Below are positions 1-64,000 of a stretch of 64,000 bases of DNA, piece by piece. Positions within the stretch are counted from its first letter, which is position 1. Every line of letters starts with the position of its first letter. The DNA is from Limosilactobacillus avistercoris (GTDB lineage: Bacteria > Bacillota > Bacilli > Lactobacillales > Lactobacillaceae). The notes under the pieces are model-generated. The model made no database searches. It saw only the letters and a list, made by a program, of their open reading frames with translations, and was not told where the DNA came from. The DNA lies in contig NZ_JACSQW010000002.1 in the NCBI RefSeq assembly GCF_014836425.1, positions 1 through 64,000 on the forward strand, written 5' to 3'. A program made the translations under genes and the position numbers.

Positions 1-72
1 GACCCGTTAGTCAAGTGGTTAAGACACCAGCCTTTCACGCTGGTATCGTGGGTTCAAATCCCGCACGGGTCA
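1..72 (+). tRNA. tRNA-Glu (TTC), first copy
   Basis: The full cloverleaf is readable: acceptor arms gacccgt and acgggtc pair perfectly, and the anticodon loop sits in cctttcacg with anticodon TTC. The gene begins at the first base of the window, so any upstream promoter or preceding rRNA/tRNA gene is cut off. CCA is not encoded. It is identical to the copy at 585-656. Confidence 0.97.
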
Positions 73-85
73 CTTTTTTTGTTAT

Positions 86-159
<74 letters not shown>

Positions 160-163
160 TTTT

Positions 164-238
164 GGTCCGTTGGTCTAGTTGGTTTAGGACGCATCCCTGT
201 CACGGATGAGATCACGAGTTCGAGTCTCGTACGGACCG
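164..238 (+). tRNA. tRNA-Asp (GTC), first copy
   Basis: Acceptor arms ggtccgt and acggacc pair, and the anticodon GTC sits in ccctgtcacgg. CCA is not encoded. It is the last gene of the block that is repeated at 585-823. Confidence 0.96.
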
Positions 239-242
239 TTTT

Positions 243-315
243 GGCTCGGTAGCTCAGTTGGTAGAGCAACGGATTGAAGCTCCGTGTGTCGGCGGTTCGA
301 TTCCGTCCCGCGCCA
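243..315 (+). tRNA. tRNA-Phe (GAA)
   Basis: Cloverleaf with anticodon GAA in loop ttgaagc. The acceptor arms ggctcgg and ccgcgcc leave one internal U4-C69 mismatch; from memory the usual Firmicutes Phe acceptor has A at position 69. The base 3' of the anticodon is G rather than the more usual A. D and T arms are intact, so this is probably a working gene with an imperfect stem. CCA is not encoded. Confidence 0.92.
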
Positions 316-332
316 TTTAATTTAATAATTAT

Positions 333-403
333 GCGGGTATAGTTCAGTGGTAAAACCACAGCCTTCCAAGCTGTTGTCGCGAGTTCGATTCTCGTTACCC
401 GCT
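333..403 (+). tRNA. tRNA-Gly (TCC)
   Basis: Acceptor arms gcgggta and tacccgc pair, and the anticodon TCC sits in ccttccaag. The short D loop typical of Gly tRNA is visible. CCA is not encoded. Confidence 0.95.
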
Positions 404-410
404 TTTATAT

Positions 411-485
<75 letters not shown>

Positions 486-488
486 TTT

Positions 489-576
489 GGAGAAGTACTC
501 AAGTGGCTGAAGAGGCGCCCCTGCTAAGGGTGTAGATCGCGAGAGCGGTGCGAGGGTTCGAATCCCTCCTTCTCCG
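489..576 (+). tRNA. tRNA-Ser (GCT)
   Basis: An 88-base class II tRNA with a long variable arm (around atcgcgagagcggtgcga). Acceptor arms ggagaag and cttctcc pair, and the anticodon GCT sits in cctgctaagg. CCA is not encoded. Confidence 0.95.
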
Positions 577-584
577 TTAATTAT

Positions 585-656
585 GACCCGTTAGTCAAGT
601 GGTTAAGACACCAGCCTTTCACGCTGGTATCGTGGGTTCAAATCCCGCACGGGTCA
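585..656 (+). tRNA. tRNA-Glu (TTC), second copy
   Basis: Base-for-base identical to the gene at 1-72, at an offset of 584 bases. It is part of the duplicated Glu-fMet-Asp block. Confidence 0.97.
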
Positions 657-669
657 CTTTTTTTGTTAT

Positions 670-743
<74 letters not shown>

Positions 744-747
744 TTTT

Positions 748-822
748 GGTCCGTTGGTCTAGTTGGTTTAGGACGCATCCCTGTCACGGATGAGATCACG
801 AGTTCGAGTCTCGTACGGACCG
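748..822 (+). tRNA. tRNA-Asp (GTC), second copy
   Basis: Identical to 164-238. It is the last tRNA of the cluster; a strong terminator follows within six bases. Confidence 0.96.
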
Positions 823-827
823 TCTGT

Positions 828-862
828 AGCAACCAAGATATGTCTTGGTTGCTTTTTGTTTT
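828..862 (+). terminator. terminator of the tRNA cluster
   Basis: An 11-bp perfect stem (agcaaccaaga and tcttggttgct) with a 4-base loop is followed by a T-rich run. It ends the tRNA transcript. Confidence 0.93.
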
Positions 863-877
863 ATGATAATTATCTAA

Positions 878-914
878 CAAAAAGGATTCCCATCAATAGA
901 CGGGAATCCTTTTA
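878..914 (-). terminator. terminator of the HmoB-like gene
   Basis: Stem aaaaggattccc with gggaatcctttt and a 10-base loop, placed just past the stop codon of the minus-strand gene. T runs on both sides allow it to act in both directions. Confidence 0.85.
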
Positions 915-930
915 GTGTTATTAAAATTAA

Positions 931-1425
931 TTACATCAATGGACGATATACTTCATCATAGTACGTATTATTCGGATCACGGGTGGTAAAGCTATCAAGT
1001 TGCTTAAACACATCGGTTTTCTTCCAGGCCATTAGTTCATCTAAATCGTTTAATGCAGTTAGAAGAACTAATGTAGTACTTTCTTCTTTGTTATCGACTT
1101 GGAGAAAAGCCTGTCCATTAACCAGTGGATTTGAATTGTCAATTATCTTATTAAGAGTATTAAAGAGGATCTTTTGGTGATCATTATCAACTTGGAATGA
1201 TTGATAATAAAGAATTCCTCTGTATTCACTATCTAACTGTTCTCCCAAAACAGTATATTCAACTGGTGATTTGAAAACAGTTGGTTTATTAGAAAAGTCA
1301 AACAATGCTAAATTGTGACTATGCTCTGAAGCTTGCATTAGTTTGAACTTTCTATCTGGGTATTTATCAATAATATCTTGCAAGATTTGCCGTGATCCAA
1401 AGGTTAAGCTTAATTTTGATAACAT
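931..1425 (-). CDS. HmoB/TRAP-like antibiotic-biosynthesis-monooxygenase-fold protein
   Basis: A 164-residue protein that resembles Bacillus HmoB (YhgC) and staphylococcal TRAP. The N-terminal half (KLSLTFGS near residue 4, KFKLMQ near 27, KPTVFKSP near 47) matches from memory the degenerate first half of those proteins, and residues 65-155 fit an ABM ferredoxin-like domain. HmoB binds and degrades heme; TRAP's role is disputed. I cannot place a heme-ligating residue, so enzymatic activity is not shown. A strong binding site (aaaggagg) precedes the ATG. It is transcribed alone, divergently from spx, with its own terminator. It could also be a non-catalytic stress or membrane-associated sensor. 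Confidence 0.65.
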   Translation of the reverse strand: MLSKLSLTFGSRQILQDIIDKYPDRKFKLMQASEHSHNLALFDFSNKPTVFKSPVEYTVLGEQLDSEYRGILYYQSFQVDNDHQKILFNTLNKIIDNSNPLVNGQAFLQVDNKEESTTLVLLTALNDLDELMAWKKTDVFKQLDSFTTRDPNNTYYDEVYRPLM

Positions 1426-1566
1426 GGCAGTTCCTCCTTTTAAGTGTATAGATTTATTATAATACTTTCTTTTCCTTAATTACCAATTATCAGTAATTTT
1501 AAGTAGAAACAGTAAATTGGTAATTTTTAATATTAATTTAAAATAATTAATTATCTTTAAAAACGC

Positions 1567-1594
1567 TTGAAATACATGAATCACGTGCTATAAT
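1567..1594 (+). promoter_or_regulatory. spx promoter
   Basis: TTGAAA (1567-1572) and TATAAT (1589-1594) are spaced by 16 bases. The -35 lies inside aaaacgcttgaaa, a weak resemblance to a catabolite-responsive element. A second TATAAT at 1653-1658 without a good -35 could give a shorter leader. Confidence 0.65.
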
Positions 1595-1716
1595 TTTACT
1601 TACTAAAAGTAAATAAACCACAATGGCACTTTTAATGATATAAAAAGCATTGTATAATTAATTTTGTAGTGGTGAGTTGACATCAAGTATTAGCTCTAAA
1701 GGAGGCTTTTTATTAA

Positions 1717-2118
1717 ATGGTTACACTTTACACGTCTCCAAGTTGTACATCATGTCGGAAAGCAAAGACATGGTTACAAGAAAACGGAATTTCTTTTAAA
1801 GAAAGAAATATCTTTTCTGAACCACTTAATGTGAGTGAGATAAAGAACATATTACGGATGACAGAAGATGGAACGGAAGATATTATTTCTAAGCGTTCTA
1901 AGGCTTATTCAAAATTAAACGTTGATTTGAATGAACTGCCAATGAAGCAGTTGTACAAAATGATTAGTAAAAATCCTGGATTGTTACGACGGCCAATTAT
2001 TGTTGACGAAAAGCGTCTTCAAGTTGGCTACAATGAAGATGAAATTCGCCGCTTCCTTCCACGTCAAGTTCGTGAATTAGAATTAGCGGAAGCTGAACGA
2101 AAAGCTAACACAATTTAA
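1717..2118 (+). CDS. spx: transcriptional regulator Spx (redox-active)
   Basis: A 133-residue ArsC-fold regulator nearly identical in pattern to Bacillus Spx. It binds the RNA polymerase alpha C-terminal domain and redirects transcription under disulfide stress. Visible hallmarks are the CxxC redox switch at C10/C13 ([11 protein letters not shown]), G52 and R60 needed for the alpha-subunit contact, and the [10 protein letters not shown] segment. The site aaaggagg lies 8-10 bases before the ATG. It is followed by mecA, whose product targets Spx-type substrates to ClpCP, and SpxH/YjbH is encoded 3.4 kb downstream, so target and adaptors cluster. Compare the cysteine-free paralogue at 42504-42929. 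Confidence 0.97.
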
Positions 2119-2130
2119 TCATAATTAAAC

Positions 2131-2180
2131 AGGCACAATGTACAGACTCCAGCGAGCTCTATGTTGCGCCTTTTCTTCTT
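2131..2180 (+). terminator. probable terminator after spx
   Basis: Imperfect stem pairing ggcacaatgta with tatgttgcgcc (one mismatch, two wobble pairs) followed by ttttcttcttt. It probably separates spx from mecA. Confidence 0.5.
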
Positions 2181-2245
2181 TACTTTTGTGGTAAATTAGT
2201 TAGAATGGTAGTAATACATAACTCGAGTCGAAGGGGGTGCTTTTA

Positions 2246-2935
2246 ATGGAAATGGAGCGCATTAATGAAAATACAATTCGTGTTTTAGTCGACTCGAACG
2301 ATCTGGAAGAACGGGGAATTAAGATCCTGGACCTGTTAAGTGATCATAAACAGATCCAAGATTTCTTTTACAGTATATTGAAGGAAGTTGATTCAACTCA
2401 CCAATTTCAAGATAATGATTCTGTAACATTTCAGGTAATGCCTACAGGAAATGGCTTAGAATTATTTATTAGTAAAAATGATCAAATTACTGGAGCCGAT
2501 AGTGAGCAAACAGATGCGATTACTGATTATATTCGCCAAAGTATTGCACAACGGCGAAACGAGAAATCGAGAACTAATGAAACTGAGCAATCGTTCGAAG
2601 ATGCTGATGATTATGCTTCTCCGGCAAGCGATACTGAACCACTAACAAAGTTAATTGTTGTTAGGTTTGCGCAGCTTGAAGATCTAATTCAGTATGCAAA
2701 GGTTGCTGATGATTATAATGTTGTTAGTGAACTCTATAAGTACGAGGGTCAGTACTACCTGACCTTACAGTACTTAGTTACCGATGAAAATACTGATGAA
2801 GAAATAAAGAACCAGATTGCATTAGCATACGAATATGGAGATCCAACAAATATTGCGTCAGATTATTTAGCAGAGCATTCAAAAAAGCTGATGGAAATTT
2901 CGGCATTACATTTAATTCAGCATTATTTTAGCTAA
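2246..2935 (+). CDS. mecA: adaptor protein MecA
   Basis: A 229-residue ClpC adaptor that delivers substrates such as Spx or ComK-type regulators to ClpCP. The N-terminal substrate-binding domain starts MEMERINENTIRV, matching the Bacillus MEIERINEHT start. A charged linker rich in D/E/S lies around residues 95-130, and the C-terminal ClpC-binding domain follows. A GTG nine bases upstream also opens the frame, but the ATG is preceded by aaggggg at the right distance and matches the family start. spx lies immediately upstream. Confidence 0.95.
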   Translation: MEMERINENTIRVLVDSNDLEERGIKILDLLSDHKQIQDFFYSILKEVDSTHQFQDNDSVTFQVMPTGNGLELFISKNDQITGADSEQTDAITDYIRQSIAQRRNEKSRTNETEQSFEDADDYASPASDTEPLTKLIVVRFAQLEDLIQYAKVADDYNVVSELYKYEGQYYLTLQYLVTDENTDEEIKNQIALAYEYGDPTNIASDYLAEHSKKLMEISALHLIQHYFS

Positions 2936-2937
2936 CT

Positions 2938-2973
2938 AAAAAGTACCCTTGTAGTTAATAAGGGTACTTTTTT
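2938..2973 (+). terminator. terminator of mecA
   Basis: Perfect stem aaaagtaccctt with aagggtactttt, a 9-base loop and a T run, just after the mecA stop. Confidence 0.93.
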
Positions 2974-3022
2974 AATGCATTTTAAAGGATTTACCGTCTT
3001 TATATAAGGGAGGGTAAATAAG

Positions 3023-4015
3023 TTGTTAGTTGCTAAGTCCAATGATTATTTTGTGAATGCGTTTAACGCTAGTAAAAGGGAGAAATATTATTGTCCTAAA
3101 TGTGGAGAGCGGTTAATTCTTAAGAAGGGACAATGTAAGGTTGCTCATTTTGCACATTGTGTCAATAGTCAATGCCCATTACAAAAAGGGGAAAGTTATG
3201 AACACCTTTTAGGGAAACAACAGATATTTGAATGGGCACGACGAAATGATTGGCATCCAGAACTTGAGGTTTACATTTCATCATTAAAACAACGAGCGGA
3301 TGTGTTACTTAATGTTCATGGACAGCGGGTAGTAATTGAATTTCAGTGTAGTCCATTATCGTTAGTAGACCTTCAAGAGCGAACTCGTGGTTATGAAAAA
3401 CTTGGGATAAAATGTTACTGGTTTCTTGGCTCGCCATATAAGTTAAAGATTCACCAACGACAAACTCAAAAATTTATTCAATTACTAAATCACCAATATG
3501 GACTTATTTTCTGGAGCGTTAAATCAGCGGCAATTAAGATAGAGAATGCTGTTATTTGGGAACAACGACTAAATTTAAGGCAAATTAACAAAAATTATCG
3601 AATATTGCGTCAACTTATACTATTACCAGAAGTTAAAATTAATTTTCCGCGTAATGGCTTACCACTTATTTGTCATCAGCAGTTTGGCGGAATTCAGGTC
3701 ACTAAACATCCAGAAATATATTGGCGTTATTTGGTAAGTAGAAAATTAGTTAGTATACCGTTATTTACTAGTTTTAGCCAAACTTCATGGTTAAAGATGT
3801 TAAGAAAGGTGGAAGCTAGCGAATGGGTAATTTTTCCTTGCATTCCTCCGATGACATTAATTAATACTTACCTAAAATTATTTACTAAGCAATTAATTAT
3901 GGGTGGAATTGTTGTAAGAAGGGGAAAGAGAATTATTTTAGTTAAGTATCCCTGCACACCCCATTCCCTTGCGGAGCAGTATCAAGAACTACAAAAATTA
4001 TTTAGTGGATATTAA
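3023..4015 (+). CDS. coiA: competence protein CoiA-like nuclease
   Basis: A 330-residue CoiA family protein, which acts at recombination of incoming DNA during transformation. An N-terminal zinc-finger-like cluster is visible (C24-x2-C27 with later Cys/His to about residue 51), followed by a PD-(D/E)xK nuclease core: RADVLL with D93 and VIEFQ with E106 and Q108. The start is TTG with gggaggg 8 bases upstream. The position after mecA matches the Firmicutes order. Together with comEA, comEB and comEC at the other end of the window it suggests inherited competence machinery; whether the cells are transformable cannot be read from this. Confidence 0.9.
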   Translation: MLVAKSNDYFVNAFNASKREKYYCPKCGERLILKKGQCKVAHFAHCVNSQCPLQKGESYEHLLGKQQIFEWARRNDWHPELEVYISSLKQRADVLLNVHGQRVVIEFQCSPLSLVDLQERTRGYEKLGIKCYWFLGSPYKLKIHQRQTQKFIQLLNHQYGLIFWSVKSAAIKIENAVIWEQRLNLRQINKNYRILRQLILLPEVKINFPRNGLPLICHQQFGGIQVTKHPEIYWRYLVSRKLVSIPLFTSFSQTSWLKMLRKVEASEWVIFPCIPPMTLINTYLKLFTKQLIMGGIVVRRGKRIILVKYPCTPHSLAEQYQELQKLFSGY

Positions 4016-4064
4016 TGAAATATGAAATAATAGAGATGAAAAAATAAAATCGGGGATGATCTAA

Positions 4065-5441
4065 ATGAGACGTCATACTTGTACAACTTTTCTTGCTGGA
4101 AAAAAAGCAACTATAGATGGTTCAACGATTGTTTGTCGGGTTGAGGATTACTCAAATAACTTTGATCCACAACGGTTTATTGTAGTTACTCCTGAAAAGC
4201 AACCTCAGCATTATGAAAGTAAAACGACTAAGTTCAAAATTGATTTACCAACCAACGCACTACGTTATACCTCAACTCCCGATGCGGATAGTAGTGCTGG
4301 TATTTTTGGGGCGAGTGGGATCAACTCCGCTAATGTTTCGATGACTGCTACTGAGACAATTACGAGTAATCCACGGATCCTCAGTCTTGATCCTTATAAT
4401 AGTGATAATGGAATCGGTGAAGAGGATTTTCTAACCTTGGTCTTGCCCTACGTTAAGACAGCTAAACAAGCCGTGGAGCGAGTTGGCTATCTTCTAGAAA
4501 AGTATGGGACTTATGAGGCTAATGGGATGGCTTTTGGTGACAAAGATGAAGTGTGGTATTTAGAAACGATTGGAGGTCACCACTGGGCTGCGGTGAGAAT
4601 TCCTGATGAAGCTTATGTAATTGCACCAAACCGGTTAAACATTACTAATTTTGATTTCTCATCGACAGCGACATTAAGTTCTGCTGATTTAAAAGAATTG
4701 ATTGATCTCAACCACCTTAATCCCGAAGAAGATAACTACAATTTACGGTTAATATTCGGTAGCAGTACTTACCGCGATGCCCACTATAATAATCCACGGG
4801 CTTGGTTTGTTGAACAGCAATTGAGTGGCGAGCAAGGAAATAAGCCAACTGATCAGATGCTGCCATTTATTAATTATCCGCAACATAAAATTACAATCCA
4901 AGAGATTAAGGATTTAATGAGCTCTCATTATCAGGATACTGAATATGATCCTTATGTCGTAAAGAAAGCACCATTTCGGTCAATTGCATTAAACCGTAAT
5001 CTTGAGCTCCACATCCTTCAAATTAGAAATAATATTGATCCACAAATTAGTGCTGTCCAGTGGTTAGCTTTTGGTCCTAATACGGTTAATGCGGTTGTTC
5101 CTTTCTATACTAATGTTGAAGAAACTCCACGGCATTATCGTGATACTAAAACGACATTTGACATTAAAGATAGTTACTGGTTAAACCATGTTATTATGGC
5201 AATTGCTGATCAGCATTACCAAAAAGTTGAACCCTTAATTGAAGATTTTTCGGAACAAGTAATGACTCGAACGTTAGCACTCCAGCACCAAGCAGATAAG
5301 GAATTTGTGAAGCAGGATGATATAACCGGATTTTTGAGCAAGATTAATGAACAAATGGCAGAGATTTCGTATCAGGAATCAATGAAGTTACTAGGAAAAC
5401 TAGTTGATTATGGATTTAAAAATGCTCATCTTCAGTATTAA
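4065..5441 (+). CDS. C69-family dipeptidase (PepD type)
   Basis: A 458-residue Ntn-hydrolase dipeptidase of the lactobacillus PepD family that cleaves a broad range of dipeptides in the cytoplasm. The start MRRHTCTTFLAGKKA places C6 where the family's nucleophilic cysteine sits, followed by the conserved IDGSTIVCRVED stretch. Length is normal for the family. There is no signal peptide. It sits between coiA and spxH, where Bacillus has pepF, so a peptidase is kept in this position but from another family. It converges with spxH on a shared terminator. Confidence 0.92.
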   Translation: MRRHTCTTFLAGKKATIDGSTIVCRVEDYSNNFDPQRFIVVTPEKQPQHYESKTTKFKIDLPTNALRYTSTPDADSSAGIFGASGINSANVSMTATETITSNPRILSLDPYNSDNGIGEEDFLTLVLPYVKTAKQAVERVGYLLEKYGTYEANGMAFGDKDEVWYLETIGGHHWAAVRIPDEAYVIAPNRLNITNFDFSSTATLSSADLKELIDLNHLNPEEDNYNLRLIFGSSTYRDAHYNNPRAWFVEQQLSGEQGNKPTDQMLPFINYPQHKITIQEIKDLMSSHYQDTEYDPYVVKKAPFRSIALNRNLELHILQIRNNIDPQISAVQWLAFGPNTVNAVVPFYTNVEETPRHYRDTKTTFDIKDSYWLNHVIMAIADQHYQKVEPLIEDFSEQVMTRTLALQHQADKEFVKQDDITGFLSKINEQMAEISYQESMKLLGKLVDYGFKNAHLQY

Positions 5442-5450
5442 CTAATAATA

Positions 5451-5494
5451 AAATGACCCTCAAAGTTTAATTTAGACTTTGAAGGCCATTTTCC
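5451..5494 (+). terminator. convergent terminator between the dipeptidase and spxH
   Basis: Imperfect stem (aatgaccctcaaagt with actttgaaggccatt) with T- and A-rich flanks. It lies between two convergent genes and can serve both. Confidence 0.75.
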
Positions 5495-5502
5495 TTGTGT
5501 TA

Positions 5503-6138
5503 TTATTTTTGCATTGTTTTAGTTAAAGGATGAGATTGGTAGTTCTTAACAAAGGTTGCTATCGACAGGTCATTCTCTAATTGTTTATTCTTATAGGCAG
5601 TAATAAGGGTTTCATAGTCAAAGTTATTGAGTAAAAAGCCGTATTGCAACTGCTTAGAATCAAAGACAACTGCAGTAGCTGGCTTTGTAACTCCTAAGCT
5701 TTTGGCAAATTGTTGGTCTTGGTGGAAGGTCTTCTTAGCTAAATTGGAATGACGATCTTCTAAAAACATTTCAAGATCAAGTTTAGACCGTGAAGCAATA
5801 TCTTCTACTAAACTATCACTGTAGTTACTGTCTTCTTTAATTAACGCGTTTTGCAACATCAAGAGGAATTGACGCCCCCGCTTTTTCCCCTGAAAAGATG
5901 CTGCCATATAGTCAAGAATTACTCGATAAATGGTGTTAGAAACGTTTTGACGAACGGCTAAACTACGTGGATCAAGATGGTAAAATTCAATTGTTTGTTG
6001 GATTGTTGCCATGTTGAAAAACGGAATAAAACGATAATTAACTTTTGTGTTAAGTTGATGATCAATTTTAAGAACGTCACGTTCACAGCGGAAGCAACGA
6101 CTCCCGAGTGGATTGACAAATAAATGTATTTCTAGCAT
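5503..6138 (-). CDS. spxH: ClpXP adaptor SpxH/YjbH, DsbA family
   Basis: A 211-residue thioredoxin-fold protein. In Bacillus and Staphylococcus, YjbH binds Spx and speeds its degradation by ClpXP. The start MLEIHLFVNPLGSRCFRCE carries the CxxC (CFRC) after the first beta strand, and the rest is the helical insertion plus the C-terminal thioredoxin half. A longer frame opens 48 bases upstream, but ATG 6138 has a strong gagggggag site and matches the family N-terminus. Its proximity to spx and relQ mirrors the Bacillus yjbH-yjbM region. Confidence 0.88.
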   Translation of the reverse strand: MLEIHLFVNPLGSRCFRCERDVLKIDHQLNTKVNYRFIPFFNMATIQQTIEFYHLDPRSLAVRQNVSNTIYRVILDYMAASFQGKKRGRQFLLMLQNALIKEDSNYSDSLVEDIASRSKLDLEMFLEDRHSNLAKKTFHQDQQFAKSLGVTKPATAVVFDSKQLQYGFLLNNFDYETLITAYKNKQLENDLSIATFVKNYQSHPLTKTMQK

Positions 6139-6304
6139 TAAATGCTCCCCCTCGTTTAATACTAACTTAATTTCTTCTCTAAACAAATTTATTTTTACAA
6201 AAAAAATTAAATTTGTAAAGAATTATGATTTATGAACCAGTTTTATGCTGTTGAGGGGATGAGTGTGCTAGAATTAAATGCGAACTTTAATGGGAGGGTT
6301 TTCT

Positions 6305-6949
6305 ATGGTTGAAGATTGGCAACACTTTCTACTACCTTACCAACAAACTGTTAATGAATTGAAGATTAAGTTAAGGGGTATTCGGAAACAATACCAAGAT
6401 GAAACACAACATTCACCAATCGAATTTGTTACTGGTCGGGTAAAACCGGTTGATAGCATTAAAGAGAAAATGATTCGCCGACATGTTCAAGAGGATCGGC
6501 TTGAACAAGATATGCAAGATATTGCTGGAGTGCGGATTATGTGTCAGTTCGTGGAGGATATTTACCAAGTAGTTGATTTGCTTCGCCAGCGAAGTGATAT
6601 GACAATCCTGGAAGAACGTGACTACATTAGTAATGCTAAACCGAGTGGGTATCGTTCTTACCACATTGTAATTGAATACCCGGTTCAGTTGATTACTGGT
6701 GAAAAACGAATCCTTGCTGAAATTCAAATTCGGACATTAGCGATGAATTTTTGGGCAACAATTGAACATTCATTGAACTATAAGTACCAAGGTGAATTTC
6801 CAGAAGAGTTGTCAGCAAGATTACAGCGTGCTGCAGAAGCTGCGTTCAAACTTGATAATGAAATGTCAGAAATTCGGGAAGAAATTCAAGAAGCACAAAC
6901 AATGTTTTCAAATCGGACACCGGGAGATCAGAATATTCCGGATAGATAA
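6305..6949 (+). CDS. relQ: small alarmone synthetase RelQ
   Basis: A 214-residue single-domain (p)ppGpp synthetase, transferring pyrophosphate from ATP to GDP or GTP. RelA/SpoT synthetase motifs are visible: RxKxxxSIKEKM near residue 50, QDIAGVRIMC at 71-80, SGYRSYHIVIEYP near 114, and EIQIRTLAMNFWATIEH near 139. There is no hydrolase domain. The start is ATG after gggaggg; an upstream ATG lacks a site. A TGnTAGAAT extended -10 at 6266-6274 may drive it. nadK follows after nine bases and rluD overlaps nadK, so the three form an operon as in Bacillus. Confidence 0.95.
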   Translation: MVEDWQHFLLPYQQTVNELKIKLRGIRKQYQDETQHSPIEFVTGRVKPVDSIKEKMIRRHVQEDRLEQDMQDIAGVRIMCQFVEDIYQVVDLLRQRSDMTILEERDYISNAKPSGYRSYHIVIEYPVQLITGEKRILAEIQIRTLAMNFWATIEHSLNYKYQGEFPEELSARLQRAAEAAFKLDNEMSEIREEIQEAQTMFSNRTPGDQNIPDR

Positions 6950-6958
6950 GGAGATTAT

Positions 6959-7774
6959 ATGCGAGTCGCAATTTATAATAATGAGACGTCGGAATCACAA
7001 CGGATTAGTAAATTACTTAAGGCAGAGTTAAGTAAGGCCGGACTTGTTTTAGACCAAAATGCTCCCAATGTGGTTATTACGATTGGTGGAGATGGGACAC
7101 TACTGTCTGCATTCCACCATTATGAAGCCTTATTGGATAAAATTCGCTTTGTTGGGATCCATACGGGACACTTAGGCTTTTATACTGACTGGCGAAATTA
7201 CGAAATTGATGACCTAGTTGATAGTTTGGTTAATGACAGTGGACAATCGGTGTCATACCCACTTCTTGATATGCACGCGATCTATTCTGATGGCTCGATT
7301 GATCACTATACTGCCCTAAACGAATCGACCGTTCGTAATATTACAAAGACCATGGTCTGCGATGTGTTTATTAATAATGAATTATTTGAAACCTTCCGTG
7401 GAGATGGTTTATGTATTTCTACTCCAACGGGGTCAACTGCTTATAACAAATCTGTCGGTGGAGCAATTATGGATCCACAAATTGTTGGTTTTCAGCTTGC
7501 TGAAATGGCTTCATTAAATAATCGGGTATTTAGAACTTTGGGATCCCCAATTATTTTCGGTTCTGAATCCAAATTGATGCTTCGATTGAAGGATCTTAAT
7601 GGCCATGTGATGACTTGTGATCGTGATCAAGTACGGCTAAAGCCCTCGGTGGGGGAACGAAAACTAATAGAGATTACTTATCAAGTCGCTAAGAAACGGA
7701 TTAATTTTGCCCAATATCGGCATAATAACTTCTGGCACCGGGTTAAGGATTCATTTATTGGTGGAGTAAAGTAA
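6959..7774 (+). CDS. nadK: NAD kinase
   Basis: A 271-residue cytoplasmic enzyme phosphorylating NAD+ to NADP+. The GGDGT nucleotide-binding motif is at residues 43-47, the LNES motif near residue 120, and the glycine-rich [14 protein letters not shown] segment follows. The ATG has an aggag site. The last base of its stop codon is the first base of the rluD start, showing translational coupling. Length is normal. Confidence 0.97.
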
Positions 7775-8658
7775 TGGAATTTGAATGGCAATATAACGGA
7801 CACCAGCCACGGAAATTACGTTCTGCACTAAAACATGAAGGCGTTAGTGCGAGCTTGATTAAGGTCGCAGTTTATCATGGTGGAAAAATGCAAATTAATG
7901 GTGAGGATCGGTGGACAGTGGATACTGTTAATCCCGGTGATCATTTCTCACTAATTTTGCCTCCAGAAAAAGCCAATGATAACGTTATTCCTAGTAACCT
8001 GCCAATTGAAATTGTTTATGAAGATCGTGATTTCTTGATTCTTAATAAACCGGCAGGCATTGCGACCGTTCCTGCACATCACGTGACAGTTGCTGATAGT
8101 TTGGTTAACCGAGTTCGTGGTTATTATGAGCGACAGGGTTATGAGAATTTAGTGATTCATGTTGCTACACGATTAGATAAAGATACGAGTGGCCTGGTGG
8201 TTTTTCCGAAACACCGTTTTGCGCATGCAATTATGGACCAGCAACTAAAAAAACACCAAGTAAAGAAAAATTACTATGCGGTTGTTGGGGGACAAGTTAA
8301 GGCTAGCCATGGGTATATTGATGCACCAATAGATCGTGATCCGGAAAAATTTGTCACGCGGACCGTAATTTCTACGGGGAAGCCATCGGTTACGGAATAT
8401 TGGTTAGAGAAATCATCGACGAGGGGATCACTACTACGTATTCGCCTTCATACTGGACGGACTCACCAAATCCGGGTTCACTTTCGTTATTTAGGACACT
8501 CGTTAATTGGGGATGAAATGTATGGTGGTGAACCGTTAATTTCTCGTCAAGCACTTCATTGCTACTGGATGAAGTTTTATAGTCCTTTTAAGCAACGATA
8601 CATTGAGGTTCATGCCCCACTTCCGGAAGATATTCAAAAGTTAATTGATTTAATTTAA
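7774..8658 (+). CDS. RluA-family 23S rRNA pseudouridine synthase
   Basis: A 294-residue enzyme of the RluA/RluD subfamily, homologous to Bacillus YjbO. The catalytic motif ATRLDKDTSG places the aspartate at D135. HTGRTHQIRVHF near residue 230 is the second family motif. An S4-like N-terminal region (residues 10-70) precedes the catalytic domain. The exact uridines modified cannot be told from sequence alone. The IS element begins only about 12 bases after the stop, so the native terminator may have been displaced. Confidence 0.92.
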   Translation: MEFEWQYNGHQPRKLRSALKHEGVSASLIKVAVYHGGKMQINGEDRWTVDTVNPGDHFSLILPPEKANDNVIPSNLPIEIVYEDRDFLILNKPAGIATVPAHHVTVADSLVNRVRGYYERQGYENLVIHVATRLDKDTSGLVVFPKHRFAHAIMDQQLKKHQVKKNYYAVVGGQVKASHGYIDAPIDRDPEKFVTRTVISTGKPSVTEYWLEKSSTRGSLLRIRLHTGRTHQIRVHFRYLGHSLIGDEMYGGEPLISRQALHCYWMKFYSPFKQRYIEVHAPLPEDIQKLIDLI

Positions 8659-8757
8659 ACAATAAAATAAATAACCCTCCAGTGTCTGGCAAAGTGACGT
8701 GTACCCTTAAAGTTGGAACTTGTATGTTCTTACTTGTAAATTGAATAATTATTTTTC

Positions 8758-9564
8758 TTAGGCAACTAAATTCTGCTCGTATTGGAGTGGTGTTTGGTTG
8801 CCTAGTTTTGTCTGTATTCGTCGTTCATTATAGAAATGAAGCCATTCTTCAATTGCCTGGATTAATTCATCGCGACTTCGATAACTAGTATCCTGGCCAA
8901 TCTCAGCTTTAAGTTTGCTAAAGACCGTTTCACAAGCGGCGTTATCTAAACAGGTTGCTCGATGAGACATGCTTTGTCGAATGTGTCCTTCACGCAAAAG
9001 CTTTCGCCAAGCGTGATGTTGGTAGTGCCATCCTTGATCGGTGTGAAGAGTTAATTGATAACCAGTATATGGTAACTGATCTAGTAACTTTTGCAGTGGT
9101 GTTAAGGCAAAATGGAGTGTAGGGCTTTGACCGATGGCCCAAGTTAAAATCTGCTTAGTGGCGAGATCTTTAATGACTTCCAGATAGACTTTTTGGCCGT
9201 TATATGCCTTAAATTCAGTAATGTCACAGACCATTTTCTGATATTTACGATTACTCATAAAGCGACGATTAAGCTTGTTCTTGGCCTTCTTACCGTTAGG
9301 ACCCTTGGAAGAATCGTATTTGCGCCGCCGCTGATTGTATTTAGTACATTTAAGATTCATCTCATGCATGAGGCGTTGGATTCGCTTGTGATTAGGAGCT
9401 GTTTTACCGATTAGCTGATAATAAGCGCGCACTTGGGCGCTAAGTCGTCGCACTCCATACTCGGCTTCATAGTAGTTAAACAGCCCTTTGATTACCGCTT
9501 TAAGCTCAAGTTCATCTTCGTTAGGGTACTTAAACTGTTTCTGCCAGTATTGGTAAGTCGACAT
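8758..9564 (-). CDS. IS3-family transposase OrfB (integrase core)
   Basis: A 268-residue catalytic half of the transposase. The DDE triad is readable as D114 (CDITEF), D176 (HTDQGWHY) and E212 (DNAACETVFSKLK), with 35 residues between the second D and E as in IS3 elements. An HTH_21-like segment lies at about residues 25-75 and NERRIQTKLGNQTPLQY ends the domain. The frame stays open upstream of this ATG to the A6G site at 9639-9645, so the natural product is an OrfAB fusion made by -1 frameshifting. OrfB itself looks intact. Confidence 0.92.
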   Translation of the reverse strand: MSTYQYWQKQFKYPNEDELELKAVIKGLFNYYEAEYGVRRLSAQVRAYYQLIGKTAPNHKRIQRLMHEMNLKCTKYNQRRRKYDSSKGPNGKKAKNKLNRRFMSNRKYQKMVCDITEFKAYNGQKVYLEVIKDLATKQILTWAIGQSPTLHFALTPLQKLLDQLPYTGYQLTLHTDQGWHYQHHAWRKLLREGHIRQSMSHRATCLDNAACETVFSKLKAEIGQDTSYRSRDELIQAIEEWLHFYNERRIQTKLGNQTPLQYEQNLVA

Positions 9565-9623
9565 CGAAATTGGGAGCGCATCAATTAAGTCCTTTAACAG
9601 GTATTTAGCCTTGAGTTCATTAA

Positions 9624-10135
9624 TTACTTGCGCAAGTTCTTTTTTGGATGCTTTCTCAAGGCTGTCAATTTTTTGAGGCGTCGAGTTGTATCTTTAATAA
9701 TAAGTTTTCTCTTTGTAGAGCTTGATTCTGTTTTTGGAGTTGAAGTAGTTGTTGGTCTCGATCCTTGTCGTGTTGTGTGACCATTTTTAGGTTTCCTTCC
9801 GCGGCGTAATTCTAATAAAGCTTGCGGCCTTGCTTATTATAAAGAGCTTCCCATTTAAATATTGAACCGGGCGATCGAAAGGCAAAGTGAATACAAGTTT
9901 CAGAAATTGATGCCAAATTTTCTTGTTTCCACTTTACCAGATTCAGCCGGAAATCCCCAGTCACTTTAGGTGGATTGAGCAGTGCCTGTTTACCAAATTT
10001 TGCATAAATTCCCACGCAAATTTGAAATTCTAGTTTAGAGATTCCGTATTTGCTCCTTATAGCAGTTAAGCTAGCTGTTCCATTGGCATACTCCTCAACG
10101 GCTTTAATCTTAGTGTTAATACTAATTTTAGTCAT
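9624..10135 (-). pseudogene. IS3-family transposase OrfA, frameshifted
   Basis: An N-terminal helix-turn-helix protein (MTKISINTKIKAVEEY, then PPKVTGDFRLN) is readable to a TAG at 9814-9812. The next bases in another frame give ALLELRRGRKPK, the expected OrfA continuation, and after an extra A the original frame resumes with a coiled-coil-like Q-rich stretch, then hits TGA; a third shift restores KKLTALRKHPKK to the natural stop at 9624. So two to three small indels break the gene. The start is ATG 10135 with gggggt upstream, buried in a hairpin. Confidence 0.78.
9639..9645 (-). other. programmed -1 frameshift heptamer (A AAA AAG)
   Basis: Read on the minus strand the bases are AAAAAAG, with the OrfA zero frame CCA AAA AAG. 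A -1 slip gives AAA GAA CTT, exactly the OrfB frame. This is the heptamer known from IS3-group elements. Confidence 0.8.
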
Positions 10136-10140
10136 AAAAA

Positions 10141-10173
10141 TACCCCCAGAGTTGATTTCCAACTCTGGGGGTA
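10141..10173 (-). promoter_or_regulatory. hairpin sequestering the transposase ribosome-binding site
   Basis: A 14-bp perfect stem (tacccccagagttg with its complement at 10160-10173) and a 5-base loop lie immediately before the orfA ATG. On the minus-strand mRNA the 3' arm contains the gggggt binding site. In known IS elements such a structure stops translation of transcripts entering from flanking genes. Confidence 0.7.
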
Positions 10174-10246
10174 CACGTCAAAGTCCGGACTCCGGAGGGT
10201 TATTAGTTTTATTTAAAGAATTGGGCAAATTTTCAGCTCAATTTTA

Positions 10247-11272
10247 TTAAAAACGTTGAACACAAACAGGTTCAGGACACTTAACATCCTTTTGTAGTAA
10301 GGTTAACTTACCAGTATTAGCATCACGCTTGTAAAGGGTCAAGTTATCACTATTTTGGTTAGAGGCTAACAAGAATGATTCATCAGAGCTAAGGTTGAAG
10401 TCACGAGGAAAGTCACCTTCAGTTGAAATTGATTGAATATGCTTAACAGTGAAGTCTGGTTGAACTTCAAAGACTGCGATGGTATTTTCCCCACGGTTTG
10501 AAGTGTAAATAAATTTACCATCCTTTGAAAGTCGAATAGCAGCAGCACCATTATGAGCTGTCCAATCATTAGGGATTGTCTTGATTGTTTGGACGTGACT
10601 AAAGGTTCCATCAGTGGCATTGTACTTTAGTACTTCAAGCTTGCTACTTAGTTCACCGAGAAGATAAGCATATTTACCATTAGGATGGAACGCAATATGA
10701 CGAGAACCAAAACCATCTTCTGACTTATAACGGGAAACAGCAGTTAATTTACCGTCAGCAGAAACATCATAAACGACGACTAGGTCCATTCCTAAGTCGC
10801 AGACAACCAAGCGTTGGTCAGGAGTCAAGTCAGCAAAGTGAACGTGTGGACTATCCTGTTCTGGTTGAGGGCCGGTAGCACCTTGGTGGAGAACTGAGTC
10901 AGTCTGAGTTAGTGTTCCATCTTGATTGATCTTGAAGACATCAATCTTTGCAGTATGGTAATTAGCACTGTAAAGTAGGTGCCGCTTTTCATCAAGACCA
11001 ACGTATGCCGGAGGAGCGCCTGCTGCAAGAACCTTGCTGAGCATCTTGGCATTGTCATCTTTTAGTGAATATGATGCCACACCACCTTGGTCATCAATTT
11101 GCTTTACAGCGTAAACTCGCTTATCAGAACCTACTTGTAAGTAGGCTGGCTTTTGTGATGGAATAGCTAATTCGACGTTAGTAATCTCTTCTTTTTCAGG
11201 ATCCAAGGTAACTTTATAAACACCCTTGCTATCCTTTTTGGTATACGTACCGATCAAAAATTGTTCAGTCAA
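10247..11272 (-). CDS. pgl: lactonase family protein (6-phosphogluconolactonase type)
   Basis: A 341-residue seven-bladed beta-propeller of the YkgB/Pgl family, hydrolysing 6-phosphogluconolactone in the oxidative pentose phosphate or phosphoketolase route central to heterofermenters. The family start TEQFLIGTYTKKDSKG and repeated blade motifs (SPHVHFADLTPDQR, GSRHIAFHPNGKYAY, NRGENTIAVFEV) are visible. The start is TTG, chosen because aaaggaggc lies 8 bases upstream on the minus strand; a longer frame exists but lacks a site. The IS element sits directly behind its 3' end, leaving no obvious native terminator. Confidence 0.88.
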   Translation of the reverse strand: MTEQFLIGTYTKKDSKGVYKVTLDPEKEEITNVELAIPSQKPAYLQVGSDKRVYAVKQIDDQGGVASYSLKDDNAKMLSKVLAAGAPPAYVGLDEKRHLLYSANYHTAKIDVFKINQDGTLTQTDSVLHQGATGPQPEQDSPHVHFADLTPDQRLVVCDLGMDLVVVYDVSADGKLTAVSRYKSEDGFGSRHIAFHPNGKYAYLLGELSSKLEVLKYNATDGTFSHVQTIKTIPNDWTAHNGAAAIRLSKDGKFIYTSNRGENTIAVFEVQPDFTVKHIQSISTEGDFPRDFNLSSDESFLLASNQNSDNLTLYKRDANTGKLTLLQKDVKCPEPVCVQRF

Positions 11273-11377
11273 ATTAAACTGCCTCCTTTGAATTTGTTCA
11301 TCTCTATGATAGCAATTCAGCAAGCCTAATACTAGCTATGGTACACTGTAAATAATAAAAAAATAGGAGAAATTAAA

Positions 11378-12226
11378 GTGAAAAAGATTGAGCGTGCTGA
11401 AAATTTGGTTCAAAGTCATCTTGAACTATTTCAATGTCCTGTTTGTCACCATCGTTATTTGAATTTAACCGGAAATTCGCTTGTTTGTGAAAAGGGTCAT
11501 ACAATTGATTTTAACCGTCATGGCTACCTTCATTTTTTAAATACCCAGGGAACAACAGAATATGATCGGGCAATGTTTATCTCACGACGAAAATTACTTT
11601 CTGCAGGATTATTTAAACCAATTATTGAACGGGTTAATCAATTCCTCCCGGCAACTCCTCAAACAATTCTTGATGTGGGTACAGGGGAAGGAACACCGCT
11701 AGCACAATTAGCATTGCTTCGAAAAGATCGGGATTTTTATGTTGGTTTTGACATTTCAAAACCTGGGATTACTTTGGCAACTCAACTTGATACGAAGGCT
11801 TTCTTTTGTATTGCTGATCTTCGTCAGTTGCCATTTGTTGACCAATCCTTTGATACAGTTTTAGAACTGTTTTCTCCGTCTGATTATCGAGAATTTAATC
11901 GAGTCTTAAAAGAAGATGGCCTCCTAATTAAGGTAATTCCTAATGCAGACTATCTCTTGGAATTGAGACACTTATTATATGGAAACAAAGATCAACATTA
12001 CCACTATGATAATAGTAAGGTCCTTGAATTATTTAAGAAGCACTACCCGGATGCACAGGTGATTCGTGTCCGGTACCAATTTGATCTTCCTAAAGAATTA
12101 ATCACGGATATGGTTAAGATGACGCCGATGAGTTGGGGGAAGAATGTCCAACACCTTACCGATGATGAATTGGCAAAACTTCACTCAATTACCGTTGATG
12201 TTAGCCTATTGGTAGGGAGAAAGTGA
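11378..12226 (+). CDS. rlmA: 23S rRNA (guanine-N1)-methyltransferase RlmA type
   Basis: A 282-residue SAM-dependent methyltransferase. The N-terminal zinc site is C20-x2-C23 with C37 and H41. The SAM-binding loop LDVGTGEGTPL is near residue 98. RlmA proteins methylate G745 or G748 in the helix 35 hairpin of 23S rRNA; Gram-positive members are usually the G748 type, which I infer rather than see. The start is GTG with aggaga upstream. It is monocistronic, divergent from pgl. Confidence 0.9.
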   Translation: MKKIERAENLVQSHLELFQCPVCHHRYLNLTGNSLVCEKGHTIDFNRHGYLHFLNTQGTTEYDRAMFISRRKLLSAGLFKPIIERVNQFLPATPQTILDVGTGEGTPLAQLALLRKDRDFYVGFDISKPGITLATQLDTKAFFCIADLRQLPFVDQSFDTVLELFSPSDYREFNRVLKEDGLLIKVIPNADYLLELRHLLYGNKDQHYHYDNSKVLELFKKHYPDAQVIRVRYQFDLPKELITDMVKMTPMSWGKNVQHLTDDELAKLHSITVDVSLLVGRK

Positions 12227-12274
12227 GACTTAAGAAGTTATCTTTAACTTTCTACAAAAAATTAGTTAATGGTG

Positions 12275-12303
12275 TTGCCAATCTTAATTAAAAGTGGTAA
12301 AAT
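12275..12303 (+). promoter_or_regulatory. promoter for the leader RNA upstream of trmL
   Basis: TTGCCA (12275-12280) and TAAAAT (12298-12303) are separated by exactly 17 bases. Transcription would begin near 12310, about 126 bases before trmL. Confidence 0.75.
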
Positions 12304-12309
12304 ACTTTA

Positions 12310-12418
12310 TGGGAAATCGTTTGGCAATTGACATCGAACAGATTCGTTGGTAATTGCCAAAGAGTACTTCATTAAAGCAGCGTTTCGCCGTGCCAACACC
12401 GAGACCCTGCTTTTTTTA
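12310..12418 (+). ncRNA. candidate structured leader RNA or small RNA before trmL
   Basis: Between the promoter and trmL lie two hairpins. H1 (12320-12361) has a perfect 10-bp stem (tttggcaatt and aattgccaaa) topped by an inner cgaa/ttcg stem. H2 (12374-12413) pairs aaagcag with ctgcttt and gtttcg with cgagac, and is followed by seven T, so it looks like a terminator. The loop of H2 contains tgccaa, complementary to ttggca in H1, allowing an alternative fold. I do not recognise a known family: it is not SRP RNA, T-box, tmRNA or 6S by any motif I can see. It may be an attenuator for trmL or an independent small RNA. Confidence 0.55.
12374..12418 (+). terminator. terminator hairpin before trmL
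   Basis: Stem aaagcag/ctgcttt plus an inner gtttcg/cgagac helix, followed by a T run. It would stop most transcripts from the promoter at 12275 unless an alternative fold forms. Confidence 0.7.
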
Positions 12419-12435
12419 TTTGTCTAAGGAGAATT

Positions 12436-12948
12436 ATGATGACAAACCATATTGTATTATTTGAACCATTGTTTCCTGCAAATACTGGGAATATTGCCCG
12501 GACATGCGCCGGGACGAATACGGAATTACATTTAATTAAGCCGCTTGGATTTTCAACGGATGATAAGCACATGAAGAGAGCGGGATTAGATTATTGGGAT
12601 AAGGTAAAAATTACCTATCATGATGATCTGCGCGAGTTTATTTCTACCGTTCCTGATATTAGTAAGCTATACCTTGTATCTAAATTTGCAAGCCGTGACT
12701 ATACTGATGTTGACTATACAACTTCTGGGGATCACTATTTCCTGTTTGGTAAGGAAACGACCGGGTTACCAGAAGAATTTATGCGTCGGTATCCAGAAAA
12801 TGCTATTCGAATTCCGCAAAACGATAACAATATCCGGGCATTAAACTTGTCGAATAGTGCGGCAATTGTGATCTACGAGGCCCTTCGTCAGCAAAGCTTT
12901 CCAAATTTAGCACGGGTTCATAAATATCACTTTGATAAATTAAAATAA
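12436..12948 (+). CDS. trmL: tRNA (cytidine(34)-2'-O)-methyltransferase TrmL
   Basis: A 170-residue SPOUT methyltransferase that 2'-O-methylates the wobble base of tRNA-Leu isoacceptors. Knot motifs are visible: NTGNIARTCAG near residue 18, LFGKETTGLP near residue 100, and the C-terminal RIPQNDNNIRALNLSNSAA segment. A site aaggaga precedes two consecutive ATGs; the second (12439) is equally possible. ftsK follows closely and may be cotranscribed. Confidence 0.95.
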   Translation: MMTNHIVLFEPLFPANTGNIARTCAGTNTELHLIKPLGFSTDDKHMKRAGLDYWDKVKITYHDDLREFISTVPDISKLYLVSKFASRDYTDVDYTTSGDHYFLFGKETTGLPEEFMRRYPENAIRIPQNDNNIRALNLSNSAAIVIYEALRQQSFPNLARVHKYHFDKLK

Positions 12949-12960
12949 GTGGGGAATAAT

Positions 12961-15258
12961 ATGGCAAGAAAGAAGCGGTCAGGAACTGGTCGTCGCCGAA
13001 CTGTAAGTAAAAAAAGTCAAGCAAGGATTGTTGATAATTTAGTAGGAATTATTCTTGCATTCTTGATGCTTATTGGGCTATTTAATCTTGGAGCGATTGG
13101 TCAATTATTGATTGGCTTATTTAATATTCTGGTTGGTAGATCCTATCCGGTAGTAATGATCCTTGTTCTTATTTCTGGATTATCATTAACCTTCTTCGGT
13201 CATCGACCAAGATATAATCGTCGCTGGATTAGTGGATTTATTATTGCATATTGTGGGGGATTAATTTGGTTACACTATCTAATGTTTAATCATTTGAACC
13301 TTCACGCCAATTTTATATCTACAACCTGGAATAATTTAACAAGGGTCTTTTTTCAGACAAGCAATTCTACTAACATCGGTGGGGGGATGCTAGGGGCATT
13401 CCTCTATACTGGTAGTAACTATTTGATTGGCCATCAGGGAACGGCTGTGTTGGCCTGGTTAATGATTGTTGCAGGAATTATTATCTTTTTTGCGATTCCC
13501 TGGGAACAATATTTAATTAATCTTGGTCGCCAACTGAAAAAAACACCAATACTTATTCAACGGGTTAGACAGTCTTTTGCGGCCAAACCACGGGTTAAGC
13601 AACCAGTTAAGGAGCAAATTACTACTTTAGCTGACAAAGTGAAACCGGTTCAAAAAAATCTAACAGATGTTAATGCTTCTCAACCCTCAGCAACACCAAA
13701 AGTTGCCGAGCCGCGGATTACAGTAGCAAGTACAAGCAATGATGAGGCTTCGGGCAAGCTCGGAAAATCTCAAGAGTTGCCAAATTCTAATGATGATTTG
13801 CAATTGGCTACTACTGCTGAAAAGGAAAATGCTGATTACCAGTTGCCACCATTAAGTTTATTGACCAAAATTCCGCAAGCTGATCAAAAAGACGATTTAC
13901 ACGCGATTAAGAAGAATACCAAAAAGCTTCAGGATACGTTAAAGTCGTTTGGTGTTGATGCAACCGTTGAGAATGTTAACCTTGGTCCATCGGTGACAAA
14001 ATATGAATTGCGTCCAGCAGTGGGAGTTAAAGTGAGTCGGATTACACACTTGGCAGATGACTTAGCCCTAGCGCTTGCTGCAAAAGATATTCGGATTGAA
14101 GCACCGATTCCTGGAAAATCATTAATTGGAATTGAAGTTCCTAACCAGCAAATTGCGACTGTTGGTTTTCGCGATATGGTAGAATCAATGCCTCATGATG
14201 ATCACCCAATGAATGTTCCACTTGGAAGAACTGTTACAGGGAATGTGATGATGGCTGATTTAACCAAGATGCCTCACCTCTTAATTGCTGGTGCTACCGG
14301 AAGTGGGAAATCAGTTGCGATTAACGATATTATTACCAGCATCTTATTGAAAGCTAAACCTCACCAGATAAAATTCTTGATGATTGACCCTAAAAAGGTA
14401 GAATTAAGCGTTTATAACGGGATTCCACACCTATTAAGCCCAGTAGTTTCAGAACCAAAGAAGGCAGCTAAAGCATTGGCAAAGGTAGTTGCTGAAATGG
14501 AACGTCGTTATGAACTGTTTGCTAAATTTGGGGTCCGCAACCTAAAGGGGTACAACCAACTTGTTCAGGAGAACAACGATCAAGAAGATGCGACCGAACA
14601 ACCAGCGTTACCGTTAATTTTGGTAATTGTTGATGAACTGGCTGATTTAATGATGACTGTTTCTCACGATGTTGAAGATGCAATTGTCCGAATTGCACAA
14701 ATGGGGCGAGCTGCTGGTATCCATATGATTTTGGCTACTCAGCGTCCTTCAGTTGATGTCATCACTGGTTTAATTAAGGCAAATGTCCCATCGAGAATTG
14801 CCTTTGCTGTTTCAAGTGGTGTTGATTCTCGAACAATTATTGATACTAATGGTGCTGAAAAATTGCTCGGTAGGGGAGACATGTTGTTTGAATCGATCGA
14901 CCAAAACAAACCAGTTCGTGTTCAAGGCGCCTTTATTTCTGATCAAGACGTTGAAGCAGTGGTGGACTTTATAAAAGAAGAGCGTCCAGCAGAATATGAC
15001 CAGAAGATGGTTGTTACTGATAATGAAATTGAACAAGAGGAAAAGCTTGAGGATGAGGATGAACTCTTCCCTGAGGCATTAGATTTCGTGGTTGATCAAC
15101 AAAAAGCTTCTACCTCATTAATTCAGCGCAGATTTCGTATTGGTTATAATCGGGCTGCAAGAATTATTGACGATATGGAACAGCGGGGCTACATTGGGCC
15201 TGCTAGTGGTTCTAAACCTCGTGAGGTTTTTAAGAAAAAGAGTCAAGATGAGGAGTAG
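12961..15258 (+). CDS. ftsK: DNA translocase FtsK/SpoIIIE
   Basis: A 765-residue septal DNA pump that clears and resolves chromosomes at division. Four hydrophobic segments lie in the first 175 residues, then a Q/K/A-rich linker, then the motor with Walker A GATGSGKS near residue 444 and Walker B ILVIVDELADLMM near 553, then a C-terminal winged-helix gamma domain (LIQRRFRIGYNRAARI) that in homologues reads orienting DNA repeats. The ATG is chosen with gtgggga as its site; a GTG 12 bases earlier is less likely. Length is normal. Confidence 0.96.
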   Translation: MARKKRSGTGRRRTVSKKSQARIVDNLVGIILAFLMLIGLFNLGAIGQLLIGLFNILVGRSYPVVMILVLISGLSLTFFGHRPRYNRRWISGFIIAYCGGLIWLHYLMFNHLNLHANFISTTWNNLTRVFFQTSNSTNIGGGMLGAFLYTGSNYLIGHQGTAVLAWLMIVAGIIIFFAIPWEQYLINLGRQLKKTPILIQRVRQSFAAKPRVKQPVKEQITTLADKVKPVQKNLTDVNASQPSATPKVAEPRITVASTSNDEASGKLGKSQELPNSNDDLQLATTAEKENADYQLPPLSLLTKIPQADQKDDLHAIKKNTKKLQDTLKSFGVDATVENVNLGPSVTKYELRPAVGVKVSRITHLADDLALALAAKDIRIEAPIPGKSLIGIEVPNQQIATVGFRDMVESMPHDDHPMNVPLGRTVTGNVMMADLTKMPHLLIAGATGSGKSVAINDIITSILLKAKPHQIKFLMIDPKKVELSVYNGIPHLLSPVVSEPKKAAKALAKVVAEMERRYELFAKFGVRNLKGYNQLVQENNDQEDATEQPALPLILVIVDELADLMMTVSHDVEDAIVRIAQMGRAAGIHMILATQRPSVDVITGLIKANVPSRIAFAVSSGVDSRTIIDTNGAEKLLGRGDMLFESIDQNKPVRVQGAFISDQDVEAVVDFIKEERPAEYDQKMVVTDNEIEQEEKLEDEDELFPEALDFVVDQQKASTSLIQRRFRIGYNRAARIIDDMEQRGYIGPASGSKPREVFKKKSQDEE

Positions 15259-15290
15259 TACAAGCTTTTTTGTAATTGAACTTTTATGAT

Positions 15291-15349
15291 AAAGAATTAA
15301 AAAGTGCGAGGAAGAATAGTAGTTTCTTCCTCGCACTTTTCAATTCTTT
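15291..15349 (+). terminator. bidirectional terminator between ftsK and the DUF4044 gene
   Basis: Perfect 15-bp stem (aaaagtgcgaggaag and complement) extended outward by aaagaatt/aattcttt, with an 11-base loop. It lies between convergent genes. Confidence 0.92.
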
Positions 15350-15361
15350 AGATAATGTAAA

Positions 15362-15481
15362 CTACATTACACCTAATGATGCAATTGCTCCAAAGATTAG
15401 TGAGCCAAGCATGGCAATTAGCATCAACCAAATTGCAACCATTGTAATTTTTTGAAAACGAGTTTTCTTTTTTCGTTGCAT
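15362..15481 (-). CDS. DUF4044 small membrane protein
   Basis: A 39-residue open frame. It starts MQRKKKTRFQKITMV with a basic N-terminus, followed by one membrane helix (about residues 14-38, AIWLMLIAMLGSLIFGAIAS). The pattern matches the DUF4044 family of very short single-pass proteins in lactobacilli, found next to the mra/dcw region; function unknown. A GA-rich site (aagggcgg) lies before the ATG. It converges with ftsK on a shared terminator. Confidence 0.75.
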   Translation of the reverse strand: MQRKKKTRFQKITMVAIWLMLIAMLGSLIFGAIASLGVM

Positions 15482-15616
15482 CTTTTTACCGCCCTTCGTT
15501 GATGAATTGATAATAGTAACAGTCTACATCATTTTTGAATGTGATTTCAAACAATCTCAATAGTCTGTGCTAAACTAATGATTGTAAATATTAGTCAGGA
15601 GTAGTTAGAACTAAGT

Positions 15617-15976
15617 ATGGATTATCGAATAGCATTTCTTCAGGTAATATTACTGATTATTGTTTGGTTTGTAGAAGATTTAATCAGCAAGGTTTTTCAT
15701 CATTATCGTCATCAACATCATCATAAACATAGCCCCATTATTTGGACGATTATTTTATGGCTGTTGAGCATTGATAATATTAGAAGCCTTTATTGGATAG
15801 CGTACCCGATTGCTACTTGGATGATTATTGCAATCCTATTAATTATTGGCCAAACAATCCACTATAATGAGTTTATCTACCGACGTTATTGGCCAGTTTT
15901 TTGGCGATTATCTGTAATTGTTGCAACGATTACGTTTATCGTTTCACTATTTTGTCAAAATTTACCGCTGATATAA
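15617..15976 (+). CDS. DUF3397 membrane protein
   Basis: A 119-residue protein with four hydrophobic segments (about residues 5-20, 42-58, 62-82 and 95-113) and a His-rich loop HHYRHQHHHKHSP near residue 28. Size, topology and position just before mraZ match DUF3397. No function is known. The nearest good binding site (aggag) lies about 15 bases from the ATG, further than usual, so the start is less certain. The His cluster could bind metal, but that is speculation. Confidence 0.75.
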   Translation: MDYRIAFLQVILLIIVWFVEDLISKVFHHYRHQHHHKHSPIIWTIILWLLSIDNIRSLYWIAYPIATWMIIAILLIIGQTIHYNEFIYRRYWPVFWRLSVIVATITFIVSLFCQNLPLI

Positions 15977-15995
15977 CATTGGTAATAGAGAATGT

Positions 15996-16047
15996 TAATT
16001 AGCAAGAAGCACTTAAGCACATAAGTGCGATCTTGCTAATTTTTTTA
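15996..16047 (+). terminator. terminator before mraZ
   Basis: Long stem (aattagcaaga with tcttgctaatt, plus inner cactta/taagtg) followed by a T run. It isolates the dcw operon from DUF3397. Confidence 0.9.
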
Positions 16048-16076
16048 TTATTAACAATTATTTTTGAAATCTTATG

Positions 16077-16124
16077 GTGGAAAGTGGGGGATTGTGGTAG
16101 ACTTTACCTATAAAGTGGTTGTGG
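16077..16124 (+). promoter_or_regulatory. probable MraZ-binding repeats upstream of mraZ
   Basis: GTGG recurs five times in 48 bases, twice as aaagtgg (16081 and 16112). MraZ is known to bind short direct GTG-containing repeats in its own promoter (TGGGN boxes in E. coli, AAAGTG-type boxes in mollicutes). The match is by pattern only; I could not fix a clear -35/-10 pair. Confidence 0.5.
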
Positions 16125-16137
16125 GGAGGCAAAGCTA

Positions 16138-16566
16138 ATGTTTATGGGCGAATATACTCATTCGATCGATAGCAAAGGCCGTTTGATTATCCCTGCAAAA
16201 TTTCGTGAATTATTAGGCACTCACTTTATTGTCACTCGTGGCTTAGATGGGTGTCTATTTGGTTACCCGCTTAATGAATGGGAACAATTGCAAGAAAAAT
16301 TAAAGGCGTTACCGCTGACTAAGCGTGATGCACGTGCATTTGTTCGCTTTTTATATTCTGCCGCAACTGATTGTGAATTTGATAAACAAGGCCGGATTAA
16401 TTTGCCAGATACCCTTTGTCAACATGCTCAATTAGAAAAGAAGTGTGTTGTGGTAGGCGTTGTTAACCGACTTGAAATTTGGAGTGCAGAAAAGTGGGCA
16501 CAATTTACGGATGCCACGGAAGATGATTTTGATCAGATCGCTGAAGATTTAAATATTGATTTTTAA
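16138..16566 (+). CDS. mraZ: division/cell wall cluster regulator MraZ
   Basis: A 142-residue protein with two SpoVT/AbrB-like domains, each carrying the family signature: [16 protein letters not shown] near residue 9 and [15 protein letters not shown] near residue 80. It binds DNA as a ring-shaped multimer and represses the dcw operon in characterised bacteria. ATG follows ggggaggc. It is the first gene of the cluster, and the GTGG repeats upstream are consistent with autoregulation. Confidence 0.96.
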
Positions 16567-16579
16567 TGGAGGATTTTAG

Positions 16580-17530
16580 ATGACAGAATTTAAGCACGTA
16601 ACAGTATTATTGAATGAGGCTGTTGCTGGTCTAAATATCCATCCAGACGGAACCTATGTCGATGCAACGCTAGGTGGGGGTGGTCATAGTGCCGCGATCC
16701 TTAATCAGTTAACGATAGGACACCTATATTCATTTGATCAGGATCAAACGGCAATTGAATATAATCGACAACACCTAAAAAGTTTTATCGATGATGGACG
16801 TTCAATCTTAATCGAAGATAATTTTCGAAATTTAAGAACTGCATTGTTACAAAATGGGGTTCAAACAGTTGATGGGATTGTTTATGATTTGGGGGTCTCA
16901 TCTCCACAGTTTGATGATGCACAACGTGGCTTTAGCTATAAATTAGATGCACCATTAGATATGCGGATGAACCAACAACAATCACTTTCTGCAATGAATG
17001 TTGTTAATGAGTGGCCATATGAGAAATTAGTTAAAATTCTTTATCGCTATGGGGAAGAACGATTTGCTAAACAGATCGCACGAAAAATAGAGCGACGAAG
17101 GGAAAGTAAGCCGATTAAAACAACCTTTGAGCTTGTTGATGTGATTAAGGAAGCCATTCCAGCTGCTGCACGGCGGCATGGTGGTCATCCAGCAAAGAAG
17201 ACTTTTCAGGCGATTAGAATTGCTGTTAATGATGAATTGGGAGCATTAGAGGATTCTTTAGAACAAGCGCTTGAAATGCTTAATGTTGGTGGGCGGATCA
17301 GTGTGATTACATTTCAATCATTAGAAGATCGGTTGGTTAAAACGATGTTTCATGAGAAGGTCTCATTAGCAGACGAATTACCACCGGGATTACCGGTCAT
17401 TCCACCAGAAATGCAACCAAAGTACAAGTTGATTAACAAGAAGCCAATCCTACCGAGTGATGCAGAATTAGCTAATAATCATCGTGCTCATAGCGCAAAA
17501 TTACGGGTAATTGAAAGAATCAAAAAGTAA
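16580..17530 (+). CDS. rsmH: 16S rRNA (cytosine(1402)-N4)-methyltransferase RsmH
   Basis: A 316-residue SAM-dependent methyltransferase (MraW). The SAM motif [13 protein letters not shown] is near residue 29, and [20 protein letters not shown] near 100 and [12 protein letters not shown] near 212 are typical of the family. ATG follows tggagg 13 bases after mraZ, in the usual order. Confidence 0.97.
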
Positions 17531-17555
17531 GAACACAAAAGGAAAGTGATTAAAG

Positions 17556-17927
17556 ATGGTTTCAAATACTGCAAAAAGGATTTCTCGTGATCAGCCGAGG
17601 ACGACTGATCCTGGAGCACAGGCGCGTCAACAATTAGGCCCCGCTGTGAAAACAGTGGCTTGGTCAAATTTTGAACGTGGGCTAGTTGCAGTTTGTAGTA
17701 TTTTAACCTTATGTTTAACCATTTCGCTTTTATCAACGAAAATTACAATTAATACTCGTCAACATCAATTGCAAGACTTACAAACAAAGGTATATCAAGC
17801 CAAAAATGACAATGCCAGTCATCGGCAGGCAATTGCTGAAATGACGAGTCAATCCCAATTAAGATCAGCCGCTAAGAAATATGGATTAGTGGATCATAAT
17901 TCAAACGTAAGGAACGTTAATAAATAA
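17556..17927 (+). CDS. ftsL: cell division protein FtsL
   Basis: A 123-residue bitopic protein. A basic cytoplasmic N-terminus (residues 1-45), one membrane helix (about 46-63, VAVCSILTLCLTISLLS) and an extracellular coiled coil with heptad pattern (about 68-110) fit FtsL, which with DivIB and DivIC activates septal synthesis. Sequence conservation is low, so the call rests on topology and position between rsmH and pbp2B. Its stop overlaps the next start by one base. Confidence 0.85.
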   Translation: MVSNTAKRISRDQPRTTDPGAQARQQLGPAVKTVAWSNFERGLVAVCSILTLCLTISLLSTKITINTRQHQLQDLQTKVYQAKNDNASHRQAIAEMTSQSQLRSAAKKYGLVDHNSNVRNVNK

Positions 17928-20080
17928 TGAATAAGATGACTCAACGAACGAAAAATAACGGAAATAGTGGCAACAGAGAAACTTTTGGTAAGTGGCTCTT
18001 TATAATCGTGGTTGCAATGTTTACGTTATTTATCGTTCGTTTTGCGTATATTGCGATTACAAAGGATGTCCAGCACGTTAATTTACGTTCTCAAGCCGAA
18101 CAAATTTACACACAGAAAAGGACAATTCTTGCTAAGCGTGGCAATATCTATGATCAGCATGGCTCGGTCCTTGCAACAGATACAAGCAAGTATACCCTCT
18201 ATGCAGTTTTAGATAAAAGTCAGCATTCTGCAGATGGTAAGCCACTTTACGTAAAAAATAAGCAGCGGACTGCAAAAATCCTTGCCAAATATATTGACAT
18301 GCCTAAATCTCAAATTTTAAAGACTCTTTCAAAAAAAGGGCAGTCCTACCAAGTTGAGTTTGGGAGTGCTGGGGCAAACCTATCAGTTGCCAAGATGCAG
18401 CAAATTAAAGCAGAAAAGCTGCCTGGAATTGGTTTCATTGCAACACCTGCCCGCTCTTATCCAGAGGGTGAATTTGCCTCTCAAATCGTTGGGATGGCGA
18501 CACCACGAGTTACCAATAAAGAAACTGGCCAGATGACATTGGTTGGTCAAGTCGGCCTAGAAAAGTACTTTAACAAGAAATTAACCGGAAAGAATGGTCT
18601 CCGTCAAGATAAACGAGACGTTTATGGGTATAGTCTAGCTAATAGTAACCAAGTGGTAAAAAAAGCAGTGAACGGTGATAATGTTTACACGACGCTTGAT
18701 GCCAAGGTTCAACATATTATGGAAAATAAGCTAACTAAGGTGTTTAAGGAATCGAAGGCAGAATCAATGATTGCAGTTGTGATGGATGCAAAAACTGGTA
18801 AAATTATTGCAGCCTCTCAACGACCGACGCTTCGTTCGAAGAAAGATCCTGTTTGGCGAAATATGCTGGTTCAAGATGTTTATGAGCCTGGTTCAACAAT
18901 GAAGACGTTTGCCTTGAGCGCGGCAATTGATTCTGGTCATTTTGATCCGAATGCAACCTTTAATTCTGGTACTTGGCAAATTGGTGGCGGTAAAGTTACT
19001 GATTGGCAAGCGTCCGGTTGGGGAACAATCTCCTATAAGGACGCTTTTGATCTTTCAAGTAATGTTGGCTTTGCCCATGTTGAACAGAATATGGGGGCAA
19101 AAACTTGGAAAAAATACTTAACCCGTTTTGGGATGTTTAATAAGGTTAACGTTGAAGGGATGGATGGTGAAGTAAGTGGTTATAGTGCCTTTAAGGGAAT
19201 TCTGCAACAAGCTAACACTGCCTTTGGTCAAGGAATTACCGTCAATGCTATGCAGATGATGCAAGGCTTTAGCGCAATTGCCAATAATGGTAAGATGATG
19301 AAACCATATATTGTTGATAAGGTTACTAATAACGAAGGAAAAACTATTCAGAAGGTAAAACCTCAACAGGTTGGACAGCCAATCAAAGCCTCAACTTCTA
19401 AAAAGGTAGTTAAAATGTTGGAAGGGGTTATCTATGATAAAAAGGGCCTCGGACATGATTATCAAATTGACGATTATAAAATAGCCGGAAAAACAGCAAC
19501 CGCACAAATTGGTGGTGCTGGTGGATATAGCAATGGTGATAGTAATTATCTTTACTCATTTGTTGGCATTGCTCCTGCAACCAAGCCGCGTTATGTAATG
19601 TACGTAACATTAAGGAAACCACATAATCTTAGTAAACCAGCAACTAAAATGATTGCGGAAGTCTTTAACCCAACGATGAAATTTATTTTGAGTCGTCAGA
19701 AGAGTACTAAACAAAAGAATTCGGGAATTGTTAAGGTCCCGGATGTTGTAAACCAGTCTCCTCAGGACGCAAGTGATCAGCTTAATAAGAAACATCTTGT
19801 TCCAGTTGTAATTGGTTCTGGACACAGCGTTAAAAAGCAATCAATTACTAAGGGGCAACCTTCTCTGATTAACCAACATATTATTTTGGATACTGGAGGA
19901 GAATACAAAATGCCCGATATTAATAATTGGAGTTCTAATGATGTCCAGAAACTTTCTCAAATGATGGGGATCAAGTTAAAAGAAAAAGGTTCTGGCTATG
20001 TTACTAAGCAAAGTATTAAACCAAATGATAGTGTGAAAAAGTCATCAACATTGACTGTCGAGTATTCTTCTCGACATTAA
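17927..20080 (+). CDS. pbpB: septal penicillin-binding protein 2B (class B PBP) with PASTA domains
   Basis: A 717-residue class B transpeptidase paired with FtsW at the septum. One membrane helix (about 24-44) is followed by a dimerisation domain and a transpeptidase domain with S323-TMK326 and S377-S378-N379. The third active-site box, normally KTG, reads K522-T-A (AGKTATAQ). Two PASTA-like repeats fill about residues 600-717 (KVPDVVNQSPQDA; YKMPDINNWSSND). Length is normal. The glycine-to-alanine change is unambiguous in the DNA (aaa aca gca). The ATG overlaps the ftsL stop. Confidence 0.93.
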   Translation: MNKMTQRTKNNGNSGNRETFGKWLFIIVVAMFTLFIVRFAYIAITKDVQHVNLRSQAEQIYTQKRTILAKRGNIYDQHGSVLATDTSKYTLYAVLDKSQHSADGKPLYVKNKQRTAKILAKYIDMPKSQILKTLSKKGQSYQVEFGSAGANLSVAKMQQIKAEKLPGIGFIATPARSYPEGEFASQIVGMATPRVTNKETGQMTLVGQVGLEKYFNKKLTGKNGLRQDKRDVYGYSLANSNQVVKKAVNGDNVYTTLDAKVQHIMENKLTKVFKESKAESMIAVVMDAKTGKIIAASQRPTLRSKKDPVWRNMLVQDVYEPGSTMKTFALSAAIDSGHFDPNATFNSGTWQIGGGKVTDWQASGWGTISYKDAFDLSSNVGFAHVEQNMGAKTWKKYLTRFGMFNKVNVEGMDGEVSGYSAFKGILQQANTAFGQGITVNAMQMMQGFSAIANNGKMMKPYIVDKVTNNEGKTIQKVKPQQVGQPIKASTSKKVVKMLEGVIYDKKGLGHDYQIDDYKIAGKTATAQIGGAGGYSNGDSNYLYSFVGIAPATKPRYVMYVTLRKPHNLSKPATKMIAEVFNPTMKFILSRQKSTKQKNSGIVKVPDVVNQSPQDASDQLNKKHLVPVVIGSGHSVKKQSITKGQPSLINQHIILDTGGEYKMPDINNWSSNDVQKLSQMMGIKLKEKGSGYVTKQSIKPNDSVKKSSTLTVEYSSRH

Positions 20081-20094
20081 TTTAGGAGGAAAAC

Positions 20095-21069
20095 ATGAAT
20101 TTTCTTAGTATTGTAATAACATTAGTTTGTTCATTCTTAATTACTTTTCTATTAATGCCCTCTTTAATCCGTTATTTCCGGGCGAAAAAAGAAGGGCAGC
20201 AGATTCGTAAAGAAGGACCTAAGTGGCATGCTAAAAAAGCGGGGACACCTACTATGGGAGGACTCCTCTTTATAATTTCAGCCGTTATTACCGTTTTATT
20301 GGTCGGCGGTTTCATAGGGATGTTAACTAATACTATGTGGGCCCTCTTGTTTGTCCTGGTAGTTTATGGATTAATTGGAATGTGGGACGACAGTATAAAG
20401 ATTTTTCACCACCAAAATGAAGGATTTAAAGCATGGCAAAAAGCTTTATGTCAAGTTATTGCCGCAATGGTTTTTACAGTAATTTACCAGCATGAAGGCT
20501 TCCAAATGGGCTTTGGAACTAGTCAAGCTGGTTGGTGGTACGGCCTTTTTATCATTTTTTGGATTGTTGGTTTTTCAAATGCTGTTAATTTGACTGATGG
20601 TTTGGATGGATTAGTTAGTGGATTATCAATTATTTCATTCTTGGCTTACCTTATTATTGCCCTTGTAAATATTAACCAACCTGGTTATGCAGAAATTGCT
20701 TTATTCTGTTTAGCAATGATTGGAACCTTGTGTGGGTTCTTTCCTTATAACCATAAACCCGCTAAAATTTTTATGGGTGATATGGGTTCGTTAGCCATTG
20801 GTGCTTCACTAGCTGCAGTTTCACTATTACTTCATCATGAATGGTCATTATTAGTAATTGGGATTGTTTATGTCTGCGAAACCGCTAGCGTAATCATGCA
20901 AGTAGCATCATTTAAACTTACTGGGAAGCGAATCTTTAAGATGACCCCGATCCATCACCACTTTGAACTTTGCGGATGGAGTGAGTGGAAGATTGATATC
21001 GTCTTCTGGTGTGTCGGTTTAATTGCTTCAATTATTGCGGTAGCAAGTATTTTAATTTTTAATATTTAA
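20095..21069 (+). CDS. mraY: phospho-N-acetylmuramoyl-pentapeptide transferase MraY
   Basis: A 324-residue polytopic enzyme making lipid I from UDP-MurNAc-pentapeptide and undecaprenyl phosphate. About ten membrane segments are present. Family motifs are the cytoplasmic GTPTMGG near residue 51, NLTDGLDGL near 164, and TPIHHHFEL near 284. ATG follows aggagg. It lies between pbpB and murD in classical dcw order. Confidence 0.97.
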
Positions 21070-21091
21070 TTTAAGCTAGGTGGCAAGAGAA

Positions 21092-22468
21092 ATGAAAAAA
21101 GTAACAAACTATAATAATAAAAAAGTTCTTGTAATGGGTTTTGGAATTAGTGGGTTAAATGCAGCACACCTATTAAGAAAGCTGGGTGCTGACGTTGTTG
21201 CTAATGACCAGGCAACACCTAAGGATCCTTCAATTGTTGAAGGACTTGAAAATGATGGGATTAAAGTAATTACTGGTTCTAATCCGCTTAGTCTTGCGGA
21301 AGACAACTTTGATGTTGTGGTAAAAAATCCGGGAATCCCTTATGATAATCCATTAGTTGCTAAGTTTGTTGAAAAGAAGACATCGATTATCACTGAGGCA
21401 GAGTTGGGTTGGCAGATTTTTGAAGGACACTTGGTAAGTGTTACTGGAAGTAACGGGAAGACGACGACAACGACCCTGACACAATTGATGATTGCAAAAA
21501 ATAACTCTCACCGGGTTGAATATGCCGGTAATATCGGTGTTTCCTTTAGTAAAGTAGCTGCTGAATTAGGACCAGAGGATACGTTGGTTACTGAACTTTC
21601 AAGCTTTCAGTTACTAGGAGCGCCCACTATTCATCCACATATTGCCATTATTACTAATATTTTCTCTAACCACCTTGATTACCATAAAACACGTGAAAAC
21701 TATATTAATGCTAAGTTAAATATCACCCGCAACCAAACCAGTGATGATTACTTAATCATGAATTGGGATCGTGATGAATGGCAAGAAATTGCACGGCGTT
21801 CACAGGCAACGATCATTCCATTTTCACGCCAAAATAAAAGTCATGAAGGTTCTTATGAGGAGAATGGCAAGATCTATTGGCGTGGTGAGTATATCATGGA
21901 CGCTAAGGACATTCGCCTAATCGGTCCACAAAATGTTGAAAATGCGTTAGCTGCAATTGCTGCTGCTAAATTAAGTGGGGTTGCTAATCAGGAAATAGTT
22001 GATGTCCTGACAACTTTTAGTGGTGTCCGTCACCGTCTTCAATACGTAACAGATTACGCGGGTCGTCGGTTCTATAACGATTCTAAGTCAACTGATATTG
22101 AAGCAACTGAAGTCGCACTTCAGGGCTTTGAACAACCAGTTATTCTACTAGCTGGTGGGTTAGATCGTGGCTATACATTTGAACGACTGGTTCCATATTT
22201 CAAAAAGCATGTTAAAGCGATCGTTGTTTTTGGACAGTGTAAAGATAAAATGAAAGATGCTGCAAAACAAGCTGAAATTCCAACAATAATTGAAAGTGAA
22301 AATGCAATTACTGCTGTCCCAGAAGCTTGGAAGGTTAGTGAACCCGGGGATGTCATTTTACTGTCCCCTGCTAATGCTAGCTGGGATCAGTTCCCAAGCT
22401 TTGAGGTTCGTGGTGATAAGTTTATTGAAGCTGTTAATACGTTAATTAAAGAACAGGAGGAGAAATAA
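21092..22468 (+). CDS. murD: UDP-N-acetylmuramoylalanine--D-glutamate ligase MurD
   Basis: A 458-residue Mur ligase adding D-Glu to UDP-MurNAc-L-Ala with ATP. The N-terminal Rossmann-like domain starts [19 protein letters not shown]; the P-loop [11 protein letters not shown] is near residue 117; the C-terminal segment contains YNDSKSTD near 325 and [12 protein letters not shown] near 426. A GTG 12 bases upstream also opens the frame, but the ATG matches family starts and has aggtgg 10 bases before. Confidence 0.96.
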
Positions 22469-22469
22469 T

Positions 22470-23570
22470 ATGCGGTTACTTGTTTCTGGTGGTGGAACCG
22501 GTGGTCATATTTATCCGGCATTAGCATTGATTGAGCGGTTAAAACAGGTAGAACCAGATACAGAGGTTCTTTATGTTGGGACTACCCGGGGACTTGAAAA
22601 TAAAATTGTTCCAGATGCAGGAATTAAGCTTGAAACAATGCAAATGCAGGGGTTTAAGCGGTCACTTTCATTGGAAAACATTAAGACAGTTTACCTTTTT
22701 CTCCGTTCTGTTCACCATGCAAAAAAGATTATTCATGATTTTAAACCGGACGTTGTTTTGGGAACTGGTGGTTATGTAAGTGGGGCGGTCCTTTATGCCG
22801 CAGCTAAACAACACATTCCAACAGTGATTCATGAACAAAATAGTGTTGTTGGGGTAACAAATAAGTTCTTAAGTCGGTATGTGGATCAGATAGCAATTGC
22901 GTTTGAAGCTGCACGCAGTCAGTTCCCGGAAGGAAAAGTGACGATGACTGGTAATCCGCGAGCGCAACAAGTTGCTTCTCAAGCTGCTAGTAACTTTTCT
23001 TGGGAAGAGTATGGGCTAAAGGATGATGTCCCAACATTGATGATTTTTGGGGGAAGTCAAGGTGCACCAAAAATTAATTCGACAGTTGTAGATGCAATTC
23101 CGGAATTTAGTAAGCGTTCCTATCAAGTGATCTTTGCTACTGGACAGAAGCGGTATGATAACGTTCAAAAACAGTTACAAGGAACGGAAATTGGTGAAAA
23201 TGTTAAAGTTGTTCCGTATATTAAGGATATGCCAGCCAAAATGCCTAAAGTAGCTGCATTAGTTTCCCGAGCGGGAGCGACTACAATTGCGGAAGTAACT
23301 GCTTTAGGTGTACCAACAATCTTAATTCCAAGTCCATATGTAACTGCTAATCACCAAGTAAAGAATGCGCAATCGCTAGTTCGGAAGAATGCTGCAGTAA
23401 TGATTACTGAGGATCATTTAGATAGTAGGACATTATTGCTTCAGGCAGATAAAATTATGGAAAATCAAGGCCTTCGTGATAAAATGGCAAATGCATCTCG
23501 TAAGGTTGGTCATCCACAAGCTGCTGATGAGTTAATTTCTGTTCTCCATAAAGCAATTAACGAGCATTAG
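22470..23570 (+). CDS. murG: UDP-GlcNAc transferase MurG
   Basis: A 366-residue GT28 glycosyltransferase converting lipid I to lipid II at the inner membrane face. The N-terminal [13 protein letters not shown] (residues 6-18) and the second-domain signature [11 protein letters not shown] near residue 192 are visible, as is ISRAGATT-like [12 protein letters not shown] near 267. ATG starts one base after the murD stop, with aggagg inside the murD end, so translation is coupled. Confidence 0.97.
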
Positions 23571-23582
23571 TTGGTGGATGAA

Positions 23583-24413
23583 ATGACGAGAGGCAATTCT
23601 ATTCCAGAGCATCGTCGTTATTCTCAACGCTTAGCTCATCTGGAAAAGCGGAATATTTCTGCACGAAAGGGACCACATCAACCGATTGGTAATAAGGTTG
23701 TTGGAATAAAGAAGCAGCGTCAAAATTCCAGCAAAAAGAGAATTAGTGCGCTAATGTGGCTTTTTGGAATTGTTCTGTTAGTAATGATTTATATCATTCT
23801 ACCGATAAGTAAGATCACTAATATTACGATTAGTGGGAATAACGAATTAACAGATAGAGAAGTTGAAGATGCATCTACAATTCGTCCAGGAAGGCTTATT
23901 TGGACTGCCTGGTTAGGCCAGAAATATTTAGAGCATGAGGCTAGAATCAAAAATCCACAGGTTAAAACACTTGAAGTTAGCCTTCGTGGCCTCAAAAGTG
24001 TTCACGTTGCAATTACAGAAAATCGGTTGTTAGGTGAGGCCCAAGTTGGTAAACAAAAACATGCTGTGTTGTCAAACGGTCAATTACAGTTAACCACAGC
24101 GCATAATACAAACATTGATTTTCAGGGGTTTGAAAGCCACCGTCAACAACTTGAAATCCTTGGTCAACAGCTGGGAAAATTGAAGCCAGTAATTTCTCAC
24201 GGGATTTCATCAGTTAAATACCAACCAACAAAAGAGTCACCTCACCAAGTGATTCTTTACATGAAAGATGGAAATACCGTTAAGGCCACGTTAACGAATG
24301 TTGGTGATAAGATGAAATATTACCCATCAATTCTAACCAAGATGAAAGGACAAGGGGTAGTTGATCTTCGTATTGGTGCCTATTCGTATAATTATGGGGC
24401 AAAAGATAAATGA
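23583..24413 (+). CDS. divIB: cell division protein DivIB (FtsQ)
   Basis: A 276-residue bitopic protein with a basic cytoplasmic region (residues 1-55), one membrane helix (about 57-78, LMWLFGIVLLVMIYIILPIS), a POTRA domain starting ITNITISGNNELTDREV, and a beta domain ending IGAYSYNYG. It forms the DivIB-DivIC-FtsL complex. A TTG 12 bases upstream opens the frame too; ATG with ggtgg is preferred. Confidence 0.92.
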   Translation: MTRGNSIPEHRRYSQRLAHLEKRNISARKGPHQPIGNKVVGIKKQRQNSSKKRISALMWLFGIVLLVMIYIILPISKITNITISGNNELTDREVEDASTIRPGRLIWTAWLGQKYLEHEARIKNPQVKTLEVSLRGLKSVHVAITENRLLGEAQVGKQKHAVLSNGQLQLTTAHNTNIDFQGFESHRQQLEILGQQLGKLKPVISHGISSVKYQPTKESPHQVILYMKDGNTVKATLTNVGDKMKYYPSILTKMKGQGVVDLRIGAYSYNYGAKDK

Positions 24414-24529
24414 TTTTATAAAAAAATCACAAAGATCTTTTTTTACAAGTGACTAACTGTGGTAAAATTTAGGTTAGACTAATAAATAAAAATATTAATT
24501 TAGTGTAAAAATTTAGGAGGTTCCTTTCA

Positions 24530-25876
24530 ATGGATAATTCTGAGGTTTATGTTGGGTTAGATATTGGAACCACCTCGATAAAAGCATTAGTATGTGAAAA
24601 TGTAAAAGGGCAAATTAAGGTTATTGGTGCCGGTGTTGAACCAGCGGCCGGAATGAGTCGCGGTGTAATAGTTGACATTGATAAAACCGCTCGTGCAATT
24701 TCAAATGCCATTGCTCAGGCTGAGGAAAAGTCCAATATAGACATTAAAGGAGTAATTGTTGGCTTGCCAGCAAACTATTTACAAATGCAACGGGTTCATG
24801 GAATGATAACCATTGCTAATAATGGTCAATCGCGTGAAATTGTTGATCAAGATGTCTTAGATTTAGCACGAGAAGCATTGACGCAAAGCATCCCACCTGA
24901 AAGAACGGTAATCGACTTGGTACCAACTGAGTTTACCGTTGATGGTTTTGATGGGATAAAAGATCCACGTGGAATGGTTGGAGTTCGTCTTGAAATGAAG
25001 GGAACTCTCTATACTGGTCCAAAGACGATTGTCCATAATGCTAAAAAAGCGATTCAAAAAGCTGGTTACATGGTCCGGGATTTTGTTGTTACACCAATTG
25101 CCACTGGCTTTAACCTACTTAATGATGGTGAACAAGATTTTGGGACATTAGTAATTGATCTTGGCGGCGGCCAAACAACTACAAGCATTATTCATGATCA
25201 TCAGTTAAAGTACAGTTATGTTGATCCTGAAGGTGGCCAATACATTACTAAGGATATCTCAACTGTTTTGAATACTTCGTTAAAGAATGCAGAGCAATTA
25301 AAACGTGATCATGGCTTTGCCGATAGTACACAGGCTGATGATGTTCAGATTGACGTTGAAGTTGTTGGTCAAGATAAGCCAGTTCAATATAGTGAAAAGT
25401 ATGTTTCAGAAGTAATTGAAGCGCGGATTCGGCAAATTTTTGACCGGATTGCCCGTCAACTTGACCGGATTAATGCACCTGAATTACCAGGTGGTGTGAT
25501 TTTAATCGGTGGAGTTGCTGCCTTACCTGGCATTAGGTCATTAACTAAACAATACTTCTCTGGTAACGTAAAAGTTTTTGTCCCAGAACAAATGGGAATT
25601 CGTCATCCGCGTTTTGCTATTAGTTACGCACTTGGTCTTTATGAAGATCGGTTATCCGGGATAGACCGATTAATTAAACAAGTAGTCCAAGAGGCTGACT
25701 TTGGAAAGGCTATGCCGGATACTAATGCTGGTAATCGTGAACTTCAGAGTCAAGAATCAGTTGAAGATAGTAATGGTCCTATTCAAAAACGGACTAGCCA
25801 GGAACAAACCACAAAAAAGAAGGATGGCTCATTTAGCAGTAAATTTAAGAGCCTCTTCAATAATTTATTTGATTAA
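24530..25876 (+). CDS. ftsA: cell division protein FtsA
   Basis: A 448-residue actin-fold ATPase that tethers FtsZ to the membrane. The phosphate-1 motif [15 protein letters not shown] is at residues 7-21, the phosphate-2 region [13 protein letters not shown] near 207, and an adenosine motif [15 protein letters not shown] near 322. The extreme C-terminus [10 protein letters not shown] is an amphipathic membrane-targeting helix. ATG follows taggagg. A 116-base gap before it, unlike the tight spacing earlier, suggests an internal promoter, but I could not fix one firmly. Confidence 0.97.
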
Positions 25877-25896
25877 TGATTAACGGAGGGTGTCGA

Positions 25897-27135
25897 ATGG
25901 ATAACGAGAATTCAATGGAAAACCAATTTGCCGGAGCTAAGATTAAAGTTATTGGTGTCGGTGGCGGTGGTGGTAATGCCGTAAATCGAATGATTACTGA
26001 AAAGGTTCAGGGTGTCGATTTTATCGTTGCTAATACTGACCTCCAAGCACTAAACGCTTCTCAAGCACAGACCAAGATCCAATTAGGACCTAAATTGACT
26101 AAGGGGCTTGGTGCTGGTTCTAATCCTGAAGTTGGTGACAAAGCTGCTGAAGAAAGTGAAGAACAAATCCAAAAAGCACTTGAAGGCTCAGATATGGTCT
26201 TTATTACTGCCGGAATGGGTGGTGGTACCGGTACCGGTGCTGCACCTGTTGTTGCCAAGATTGCTAAGGATAGTGGTGCATTAACTGTTGGTGTTGTTAC
26301 CCGTCCATTTACTTTCGAAGGTCCCCGGCGTGATAAGTTTGCTAGTGAAGGCTTAGCAAAGTTAAAGGCAAATGTTGATACTTTAATCATTGTTGCTAAT
26401 AATCGTTTGTTAGAAATGATTGATAAGAAGACTCCAATGATGGAAGCATTCAAGGAAGCAGATAATGTTCTTCGTCAAGGTGTGCAAGGTATTTCTGACT
26501 TGATTGTTACTCCAGGTTACATTAACTTGGACTTTGCCGATATTAAGACCTTAATGTCTAATCAAGGTTCTGCCTTGATGGGGGTTGGGAGTGCAACTGG
26601 TGAAAACCGTGCAACGGAAGCTACTAAGAAGGCTATTTCATCACCACTTCTTGAAGTTTCAATTTCTGGTGCCCAACATGTGTTGATGGATATTACTGGT
26701 GGTAAAGATCTTTCAATGTTTGAAGCTCAAGAAGCTTCTGACGTAATTAAACAAGCGGCTGGTACAAATGTTGATATTTCATTTGGGATGTCCTTGAATG
26801 AATCATTAGGCGATGAAGTTCGTGTTACTGTAATTGCTACAGGAATTGACGCTAAGAAGAGTAAAAATGCTCAGAAGGCACAACATGTAGCTCCCGTAAA
26901 TGATAAACCAAAGAGTGAGGATAATAAGCCTGAAGAATCAGCTACTCCTGAAGATCCATTTGATGGTTGGAATGCTCCAACTGCAGGGATTAATGATTCA
27001 AACGAAAAGACGGATAATGAATTCTCACATGTGAAGAAGCCAGAATTTAACGTCTTTAACGATGATTCTGCTGCAACTGATGATGACGATGATAATTTAT
27101 CAACGCCACCATTCTTTAAGAATCGTCGTCAATAA
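25897..27135 (+). CDS. ftsZ: cell division protein FtsZ
   Basis: A 412-residue tubulin-like GTPase forming the Z ring. Residues 10-30 hold the first glycine-rich loop ([14 protein letters not shown]), and the tubulin signature [10 protein letters not shown] is near 107. GTPase domain to about 315, then an acidic variable linker and the C-terminal peptide ([10 protein letters not shown]) that binds FtsA and SepF. A longer ATG overlapping the ftsA stop exists, but ATG 25897 has cggaggg and fits the family. Confidence 0.98.
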
Positions 27136-27215
27136 TTAATAGATAGTGATGGGGAGAGGCACTGGTTTAGGGCATCTCCCATTTCGTAATTCTAGGAAGG
27201 TAAGGAGGAAGTAAG

Positions 27216-27620
27216 ATGGCAAATAACCTTTTTAAGAGTCTCTTTAGTGATAGTGAGTCTGATAATCAAGACGAATACTATGATGAACAGACCCCGGTTT
27301 CACAAAGCGATAATAAAGTCGTTTCAATGAATAGTATCCGGCAACGTTCAAGTAAGATTGCCCTTTATGAGCCACGACTCTATGCGGATGTTAAACAAAT
27401 TGCCGATCAATTATTAAATGATCGGGCAGTAATTGTTAACTTTTCCCAAATGGATTCAAAAGTGGCAAGTCGAATTGTTGATTTCTTAAATGGAACTGTT
27501 TTTGCAATTAGTGGTGATATTAAGCGGATTGGAAAAGAAATTTTCCTCTGTACACCAAAAAACTTTGAGGTTTCTGGTAACCTATCTGATAACCTTAAGA
27601 ATGATACAGATAAGATTTAA
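27216..27620 (+). CDS. sepF: cell division protein SepF
   Basis: A 134-residue FtsZ-binding membrane anchor. An N-terminal amphipathic helix ([12 protein letters not shown]), an acidic linker (15-40) and the SepF core domain (about 48-125, [36 protein letters not shown]) are present. ATG follows aaggagg. A weak hairpin (tggggaga/tctccca, 27152-27182) lies between ftsZ and sepF. Confidence 0.95.
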
Positions 27621-27637
27621 TATAAAAGGAGCTTGCA

Positions 27638-27904
27638 ATGGCAATTATTAATTTTTTAGCCTGGGTAATTTACCAACTAATTGATATCTATATTTTGGTG
27701 ATTGTCATTTGGTGCTTGCTATCATGGTTCCCAAATGCAAGGGGAAGCCGATTAGGTGAGATTGTTAATCGGTTGGTTGAACCTTATATGCGGTGGTTTG
27801 ATTTTATTCCACCACTAGGAGGAATTAGCTTTTCACCAATTGTAGCGATCTTTATCCTTTACCTTGTTCAATATGGACTAAAAGCAATTACCATGATGCT
27901 TTGA
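27638..27904 (+). CDS. ylmG: YggT family membrane protein (YlmG)
   Basis: An 88-residue protein with two membrane segments (about 5-27 and 66-86) and the YggT signature WFPNARGSRLGEIVNRLVEPYM between them. The family is found next to division genes and in plastids; its molecular role is not settled. It is tightly packed between sepF and ylmH. Confidence 0.92.
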   Translation: MAIINFLAWVIYQLIDIYILVIVIWCLLSWFPNARGSRLGEIVNRLVEPYMRWFDFIPPLGGISFSPIVAIFILYLVQYGLKAITMML

Positions 27905-27910
27905 TTAATT

Positions 27911-28696
27911 ATGGATGAATTAAACATAAAACAACATTTTCGGGTTGATGAAGGGCCGATTATAGATCAGATTAATGATTGGTTAGTACAAACTACAGAT
28001 CAATACCGCCCTGTACTGACACCATTTCTTAATCCGCGACAACGTTATATTGCCCAGACACTTGTGAATGGTAACGATAACGTGAAGATGGTATCGAACG
28101 GTGGTTGGCAGCATGCGGAAATGAAGCGGGTCCTTTTCTTTCCGTCTTATTATCAGCCACAAGTAAAAGATTTTGAGGTTACCTGTTTAGAAATTGATTA
28201 TCCACAAAAATTTGCTGAGTTACACCATCGTCAAATAATGGGAACGTTATTGGGTGAAGGACTGGATCGGGCTGCATTTGGAGATATTGTTACTGATGGT
28301 AAAAGGTGGCAAGTAGTAATTACTAATCAAATGGCCCGTTTTGTGCGTGAACGAATTGACCATGTTGGGAAGATTAAGGTTAAGTGGAAGCTAATTTCCC
28401 TTGAGCAATTAATTGCGCCAGAAGATGATTGGGAACAATTAACGACTACTGTTTCGTCATTAAGGATTGATGCGGTAGTTGCTGCTGGTTTTAATTATTC
28501 TCGTAATCGAGCAAAACAATTGTTAGAGCATGGGCTTGTGCAGATTAATTGGGAAGAAATGCAACGACCAGACTACTTGGTTGGTGAACATGATATGCTG
28601 TCCGTAAGGTATGCTGGCCGGTTACGAGTTGACCAGGTTGGGACCATTACGAGAAAAAATAAGCAACGAATTACCTTATCAATAATTCATGCTTAA
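27911..28696 (+). CDS. ylmH: S4-domain RNA-binding protein YlmH
   Basis: A 261-residue protein with a C-terminal S4 domain (about 182-245: LRIDAVVAAGFNYSRNRAKQ, then GLVQINWEEM). Bacillus YlmH has been linked to rescue of stalled ribosomes alongside RqcH; that role is inferred here from homology. ATG lies seven bases after ylmG. Confidence 0.93.
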   Translation: MDELNIKQHFRVDEGPIIDQINDWLVQTTDQYRPVLTPFLNPRQRYIAQTLVNGNDNVKMVSNGGWQHAEMKRVLFFPSYYQPQVKDFEVTCLEIDYPQKFAELHHRQIMGTLLGEGLDRAAFGDIVTDGKRWQVVITNQMARFVRERIDHVGKIKVKWKLISLEQLIAPEDDWEQLTTTVSSLRIDAVVAAGFNYSRNRAKQLLEHGLVQINWEEMQRPDYLVGEHDMLSVRYAGRLRVDQVGTITRKNKQRITLSIIHA

Positions 28697-28722
28697 TTAA
28701 GATCACATGGAGGAAAAAACTG

Positions 28723-29625
28723 ATGAGTTTAACTGTAGATGAAATAAATCAAATTCAATTTAACACCAAAATGCGTGGCTACAATCCAACTGAAGTGAAT
28801 GACTTCATTAAAGAAGTTGCACAAACAGTTCAAGAATTGAGTGAACAAAATCGGGCATTACAAGAAAAAGTAAAGGCTGATGAGAGTAAGTTGAAGTACT
28901 TTAGTGAGTTAAAGGACTCATTAAATAAATCAATCTTAGTTGCTCAAGAAGCTGCGGATAAGGTTAAAAATAATGCTAAGCGTGAAGCTGATATTATGGT
29001 TCGCGAAGCACAAAAACAAGCAACTGATATTGTTTCAACTGCTAATGAAAAGGCTAATCAAATTGTTGAGAATACTGCAGAAGGGACTCGCAAGTTAACT
29101 TCTGAAACTAGTGATCTAAAGAAGCAAACCAGAATTTTCCGCCAACGTCTACAAGTGATGCTTGAATCTCAGTTAGAGGTTGTCAAAAGTGCTGAATGGG
29201 ATAAGCTTTTAGCTAATGACGATATTGATAAATACGGCGAAATTCAAAATATTTTAGGAACTCGTCTTGACAATAATTCGGGTGAAAGTGTAGAATCAAC
29301 CTCAATTACAACTAGTAATTTAGAAGCGGAAAGTACAACTTCACTTTCTGATGCTACATCAGCGAATGTTGAAATTGATAGTAATAACAATCCAGATATT
29401 ACATCAAATTCTGAAGTTGTAGTTCAACCAGAAGAAGAAAAAGAAACTACTTCTACTAATTCAGCGGAAACTGTTTCTTTTAATTCTTCAATTGATTTTA
29501 ATTCATTGATGTCACAAAATAGTGATTCTTCATCAGCAACTACTGATTCTGTCGATTCGACTTCAACAGAATCAAGTAATAGTGATGATGGAGATACGGT
29601 TGTTGTCTTCCCGGATAATAACTAG
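28723..29625 (+). CDS. divIVA: cell division/polarity protein DivIVA
   Basis: A 300-residue coiled-coil protein that marks negatively curved membrane. The N-terminal lipid-binding domain (residues 1-60, FNTKMRGYNPTEVNDFI) is followed by a long coiled coil to about 185. The last 115 residues are a low-complexity acidic tail rich in S, T, D, E and N, longer than in Bacillus DivIVA (about 164 residues total). ATG follows atggagg. It ends the division cluster. Confidence 0.95.
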   Translation: MSLTVDEINQIQFNTKMRGYNPTEVNDFIKEVAQTVQELSEQNRALQEKVKADESKLKYFSELKDSLNKSILVAQEAADKVKNNAKREADIMVREAQKQATDIVSTANEKANQIVENTAEGTRKLTSETSDLKKQTRIFRQRLQVMLESQLEVVKSAEWDKLLANDDIDKYGEIQNILGTRLDNNSGESVESTSITTSNLEAESTTSLSDATSANVEIDSNNNPDITSNSEVVVQPEEEKETTSTNSAETVSFNSSIDFNSLMSQNSDSSSATTDSVDSTSTESSNSDDGDTVVVFPDNN

Positions 29626-29651
29626 TTGTTGAAATTAGATAGAAATAATTA

Positions 29652-29889
29652 GTAAAAACGTTGAGGGACATTAGCAAGGCATGAACGGTTCAGCGAGTTA
29701 GCAAAAGGTGTGAGGTTAACACTTAGTACTGCGTTGCTTGATCGGTCCTGAGTACCTAACTGAATTTTTAAGTTAGGTCGGTTCATTACCGTTAATCAAT
29801 GATTGAGGGGGTATTTGGAAAGTCGAATATCCTGAAAACGGGTGGTACCACGAGAAAACTTCGTCCCAATTAGGGGTGAAGTTTTTTTA
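29652..29889 (+). promoter_or_regulatory. T-box riboswitch controlling ileS
   Basis: A long leader just before ileS with a stem I region (29660-29765) carrying AGTA and GGTTCAGCGAG-like elements, the conserved antiterminator sequence cgggtggtaccacg (29839-29852), and a terminator (aaaacttcgtccc with ggggtgaagtttt, then T7). Uncharged cognate tRNA stabilises the antiterminator. ATC at 29741-29743 is a plausible isoleucine specifier, consistent with the downstream gene, but I did not fold stem I rigorously. Confidence 0.93.
29856..29889 (+). terminator. regulated terminator of the ileS T-box
   Basis: Stem aaaacttc.. with ..gaagtttt around an aatt loop, followed by seven T. It competes with the antiterminator that contains ggtggtacc. 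Confidence 0.88.
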
Positions 29890-29926
29890 TTTACTAATTA
29901 TAAAAAATATGGAAGGAGAATTGCAT

Positions 29927-32722
29927 ATGCGGGTTAAAGATACCTTAAATTTGGGTAAAACCAAGTTCCCAATGCGGGGAAAATTACCAGTCACAGAAGC
30001 ACAACGTGAAAGTGTCTGGGAAGAAAATAAAGTATATGAATTACGGCAAAAATTAAATGAGGGGAAACCAACATTTATTCTTCACGATGGTCCTCCATAC
30101 GCCAACGGTAATATTCATATTGGTCACGCCATGAATAAGATTTCAAAGGACTTTATTGTTCGTTACAAGTCAATGAGTGGTTACCGCTCACCATATGTTC
30201 CAGGATGGGATACTCACGGGTTACCGATCGAACACCAATTGACTAAGGCTGGTTATGACCGGAAAAAGATGAGTTTAACCGAATTCCGTGATCTTTGTCG
30301 GAAATATGCTTTGGAACAAGTTGATAAACAACGAACTGACTTTAAGCGTTTAGGTGTTAGTGCTGACTGGGATCACCCATACCTAACATTGAATAAGGAA
30401 TTTGAGGCTGCTCAAATTCGTGTCTTTGGTGAATTTGCTAAGAAGGGCCTTCTTTACCAAGCTAAGAAACCTGTTTATTGGTCATGGTCATCTGAATCAG
30501 CATTGGCTGAAGCAGAAGTTGAATACCATGATGTTACTGCTAAGACAGCCTTCTTTGCTGAACAAGTGAAGGATGGTAAGGGTGTTCTAGATAATAATAC
30601 CTACTTAGTAGTTTGGACGACCACCCCATGGACTATTCCAGCTTCAGAGGCGGTTGCTGTAAACGCTAAGTTTGATTATTCTGTTGTTAAGCCAGCAAAC
30701 GACGAACGGCAATTTGTTGTTGCTACTGACTTGCTTGACGGTTTAGCTGAAAAGCTTGGCTGGGAAGATTATAAAGTAGTTAAGCACTTAGCTGGTAAGG
30801 AACTTGAAGGATTAACCACTCAACACCCATACCTTGATCGTGATTTATTAGTTGGGGTTGCAGATTACGTTACTGCTGATGCTGGTACTGGATTAGTTCA
30901 CACTGCACCAGGTTATGGTGATGATGACTACAACTTTGGGAAGAAGTATGATTTACCAATCTTTGCTCCAATTAATGATCAAGGGGTATTGACGAAAGAA
31001 AATGGTGAGGACTTTGATGGTGTCTTCTATCAAAAGGCTGATGATATTTCACTTCAAAAGTTGGAAGATAACAATGCCCTTTTACTTGAAGAACCATTAA
31101 ATCACAGTTACCCATTTGACTGGCGGACAAAGAAGCCAATCATTTTCCGGGCAACAGATCAATGGTTTGTTTCTATCGAAAAGATGCGGCAAAACATTTT
31201 AGATGCTTTGGAAAACGTTAAGTACTACCCAGAATGGGGTAAGGTTCGTTTGCGCAACATGATCAAAGACCGTGGTGACTGGGTAATTTCTCGTCAACGT
31301 GTTTGGGGTGTTCCATTGCCAATCTTCTATGCCGAAGATGGTACACCAATCATGGAAGAAGAAACAATTAACCATGTGGCCGATCTCTTTAGAAAGTATG
31401 GTTCTAACGTTTGGTTTGAACGTAATGCAAAGGATCTTCTTCCCGAAGGCTACACTAATGAGCATTCACCTCATGGGAAGTTTACTAAGGAAACTGACAT
31501 TATGGATGTCTGGTTTGATTCTGGTTCTTCTCACCAAGGAGTATTAACTGAACGTGACTACTTGACATATCCAGCTGATCTTTACCTTGAAGGTTCAGAT
31601 CAATACCGTGGATGGTTTAATTCTAGTTTGATTACCAGTGTTGTTTGCTCAGGGCAAGCACCATACAAGTCAATTATTTCTCAAGGATTTACCCTTGATA
31701 AGCGTGGCAACAAGATGAGTAAGTCTCAAGGAAATGTTATTGATCCGAACAAGGTTGTCCAACAAATGGGTGCTGAAATTATCCGTCTTTGGGTAATGAG
31801 TGCTGATACCTCTGCTGATGTTCGGGTTTCAATGGGAACTTTCCAACAAATCTCTGAAGCTTACCGTAAGTTACGGAATACTTTCCGCTTCTTGCTTGCT
31901 AATACTAGTGATTTTGACGCTAGTGAAGATACTGTTTCATATGAATACTTGAGTTCAGTTGATCAATACATGCTCGTTAAGTTAAACCACTTTCTTAAGA
32001 AGATGCGGGCTGATTTCGATAACTATGACTTCCTTGATGCTTACCGGTTATTAATTAATTTTGTTAATAATGACTTGTCAGCCTTCTACATGAACGTTGC
32101 TAAGGATGTTCTTTACATTGAACCTGAGAATTCATGGACTCGTCGTTCTATGCAAACAGTCTTCTATGACATCTTACTAACAATGGTTAAGTTGCTTACC
32201 CCAATTCTTCCTCACACGACTGAAGAAGTTTGGAGCTACATGAATGAACCTGAAGAATTCGTTCAATTAACAGAAATTCCTGAAGTTCGTCACTTTGATG
32301 GTGAAGATGGCTTACTAGACAAGTGGTCAGAATTTATGGAAGTTCGTTCTCATGTATTGAAGAGTCTTGAAGAAGCACGGAATGCCAAAATGATTGGTAA
32401 ATCACTAGAAGCACAAATTGACCTTTATGTTAACGACCATAATAAGAAATTATTAGAGAGTCTGAATGCAGATGTTCAATTATTACTTGGTGTTTCAAAA
32501 CTAGTTCTTCATTCTCTTGATGAAGCGGATGAAGATACCGATCAATATAACGATGGAGTTGCCGTTAAGGTCAGTGTTGCCCCAGGTGAAACTTGTCAAC
32601 GTTGTCGGATGGTGAAGGAAGATGTTGGTTCAGACTCAGCATACCCAACCCTTTGTGCTCGTTGTGCTAAGGTTGTCCGGGAAAACTTCCCAGAAACTGT
32701 TGATGAAGGCTTAGAAAAATAG
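29927..32722 (+). CDS. ileS: isoleucine--tRNA ligase
   Basis: A 931-residue class Ia synthetase. The HIGH-type motif GNIHIGHA is near residue 58, the editing CP1 domain follows ([13 protein letters not shown] near 225), the KMSKS motif NKMSKSQGN is near 596, and a C-terminal zinc site is formed by two CxxC pairs (CQRC and CARC, near 890 and 911). The ATG has ggaaggag; the frame opens upstream but in leader sequence. Expression is under the T-box. Confidence 0.98.
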
Positions 32723-32756
32723 TTGTCCATCAATGACAAACCCTGAATAGCGTTGT

Positions 32757-32795
32757 AAAATACCAAGTGACGTTTATGTTGCTTGGTATTTTTGT
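32757..32795 (+). terminator. terminator of ileS
   Basis: Stem aaataccaag with cttggtattt, a 14-base loop and a short T run. Confidence 0.82.
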
Positions 32796-32810
32796 TTGTA
32801 GGTGAAATTA

Positions 32811-33026
32811 ATGTTACAAGGCACAGTCAAAAGTTTTGATCGTGAAAAAGGATGGGGATTTATCAACGTTCCTAATGAAGGTGAAATCTTTGTTCACTAT
32901 TCAGGAATTGATGGTCATGGTTTAAGAATCTTAACCCCGGGCGAACAGGTCTCGTTAGTAATTGTTCAAGGAAAACGGGGGCCACAAGCGGCACATGTTC
33001 AACGACTAAGTAAGCGAGGTTTTTAA
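32811..33026 (+). CDS. cold-shock domain protein
   Basis: A 71-residue single cold-shock domain that binds single-stranded nucleic acid. The RNP1-like motif KGWGFI (residues 13-18) and RNP2-like motif EIFVHYS (26-32) are visible, followed by KRGPQAAHVQ. The RNP1 second aromatic and the middle section differ from major Csp proteins, so it is a divergent member. A GTG nine bases upstream is an alternative start. nudF-like gene begins one base after its stop. Confidence 0.88.
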   Translation: MLQGTVKSFDREKGWGFINVPNEGEIFVHYSGIDGHGLRILTPGEQVSLVIVQGKRGPQAAHVQRLSKRGF

Positions 33027-33027
33027 A

Positions 33028-33579
33028 ATGAATTTTGAAGAAAAAACCTTAAGTGAGAAAACTGTTTTTGATGGGAAAGTAATTAAAGTTGCTGTTGAGG
33101 AAGTTGAAACTCCCAAAGGCTTAAAGGCACAGCGGGAGATTGTCCACCATGTTCCAGCGGTAGCAATTTTAGCTTTAACGGATGATCACAAGATGATACT
33201 GGAGAAGCAGTGGCGTTCACCAATTCATAACACCACTTTAGAAATTCCTGCAGGAAAAGTAGATTCACGTGATAGTGATGATGCTCTTCATGCAGCAAAG
33301 CGTGAATTGAATGAGGAAACCCGTTTTGAAGCCGGGACAATCAAAAAGATTTCATCATTTTATACTTCAATTGGAGTCTTGGATGAATTTATGACGTTGT
33401 ATTTAGCAACTGATCTAACCCCAGTGAAGGAAAAGTTACCCCAGGATCGTGATGAACAATTAGTATTAGAAAAGGTTACCCTTGACGAAGCATTAAAAAT
33501 GATTGATGCGGGAGAAATTGAAGACGCCAAGACAATTATGGCAATTTACTATTGGCAAGGGATGAGTAATCGTGGATAA
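33028..33579 (+). CDS. Nudix hydrolase, ADP-ribose pyrophosphatase type
   Basis: A 183-residue protein matching NudF: REIVHHVPAVAILAL near residue 36 and EIPAGKV near 72 lead to the Nudix box. That box is atypical: one extra residue between the first glycine and REL, an expected glutamate replaced by aspartate or shifted, and NEETRF where EExG is usual. The REL-x-EE catalytic core is intact, so activity is likely. It overlaps the next gene by eight bases. Confidence 0.85.
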   Translation: MNFEEKTLSEKTVFDGKVIKVAVEEVETPKGLKAQREIVHHVPAVAILALTDDHKMILEKQWRSPIHNTTLEIPAGKVDSRDSDDALHAAKRELNEETRFEAGTIKKISSFYTSIGVLDEFMTLYLATDLTPVKEKLPQDRDEQLVLEKVTLDEALKMIDAGEIEDAKTIMAIYYWQGMSNRG

Positions 33580-33826
33580 GGATCCTCAAAATAGCAATAG
33601 TGAACGGATGACGCGTCAGCAATATCGTCAACAAAGTACGGGAGACGGTAGTGAAGAAGGACGCCAATCGTTTACTTCTCAATCACGAACTGCTCAAAAG
33701 ATTGAGCAAGAGCAGTTGACAAGTGAGCAGAAAATGTACCGGTTACGAAGACGATTAAACATTGCAATTATTGCTTTAGTGATTGCAATTATTATCGTCT
33801 ATTTAATTTTATTTTTTGTAAAGTAA
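33572..33826 (+). CDS. small membrane-anchored protein of unknown function
   Basis: An 84-residue protein with a polar, Gln/Ser-rich N-terminus (residues 1-60) and one C-terminal membrane helix (about 62-82, LNIAIIALVIAIIIVYLILF). The basic RLRRR just before the helix predicts a cytoplasmic N-terminus (tail anchor). The start is GTG overlapping the Nudix gene, suggesting coupled translation, and mtnN follows at once. I recognise no family; a conserved position in lactobacilli is likely but from memory only. Confidence 0.7.
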   Translation: MDKDPQNSNSERMTRQQYRQQSTGDGSEEGRQSFTSQSRTAQKIEQEQLTSEQKMYRLRRRLNIAIIALVIAIIIVYLILFFVK

Positions 33827-33838
33827 GGAATGAAGAGA

Positions 33839-34537
33839 ATGAAGTTTGGAATTATTTGCGCAATGCCAGAAGAAATCAAGGAATTAACGGCGGCATTGGA
33901 AAACGAAAGTGTTAAGGAAATTGGTGGAAAAAAGTATTATTCTGGTCAAATTGATAACCAGAATGTTACTTTGGTTGAATCTGGAATTGGTAAGGTTGAA
34001 GCTGGAATTACAACTGAGCACTTAATTACTGATTGTGGGGTGGATGTTGTGATTAATTCTGGTTCTGCAGGTGGAATTGGTGAAGGCCTTCATGTTGGTG
34101 ATGTTGTTATTTCAAGTGAGACTGCATACCATGATGTTGATGCACGAGTCTTTGATTATGTTTATGGTCAATTACCAGGAAAAGAACCACGGTTTAAGGC
34201 ATCTGAAAAGTGGGGAAAGGCTCTTGAAGCTGCTGGTGAAAAGACCGGGTTAAATGTTAAGCGTGGTTTGATTGTTTCTGGTGATCAGTTTGTTGCAAGT
34301 AAGGACGCAATTCAAAAGATCCTCCATTACTTCCCTGAAGCATTATCAAGTGAAATGGAAGGGGCTGCCGTAGGACAAGTTGCCACTGATCATGGCATCC
34401 CATATGTTGTTGTTCGTGCAATGTCTGATACCGGGGATGAAGCTGCTGGTGTTAGCTTTGATGAATTTATTATTGATGCTGGTAAACGGTCCGCAAAGAT
34501 GCTGTTACAACTTTTTAATGATTTGAATAAGGAGTAG
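33839..34537 (+). CDS. mtnN: 5'-methylthioadenosine/S-adenosylhomocysteine nucleosidase
   Basis: A 232-residue purine nucleosidase that splits MTA and SAH, recycling methylation by-products and feeding the LuxS route. It starts MKFGIICAMPEEIKEL, has GSAGGIGEGLHVGDVV near residue 76, and the catalytic stretch SSEMEGAAVGQVA near 169. An ATG nine bases upstream is too close to the agga site. It sits directly before the cysteine desulfurase. Confidence 0.96.
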   Translation: MKFGIICAMPEEIKELTAALENESVKEIGGKKYYSGQIDNQNVTLVESGIGKVEAGITTEHLITDCGVDVVINSGSAGGIGEGLHVGDVVISSETAYHDVDARVFDYVYGQLPGKEPRFKASEKWGKALEAAGEKTGLNVKRGLIVSGDQFVASKDAIQKILHYFPEALSSEMEGAAVGQVATDHGIPYVVVRAMSDTGDEAAGVSFDEFIIDAGKRSAKMLLQLFNDLNKE

Positions 34538-34545
34538 TGAAAAAA

Positions 34546-35712
34546 GTGAGTGAGAAGTATTTTGATAATGCTGCTACCACCCCAATGACAAAGCCAGTTA
34601 TAGATGAGATGACAAAGCAAATGACTACGAGTTGGGGAAATGCTTCAACTGGTTATTCATATGGTCGTCAATCAAAACTGGTGATGGATGAAAGTCGGCA
34701 GGTAATTGCTAAAAGTATTAATGCAAATGAAGATGAAATTATCTTCACTAGTGGAGGAACAGAAAGTGATAACACTGCTGTGATTCAAACTGCACTAACC
34801 CGGCAAAAATTAGGAAAGCATATCATTACTACAGCGATCGAGCATGAAGCAATTTTGAAGCCGTTACACTACCTTGAATCACTGGGCTTTGAAGTAACTT
34901 ACTTACCTGTAGATGAAAATGGTGAAATCTCACTAACTGATTTTCGAAATGCTTTACGTGACGATACCATTCTTGTCACGATTATGATGGGGAATAATGA
35001 AGTTGGTAGCCGGATGCCAATCCATGAGATTGGTGAAATTTTAAAAGATCACCAAGCATGGTTCCATACTGATGCTGTCCAAACTTATGGTTTATTGCCA
35101 ATTGACGTTAAGGCTGATCATATCGATATGCTTTCAACTTCTGCCCATAAAATTAATGGTCCGAAGATGATTGGGTTCCTTTATCGTCGTCAAGGAATCA
35201 ATTTCCCTAGTTTTGTTCGCGGGGGAGATCAAGAAACAAAACGGCGTGCGGGAACGGAGAATGTTCCAGCAATTGCGGCTTTTGCCAAGGCTGTCTCGAT
35301 TGATACTCCGGAAGAAAAGCAACGACGTCAGGAACGTTATTTCCATTTTAAGCAAGTAATTATTCAACGCTTGACGGATGCCGGAGTAGGTTTTGAAGTT
35401 AATGGTCGTGTGGATCCGAATAACCTTAACCATGTGTTAAACCTTTGGATTAAGGGAATTTCAACGTACGTTTTACAAACGGATCTTGATTTAGCTGGCT
35501 TTGCCGTTTCTGGCGGTTCTGCATGTACAGCTGGAAGTATTGAACCATCACATGTTTTGACCGCAATGTTTGGTAAGAAAAGCCCACGGATTAGTGAGTC
35601 AATCCGGATTAGTTTCGGTATTATGAATACTGAAGAAGATGTTAAGGAGTTGGCAGATGCAATTGCAGAAATTGTCAACAAAGTTAAAAAGGTTAAGGGA
35701 GTTGAAGAATAA
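34546..35712 (+). CDS. cysteine desulfurase (NifS/IscS-like)
   Basis: A 388-residue PLP enzyme releasing sulfur from cysteine as a persulfide. The PLP lysine lies in TSAHKINGPKM near residue 200 and the persulfide cysteine in SGGSACTAGS near 323. GTG 34546 is preferred because aaggag is 11 bases upstream; an earlier GTG is only two bases away. Its stop overlaps the DUF1831 start by one base and mnmA follows, matching the Bacillus YrvO-MnmA pair that makes 2-thiouridine in tRNA. Confidence 0.93.
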   Translation: MSEKYFDNAATTPMTKPVIDEMTKQMTTSWGNASTGYSYGRQSKLVMDESRQVIAKSINANEDEIIFTSGGTESDNTAVIQTALTRQKLGKHIITTAIEHEAILKPLHYLESLGFEVTYLPVDENGEISLTDFRNALRDDTILVTIMMGNNEVGSRMPIHEIGEILKDHQAWFHTDAVQTYGLLPIDVKADHIDMLSTSAHKINGPKMIGFLYRRQGINFPSFVRGGDQETKRRAGTENVPAIAAFAKAVSIDTPEEKQRRQERYFHFKQVIIQRLTDAGVGFEVNGRVDPNNLNHVLNLWIKGISTYVLQTDLDLAGFAVSGGSACTAGSIEPSHVLTAMFGKKSPRISESIRISFGIMNTEEDVKELADAIAEIVNKVKKVKGVEE

Positions 35713-36062
35713 TGGAATTTGAAAAGAGTATTCAACTTCAGGGCGATCCTGACCGTTATTCATTAAGTCCTGAGATAAAACGTTATACATTAATAGATTT
35801 GGGCTTTGAAGAAACCAAGCGGGGCAATTTTGAGTATGTGGGTAGTGTAGATACGAAGAACCCGTTTAAACCGGTTGCTAAGTTACGGATCCTAATTAAC
35901 AGTGACTTAAGTGGCTTTAAGATGGAAACGATTACTGGTAACGGGACACGGAAAATTAATATTTTTAATCACCAGCGATCAGCGGAATTTGTTGAACAAT
36001 ACCACTTTATTCTTAAAGAAATGTTACAACGAGATGTCTTTGTTAAGAATGAGGGCAAATAG
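35712..36062 (+). CDS. DUF1831 protein
   Basis: A 116-residue soluble protein with no cysteine at all, matching the lactobacillus DUF1831 family (an alpha/beta fold). Its ATG shares a base with the desulfurase stop, so the two are translationally coupled, and mnmA is the next gene. The context suggests a partner in sulfur handling or tRNA thiolation, but without a cysteine it cannot itself carry persulfide. Function unknown. Confidence 0.82.
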   Translation: MEFEKSIQLQGDPDRYSLSPEIKRYTLIDLGFEETKRGNFEYVGSVDTKNPFKPVAKLRILINSDLSGFKMETITGNGTRKINIFNHQRSAEFVEQYHFILKEMLQRDVFVKNEGK

Positions 36063-36158
36063 GTGCAGTAATTAGCAAGCTTTGATACAATAGTTCATAC
36101 TGGTAACATGCGACCTTCTATCGTAGATTGTTCCAGAATCTATTTGAAATGATGGTGA

Positions 36159-37298
<1,140 letters not shown>

Positions 37299-37325
37299 AA
37301 AACATAAGTAAATTAGTGCAAATCA

Positions 37326-37365
37326 GGGAAGTTACCGTTATTAATATATAGACGGTAGACTTCCC
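37326..37365 (+). terminator. hairpin after mnmA, possible terminator
   Basis: Stem gggaagttaccgt with acggtagacttccc (one bulge) around an AT-rich loop. There is no clean T run after it, so it may be a processing or stability element instead. Confidence 0.45.
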
Positions 37366-37438
37366 TATACATATATTTAGAAAAGTTTGAAACATGATGG
37401 CGATATTTTGTTAAAATAGAGGAAAAAGGTCGAATAAT

Positions 37439-38095
37439 ATGACTAAAGTTTATTTAATCCGTCACGGAAAAACTCAATGGAATCTTGAATCTCGTTATCA
37501 AGGGGCAAATGGCGATTCACCGTTACTTGATCAAAGCTATAAAGAAATCGAAATGCTTGCTGCATCGTTGAAGAATGTTCCGATTAACCATATATATGCA
37601 AGCCCGTTGAAGCGTGCCCGGGTAACCGCAATGACATTATTACAGCACCTTAACCGGCCAGTCCCATTAACAATTGATAGTCGGTTAAAAGAATTTAATT
37701 TGGGAAAAATGGAAGGAATGCACTTTGATGCGGTAGCTCAAAAATGGCCTGAAGTACTTAAAAATTTCCGTCATCACCCTGATAAGTATGACAGTACAAT
37801 TGTTGAAAGTGAAAGCTTTGAACAAGTTATTGACCGGATGGGGACAGCAATTAGAGAATTTTGTTGTAATGATCCACATGGGTCAGTCTTAATTGTTTCC
37901 CATGGAGCAGCCCTGAATGCTAGCATTAATGCATTAGTTGGTACTCCAATGACCCACCTTAAAGATCGGGGAGGCCTTAGTAACACCTCGACAACTATTT
38001 TAACGACTGATGATGCTGAACATTTCGAATTGGAAAAATGGAACGATACATCATATCTGCATAAAACTAGCGTCGATCCAACCGATACAATTTGA
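37439..38095 (+). CDS. histidine phosphatase superfamily protein
   Basis: A 218-residue phosphoglycerate mutase-like phosphatase. The phosphohistidine motif LIRHGKTQWN has R8-H9; RLKEFNLGKMEGMHF near residue 80 gives the acidic residue and LIVSHGAALNA near 150 the second histidine. The substrate cannot be inferred. An extended -10 (tgttaaaat, about 37411-37420) precedes it. It is followed after 16 bases by the TPR gene, suggesting an operon. Confidence 0.88.
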   Translation: MTKVYLIRHGKTQWNLESRYQGANGDSPLLDQSYKEIEMLAASLKNVPINHIYASPLKRARVTAMTLLQHLNRPVPLTIDSRLKEFNLGKMEGMHFDAVAQKWPEVLKNFRHHPDKYDSTIVESESFEQVIDRMGTAIREFCCNDPHGSVLIVSHGAALNASINALVGTPMTHLKDRGGLSNTSTTILTTDDAEHFELEKWNDTSYLHKTSVDPTDTI

Positions 38096-38111
38096 GGGAG
38101 AGTGAATTTCA

Positions 38112-38804
38112 ATGACTGAACAGAAAACTAACCGTGAAGAACAAAAAAAGCAAACTGAACGTTTAGTCCATAAGTTGATTACTGCAATTGATGAACATCC
38201 TGAAAAGGCTAATAATTACTATGATCTTGGTTCCTTGCTGACTCGTCTTCAAGACTATGCTCAAGCTGAAGAGCTCTTTATGAAGGCTTTAGGAATTTTT
38301 GAAGCAAAAAACGATCAAGAAGCCCAAAACCTGTTAAATTATGGCCTCGGAAATTTGTATTATGAAGTCGGAAAGGTTGATCAGGCTATTAAGCTTTATA
38401 ACAAGATTGATGATAAGAAGTTAAAGGCTGATTCTTACCTGATGCTTGCCCAAAGTTACAGTAAGAAAAAACAGTATAAGCAGGCAGTCGCTTATGGCCT
38501 GACCGCTCATGAATTACGTCCAGAGGATCCGGAAATTAACCAAGCATTAGGAGATGCATTGTTAGCATTAGGTGAATTTAAGCAAGCAGCTTCATACTAT
38601 GATGCAATTCTTAAGCGTCATCCTGGTCGAGCTGATACACAGTTTAACCGTGGATTAGTGGCAATGGTTCTTGGTGAGCCTTATAAGGACTACTTAAACC
38701 AGGCACAGCAGCTTGATCTAGATTACTACGCGAAGAGTGAAAAACGGATTGCAGAAATTGCAAAGACTTTACAAGCAACCCAGAAACCACAAAATGATAA
38801 ATAA
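38112..38804 (+). CDS. tetratricopeptide repeat protein
   Basis: A 230-residue soluble helical-repeat protein. TPR units are visible: NNYYDLGSLLTRLQDYAQAE near residue 36, then at about 76, 105, 138 and 167 (for example LGDALLALGEFKQAASYYDA). N- and C-termini are rich in K, Q and E. It probably acts as a protein-binding scaffold; the partner is unknown. It lies immediately upstream of recD2, as a TPR gene does in several Firmicutes, so a link to RecD2 is possible. Confidence 0.85.
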   Translation: MTEQKTNREEQKKQTERLVHKLITAIDEHPEKANNYYDLGSLLTRLQDYAQAEELFMKALGIFEAKNDQEAQNLLNYGLGNLYYEVGKVDQAIKLYNKIDDKKLKADSYLMLAQSYSKKKQYKQAVAYGLTAHELRPEDPEINQALGDALLALGEFKQAASYYDAILKRHPGRADTQFNRGLVAMVLGEPYKDYLNQAQQLDLDYYAKSEKRIAEIAKTLQATQKPQNDK

Positions 38805-38827
38805 TAATTAGAGAAAGGATGACTTTC

Positions 38828-41308
38828 ATGGCAGAAGAAATTAACCTATTTGAGGCGCCAGAAGAGCCATCTTTTTTTATTGGCCAGGTTCAATCAGACA
38901 TATTTGATAGTCCTGATTCTTTTTATAAGGTTCTTTTGGTATCGGTAGAAGATGCTAACTTTGACTGGAAAGAAAGCGAAATAACGGTTACGGGAAGCTT
39001 TGGTGATTTACGTGATGACCAAACATATCGATTTGAGGGAAAACTAGTCGATCACCCGAAATATGGACGCCAATTTCAGGCCAGTTCATATCATGCCAAC
39101 CAGCCAACGAGTAAAGAAGGAATCATTAACTTTCTCTCTGGGAAACAGTTTCCTGGAGTGGGAAAAAAGACTGCAGAAAAAATTGTCGATCATTTAGGGG
39201 TTCAAGCAATTGATAAAATTAATGCTGATCCACATGTCTTGGATGGTTTAAAGCTACGTGAAGCAGTACGAACCAGTCTTGTAGAAAATCTCAATGCTAA
39301 CCAGGGAATGGATCAAATTATTATTGGATTAAACGATCTTGGCTTTGGGAGTAACCTAAGTAGCGCAATTTTTGATCGGTATGGAGACGAGACTCTCCAT
39401 GTTATTAGTGAAAATCCCTACCAGCTTGTTCAAGATATTGACGGAATTAGTTTTAAACGTGCAGATCAAGTTGCAATTAAAATGGGGATCCCTTCGGATG
39501 ACGAGCGGCGAATCTCGGCTGCCATTATTCAATCGATTGATGATTTAACAATGGCAAGTGGTGACACCTATACAAGCGCTAAGCCATTACTTCAGGAAAG
39601 TATGCGGTTGCTTGCTGAGGGTAGTGGGGAACCAATCTCGACAGCCAAAGTAACCCAGCAGATTGTAACGATGGAAAAAGAGGGTGCCATTCAATACGAA
39701 GAGAAACGGATTTATCCAGCAAGCCTTTATAAAGCTGAGTGGCAAATTGCTGAAAACTTACATCGCCTTTTCCAGAAACAGGACAATTCAAAAAATGAAC
39801 AACAAGTTGCAACTATTTTAGAAAAGTTGCCGATTAAGACAGGAATCAAATATGATGATATTCAAATTGAGGCAATTAAAACTGCACTGACATCTAAAGT
39901 AATGCTTCTTACTGGGGGACCAGGAACAGGAAAAACGACGATTATTAAGGGTGTCGTGGAAGCTTTTGCTGAAATGCATGATATTACCCTTGATCCTAAT
40001 CAATACAAGGAAAAGGCATTTCCAATTTTATTAGCTGCTCCAACGGGGCGTGCGGCAAAGCGCATGAGTGAAGCTACTGACTTGCCAGCCAGCACAATTC
40101 ACCGGTTATTGGGGTTAAATGGTCGTGAAATGCCGACTGAGTTAAATGCAAAGGATCTTGAAGGCTCATTATTAATTGTTGATGAAATGTCGATGGTTGA
40201 TACGTTACTATTTAAAGTCCTAGTTCAGTCGATCCCAACGTCAATGCACGTTATTTTTGTTGGTGATAAGGATCAATTACCGTCAGTTGGGCCTGGTCAG
40301 GTATTTCATGACTTGTTGGAGTTTGCTGATTTACCACGGATCGAATTGAAAAAGATTCACCGACAGGCAGATGATTCAACAATTATTCCGTTAGCCCATG
40401 CTATTCGGGAAGGAAAAATTCCTAGTGATTTGACAGTTAAGATGGCGGATCGGTCATTTATTGCGTGTCATTCACAACAGGTTCCAGGAGTTGTAAAACA
40501 AATTATTGAGATGAGCCAAAAACGTGGCTATGACGCAAATGATCTTCAAATTCTTGCTCCAATGTACCGCGGAGCAGCGGGGGTTGATCGTCTTAATGAT
40601 CTTTCACAGACGGTATATAATCCGGCAACTTCTAGTAAACAGGAAATCGAATTTCGTGGTCAGATTTTCCGGGTTGGCGATAAAGTCCTACAATTAGTTA
40701 ATAGTCCAGAAAATAACGTTTTTAATGGTGATATTGGACGGATTGTCTCAATTGAAAATGGTAGAACTAAGGGGAAAAAGAATGCGACGATGACAATTGA
40801 CTTTGACGGGAACGAGGTTAATTATGGTCGGCTGGAATGGTCACAGATTCGGTTAGCTTATAGTATTTCAATTCATAAGTCTCAGGGGAGCCAATTTAAA
40901 ATTGTGATTTTGCCCCTTGTACGCGAATTCGGGCGGATGCTCCAACGCAATCTTTTGTATACTGCAATTACCCGGGCTGCGGATAAATTAATTATGCTTG
41001 GTGAGACTTACGCGTTTGTGACTGCGATTAACAACCAGTCTGTTAACCGGCAGACTAGTTTATTGAAACGATTAACAGATGTTTGGAACCACCATGGAGA
41101 ATTAAAATCACCTCTTGAACAGGGAACTGAAGATCAATTTGAGCTTAATAAAACTAAAGAACATGATCATGAACAACAAGGGTCAGTGAAATTACCCGAA
41201 ACTGGTAACGTGAAGGAAGCAGTTCTTACGCCCGTCTTAGTTAAAGCAGGGACAATTGATCCAATGATCGGAATGGATGGAATAAGACCAACCGATTTTA
41301 AAAAATAG
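38828..41308 (+). CDS. recD2: RecD2-type DNA helicase
   Basis: An 826-residue SF1B 5'-3' helicase that works without RecBC. An N-terminal OB-like domain and helix-hairpin-helix region (GKQFPGVGKKTAEKIV near residue 98) precede the motor with Walker A LLTGGPGTGKTTI near 361, DEMSMVD near 454, and the UvrD-like C-terminal box YSISIHKSQGSQF near 678. Characterised RecD2 proteins act in DNA repair and fork maintenance. ATG 38828 is used; an ATG nine bases earlier sits too close to gaaagg. Confidence 0.95.
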   Translation: MAEEINLFEAPEEPSFFIGQVQSDIFDSPDSFYKVLLVSVEDANFDWKESEITVTGSFGDLRDDQTYRFEGKLVDHPKYGRQFQASSYHANQPTSKEGIINFLSGKQFPGVGKKTAEKIVDHLGVQAIDKINADPHVLDGLKLREAVRTSLVENLNANQGMDQIIIGLNDLGFGSNLSSAIFDRYGDETLHVISENPYQLVQDIDGISFKRADQVAIKMGIPSDDERRISAAIIQSIDDLTMASGDTYTSAKPLLQESMRLLAEGSGEPISTAKVTQQIVTMEKEGAIQYEEKRIYPASLYKAEWQIAENLHRLFQKQDNSKNEQQVATILEKLPIKTGIKYDDIQIEAIKTALTSKVMLLTGGPGTGKTTIIKGVVEAFAEMHDITLDPNQYKEKAFPILLAAPTGRAAKRMSEATDLPASTIHRLLGLNGREMPTELNAKDLEGSLLIVDEMSMVDTLLFKVLVQSIPTSMHVIFVGDKDQLPSVGPGQVFHDLLEFADLPRIELKKIHRQADDSTIIPLAHAIREGKIPSDLTVKMADRSFIACHSQQVPGVVKQIIEMSQKRGYDANDLQILAPMYRGAAGVDRLNDLSQTVYNPATSSKQEIEFRGQIFRVGDKVLQLVNSPENNVFNGDIGRIVSIENGRTKGKKNATMTIDFDGNEVNYGRLEWSQIRLAYSISIHKSQGSQFKIVILPLVREFGRMLQRNLLYTAITRAADKLIMLGETYAFVTAINNQSVNRQTSLLKRLTDVWNHHGELKSPLEQGTEDQFELNKTKEHDHEQQGSVKLPETGNVKEAVLTPVLVKAGTIDPMIGMDGIRPTDFKK

Positions 41309-41314
41309 TTCAGC

Positions 41315-41343
41315 TTGCACCGGATAGAAAAACTTGCGATAAT
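41315..41343 (+). promoter_or_regulatory. prs promoter
   Basis: TTGCAC (41315-41320) and GATAAT (41338-41343) with 17-base spacing, about 35 bases before the prs ATG. Confidence 0.65.
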
Positions 41344-41381
41344 AACAGTGTATTGTTGATTTTATCTTGAGGAGAATAACA

Positions 41382-42353
41382 ATGACTGAAATAAAAGATG
41401 CGAAAAATGTTCGCTTATTTGCCCTGAACTCTAACGAACCACTAGCTAAAAGTGTCGCTGATAAAATTGGTTTACCTCTTAGCAAGGCTTCAATTAGTCA
41501 CTTCGCTGATGGGGAGATCAAAGTGACGATTGATGAAAGTGTTCGTGGTTGTGAAACCTACGTAATTCAATCGGTTTCCGATCCAGTTAATACTAACTTG
41601 ATGGAATTGTTAATTATGGTTGATGCCTTACGTCGGGCAAGCGCTAAAAAGATTAATGTTGTGATGCCGTATTATGGTTATGCACGGCAAGATCGGAAAG
41701 CACGAAGTCGGGAACCAATTACCGCAAAATTAATTGCTAACTTGCTTGAAATGGATAAAATTGATCGTCTAATTACGATTGACTTGCATGCTGCTCAAGT
41801 TCAAGGTTTCTTTGATATTCCAGTCGATCATTTACAGGCAACTCAATTGTTTGCAAAGTATGTCGAAGAACGGGAACTTGGCGATGATATTGTCGTGGTT
41901 TCACCTGATCATGCAGGGGTTAGTTTAGCACGGCGATTTGCAGAAGAAATTAAGGCGCCAATTGCGATTGTTGATAATCGGAATGATGAAGTTCGGGAAC
42001 GAACTGATCAAGAAGTTCCTGAATATGTTATTGGTGATGTTAAAGATAAGGTTGCAATTATCGTTGATGATATTGTTGATACTGGGGTTCGGATGAACCT
42101 CTCTGCACGGGCATTACAGAAATTTGGCGCAAAGAAGATTTATGGAATTGCAACTCATGCTGTCTTATCCGGAAATGCTCCTCAAGTGCTAGAAGAATCA
42201 CCACTTGAAGAAATGTGGGTTACAGACACAATTAATTTGCCTGCTGAAAAAGAATTTAAGAAGCTCCGTCGTCTTTCTGTTGCCGAACTCTTAAAGGAAG
42301 CAATAGTACGGGTCCACAATCACCAATCAATTCGTGAATTATTTAAGCATTAG
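41382..42353 (+). CDS. prs: ribose-phosphate pyrophosphokinase
   Basis: A 323-residue PRPP synthase making PRPP from ribose 5-phosphate and ATP for nucleotide, His and Trp synthesis. The ATP-loop stretch YYGYARQDRKARSREPIT is near residue 97 and the PRPP-binding loop VAIIVDDIVDTGV near 222. ATG follows tgaggag. It has its own promoter and terminator. Many lactobacilli carry two prs genes; which one this is cannot be told here. Confidence 0.95.
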   Translation: MTEIKDAKNVRLFALNSNEPLAKSVADKIGLPLSKASISHFADGEIKVTIDESVRGCETYVIQSVSDPVNTNLMELLIMVDALRRASAKKINVVMPYYGYARQDRKARSREPITAKLIANLLEMDKIDRLITIDLHAAQVQGFFDIPVDHLQATQLFAKYVEERELGDDIVVVSPDHAGVSLARRFAEEIKAPIAIVDNRNDEVRERTDQEVPEYVIGDVKDKVAIIVDDIVDTGVRMNLSARALQKFGAKKIYGIATHAVLSGNAPQVLEESPLEEMWVTDTINLPAEKEFKKLRRLSVAELLKEAIVRVHNHQSIRELFKH

Positions 42354-42411
42354 AATAAATTAGGGAGACGACTAGTAAGTTCTTAGAGCTAGTGTGTCGT
42401 CCTAAAAGGCT

Positions 42412-42461
42412 AAAAAAGAGGTCGCCAGTATTCAGACTATTGAATACCGGTGACCTTTTAA
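42412..42461 (+). terminator. terminator of prs
   Basis: Stem aaaaagaggtcgccagtattca with its imperfect complement tgaataccggtgacctttta. It lies between convergent prs and the Spx-like gene and may serve both. Confidence 0.85.
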
Positions 42462-42503
42462 TATGTATAAGATTATGATAATTGCATAATTAAGCCATTT
42501 TGA

Positions 42504-42929
42504 TTAGAAAGGAAATGCAAAATGGTTTGTTTGGAGATTTTGTTTCAATAATAAGTCCGCAAGTTCATCTTTGCGTTCTTGTTGTGAAATGAAAATGCCC
42601 ATTTTTTCTTGATCGAAACCTGTTACTAACTTGTTTTCATCACAGATAATCGGATTTTTCAAAACGTGGGGATTCTTCTGAATCGTTCTTACAAGTCGAT
42701 TAATTGTTAAGTTTTCAGAAGTTAACTTGAGAGCTTTTGTATCTCGAGAACGACTGGAAATTAAGTCAGCAGTTCCGTTAATTGATTTACTCAGCAAGTT
42801 AAAAATCTCTGCTTGAGTTAATGGTTGCTTTTCAATATTCCGTTCATTTACAGATAATCGGTGAGCGGTAAGCCATTTAACTGCTTTTCGTTTTGAAGGA
42901 TCGTTAGTGTGATAGTATATCCAAATCAT
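42504..42929 (-). CDS. Spx/ArsC-family regulator lacking both redox cysteines
   Basis: A 141-residue paralogue of Spx. It aligns to Spx (1717-2118) without gaps over the first 20 residues: C10 becomes D10 and C13 becomes K13. It contains one other cysteine only (IICDENK near residue 97). G53 and R61, equivalent to residues that contact the RNA polymerase alpha subunit, are kept (INGTADLISSRSR). So it may still bind polymerase but cannot form the disulfide switch. ATG follows agaaggaag. It is monocistronic, divergent from the LysM gene. It could be constitutive, an Spx competitor, or respond to another signal. Confidence 0.83.
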   Translation of the reverse strand: MIWIYYHTNDPSKRKAVKWLTAHRLSVNERNIEKQPLTQAEIFNLLSKSINGTADLISSRSRDTKALKLTSENLTINRLVRTIQKNPHVLKNPIICDENKLVTGFDQEKMGIFISQQERKDELADLLLKQNLQTNHFAFPF

Positions 42930-43197
42930 GCAATCACTTCCTTCTATAACTATTTTTATTTTATCAATGAAATGAGATTGGCAGTTTGAATTTACTATTG
43001 TCTTTAATAAAACTTAAGCAAAATAACCTTTTTGTAACATTTATCACATTATTTTGCTTTAATAAAAAAATAAAATCTTTAAAAATATTAAAATTAGTAC
43101 AAGAATTTCTAAAAAAATGATATGGTTAAAGAGATTTAAAGTTAAATACTAAGTAATTAGCAATTATTTTTCGTTTATTTTGAGAGGATGTTTCTGT

Positions 43198-44589
43198 ATG
43201 GTAAAAAAGGTACATAAGTATAGTTCATCAAAAAGATTAGTTGCTGGGACGGTAGGTGCATTAAGTGTTTTTGCTTTAACTGCCCAAGTAAACAATACTG
43301 TTGAAGCAAAGGCTAAGAATAATAATGCAGGCACTGAACAACCTGAATCAATGAGTTCTTCAGCAAGTGCTATTCGGAACGATAATCAGTTGTCATTGGC
43401 TCCAATGGTATCTTCATCATCTGCAGCTAAGTCAGCTTCAACTACACATAACGGTACTTATGTGGTTAAAAGTGGTGATACTTTAAGCGAACTAGCTGTT
43501 CACTTTAATGTTACCCTTAATGACCTTGTTTCCTGGAACCATATTCAGAATCCAAACCTGATTTACGTTGGTCAACAGCTATTAGTTGAAGGAAAGGGTG
43601 CTAACTCAGCAACAACCCAATCAAGTACAGTAAGTGCTCAACCTCAATCCTACACTGTAGCTGAAAATGGTGCTCAACAGGATCAAGCACAGCAAACTGC
43701 ACCAGCTCAACAAGCTGTTTCACAACAAGTAACGCCTGTATATCAACAAGGGACCTACCAACAAGCAACAGCTGTTAACCCGACTGCAACTGCTTACACG
43801 AGTGACGCAAATGCAGCAGCTTATAACTCAGCAGTTGTTAGTCAGCAAGGTTCAACGGTTGCGGTTGCAAGTCAGCAAGTCGCTAGCCAACAAGCAGTAG
43901 CTGTTAACTCTACGGCAACCGCTTACACAAGTGATGCAAATGCAGCGGCTTATAATTCAACAGCTGTTACTAGTCAACAAAGTTCAGTGGCTCCTGTCAC
44001 TAATAACCAACAGACAAGTCAAGCTTCAGCAGTTAATACTAGTCAAGAAGTAACTGCAAATAGTAGTACTGCTTCACAACAACCTGCTGTTCAACAAGTG
44101 GCATATACCCAGAACCAAACTTCTAACAGTTCTGCTACTGTTCAAACGCAATCACAGCCACAACAACAAAGCCAGGTAGCTTCACAACAGCCTCAAACTA
44201 CTACTCAAAATAACGTTGATTTACATTCAGGTTCAGTGGTAAGTTTGGCAAGCAAGATTGCTAATTCAAATAGCGTTCCATATGAATGGGGTGGTAATTC
44301 ATTAAGTGGAATGGATTGTTCAGGCTTTGTTCAATATGTATATGCAAACGCTGAGGGTAAGCAATTACCACATAACACCGTTGCAATGGAAAGTTATGTA
44401 GATCAAAAGCCGGTTAGCCAAGCCCAATCAGGCGACCTTCTTTTCTGGGGTAACCATGGAAGTACATACCATGTTGGTATTTACATGGGGAACAACCAAT
44501 ATGCTGCTGCCGCTAAGCCAGGAACCAATGTGGCTGTATATAACTTAAGTCCTTACTTCACGCCAAGTTTTGCTGGTACAGTTAAGTAA
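43198..44589 (+). CDS. secreted LysM and NlpC/P60 peptidoglycan hydrolase
   Basis: A 463-residue secreted enzyme. An N-terminal signal peptide (basic MVKKVHKYSSSKR, hydrophobic core about 15-35, AxA-type end near VEAKA) leads to one LysM (about 86-130, YVVKSGDTLSELAVHF) and a 200-residue Q/S/A/T-rich linker with a repeated 43-residue unit. The C-terminal NlpC/P60 domain has C374 (DCSGF) and H425 (YHVGIY), typical of a gamma-D-Glu-diaminoacid endopeptidase. ATG is chosen with gagagg; the frame opens at a TTG 18 bases earlier. Single gene with its own terminator. Confidence 0.93.
   Translation: MVKKVHKYSSSKRLVAGTVGALSVFALTAQVNNTVEAKAKNNNAGTEQPESMSSSASAIRNDNQLSLAPMVSSSSAAKSASTTHNGTYVVKSGDTLSELAVHFNVTLNDLVSWNHIQNPNLIYVGQQLLVEGKGANSATTQSSTVSAQPQSYTVAENGAQQDQAQQTAPAQQAVSQQVTPVYQQGTYQQATAVNPTATAYTSDANAAAYNSAVVSQQGSTVAVASQQVASQQAVAVNSTATAYTSDANAAAYNSTAVTSQQSSVAPVTNNQQTSQASAVNTSQEVTANSSTASQQPAVQQVAYTQNQTSNSSATVQTQSQPQQQSQVASQQPQTTTQNNVDLHSGSVVSLASKIANSNSVPYEWGGNSLSGMDCSGFVQYVYANAEGKQLPHNTVAMESYVDQKPVSQAQSGDLLFWGNHGSTYHVGIYMGNNQYAAAAKPGTNVAVYNLSPYFTPSFAGTVK
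43771..43986. repeat. tandem 129-base repeat in the LysM-P60 linker
   Basis: The segment starting gctgttaac at 43771 recurs at 43900, a 129-base (43-codon) step. Both copies encode a TATAYTSDANAAAYNS core. Third-position differences between copies show they have diverged at the DNA level while keeping the peptide. Confidence 0.8.
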
Positions 44590-44604
44590 GATTAATTATA
44601 GTAG

Positions 44605-44642
44605 TAAAAAAAAGAAACCAGGTTTTGCCTAGTTTCTTTTTT
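44605..44642 (+). terminator. terminator of the LysM-P60 gene
   Basis: Stem aaaagaaaccagg with cctagtttctttt, a small bulge, then a T run. Confidence 0.85.
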
Positions 44643-44671
44643 GCTTATTAAGCTGATAAGGAGAACAATAT

Positions 44672-45115
44672 ATGACCTTTTATACAGAGGACTATTTTTT
44701 ACACCAGCAACAGTTTAATAGTGTTATTAACTATGCAGTAATTTTAGTTTTAATCATTTTAGTGTTAATTAATTCATTTCGCTACCTTCACCACCAGTTA
44801 CAGACTCGCTACCGTGATCTAGGAATTATCTTCTTCTTGCTTTTACTAATTTTTGCGGGCCTTCAAATTACCAATTTAGAAAAGAGTTACTCTCAACAAT
44901 CCCAATCATTACAAATGCGTCCATTTATTCGTGCGGTTGCTAGAGACCATAATATTAGTTCAGATAAAGTGGTGGTTAATTCAACAACATTAACTGACGG
45001 AATTATTGTTCGCTTTAATAAAAAAGATTATCGAGTAAATTTAAGCCCTAATGGGGACAATTATACTCTTACTCGCGCTCACGTTGTCGATCATCGTGTG
45101 ATTATTGAAAAGTAG
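44672..45115 (+). CDS. DUF3290 membrane protein
   Basis: A 147-residue protein with two membrane helices (about 17-36 and 48-64) and a C-terminal soluble domain (about 85-147). Sequence and pairing with a downstream DUF421 gene match DUF3290. ATG follows ataaggag. Twelve bases separate it from the next gene, so the two form an operon. Function unknown. Confidence 0.82.
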   Translation: MTFYTEDYFLHQQQFNSVINYAVILVLIILVLINSFRYLHHQLQTRYRDLGIIFFLLLLIFAGLQITNLEKSYSQQSQSLQMRPFIRAVARDHNISSDKVVVNSTTLTDGIIVRFNKKDYRVNLSPNGDNYTLTRAHVVDHRVIIEK

Positions 45116-45127
45116 GGGGATAAAGTT

Positions 45128-45763
45128 ATGGATTATGGTTTAATCACGATCAAGTTTGTTTTAGGGATGGTTTGTCTAATTTTCCAAATTAACATTTTGG
45201 GAAAGGGAAACTTAGCACCGACCTCTGCAATTGACCAGGTACAGAATTATGTCTTTGGGGGAATAATCGGTGGCATTATTTATAACCAAGATATTACTGT
45301 ATTACAGTTTGTGATGGTTTTACTAATTTGGACGCTTATTGTATTTGTTGTTAAATATGCTAAGGAACATAATGTGCTTATTCAAAACATTATTGATGGA
45401 CAACCGCGTTTACTGATTAAAAATGGTCAGGTCCTTGTTGGCAATTGTATGCGAGCTGGAATGACAGCTAACGAGTTAATGTTCCGCTTGCGAAGTCACG
45501 GAATTTATGAAATTTCAAAAGTTAAGAGTGGAATTTTAGAACAGAATGGACAACTAGTGGTAATTGAAAATAATGAAGAAAATGTTCGCTTTCCCTTGAT
45601 CAATGGTGACCAAATTAATAGTGATGTTCTTGAATTGATCCATCATGATAAGGAATGGCTTGAACAGCAGGTCAATGATGCCGGCTTTAGTAGTGTTAAT
45701 GATATTTATCTTGGTGAATATATCCATGGTAAATTACACTTGGTCGGTTATCCAAAGAACTAG
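45128..45763 (+). CDS. DUF421 (YetF family) membrane protein
   Basis: A 211-residue protein with three membrane helices (about 5-22, 40-56 and 60-80) and a cytoplasmic YetF-type domain (IIDGQPRLLIKNGQVLVGNC near residue 95; GMTANELMFRLRSHGI near 118). Related Bacillus YetF/YdfS proteins are spore or membrane proteins of unclear role. It probably acts with the DUF3290 protein. Confidence 0.85.
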   Translation: MDYGLITIKFVLGMVCLIFQINILGKGNLAPTSAIDQVQNYVFGGIIGGIIYNQDITVLQFVMVLLIWTLIVFVVKYAKEHNVLIQNIIDGQPRLLIKNGQVLVGNCMRAGMTANELMFRLRSHGIYEISKVKSGILEQNGQLVVIENNEENVRFPLINGDQINSDVLELIHHDKEWLEQQVNDAGFSSVNDIYLGEYIHGKLHLVGYPKN

Positions 45764-45780
45764 TCAATGTAAAGAATATA

Positions 45781-45826
45781 AAAAAGTTCCCAAGCTCGGT
45801 AAACCGAACTTGGGAACTTTTTTTAC
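45781..45826 (+). terminator. convergent terminator between the DUF421 and lipid kinase genes
   Basis: Stem aaaaagttcccaag with cttgggaacttttt and a 14-base loop with its own ctcggt/accgaa pairing. T and A runs flank it on both sides. Confidence 0.93.
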
Positions 45827-45832
45827 ACTAAC

Positions 45833-46765
45833 TTATTTCAATGGGGCCTGCCAAAATTGATAATGACTAGTGTTAACTGTTAGATCATAAAAACGATTTC
45901 CCATGTTTTCGCCATCAATTTGGCCAAATTCTAAAGAAGTCGTGGAATAGTGAAGCTTCTTTGCGTGAAATCGATGAGCGAATCGTGATTCAGCTAGTTT
46001 ACCCCGTGCAAGCTGAATCACTTCCCAAAGAGTAAGAAGCCAATTTTTTTGTTCAGCGATCACCACATTAATAGCATCTTCACCAACATTTGCGGACCGA
46101 TCAATTTGGAAGCCGCCCCCAAGATAAGGATGGTTAGTTGCTACCACGATAAAAGCTTTAGGAAAAATATAATGATGGTTTTGTTCCTGAAGAGTTAGCT
46201 GGAAAGGTTGTTGGTCATATATGACACCAAAAGCCTTACTTAAGTAGGAAAGACTCCCTAATCGGATCTTATTTAACCTTTTCTTCGTACTAGATGAGTT
46301 AGTCCGGCTAACGATTGCGGCATCAAAACCGATTCCAATATTGTTTAAGAAGAAGCCTTCTTCTTTTTTGATTGATTCAAAATAATGACCAATTGTAATG
46401 GTTCGTGCTTCTGTGGTAGAGATAATTTGTTGAAGAGCCTTTTCGGGATTTAATGAAATTCCGTAGCCACGTGCAAAATCATTACCAGTACCAGTAGGAA
46501 TGTATGATAAGGGAAGGGGTACTCCAGCTTTTATTAAGCCATTAAGAACGTTATGCAGAGTGCCGTCCCCACCAATTACGATTACAACGGTATTTTTATT
46601 AGAGTTTGCGGAAATCTTTTTTGCCAAAAATGCTTCGTGTTTAGCGTAGCTAGTTTGATGGAGGGAATAATCTAACTGTCCTTCAATGGTGGGACGGAGA
46701 ATGTTCCAAGTCTTTTGAGCTTTCCCATTTCCTGCAGTCGGATTTAGGATTATCTCGTAATGCAT
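45833..46765 (-). CDS. dagK: diacylglycerol kinase family lipid kinase
   Basis: A 310-residue soluble lipid kinase of the DagK/YegS family, phosphorylating diacylglycerol or a related lipid. It starts MHYEIILNPTAGNGKA, has VIGGDGTLHNVL near residue 62, PTGTGNDFARG near 86 and GIGFDAAIV near 138. The start ATG 46765 follows agggaggt; the frame opens 27 bases earlier without a site. A terminator separates it from rpoY upstream, so it likely has its own promoter. Confidence 0.92.
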   Translation of the reverse strand: MHYEIILNPTAGNGKAQKTWNILRPTIEGQLDYSLHQTSYAKHEAFLAKKISANSNKNTVVIVIGGDGTLHNVLNGLIKAGVPLPLSYIPTGTGNDFARGYGISLNPEKALQQIISTTEARTITIGHYFESIKKEEGFFLNNIGIGFDAAIVSRTNSSSTKKRLNKIRLGSLSYLSKAFGVIYDQQPFQLTLQEQNHHYIFPKAFIVVATNHPYLGGGFQIDRSANVGEDAINVVIAEQKNWLLTLWEVIQLARGKLAESRFAHRFHAKKLHYSTTSLEFGQIDGENMGNRFYDLTVNTSHYQFWQAPLK

Positions 46766-46787
46766 AATTAGACCTCCCTTAATATCA

Positions 46788-46828
46788 AGCAAAAGACAGC
46801 CGAGAGAATTGAATTCCCGACTGTCTTA
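46788..46828 (-). terminator. terminator of rpoY
   Basis: On the minus strand, stem aagacagtcggga with tctcggctgtctt (one mismatch), followed by tt-gctt. It falls just before the dagK binding site. Confidence 0.75.
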
Positions 46829-46836
46829 ATTAGCAA

Positions 46837-47049
46837 TTAGAATTTAGTAATCTTAAAGTTTGGATTTTGCTTTTCGTATTCCAAAACTTTATCGTCTAAT
46901 TGCTCAACGAATTCGATGTTGTAGTCAGTATTTTCTTCAACCAGTAGTAAAGCTTGAGCTTCTGAGTCAGCTTCAATGTACAATGATTGAGTATTTTCAC
47001 GAACCGGTCGCTTAGTTGCATCGGGTTGGTAGTATACCTTAAAAGTCAT
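46837..47049 (-). CDS. rpoY: RNA polymerase subunit epsilon
   Basis: A 70-residue small RNA polymerase subunit of Firmicutes (Bacillus YkzG). The pattern VYYQPDATKRPVRENTQSLY near the start, then YNIEFVEQL near residue 43 and YEKQNPNFKITKF at the end, fits from memory. The start ATG has aaggag. In Bacillus and many others it precedes rnjA; here dagK follows instead, so the usual neighbour has moved. Confidence 0.9.
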   Translation of the reverse strand: MTFKVYYQPDATKRPVRENTQSLYIEADSEAQALLLVEENTDYNIEFVEQLDDKVLEYEKQNPNFKITKF

Positions 47050-47184
47050 ACTGTAAAATGCTCCTTATTATTTAATTTAAACTTTAGTTACTTAAATTAT
47101 TTTAGCACATCTAATCAATTGTGTTACTTAAAATTGGAAAATGGTATGATTAAGTTAAATATAATTAAGAAATGGGATGAGCCT

Positions 47185-47658
47185 ATGTCATTTTTTTGGC
47201 TAGTTCTTTTGGCGGTTATCGCTGTAATCATTATTTATGTTGTTGTTCATCGCTTACTGATTAATCACGCAACTTTAATATTGAAAAACCAAGCCCAGTC
47301 AGTAACTAATGAGGCGGTAAATAATTGTCTTGGTCAATTAAGTGGTCAAACATTTAATCTTTCTTCTGAGATTGTTGCAGATGTTTGGGGGAAAGGTGTT
47401 CTTGCTTTTGAGTTTCATTTTAATCCAGCAAAATACCACTTAACAAAGGATCAACTTAATAGGAATATTCTTGAACAAAAGCTAACTGAGTATGCAAAAA
47501 AGAATAAAGTTCAGGCGTATAAAGAAAATTCGACCGTATTTAAGGTAACTGATTGGTGGACTTATGAAAATATCTTGCATATTGATGTTGCTTATGTTTT
47601 AAATGAAGCAACTCGTGAATACATTGCAGATTTACGGCGTCTAGATCAGCATAAATAA
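47185..47658 (+). CDS. membrane-anchored protein of unknown function
   Basis: A 157-residue protein with one N-terminal membrane helix (about 3-24, FFWLVLLAVIAVIIIYVVV) and a soluble alpha/beta domain with two Trp-rich spots (ADVWGKGVLAFEF near residue 65; TDWWTYENI near 127). ATG follows gggatgag. An extended -10 TGgTATGAT at 47143-47151 may drive it. It is divergent from rpoY and convergent with def. I recognise no family. Confidence 0.7.
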   Translation: MSFFWLVLLAVIAVIIIYVVVHRLLINHATLILKNQAQSVTNEAVNNCLGQLSGQTFNLSSEIVADVWGKGVLAFEFHFNPAKYHLTKDQLNRNILEQKLTEYAKKNKVQAYKENSTVFKVTDWWTYENILHIDVAYVLNEATREYIADLRRLDQHK

Positions 47659-47726
47659 GCGGGACTTTGGGAAACGTCTTTTATTATTCTTTGTGGTTAA
47701 ACTTTTACAGTATTTAAAAAGCAAAA

Positions 47727-47757
47727 AGGGGTCGGTGAAATTTCACCGACCTCTTTA
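47727..47757 (-). terminator. terminator of def, possibly bidirectional
   Basis: Perfect self-complementary stem ggtcggtgaaatttcaccgacc with A/T runs on both flanks, between convergent genes. Confidence 0.9.
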
Positions 47758-47761
47758 TTTT

Positions 47762-48325
47762 TTAGCTAATCATAATAGTATCGTCAGGAGCCTTGAATGG
47801 ATCTTCCTTATTGATATGGTCGTAGAAAAGGACTCCATGAAGGTGATCGATTTCATGTTGACAAACAATTGCTGGGTAATTTTTAAGACGAACTTGGTGA
47901 GTCTCACCATTAACATCTTGGTAACGAAGCGTAATGCGATCGTGACGTGGAACGTAACCAGGAACATCTTTATCAACAGAAAGACAACCTTCACCTTCTG
48001 TTAGTGCTCCGTACTGGACAGATTCGCTAACGATAACTGGGTTGATAATAACGTCCTTAAAAGAAGGCTTATCGTCATCTTCATCTAAAGATGGAACGAG
48101 AACTGCAGCCATTTGCTTTGAAATGCCAACTTGAGGAGCAGCTAAACCAACACCGGCGCGGAGTTTATATTTCTTGCATAGTTCTGGATCCTGGCTTACT
48201 TCAAGGTATTCCATAGCACGCTTGGCGAATTCTTGGTCCTCTTTTGATAATGGAAATTCAACTTTCGCAGCGCGTTTACGTAAGACAGGGTCACCATCGC
48301 GAACAATATCTTTCATTAAATACAC
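47762..48325 (-). CDS. def: peptide deformylase
   Basis: A 187-residue metalloenzyme removing the formyl group from new proteins. All three motifs are present: [10 protein letters not shown] (near residue 60), EGCLSV (near 109) and HEIDHLHG (near 155). It is the Gram-positive type 2 form, with an insertion between motifs 1 and 2. The start is most likely GTG 48325, nine bases after ggagg, giving MYLMKDI; an ATG at 48334 directly abuts the site and is less likely. Confidence 0.95.
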
Positions 48326-48506
48326 AATGATCATCCTCCAAATTTAATTATTATTGTTATAGTTCAAACAAATAGTAGTTTATCACAAACTAATATTGAA
48401 TAAAAATTTCGCCAAAATATAAAATAAGCAAAGCCCAACTAACTATTTTTACTGAAAATGTATACAAATTAATAAATTCTTAGCCTAATTAATTAAAATA
48501 AGTCAA

Positions 48507-48520
48507 TGAAAGCGCTTGTA
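48507..48520 (+). promoter_or_regulatory. catabolite-responsive element (CcpA site) of the pdh operon
   Basis: tgaaagcgcttgta matches the cre consensus TGWAARCGYTWNCW at 13 of 14 positions. It overlaps the -35 of the pdh promoter, a position expected to give repression by CcpA. Confidence 0.75.
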
Positions 48521-48543
48521 TTATATTGAAAGAGCGGTATACT
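48516..48543 (+). promoter_or_regulatory. pdh operon promoter
   Basis: TTGTAT (48516-48521) and TATACT (48538-48543) with 16-base spacing, 70 bases before pdhA. Confidence 0.65.
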
Positions 48544-48612
48544 AAATAATGTAAGTAAGGTAAGTAATCGCTTACGATGATGTTAATTGGATTTGGAAAG
48601 GGATGTTTTATA

Positions 48613-49719
48613 ATGGCCAATACCAAAGCTGTTGACTTTGCAAAGATTAAAGCTGAAGAAGGCGCTCCATATGCAAAGCCTGTTCAAATTCTCGATAATG
48701 ATGGGAATGTCGTTAACAAGGATTTAATGGCCAACTTCAGTGATGATCTGTTAGTTGACTTAATGAAGAAGATGGTTTGGGAACGTGCACTTCACGAACA
48801 AACCATGAGTTTCTCTAAGCAAGGTCGTTTAGGATTTTATGCCCCAACTTGGGGTGAAGAGGCCTCAGAAATGGGGACCGCGGCTGCATTTAAGAAGAAT
48901 GACTTCTTATTCCCTGCATATCGTGACTTACCTCAATTGATTCAACACGGTGCAACTGTTGCTCAAATGTACCTTTGGTCAAAAGGTCACCTTAAAGGTA
49001 ACATGTTTGACGCTCGTGCATTACGTCCACAAATTATTATCGGTGCCCAAATGGTTGAAATGGCCGGTGCTGCCCTTGGTATTAAGAAGAACGGTGAAAA
49101 GGATGCCGTTGCTTATGCATATACCGGTGAAGGTGGTTCATCACAAGGTGACACCTACGAAGGGATGAACTTTGCTGGTGCATTCCAAGCTCCTGCCGTA
49201 TTTATCATTCAAAATAACGGTTGGGCAATTTCATTCTCACGGAAGCTTCAAACATATGCTCAAACTATTGCCCAAAAGGGTGTTGCAGCTGGTATTCCAG
49301 GTGTTCAAGTTGATGGGATGGATGTTTTGGCATGTTACGAAGTTGCCAAGGAAGCTCGTGAATTCGCTGCTGCCGGAAATGGTCCAGTATTAATTGAAAC
49401 TTTGACTTACCGGTTCGGTGCTCACAGTTCTGCTGGTGACGATCCTAGTCGTTACCGTACCAAGGAAGAAGAAAAGCCATGGTTCGACAAGGATCCATTG
49501 ATTCGGCTTCGTAAGTACTTGACTAAGAAGGGCCTCTGGTCTGAAGACGAAGAAAACAAGTATGCTGATGAATGCAAGGAAGACTTCAAGAAGGCTATGA
49601 AGGAAGCTGACTCTGTAGAACCAGAAAAGGTTACAGACATGCTTAAGCGGACCTTCGAAGTTCCAACCCCAGATATCAAAGAACAAATTAAGAAGTACGA
49701 AGCAAAGGAGTCGAAGTAA
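48613..49719 (+). CDS. pdhA: pyruvate dehydrogenase E1 alpha subunit
   Basis: A 368-residue thiamine diphosphate-dependent subunit. The cofactor motif, usually GDG(x)n-NN, reads G172-E173-G174 with N201-N202 about 27 residues later (TGEGGSSQGD; IQNNGWAIS), so the metal-binding aspartate is replaced by glutamate. The rest is typical, including GLWSEDEE near the C-terminus. ATG is chosen after aaaggga; a longer frame exists upstream. First gene of pdhABCD, behind a cre-overlapped promoter. Confidence 0.95.
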   Translation: MANTKAVDFAKIKAEEGAPYAKPVQILDNDGNVVNKDLMANFSDDLLVDLMKKMVWERALHEQTMSFSKQGRLGFYAPTWGEEASEMGTAAAFKKNDFLFPAYRDLPQLIQHGATVAQMYLWSKGHLKGNMFDARALRPQIIIGAQMVEMAGAALGIKKNGEKDAVAYAYTGEGGSSQGDTYEGMNFAGAFQAPAVFIIQNNGWAISFSRKLQTYAQTIAQKGVAAGIPGVQVDGMDVLACYEVAKEAREFAAAGNGPVLIETLTYRFGAHSSAGDDPSRYRTKEEEKPWFDKDPLIRLRKYLTKKGLWSEDEENKYADECKEDFKKAMKEADSVEPEKVTDMLKRTFEVPTPDIKEQIKKYEAKESK

Positions 49720-49721
49720 TC

Positions 49722-50699
49722 ATGGCTAAAAAGACTTATATCAAAGCTATTACTGAAGGTATTGACATTGCTTTGTCTGAAGATCCAAAGACCTTGGTCT
49801 TCGGTGAAGATGTTGGTAAAAACGGTGGTGTCTTCCGTGCTACTAACGGCTTGCAAGAAAAGTACGGTAAGGACCGTGTATTTAGTACACCATTAGCTGA
49901 ATCTGGTATTTTAGGTCTGTCAATTGGTTTAGCCGCTACTGGTTGGCGTCCAGTTCCAGAAATTCAATTCATGGGCTTCACTTTTGAAGCAATGGACTCA
50001 ATTGCTGGACAAATGTCACGTGTACGTTTCCAATATGATGGTACTAAGAACATGCCAATCACTATCCGTACTCCATACGGTGGTGGTACTCATACTGCTG
50101 AATTGCACGGGGATGATCTTGAAAACTTCTTCGTAGGTATTCCAGGTCTTCGTGTTGTTACACCAAGTTCAGCTTATGACGCTAAGGGACTTGTTATTTC
50201 CGCTATTGAAAATAATGACCCAGTTCTCTTCCTTGAAAACCTTCGTCTCTACCGTTCAGTTAAGGGCGAAGTTCCTGATGACAAGTACACTGTTCCTTTG
50301 GACAAGGCAAATGTCGTTGAAGAAGGTAACGATGTAACAATCATTGCTTATGGTGGTGAAGTTTCAGAAGCTCAAAAGGCTGCTAAGAAGCTTGCTAAGA
50401 AGAATATCTCAGCAGAAATTATCGATCTCCGTTCACTTTACCCACTTGACACAGACACTATCTTTGAATCTATCAAGAAGACTCACCATGTAGTAATCGT
50501 TCAAGAAGCACAAAAGATGGCCGGTGTCGGTGCACAAGTAGCTTCTGCTATTTCAGAAGGTGCCATCATGTACTTGGATGCTCCAGTTATTCGTGTAGCT
50601 GCTCCAAACTCTGTTTACCCATTCCCACAAGCAGAAAATGTATGGCTTCCTGGTGCTGATGACATTGAAGATGCCGCAACACAAGCTGTTAATTATTAA
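49722..50699 (+). CDS. pdhB: pyruvate dehydrogenase E1 beta subunit
   Basis: A 325-residue partner of PdhA. It shows FGEDVGKNGGVFRAT near residue 27, PLAESGILGLSIGLA near 59, and RTPYGGGTHTAELH near 117; the C-terminal transketolase domain (DLRSLYPLDTDTI near 231) is complete. ATG lies two bases after the pdhA stop, following aaaggag. Confidence 0.97.
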   Translation: MAKKTYIKAITEGIDIALSEDPKTLVFGEDVGKNGGVFRATNGLQEKYGKDRVFSTPLAESGILGLSIGLAATGWRPVPEIQFMGFTFEAMDSIAGQMSRVRFQYDGTKNMPITIRTPYGGGTHTAELHGDDLENFFVGIPGLRVVTPSSAYDAKGLVISAIENNDPVLFLENLRLYRSVKGEVPDDKYTVPLDKANVVEEGNDVTIIAYGGEVSEAQKAAKKLAKKNISAEIIDLRSLYPLDTDTIFESIKKTHHVVIVQEAQKMAGVGAQVASAISEGAIMYLDAPVIRVAAPNSVYPFPQAENVWLPGADDIEDAATQAVNY

Positions 50700-50743
50700 T
50701 CGCGGTGCACACACCACTGATTAAGAAAGGAAGTTAAATCGAT

Positions 50744-52081
50744 ATGGCTTATAAATTTAGACTACCTGAAATGGGTGAAGGTTTGACTGAAGGGGACATC
50801 GCTTCTTTCTTAGTTAAGGAAGGCGACCAAGTCAAAGATGGTGACCCATTAGTAGAAATTCAAACTGATAAATCAACTACCCAACTTGTTTCTCCTGTTG
50901 CCGGGACAATTAAGAAGATCGAAGCAAAGGAAGACGATCATGTTGAAAAGGGTAATGACCTTGTATTGATCGATGATGGCAAGGATGGCGTAAGCACAAA
51001 CGTTGAAGATGAAGACGCTGAAGATGCCGATGACAGTGCTGACGACACTGCTGCTGAAGAATCAAGTGCTCCAGTTGAAAGTGAAGCACCAGCTGCTTCT
51101 AGTGCACCTGCACCTGCTCCAAAGCAAGGCGGAGTAGCACCATTAGCTGAACCTAACAAGCTTGTTATGGCAATGCCATCTGTACGTCAATATGCTCGTG
51201 ACAAGGGCGTTGACATTTCATTGGTACAACCAAGTGGTAATCACGGTCAAGTATTAAAAGAAGATATTGATAACTTCAATGGTGCTGCTGCCTCCGCTCC
51301 TGCTGCCAATGCTACCGTTGCTTCTAGTGCACCTGCTGCAGGTAATACTATCAAGCCTTATGAAGGTGCTGGCAAGGATGCTGAAACCCGTGAACCATTG
51401 TCCAAGATGCGTCAAATCATCGCTAAGAACATGCGTGAATCTGCTGACATTAGCCCAATGGTAACTGTATTTGCTAACGCAGAAGTTTCTAAGATGATGG
51501 CTAACCGGAAGAAGTACAAGCCTGTAGCAGCTGATCAAGGAATTCACCTAACATTCTTACCTTATGTTGTTAAGGCTTTGATTGCGATGATGAAGAAGTA
51601 CCCAGAATTCAACAGTTCAATTGATGACAGTACTCAAGAACTTGTTCAAAAGCACTACTACAACATTGGTATTGCTACAAGTACTGACCACGGTCTTTAC
51701 AACCCTAACATTAAGAATGCTGATTCAAAGAGTATGTTTGAAATCGCTAAGGAAATTTCAGATAATGCTGAAGCTGCTGAAGAAAACAAACTTAGCCCAG
51801 AAAGTATGGTTCATGGCTGCATGACTATTTCTAACATTGGCTCAATGCGTGGTGGATGGTTCACACCAATCATCAATCAACCAGAAGTAGCTATTCTTGG
51901 TATGGGTACAATTGCAACTGAACCAGTTGTTAACGCAGATGGTGAAATTGTCGTTGGTCACAACATGAAGTTGTCATTAACCGTTGATCACCGTTTGATT
52001 GATGGTGCCCTTGCTACAGAAGCTTTGAACTACTTGAAGAAGCTCCTTGAAGATCCTGAATTATTGATGATGGAGGGCTAA
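50744..52081 (+). CDS. pdhC: pyruvate dehydrogenase E2, dihydrolipoyl acetyltransferase
   Basis: A 445-residue core subunit. One lipoyl domain with lipoylated K43 (TDKST) occupies about 1-80, followed by an acidic/Ala-Pro linker, an E3-binding domain (about 142-178, [16 protein letters not shown]), a second Ala-rich linker and the catalytic domain with H416 and D420 (DHRLIDG). ATG follows gaaaggaag. Confidence 0.97.
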
Positions 52082-52086
52082 TTAGT

Positions 52087-53514
52087 ATGGCTGATGTTGA
52101 ACAAAAAGATACTGTTATTGTAGGTGGAGGTCCTGGTGGTTACGTTGCCGCTATTCGTGCCTCAGAATTAGGTCAAAAGGTTACCTTGATTGAAAAGGGT
52201 GAACCAGGACTTGGTGGTGTATGTCTTAATGTTGGTTGTGTTCCATCAAAGGCTTTAATTGCTGCTGGTCACCGTTTGCAACAAGCTAAGGATTCTTCAA
52301 CATACGGAATCTCAAAGACTGATGCTTCAATCGACTTTGTAAAGACTCAAGATTGGAAGCAACACAAGGTTGTTGACCGGATGACCCGTGGTGTTGAGAT
52401 GCTCTTAAAGAAGCATAAGGTTGAAATCATTGATGGTGAAGCTGTAATGGACAGTGACTCACAACTTCGGGTTATGAAGACTGGTCCTAAACAATTCATG
52501 GACAATGACAACGGCCGGGTAATTAAGTGGAACAACTTAATTCTTGCTACTGGTTCACGTCCAGTTGAAATTAAGGGCTTCAAGTTTGAAGGTCGGGTTA
52601 TTGACTCTACTGGTGGCTTGAACCTTCCTGAAGTTCCAAAAGAATTCGTTGTTATCGGTGGTGGTTACATCGGTACTGAATTAGCTGGTGCATATGCTGA
52701 CCTTGGTTCACACGTAACAATTCTTGAAGGAACCGGTTCAATTTTGAATGGCTTTGACAAAGATATGGTTAAAGTTGTTGAAAAGAACTTGAAGAAGAAG
52801 GGCATTGACATTGTTACAAACGCAATGGCAAAGAGTTCTTCACAGGATGACAAGAGCGTTACTGTTAACTATGAAGTAGACGGTAAGGAACAATCATTAA
52901 CTGCTGACTACTGCATGGTTTCAGTAGGCCGGAAGCCAAACACTGATAACTTTGGTCTTGAAATGACCAGTGTTAAGTTGGATGACCATGGTAAGGTTGT
53001 TGTTGATAAGCAAGGTAAGACCTCAGTTGATCATATCTATGCTATTGGTGACATTGTTCCAGGTCCCGCTTTGGCACACAAGGCATTCTTCGAAGGAAAG
53101 ACTGCTGCTGGTGCAATTACTGGTAAGAATACTGCTAATGATTGGGTTGGTGTTCCTGCAGTTTGCTTCACTGATCCTGAATTAGCCGAAGTTGGTATGA
53201 ATGTTGAACAAGCTAAGGAAAAGGGAATCGAAGTTGCTACTTCACAATTCCCATTCGCTGGTAACGCACGTGCTGTTTCACTTGATGAACCAGAAGGATT
53301 TGTTCGCTTTATCTACACTAAGGATAAGAAGAACATCGTTGGTGCACAAGTTGTCGGCCCAGAAGCAAGTACTTTAGCCGGTGAACTTTCATTGATTGTT
53401 AACTGTGGTATGAATGTCGAAGATGTTGCTTTGACAATTCACCCACACCCAACATTAAATGAACCAATTCAAGAAGCAGCTGATGTTGCCCTTGGACTTC
53501 CAACTCACATTTAG
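52087..53514 (+). CDS. pdhD: dihydrolipoyl dehydrogenase (E3)
   Basis: A 475-residue FAD flavoprotein reoxidising lipoamide with NAD+. The redox pair is C46/C51 (GGVCLNVGCVPSK), the FAD motif GGGPGGYVAA is near residue 13, the NAD motif VIGGGYIGTELAG near 190, and the catalytic His-Glu pair H454/E459 lies in HPHPTLNEP. Five bases separate it from pdhC. It ends the operon at a strong terminator. Confidence 0.97.
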   Translation: MADVEQKDTVIVGGGPGGYVAAIRASELGQKVTLIEKGEPGLGGVCLNVGCVPSKALIAAGHRLQQAKDSSTYGISKTDASIDFVKTQDWKQHKVVDRMTRGVEMLLKKHKVEIIDGEAVMDSDSQLRVMKTGPKQFMDNDNGRVIKWNNLILATGSRPVEIKGFKFEGRVIDSTGGLNLPEVPKEFVVIGGGYIGTELAGAYADLGSHVTILEGTGSILNGFDKDMVKVVEKNLKKKGIDIVTNAMAKSSSQDDKSVTVNYEVDGKEQSLTADYCMVSVGRKPNTDNFGLEMTSVKLDDHGKVVVDKQGKTSVDHIYAIGDIVPGPALAHKAFFEGKTAAGAITGKNTANDWVGVPAVCFTDPELAEVGMNVEQAKEKGIEVATSQFPFAGNARAVSLDEPEGFVRFIYTKDKKNIVGAQVVGPEASTLAGELSLIVNCGMNVEDVALTIHPHPTLNEPIQEAADVALGLPTHI

Positions 53515-53536
53515 AATGTCGTAAAACATCCAAAAT

Positions 53537-53576
53537 CCCAAAACACGCTATCATTAAGGTAGCGTGTTTTGTGGGT
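53537..53576 (+). terminator. terminator of the pdh operon
   Basis: Stem cccaaaacacgctatc with ggtagcgtgttttgtggg and a 5-base loop; near perfect. Confidence 0.9.
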
Positions 53577-53633
53577 TTAAAGCTAAAATAAGATATGTGG
53601 TAAATTAAAGTTTACGAAAAGAGTGTGATAACG

Positions 53634-53930
53634 ATGGGTGTAAAACAAAATAACTATTCCTATCCGATTGATCCGGACTGGACAAACGAAGAGATTAGTG
53701 CAGTAGTTGGGATGTTCCGTGTCGTTGAGGATGCATACGAAGTTGGCGTTAATCGTCAGGCAGTGCTCGATCAATATAAAAAGTTTAAACAGGTTGCAAA
53801 TTCGAAAGCATATGAAAAGCAACTGGGGAAGCGTTTTGAGGATGTATCGGGTTATTCGCTGTATAAAGTTATGCAAATGACAAAGGGAAAACAGGCCGGG
53901 GAGATACGAGTAAATGGGGATGCCAAATAA
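53634..53930 (+). CDS. UPF0223 family protein
   Basis: A 98-residue soluble protein matching UPF0223 (Bacillus YktA): YSYPIDPDWTNEEI near residue 8, then a helical body and YSLYKVMQM near 78. Function unknown. In Bacillus and lactobacilli it lies directly before an inositol monophosphatase-like gene, as here, with a 17-base overlap. ATG 53634 has aaaagag ten bases upstream; a GTG nine bases earlier is possible. Confidence 0.87.
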   Translation: MGVKQNNYSYPIDPDWTNEEISAVVGMFRVVEDAYEVGVNRQAVLDQYKKFKQVANSKAYEKQLGKRFEDVSGYSLYKVMQMTKGKQAGEIRVNGDAK

Positions 53931-54705
53931 TAAAGAGTTAAAAGAATTTGACCGCAAAGCACAGAAACTTCTGTGGGCGGTCAGAGACCAGACGATTGAA
54001 CTAATGAATACGCCACTGGTAATTGATATCAAATCTTCTGCTAATGATTTAGTGACTAATGTTGACCAGCAGAATGAACGACTGATGAGAAGAAAACTTA
54101 TGGAAATTGATCCATCAGCACGTATTGTTGGTGAAGAAGAGAGCTTTCAGCACCAACTTGATCAAGATTTGAGTGGCAATACTTGGATTATTGATCCGAT
54201 CGATGGGACACTGAATTTTGTTAAACAACGGGATCATTTTGCAATCATGTTAGCTCTATATTGTGATGGGCAACCAACACTGGGCTACATTATGGACGTA
54301 ATGAATAAACACTTATACCATGCTTGGCGAGAACATGGAGCATATGTGGATGATAAACAGCTGGCAAAGCCGGTCGATGCGCACCTTAATGAGAGTCTCA
54401 TTGCAATTAACGGTTGGCAGTTAATGAAAAATAATTTTCATCAGCAAGAAATTGCAAGGGGAGCCGCTGGATTAAGGATGTATGGAAGTGCAGGAATAGA
54501 AATCATTCATGTCCTAAAAGGCCAGCTTGGTGGTTATACATCAAGGCTAAAACCGTGGGACATTGCTGCCGGAAGGGTAATTGCGGAAGAACTTGGTTTG
54601 ATTGTGAAAACAATTGACGACCAACCAATTAATGTGCTATCATCAAACACTGTATTAGTAGCAACGAAAAAAGTTTGTCAGGATGTTTGGCAAATTACTA
54701 AATAG
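53914..54705 (+). CDS. inositol monophosphatase family protein
   Basis: A 263-residue Mg-dependent phosphatase of the IMPase fold. The metal-binding motifs are GEEESF near residue 71, WIIDPIDGTLNF near 91 and KPWDIAAGRV near 209. Bacterial members act on inositol phosphates, or on nucleotide substrates such as PAP or NADP; the substrate is not evident. ATG 53914 has ggggag ten bases upstream inside the UPF0223 gene. Confidence 0.92.
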   Translation: MGMPNNKELKEFDRKAQKLLWAVRDQTIELMNTPLVIDIKSSANDLVTNVDQQNERLMRRKLMEIDPSARIVGEEESFQHQLDQDLSGNTWIIDPIDGTLNFVKQRDHFAIMLALYCDGQPTLGYIMDVMNKHLYHAWREHGAYVDDKQLAKPVDAHLNESLIAINGWQLMKNNFHQQEIARGAAGLRMYGSAGIEIIHVLKGQLGGYTSRLKPWDIAAGRVIAEELGLIVKTIDDQPINVLSSNTVLVATKKVCQDVWQITK

Positions 54706-54712
54706 TTGTCGA

Positions 54713-54740
54713 AGCTGTGACTAATTTGTCGCAGTTTTTT
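54713..54740 (+). terminator. terminator before typA
   Basis: Short stem ctgtgac with gtcgcag (one wobble) followed by seven T. Confidence 0.7.
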
Positions 54741-54812
54741 TATGAAATCACTCGCGGGACAGTGTATACTGAACTTGTTAGAGTAGAGTTAAGATGAAAG
54801 GAAGATCGAATC

Positions 54813-56657
54813 TTGAAATCTCGTGACGACATTCGGAACATTGCGATTATTGCCCACGTTGACCACGGTAAGACTACTTTGGTTAACGAAATGTTGAAAC
54901 AATCAGACACTTTGCCAGAACACTTCTCAATTGAAGATCGGGCAATGGATACTAACGCTATTGAACGTGAACGTGGTATTACCATTTTGTCTAAGAACAC
55001 TGCTGTTAAGTATGGTAAGTACCAAATTAACATTCTTGATACCCCAGGACACGCTGACTTCGGTGGTGAAGTTGAACGTGTTATGAAGATGGTTGATGGT
55101 GTTCTTTTAGTTGTTGATGCTTTTGAAGGAACAATGCCACAAACTCGGTTTGTTTTGAAGAAGGCTCTTGAACAACACTTGACACCAATCGTAGTTATTA
55201 ACAAGGTTGACCGTAAGGGTGCACGTCCTGAAGAAGTTGTTGATGAAGTTCTTGACCTCTTTATTGAATTGGGCGCTGATGAAGATCAACTTGACTTCCC
55301 TGTTGTTTACACTTCAGCTATGAACGGTACTTCAAGCTATGACTCTGATATTTCTACTCAAGAACATACCATGAAGCCATTGTTTGATACTATTGTTAAG
55401 ACTATTCCAGCACCAGTTGATAATTCTGATGAACCACTTCAATTCCAAGTGGCAATCTTGGATTACAACGACTTTGTTGGTCGGATTGGTATTGGTCGTG
55501 TCTTCCGTGGTAAGATCAAGGTCGGCGATAACGTTACCTTGTTGAAGCTTGATGGCTCCAAGAAGAACTTCCGGGTTACTAAGCTTTTTGGTTTCTTCGG
55601 TCTAAAGCGGTTGGAAATTAAGGAAGCCGAAGCCGGTGACTTGATTGCTGTTTCAGGAATGGAAGACATCAACGTTGGTGAAACTGTTGCTGATCCTCAA
55701 CACCCAGAAGCAATTACACCATTACGGATTGATCCACCTACATTACGGATGACTTTCCGGACTAATGATTCTCCATTTGCTGGTCGTGAAGGTAAGTTTG
55801 TTACTGCCCGTCAACTTGAAGATCGTTTGAAGCGTGAAACACAAACTGATGTATCATTAAAGGTTGAAGATACTGATGATCCAGGTGCCTGGACTGTTTC
55901 TGGTCGTGGTGAATTACACCTTTCAATCTTGATCGAAACTTTGCGGCGTGAAGGATACGAATTATCAGTTTCACGTCCAGAAGTTATCTATCGTGAAATT
56001 GATGGTGTAATGTGTGAACCATACGAAGAAGTTCAAATTGATACTCCTGATGAATACACGGGTGCAGTTATCGATAGTCTTTCCAAGCGGAAGGGTGAAA
56101 TGAAGAACATGGAACCAGGTGACAATGGTCAAACCCGGTTAATCTTCTTAGCACCATCACGTGGGTTGATTGGTTACTCAACTGAATTCATGACAATGAC
56201 TCGTGGTTACGGAATTATGAGTCATACCTTTGAAAAGTATGCTCCAGTTATTAAGAACTGGAATCCTGGTCGTCAAAAGGGTACTCTTGTTTCAATGAAT
56301 GCTGGTAAGGCTACCACTTACGCCATGATGGGGATTGAAAGTCGTGGTCAATTATTAATTGATCCAGGTACAGAAGTATACGAAGGAATGATCGTTGGGG
56401 AAAACAGCCGTGAAAATGATATTACGGTTAACATTACTAAGGGTAAGAACTTAACCAACGTTCGTGCGGCTGGTTCTGATGAAATGGCCCACATTAAGAC
56501 TCCTACCCACTTCTCCCTTGAAGAATCCCTTGAATTCTTAAACGAAGATGAATACTGTGAAGTAACACCTGAAAATATTCGTTTACGGAAGAAAATTTTG
56601 AATACTAACGCCCGTGAAAAGGATGCTAAGCGCCGCCGTGCTGCCTCACGGAAGTAA
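54813..56657 (+). CDS. typA: ribosome-associated GTPase TypA/BipA
   Basis: A 614-residue translational GTPase that helps ribosome assembly and stress growth. The P-loop AHVDHGKTTL is at residues 14-23, followed by RGITI and DTPGH (near 73), NKVD (near 130), domains II-V, and a basic C-terminus. The start is TTG with gaaagga 12 bases upstream; no better start lies nearby. A TATACT at 54765 is a likely -10, without a clear -35. Confidence 0.97.
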   Translation: MKSRDDIRNIAIIAHVDHGKTTLVNEMLKQSDTLPEHFSIEDRAMDTNAIERERGITILSKNTAVKYGKYQINILDTPGHADFGGEVERVMKMVDGVLLVVDAFEGTMPQTRFVLKKALEQHLTPIVVINKVDRKGARPEEVVDEVLDLFIELGADEDQLDFPVVYTSAMNGTSSYDSDISTQEHTMKPLFDTIVKTIPAPVDNSDEPLQFQVAILDYNDFVGRIGIGRVFRGKIKVGDNVTLLKLDGSKKNFRVTKLFGFFGLKRLEIKEAEAGDLIAVSGMEDINVGETVADPQHPEAITPLRIDPPTLRMTFRTNDSPFAGREGKFVTARQLEDRLKRETQTDVSLKVEDTDDPGAWTVSGRGELHLSILIETLRREGYELSVSRPEVIYREIDGVMCEPYEEVQIDTPDEYTGAVIDSLSKRKGEMKNMEPGDNGQTRLIFLAPSRGLIGYSTEFMTMTRGYGIMSHTFEKYAPVIKNWNPGRQKGTLVSMNAGKATTYAMMGIESRGQLLIDPGTEVYEGMIVGENSRENDITVNITKGKNLTNVRAAGSDEMAHIKTPTHFSLEESLEFLNEDEYCEVTPENIRLRKKILNTNAREKDAKRRRAASRK

Positions 56658-56674
56658 GTTAATAATATTATTTT

Positions 56675-56729
56675 AAAAATAGTTCTGAAGATGACTTCTT
56701 GCACCACCTTCAGGACTATTTTTGTTTTT
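56675..56729 (+). terminator. terminator of typA
   Basis: Long stem aaaaatagttctgaagatg with caccttcaggactattttt (two G-U pairs), then a T-rich run. Confidence 0.9.
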
Positions 56730-56773
56730 GGTGTATAATAAAAGAGAATTTTTTCAATTAGGTGGGTGCAATA

Positions 56774-57982
56774 GTGAAAGTTAAGCATATTCATAAAATT
56801 CATCTTTCCCAGGTTTGGAAAAACTTTCATTACTGGGATTATTATTTAATGGTGCCCTACTTAGTTCTTTGTATGATCGGCATTGTGATGGTATATTCTT
56901 CCAGTGCGGCAATCGAAATGCAGAACGGCGGATCACCAACTGCGTACCTGATTAAACAAATAATCTATGTCATAATGGGAATTTGTTGTTTGATTTTTGG
57001 TGCTAACTATTCTTTAGAGCATTATCGAACGCCACGCTTTTTACGTGATTCGACATTTGTTATGGTGGGGATGCTTTTATTTGTTCTCGTGTTGAGTCAT
57101 GCTGTGAATGGTGCAAAAGGCTGGATTAATCTTGGAGTTATTAATATTCAGCCGGTTGAAATTTGTAAGGTCTATTTTATTTTGTACTTATCAGATCGGA
57201 TGGCACGAGCACGCTCGCGAAACGCTCACTTTATTAGTTCGGGTGGTGGCCCGTGGCTTGTGGTAGCCCTATGCTTACTCCTGATTGCTCTTCAGCCAGA
57301 TATTGGTGGGATGGCAATTAATATTATGATCGTTGCGGTTCTCTTCTTGGCCTGTGATTTCCGCTGGAGTTTTGGTATTAGTGTTTTACTGTTTATTCCA
57401 ATTATGGGTTACTTGTTAATCGAAAAAGCAGTTGAAAATGGTTTGATTCACGGGTACCGGATGGCACGGTTTGTTGCCTTTTTAAATCCATTTGGGAATG
57501 CTTCCGGTTCAGGAAGCCAGTTAGTTAATTCTTATTACGCTATTAGTAATGGTGGAATTTTTGGTTCTGGTTTAGGTAATAGTGTCCAGAAAATGGGGTA
57601 TCTTCCTGAGCCAAACACTGACTTCATTATGTCGATTACGAGTGAGGAGCTAGGCTTAGTTGGTGTCAGTGTAATTTTGATATTGTTAATGGTAATTATT
57701 TGTCGAATGATCCAGGTGGGCGTTCGTAGTAATTCCATGTATGAAATGCTATTATGTTATGGTTCAGCAACGTTTATTTTAATTGAAACATTTTTTAATA
57801 TTGGTGGGGTCCTCGGTCTATTGCCAATTACCGGTGTGACATTTCCTTTTATTAGTTATGGTGGTTCAAGTATGTTGATCCTGTCATTTACTGTTGGATT
57901 AATCATGAATATTAGTATTCGTCAAAATAAACGTCGAGCATTGCAGAAAAATGTCCGTCAAGGAGGGAAAGTGAGTGTTTAA
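56774..57982 (+). CDS. ftsW: septal peptidoglycan polymerase FtsW
   Basis: A 402-residue SEDS glycosyltransferase with about ten membrane helices. Signature stretches are GIVMVYSSSAAIE near residue 37, NGAKGWINLG near 113 (with the expected QPVE after it), QPDIGGM near 176 and FPFISYGGSSM near 357. FtsW is preferred over RodA because the dcw cluster lacks ftsW and the neighbours (ylbG, rsmD, coaD) match the Bacillus ftsW position. GTG 56774 is used, seven bases after aggtggg. Confidence 0.9.
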   Translation: MKVKHIHKIHLSQVWKNFHYWDYYLMVPYLVLCMIGIVMVYSSSAAIEMQNGGSPTAYLIKQIIYVIMGICCLIFGANYSLEHYRTPRFLRDSTFVMVGMLLFVLVLSHAVNGAKGWINLGVINIQPVEICKVYFILYLSDRMARARSRNAHFISSGGGPWLVVALCLLLIALQPDIGGMAINIMIVAVLFLACDFRWSFGISVLLFIPIMGYLLIEKAVENGLIHGYRMARFVAFLNPFGNASGSGSQLVNSYYAISNGGIFGSGLGNSVQKMGYLPEPNTDFIMSITSEELGLVGVSVILILLMVIICRMIQVGVRSNSMYEMLLCYGSATFILIETFFNIGGVLGLLPITGVTFPFISYGGSSMLILSFTVGLIMNISIRQNKRRALQKNVRQGGKVSV

Positions 57983-58253
57983 TTTAACTAAGCGACGAGC
58001 CTTGATCGTTTACTACAATGGATATCGAGTAATACGAACCCTCCATCACTATGGTCAATTAAGGTATACATCAAAACATTTTCACTATGTGGTTTTGTAT
58101 GTTAACCAGGAGTCTTATGATGACGTGAAGAAAAAAGTTCAACACCTTCGTTCGGTAAAGCGGGTGATTGATTCTGCACGGCCTGATCTTGATCCAACAT
58201 TGACCGATTTAGAACAAACTGGACTATATAAACAACATGATGAGGATGATTAG
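57975..58253 (+). CDS. YlbG family protein (UPF0298)
   Basis: A 92-residue soluble protein matching UPF0298/YlbG: RRALIVYYNGYRVIRTLHHYG near the start and KVQHLRSVKRVIDSARPDL near residue 55. Function unknown. The start is GTG with ggaggg, overlapping ftsW by eight bases. Confidence 0.87.
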   Translation: MFNLTKRRALIVYYNGYRVIRTLHHYGQLRYTSKHFHYVVLYVNQESYDDVKKKVQHLRSVKRVIDSARPDLDPTLTDLEQTGLYKQHDEDD

Positions 58254-58255
58254 AA

Positions 58256-58813
58256 ATGAGAATTGTTGCTGGTGATTTCGGTGGTCGTCGACTAAGTGCT
58301 GTTCCTGGAATGGCAACCCGACCAACAACTGATAAAGTGAAAGAGGCATTGTTCAATATTATTGGTCCTTACTTTAAGGGTGGAATTAGTCTTGACTTAT
58401 ATGGTGGTAGTGGAGGCTTAAGTATCGAAGGAGTCTCACGAGGGATCGAACATGCGGTTTTGGTTGATCGCGCTTATCCAGCAATTAAGACTATTAAGAG
58501 TAACATTGAGGTAACCAAGCACCCTGAAAAGTTTACCGTTTTAAAAATGGATTCACGAAAGGCGCTCACGGTTCTTCAAAAGCAAGGGAAAAAGTTTGAC
58601 TTGATTTACCTTGATCCCCCTTATGCTAAGCAGCAAATTGTTAAGGACATGAATCGAATGGTCGAACTTGACCTTTTGAATGACAATGCGTTAATAGTTG
58701 CTGAAACTAATCAAGAAGCAGATTTGTCAAATGATATTGATTCGTTTAAATTTATTAAAAAACAAAGTTATGGTATTACAGTTTTAAATTTCTATCGATT
58801 TGAAAGAGGGTAA
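58256..58813 (+). CDS. rsmD: 16S rRNA (guanine(966)-N2)-methyltransferase RsmD
   Basis: A 185-residue SAM-dependent methyltransferase. It starts MRIVAGDFGGRRL, carries a SAM loop DLYGGSGGLSIE near residue 47 and the catalytic LDPPYA near 120, typical of RsmD. ATG lies two bases after the ylbG gene. coaD follows, as in most Firmicutes. Confidence 0.95.
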   Translation: MRIVAGDFGGRRLSAVPGMATRPTTDKVKEALFNIIGPYFKGGISLDLYGGSGGLSIEGVSRGIEHAVLVDRAYPAIKTIKSNIEVTKHPEKFTVLKMDSRKALTVLQKQGKKFDLIYLDPPYAKQQIVKDMNRMVELDLLNDNALIVAETNQEADLSNDIDSFKFIKKQSYGITVLNFYRFERG

Positions 58814-58818
58814 ATAAG

Positions 58819-59340
58819 ATGAAAGTTGCAGTATTTCCTGGGACATTTGATCCATTAACATTAGGTCATTTAGATTTAATTAAGCGGGGAAGTGCCCTGT
58901 TTGATCAATTGGCCGTTGCCGTAATGACAAACCAAAATAAGAAACCATTATTTACCGTAGAGGAACGGGTTGAACAAATTAAGGAGGCTGTTTCTGGCTT
59001 AGATAATGTTTCAGTAATTACAACTGATGGGTTGACGGTCGACTTAATGAATAAGATTGGTGCCGATTATTTAATGCGTGGTTTGAGAAATAGCACTGAT
59101 TTTCAATATGAACGAGACATTGCCGCAATGAACAATTTCTTGGATGATCAGTGTGAAACGGTCTTCTTCCTTGCAAAACCAGAATATCAACACCTTTCTA
59201 GTAGTATCTTAAAAGAAGTAACGTCTTCTGGTGGTGACATTTCTGCTTACCTCCCGAAGAATATTAACGAAGCATTAAAGCAACGAATTAAGGAAGAAAA
59301 ATTAAAGCGGGTTAAGGAGCATAATGAAAAAACAAGATAA
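58819..59340 (+). CDS. coaD: phosphopantetheine adenylyltransferase
   Basis: A 173-residue nucleotidyltransferase of coenzyme A synthesis. The motif FPGTFDPLTLGHLDLI (residues 6-21) gives the HxGH-type site, RGLRNSTDFQYE is near 89, and HLSSSILKEV near 130 is the second motif. It overlaps the next gene by 17 bases. Confidence 0.96.
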   Translation: MKVAVFPGTFDPLTLGHLDLIKRGSALFDQLAVAVMTNQNKKPLFTVEERVEQIKEAVSGLDNVSVITTDGLTVDLMNKIGADYLMRGLRNSTDFQYERDIAAMNNFLDDQCETVFFLAKPEYQHLSSSILKEVTSSGGDISAYLPKNINEALKQRIKEEKLKRVKEHNEKTR

Positions 59341-60373
59341 GTTAATTATGCGGCGAATACTGGTTACACTATTTGCCGTTTTATTTATTGGCTGGTTCTT
59401 ATTTTGGCCCCTTAATAAGTATATTGAGAGCCCGGGAACTGCTGATAGTTTACGTTCTTATGTTAAGGTAAAGGGGCATCCTGATAAGCAGAAAGGGAGC
59501 TTTATGATTACCTCCGTTTACCTTCAGCAAGCACGTCCAATAACCTACCTTTGGGCTAAGATAACACCATATACCACAATTGAAAATAAGCAAGATGTTA
59601 CTGGCGGTCAAAATAATGCTACTTTTAATAAGGTTCAAGATTTTTATATGCAAAGTGCGATTAATGAAGCGATCGCGAATGCCTATAAGGCTGCTCACCA
59701 AGAAGTAAGTAAACGCTACTTGGGAATTTATGTTCTTGAAGTTGAAAAAAATTCAAAATTCAAGAATGATATTAAGGTTGGCGACACAATTACAAAGGTG
59801 AATGGTCACCACTTCGATACTGCTCAAGGATTCCAGAAGTACATTGCTAAACGAAAAATTGGTACTCCGTTAACGGTTACCTATCTTCATGATGGGCACC
59901 AGCACACGGTTACTAAACCCTTAGTAAAGATTGCTAGTTCTCGGGCGGGAATCGGGATTGTTTTAACTGATAATGTCAAAGTTCATACTAAGATTCCAGT
60001 TAAGGTAAATCCCGGGCAGCTCGGTGGACCTTCTGGCGGTTTGATGTTTACTTTACAAATATACCAACAATTAACGGGGCAGGATTTACGTCACGGTCGA
60101 AAGATTGCCGGGACAGGAACGATCAACCCAGATGGCTCTGTTGGTGAAATTGGTGGGATTGATAAGAAAGTTATTGCTGCTCACAAAGCTGGTGCAAAAA
60201 TTTTCTTTGCCCCGTATGTTAAACCATCAAAGTTGCTCCTTAAATATGAAGAGCAGCATATGACTAATTACCAAATGGCAAAGAAGACAGCTAAGAAAGC
60301 TGCACCAGGAATGAAAGTTGTTCCAGTATCATCGTTTACTGATGCAGTTAAGTATTTAGAGACACATCCATAA
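59324..60373 (+). CDS. PDZ and Lon-type serine protease (SepM/YlbL family)
   Basis: A 349-residue membrane-anchored protease. One N-terminal helix (about 11-29), a PDZ domain (about 130-200, VGDTITKVNGHHF) and a Lon-like domain with S237 (GGPSGGL) and K281 (GGIDKKV), spaced as in the Lon dyad. Streptococcal SepM trims competence pheromone outside the cell and Bacillus YlbL acts in cell division control after DNA damage; either role is inference here. Its closeness to comEA fits competence loosely. Confidence 0.9.
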   Translation: MKKQDKLIMRRILVTLFAVLFIGWFLFWPLNKYIESPGTADSLRSYVKVKGHPDKQKGSFMITSVYLQQARPITYLWAKITPYTTIENKQDVTGGQNNATFNKVQDFYMQSAINEAIANAYKAAHQEVSKRYLGIYVLEVEKNSKFKNDIKVGDTITKVNGHHFDTAQGFQKYIAKRKIGTPLTVTYLHDGHQHTVTKPLVKIASSRAGIGIVLTDNVKVHTKIPVKVNPGQLGGPSGGLMFTLQIYQQLTGQDLRHGRKIAGTGTINPDGSVGEIGGIDKKVIAAHKAGAKIFFAPYVKPSKLLLKYEEQHMTNYQMAKKTAKKAAPGMKVVPVSSFTDAVKYLETHP

Positions 60374-60377
60374 ATTG

Positions 60378-60425
60378 CGAAAAGCAGAAAAGAGCTTTTG
60401 AATAAGTTCTTTCCTGCTTTTTTAA
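60378..60425 (+). terminator. terminator before comEA
   Basis: Stem aaaagcagaaaagagctt with aagttctttcctgctttt (imperfect), followed by a T run. Confidence 0.8.
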
Positions 60426-60478
60426 TTTATAAAGTGCAAAAGATCATTTTTTGCGTTCTTTATTATTAGGAGGTTATT

Positions 60479-61123
60479 ATGGAACGCTTAGAGGAAATCT
60501 GGCTTAATTATCGAAAGCAAATCATTATTGCAGTAGTTATCCTGGTGGGCATTGTAATCGTTGGCGGAAAGTTTTACCAGCCTCAGCCAAATAAGATTGA
60601 TGATCCCTTTACAACTACCAATAAAAAATCTTCATCGACTCAAAAAGAATCGCCGGTAAGGGGAAAGAAGGCTGTTTGCGTCGATATTAAGGGAGCTGTT
60701 ACTCATCCGGGAGTCTATCGTTTGCCAGGTGGATCACGAGTGAACGAAGCTTTAGCCGCAGCAGGTCGTGAGACATCGGATGCAGATATGAACCAAGTAA
60801 ACTTGGCTAAACAGCTGGTGGATGCTCAGGTTATTTACATTCCGAGAAAGGGGGAGCAGGTCCCACCAACCTTAGCAGGAGGAATGGCTACTGCCGCACC
60901 AGTAAATAATGGTGGGAATAGTGCTAGTCAAGAAATTACCAACCTTAACACAGCGACGAAAGAACAACTCTGTAAAATTACGGGAATCGGTGACAAAAAA
61001 GCAGACCTGATCCTCCAATATCGGCAGGAACACGGTAATTTTAATTCTGTTGATGATTTGAAAAATATTAATGGTTTTGGCGAAAAAACTGTTGCTAAAT
61101 TAAAGCCAATGTTGGCAGTCTAA
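60479..61123 (+). CDS. comEA: competence protein ComEA
   Basis: A 214-residue DNA receptor at the outer membrane face. One N-terminal helix (about 15-33, IIIAVVILVGIVIVGG), an SLBB domain (about 63-120, AVCVDIKGAVTHPGVYRLPGG) and two helix-hairpin-helix motifs (about 155-214, KITGIGDKKADLILQYRQEHG) bind double-stranded DNA. ATG follows taggagg. First of the comE genes, all complete here. Confidence 0.95.
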   Translation: MERLEEIWLNYRKQIIIAVVILVGIVIVGGKFYQPQPNKIDDPFTTTNKKSSSTQKESPVRGKKAVCVDIKGAVTHPGVYRLPGGSRVNEALAAAGRETSDADMNQVNLAKQLVDAQVIYIPRKGEQVPPTLAGGMATAAPVNNGGNSASQEITNLNTATKEQLCKITGIGDKKADLILQYRQEHGNFNSVDDLKNINGFGEKTVAKLKPMLAV

Positions 61124-61186
61124 TTTTTAGTTTGATTTTAATTTTGTTATACTAGTCATCAAAAGTATTTGGAAAGTGTGGATAGA

Positions 61187-61672
61187 ATGAAGAAGAGGAT
61201 TGATTGGGATCAGTATTTTATGATCCAGGCAGCTTTACTGGCATCAAGGAGTACATGTAATCGCTTATCTGTTGGTGCGGTTTTAGTTCGTGACAAACGG
61301 ATAATTGCTGGTGGGTATAATGGTTCCGTTTCTGGTGATACTCACTGCATTGATGATGGTTGCTACTTACGTAATGGTCATTGTGTACGAACAATTCATG
61401 CCGAAATGAATGCGATCTTGCAGTGTGCTAAATTTGGGATCTCTACTGATGGCGCGAGCCTGTATGTTACTGATTTTCCTTGTCTGCAATGCACAAAGAG
61501 TCTCTTACAAGCGGGAATAAAAGAGATTAACTACATTCGTAATTACCATAATGATGAGTATGCTAAGCAACTAATTAAGCTAAAGAATATCCGCCTTAAT
61601 CAAATTAAATTAGACGATAATATCCTTGAACAGGTTGCCCTGGATCAATATATTCATCCAGAGCAAAAGTAA
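61187..61672 (+). CDS. comEB: ComEB, dCMP deaminase family
   Basis: A 161-residue zinc deaminase. Zinc ligands are H and E of TIHAEMNAIL (near residue 70) and the two cysteines of FPCLQCTKS (near 99). It probably deaminates dCMP to dUMP; ComEB of Bacillus is reported not to be needed for uptake of DNA despite its place in the operon. ATG 61187 is used; the frame opens 18 bases upstream at a weaker start. Confidence 0.93.
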   Translation: MKKRIDWDQYFMIQAALLASRSTCNRLSVGAVLVRDKRIIAGGYNGSVSGDTHCIDDGCYLRNGHCVRTIHAEMNAILQCAKFGISTDGASLYVTDFPCLQCTKSLLQAGIKEINYIRNYHNDEYAKQLIKLKNIRLNQIKLDDNILEQVALDQYIHPEQK

Positions 61673-61722
61673 CGATTTATAACCGAATTATTTTTCCGGC
61701 AATTACTGCTGGATTAGTAACG

Positions 61723-63942
61723 GTGATTATCCTTAACCATTATTATTGGTTGTTGCTCCTTCTTTGTTTATGTTTATATCGAATTATTAGCTTGAATGAA
61801 CGGCTAGTAGTGATTGTGACTTGTTTGGTTATAGCACTAATGTCTCTACTGTGTTTTTATGAATTACATAAGGGCACCGTGACGACCGTGGCTCAGCAAA
61901 GGGAGGTAACCGGTAAGGCTTATACGATTTTGCCCGATCAAGTAACGTTCAACACAAACCTAATTAATGCTCGGGCGACGGATTGCCAAACTGGTGAGAG
62001 GGTAAATTTAGTTTACTTTCCGCGAAGTAATCGAGAAGCCCAAAAGATTTGTCAGAACTCGAACGTGATGAAATGGATAATTTCTGGTAATGAGCAACCG
62101 ATTGAACCAGCGACGAATTTTAACCAGTTTGATTCACAATGTTATTATCGTCAGTTTCGTATCTATAACCAGGTAAGGTGTAAAAAACTCCAAATTAAAA
62201 TTGAGCAGCAACCGAATATCCTTCAAAAATGTCATATTTTACGTGCTCGTTTATATCACTATTTTGAATCTTTTCCGCACCCGCTTGCTGGCTATTGTCA
62301 GCAATTAATTCTGGGGATGAAAAATACACAAACTGCGGAGTTAATGCAAAATGTTAAACGGCTGGGACTGTTACATTTGTTCTGTATTTCAGGAATGCAT
62401 GTAGTATTACTAACCGATTGCTTAAGGAAAGCCTTAATCCGATTACATTTTAATCGTGAGGATATTGAATGGATCCTAATTGTTGCACTACCCCTTTACT
62501 TAATTATTGGTGGTGGTTCCGTTAGCTTGGTTCGGGCGGTCATTATGGCTGAAATGGGACTGATTCAACGGATGATGCACCTAAGCTCACTTGATGGTTG
62601 GGCAACCAGTCTTCTTGGTGGGTTAATAGTGGATCCGTGGCTTCTGTTAACTCTTGGTGGACAGTTAAGTTATTTACTGTCATTCGCCTTGCAAGTTATT
62701 CCGGATAATATCCGTGGTTTTCGTCAGTCGTTATTGCTAAATTTAATTAGTTTACCGTCCATTCTGACATTTGTTTATGAAGTGCACCTCTTAACGTTTG
62801 TTTGTAGTTTCCTAATTATCCCTGTCTTTTCAAATTTTATTTTTCCAGCAGTAATTATTAGTGCACTTTTATTTAATTGGTTGCCTTTTTTTCCGTTATT
62901 AATTAATAGTGTCTTGAGAGGATTTGAATGGCTGTTGGGTGAGCTTAGTTGCTGGCCGGGGATGATTAGTTTTGGTAAGCCAACAATTACCGCTACCTGG
63001 CTACTATTTATTGCGACACTCTTTTTGATTGATCATTATCGTGGAAAATCACTATTAATTCTTGGTAGTTTGTATCTGATTGTGTTTATGGGTATCCATA
63101 TCCCACTATCTGGTGAGGTCACCTTTGTAGATATTGGTCAGGGAGATAGTGCAATTATTCGCTATCCAGTTAGTAATCGGGTAGAGATGATTGATACGGG
63201 CGGAAAACTACAGTTCGGTAGGCCGATTGCTCGATCCCGAAGTGATTATGCGACGAGGACCAGTGTTAATTATTTGAAAAGCTGCGGGATTAGTAAGATT
63301 GATACAATTTACCTTAGTCACCATGATGTAGACCATATTGGTTACCTGACAACGATTTTGCGGAACTTTAAGGTTCAAAAAGTTGTGGTAGCAAGTGGAA
63401 TGGAGCGTCAACGAGCTTTGCTTAAACTGTTTTCCCCGGACTGCTTGCAGGTTCCCCAGATAATTTCGGTAAAAAATGGTGATATGATTCCAAAGTCAAA
63501 GCTCTATGTTCTTCATCCCTTTAATAAGGGAGAAGGAAAGAATGAAGATTCGATGGTTTTAGCTGGAACTTTTGGTCGATTAAAGTTTATGTTTATGGGG
63601 GATCTTGATCGTCAGGGTGAACGAGAAATAATTCGTAATTACCCTAATCTACAAGTAGATATTTTAAAATTAGGTCATCATGGTAGTAAAACGTCAAGTG
63701 ATCCCCAATTTATAAAACGAATAGCACCAAAGATAGGGATTATTTCTGCTGGTCGCCAAAATCGTTATGGTCACCCCAACCAGGAGACGTTAACCACTTT
63801 ACGCGAAAATGATATTAAGGCGATTTCGACTCAGCAATACGGAATGATTCGGTATCGTTATTTTAAGATTAACGGTCATTGGCAGACAAAGTTAAAAGGA
63901 GATGAATACAGGTGGATGTTACCACACTTAAACAACAAATAA
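61723..63942 (+). CDS. comEC: DNA uptake channel ComEC/Rec2
   Basis: A 739-residue polytopic protein. It has an OB-like region, the competence domain with HLFCISGMHVVLL near residue 222 and several helices, and a C-terminal metallo-beta-lactamase-like domain (VDIGQGDSAIIRY near 468, LSHHDVDHIGY near 526). It carries single-stranded DNA across the membrane. GTG 61723 is the first standard start in this frame, but the reading frame and its hydrophobic character continue upstream to the comEB stop without a standard start, so the true start may be earlier and unusual. Confidence 0.92.
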   Translation: MIILNHYYWLLLLLCLCLYRIISLNERLVVIVTCLVIALMSLLCFYELHKGTVTTVAQQREVTGKAYTILPDQVTFNTNLINARATDCQTGERVNLVYFPRSNREAQKICQNSNVMKWIISGNEQPIEPATNFNQFDSQCYYRQFRIYNQVRCKKLQIKIEQQPNILQKCHILRARLYHYFESFPHPLAGYCQQLILGMKNTQTAELMQNVKRLGLLHLFCISGMHVVLLTDCLRKALIRLHFNREDIEWILIVALPLYLIIGGGSVSLVRAVIMAEMGLIQRMMHLSSLDGWATSLLGGLIVDPWLLLTLGGQLSYLLSFALQVIPDNIRGFRQSLLLNLISLPSILTFVYEVHLLTFVCSFLIIPVFSNFIFPAVIISALLFNWLPFFPLLINSVLRGFEWLLGELSCWPGMISFGKPTITATWLLFIATLFLIDHYRGKSLLILGSLYLIVFMGIHIPLSGEVTFVDIGQGDSAIIRYPVSNRVEMIDTGGKLQFGRPIARSRSDYATRTSVNYLKSCGISKIDTIYLSHHDVDHIGYLTTILRNFKVQKVVVASGMERQRALLKLFSPDCLQVPQIISVKNGDMIPKSKLYVLHPFNKGEGKNEDSMVLAGTFGRLKFMFMGDLDRQGEREIIRNYPNLQVDILKLGHHGSKTSSDPQFIKRIAPKIGIISAGRQNRYGHPNQETLTTLRENDIKAISTQQYGMIRYRYFKINGHWQTKLKGDEYRWMLPHLNNK

Positions 63943-64000
63943 CGAGTAAGACACCTGCGATGGTTTATCTTGCATTAGGAACACAGCAAGTGCTTTTACA
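63912..64000 (+). CDS. holA: DNA polymerase III delta subunit, 5' fragment
   Basis: The first 29 codons only, cut by the window end. GTG with aaaggaga upstream; the translation contains TLKQQITSKTPAMVYLALG, which matches the start of HolA, the clamp-loader delta subunit, in its usual place after comEC. It overlaps comEC by 31 bases. Confidence 0.8.
   Translation, partial: MDVTTLKQQITSKTPAMVYLALGTQQVLL

Follow-up and report, generated by a model that had tools for sequence, protein, structure and literature searches.

The 23S-methyl RNA family (Rfam RF01065), which Rfam types as Cis-reg, groups RNAs of the Lactobacillales made of two hairpins, the second of them an intrinsic terminator, that precede a methyltransferase gene. 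The family name points to a position upstream of a gene for a methyltransferase said to act on 23S rRNA. Transcribed homologues have been recorded by dRNA-seq and Northern blot in Enterococcus faecalis (sRNA_111) and E. faecium (sRNA_106) (PMC7724050), and the homologue of Streptococcus pyogenes has been listed both as a 5'UTR element (PMC6431027) and, in S. pyogenes M49, as an 84-nt intergenic RNA (PMC3542284). The main text of the enterococcal Grad-seq paper contains no mention of the 23S-methyl RNA, and no functional study of the family was found in the literature searched.

The window analysed here is a stretch of 64,000 nucleotides from Limosilactobacillus avistercoris. An earlier note, made from its letters, had described an RNA of two hairpins that stands before trmL, starts from a promoter of its own and ends in a terminator, with a mutually exclusive fold and no match to any recognised RNA family. 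The architecture stands, and the fold is taken up below; the claim of novelty was wrong. The Rfam search that the note had itself proposed returned a full-length match to RF01065 (Table 1), and the element is hence a copy of an already catalogued family. Between 12200 and 12500 there was no match to the T-box (RF00230) or to any Rfam family besides RF01065. Other features were observed elsewhere in the window: ten tRNA genes clustered at 1-822 on the plus strand (Rfam), an ordinary T-box leader (RF00230, 94.4 bits, 29652-29871, plus strand) directly before an isoleucyl-tRNA synthetase-like gene (ORF 29876-32722) and, by eye, an adjacent ORF pair resembling an IS3-type transposase (8758-10162, minus strand; integrase-like at 8758-9564 and helix-turn-helix-like at 9812-10162).

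Of 395 Lactobacillales genomes sampled, 275 contain the RNA, as do 120 of 201 from the window's own family; a single copy, with no further ones, was found in the window's genome. In one negative genome (G227, locus L209) trmL stands directly 3' of rlmA and the RNA is absent between them. In another Rfam-negative genome (G318, L211), a diverged copy with a terminator of the 23S-methyl type precedes trmL and had been missed by the search.

Anatomy and conservation of the RNA

The features of the locus are collected in Table 1. The near-consensus promoter with 17-base spacing noted earlier is present, with an extended -10 TG in addition, and predicts a transcript of ~109 nt (12310-12418). The two successive hairpins before trmL were likewise borne out: the perfect 10-bp helix is the outer stem of P1 (12320-12329 paired with 12352-12361), the inner stem of which is irregular, and the terminator hairpin (12374-12413) ends in seven U residues at 12411-12417. 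The latter contains a C-C mismatch (12381/12406) and the two-nucleotide CC bulge, which probably explain why a simple terminator scan does not list it. Folding of 12310-12418 yielded -35.7 kcal/mol (z -4.6), and none of 200 shuffles reached so low an energy.

Table 1. Features of the 23S-methyl locus in the window
Feature	Position	Strand	Basis or remark
rlmA-type 23S rRNA (guanine-N1) methyltransferase gene, directly upstream	11378-12226	+	NCBIfam NF008300, E 3e-41, below equivalog cut-off
Promoter TTGCCA-17-TAAAAT, extended -10 TG at 12295-12296	12275-12303	+	start predicted at ~12310
23S-methyl RNA (RF01065), entire motif	12317-12418	+	Rfam covariance model matched over its whole length (1-102 of 102), 72 bits against a gathering score of 50
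Hairpin P1	12320-12361	+	covariation, order-wide and inside the genus
Single-stranded linker GAGUACUUCAUU, conserved	12362-12373	+	alignments
Intrinsic terminator hairpin and U-run; bulge CC at 12388-12389; invariant core G-[C N]-G...C-C	12374-12418	+	covariation, genus invariance
trmL ribosome-binding site AAGGAG	12426-12431	+	sequence reading
trmL, tRNA U34/C34 2'-O-methyltransferase gene	12436-12948	+	TIGR00185, 193.4 bits, cut-off 190.6 (equivalog)

An order-wide alignment of 77 non-redundant copies from eight families, a check in relatives of the kind proposed by the earlier note, revealed strong compensatory change in both hairpins. Over the two hairpins, 91.7% of the cells are paired and 27 of 30 pairs have changed on both sides, with a covariation score of 0.557, against 0.222 in shuffled alignments (none of 500 reached the observed score) and at most 0.143 when the partners were slid. 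The structure is therefore not a product of chance. All 14 P1 pairs have changed on both sides across the order, and the terminator taken alone is 95.4% paired, with a covariation score of 0.499 (0.174 shuffled). The position of the promoter is also kept: a TTG/-10 pair with a score of 7 or more out of 12 was detected in 73 of the 77 copies, compared with ~13 in shuffles, and the -10 element most often ends 13-14 nt before the motif.

Within the window's genus (nine species), double changes were observed in eight P1 pairs, and all 16 terminator pairs are fixed. The linker and terminator are 96% identical in the genus, as opposed to 74% for trmL DNA, 74% for P1, 60% for rlmA DNA and 50% for the promoter stretch, and 47 of the 51 linker-plus-terminator columns are invariant. 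Across the order, the invariant part of the terminator is a core of two G-C pairs with a two-base bulge between them, in which C always comes first; the inner stem beyond this core covaries (GUG/CAC, GAG/CUC). A plain terminator has no need of such a bulged core. The terminator hairpin thus appears to be conserved beyond what termination demands, and the simplest reading of its core is a putative binding site.

The mutually exclusive fold fared differently. The complementarity between ttggca (12321-12326) and tgccaa (12391-12396) is literally present in the window; among the 77 copies, however, only the window's holds both UUGGCA and UGCCAA, and the mean duplex energy within sequences (-2.68) matches that with permuted partners (-2.71; p 0.57). 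A second candidate for a general antiterminator, a helix between the 3' arm of P1 and the stretch leading into the terminator, does not occur in the window and reached no significance when all 77 sequences were taken together. This helix is strong in part of families f3 and f9, with compensatory changes there; its p of 0.024 comes from a subset of seven chosen after inspection and is therefore no more than suggestive. Overall, permutation tests over the 77 sequences detected no conserved antiterminator helix (p 0.57 and 0.47), and a classical antiterminator switch is not visible in the window's copy.

Genomic neighbourhood of the RNA

The gene immediately after the RNA is trmL in most loci. 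For families f2, f5 and f7 it is mostly queG (epoxyqueuosine reductase, TIGR00276), with trmL next to queG where the sequence reaches, sometimes after ddl. Both enzymes, TrmL and QueG, modify the wobble base of tRNAs. The gene rlmA lies upstream of the RNA in ~118 of 170 loci and in many families; it is missing from that place in all 11 loci of f4 and in 23 of the 84 loci of f1. The name 23S-methyl is therefore misleading, since the 23S rRNA enzyme is encoded upstream and the gene led into is trmL.

The distance from the end of the motif to the trmL start codon is 18 nt in the window, and the ribosome-binding site falls inside this gap. There is no space in it for another promoter, and hence transcription of trmL has to pass through the terminator. 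The window thereby presents the arrangement expected of an attenuator of any type, with a terminator between promoter and gene and no other promoter for trmL. Gaps of 45 nt or less were found in 53 of 140 loci; the median is 104 nt in family f3, where trmL could carry a promoter of its own.

In genus g11 the RNA and trmL have become separated naturally, so that a role of the RNA itself can be assessed there without a cis effect. The two are parted by brnQ, a convergent gene encoded on the opposite strand, and in genome G275 trmL is found ~2.4 kb further on. Across six g11 species the RNA is 93.5% identical (97.6% over its last 51 nt) and its promoter 79%; identity amounts to 71.5% for rlmA DNA and to only 30% for the 60 bases just downstream of the RNA. 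Separation was also observed elsewhere: three g6 loci have a convergent gene in between, and trmL is far off or displaced in G002, G042 and G013. The RNA has traits expected of a trans-acting small RNA, as it carries a promoter and a terminator and is conserved whether or not the neighbouring gene stays in place. A leader acting purely in cis should decay where trmL is separated, and the persistence of the RNA is the strongest hint at a function of its own. The g11 conservation suggests that such a function exists and does not indicate its nature; the g11 RNA could also act in part as a terminator for rlmA.

Possible modes of action

Of the two roles proposed in the earlier note, attenuator-type leader and free small RNA, both remain plausible, singly or together, and the enterococcal homologue has been detected as a transcript with dRNA-seq and on Northern blots (PMC7724050). 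No result pointed to tRNA or translation state, which the note had suggested, as the signal sensed. The reading that we consider the probable one unites them: a separately promoted small RNA that doubles as a read-through leader of trmL, with a terminator hairpin that putatively binds a factor. The promoter would generate the ~109-nt RNA with P1, the conserved linker and the bulged terminator. Every likely path into trmL, whether from this promoter or from rlmA, would cross the terminator, and trmL expression would therefore hang on read-through. Most transcripts would end as free small RNA and the rest would read into trmL. The bulged terminator hairpin and the linker would together form the putative binding site, with a protein as the most likely partner, and the bound factor may set both termination and RNA stability and provide the RNA with a separate role. 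We infer the latter because the RNA has hardly changed at loci where trmL has ceased to follow it; that read-through is controlled, that a factor binds and that the free RNA has a function are likewise deductions from comparative evidence.

A purely cis-acting attenuator, in which TrmL or another factor would bind the nascent leader, alter termination and exert feedback on trmL, leaving the free RNA functionless, is a possible but less favoured explanation. The location directly before trmL or queG-trmL at most loci, the lack of room for another promoter in the window and the Cis-reg type assigned by Rfam are consistent with it. Conservation of the RNA where a convergent gene separates it from trmL argues against it, as does the observation, by inspection, that the conserved parts hold no obvious copy of the anticodon-loop substrate of TrmL. 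The converse, that the RNA acts in trans alone, as a small RNA or by binding a protein, and adjoins trmL with unregulated read-through, appears unlikely. It would account for the separate promoter and terminator, for persistence without trmL behind or rlmA before, for the conservation in g11 and for the stable signal on enterococcal Northern blots (PMC7724050), but not for the association with trmL or queG-trmL kept in most genomes, nor for a trmL gene that has no other promoter in the window.

An ordinary rlmA terminator combined with a promoter for trmL, playing no part in regulation, is disfavoured and very improbable: both signals do sit between the two genes, yet the promoter precedes the terminator instead of following it, P1 covaries and conservation of the terminator exceeds that of trmL DNA. 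Finally, a leader-peptide attenuator based on the 14-codon ORF that starts at ATG 12309, at the predicted 5' end (MGNRLAIDIEQIRW), can be put aside as scarcely credible: the ORF contains one UUG codon, read by a substrate tRNA of TrmL, but leaves no room for a ribosome-binding site and is not conserved, any ATG near the 5' end being present in only 22 of the 77 relatives, at differing places and with differing lengths.

Comparison with tRNA-associated terminators and known leaders

Weak second Rfam hits in some genomes correspond mostly to terminators just 3' of tRNA-Lys(CTT) genes or of a tRNA operon. As 23S-methyl copies they were rejected: they are not full motifs, and a few lie beside apparent tRNA remnants. 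Some tRNA-Lys(CTT) genes of the Lactobacillaceae (L153-L160, L244-L273) end in a terminator with the bulged core; it was observed at ~6 of 30 tRNA-Lys loci of the family, with inner stems that covary (GUG/CAC, GCG/CGC, GCU/AGC, GCC/GGC). These terminators hence have the bulged core in common with the 23S-methyl RNA, but follow a tRNA instead of P1. At L154 and L158, an apparent remnant of a tRNA-Lys 3' end is followed by a terminator of this bulged-core type, and genome G490 contains a complete tRNA-Lys copy (L153) ~8 kb from the remnant; the remnants look like duplications through integration at tRNA-Lys.

Family f8 presents a related order of tRNA-Gly(TCC), a weakly similar terminator, queG and trmL (L235, 863-998; L236, minus strand, ~1311-1443). 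This unit precedes queG-trmL as the 23S-methyl RNA does, and the tRNA occupies the place that P1 has elsewhere; its terminator differs in having no CN bulge and in matching weakly (E ~1e-3 per genome). Outside the Lactobacillales, no tRNA was found near trmL at 23 other Bacilli loci, several of which end short of queG on the upstream side.

A wider proposal, which we put forward tentatively, is that the 23S-methyl RNA is a small RNA in its own right and that the bulged hairpin of its terminator would bind a factor also acting on some tRNA gene terminators. In most Lactobacillales this RNA would double as the read-through leader of queG-trmL, tying the factor to tRNA modification.

With T-box and leader-peptide attenuators, the 23S-methyl locus has in common an intrinsic terminator between promoter and gene, but it differs from them in having no T-box match, no conserved leader ORF and no conserved antiterminator helix. 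Compared with RF01065 as catalogued, the window's copy differs in nothing within the motif; the gene it leads into is that of a tRNA methyltransferase, with rlmA upstream. What is added here to the description of the family is this tRNA wobble methyltransferase as the gene led into, the retention of the RNA in g11 and the conservation of the terminator core beyond termination. This comparative evidence sharpens the functional question posed by a catalogued but unexplained RNA family.
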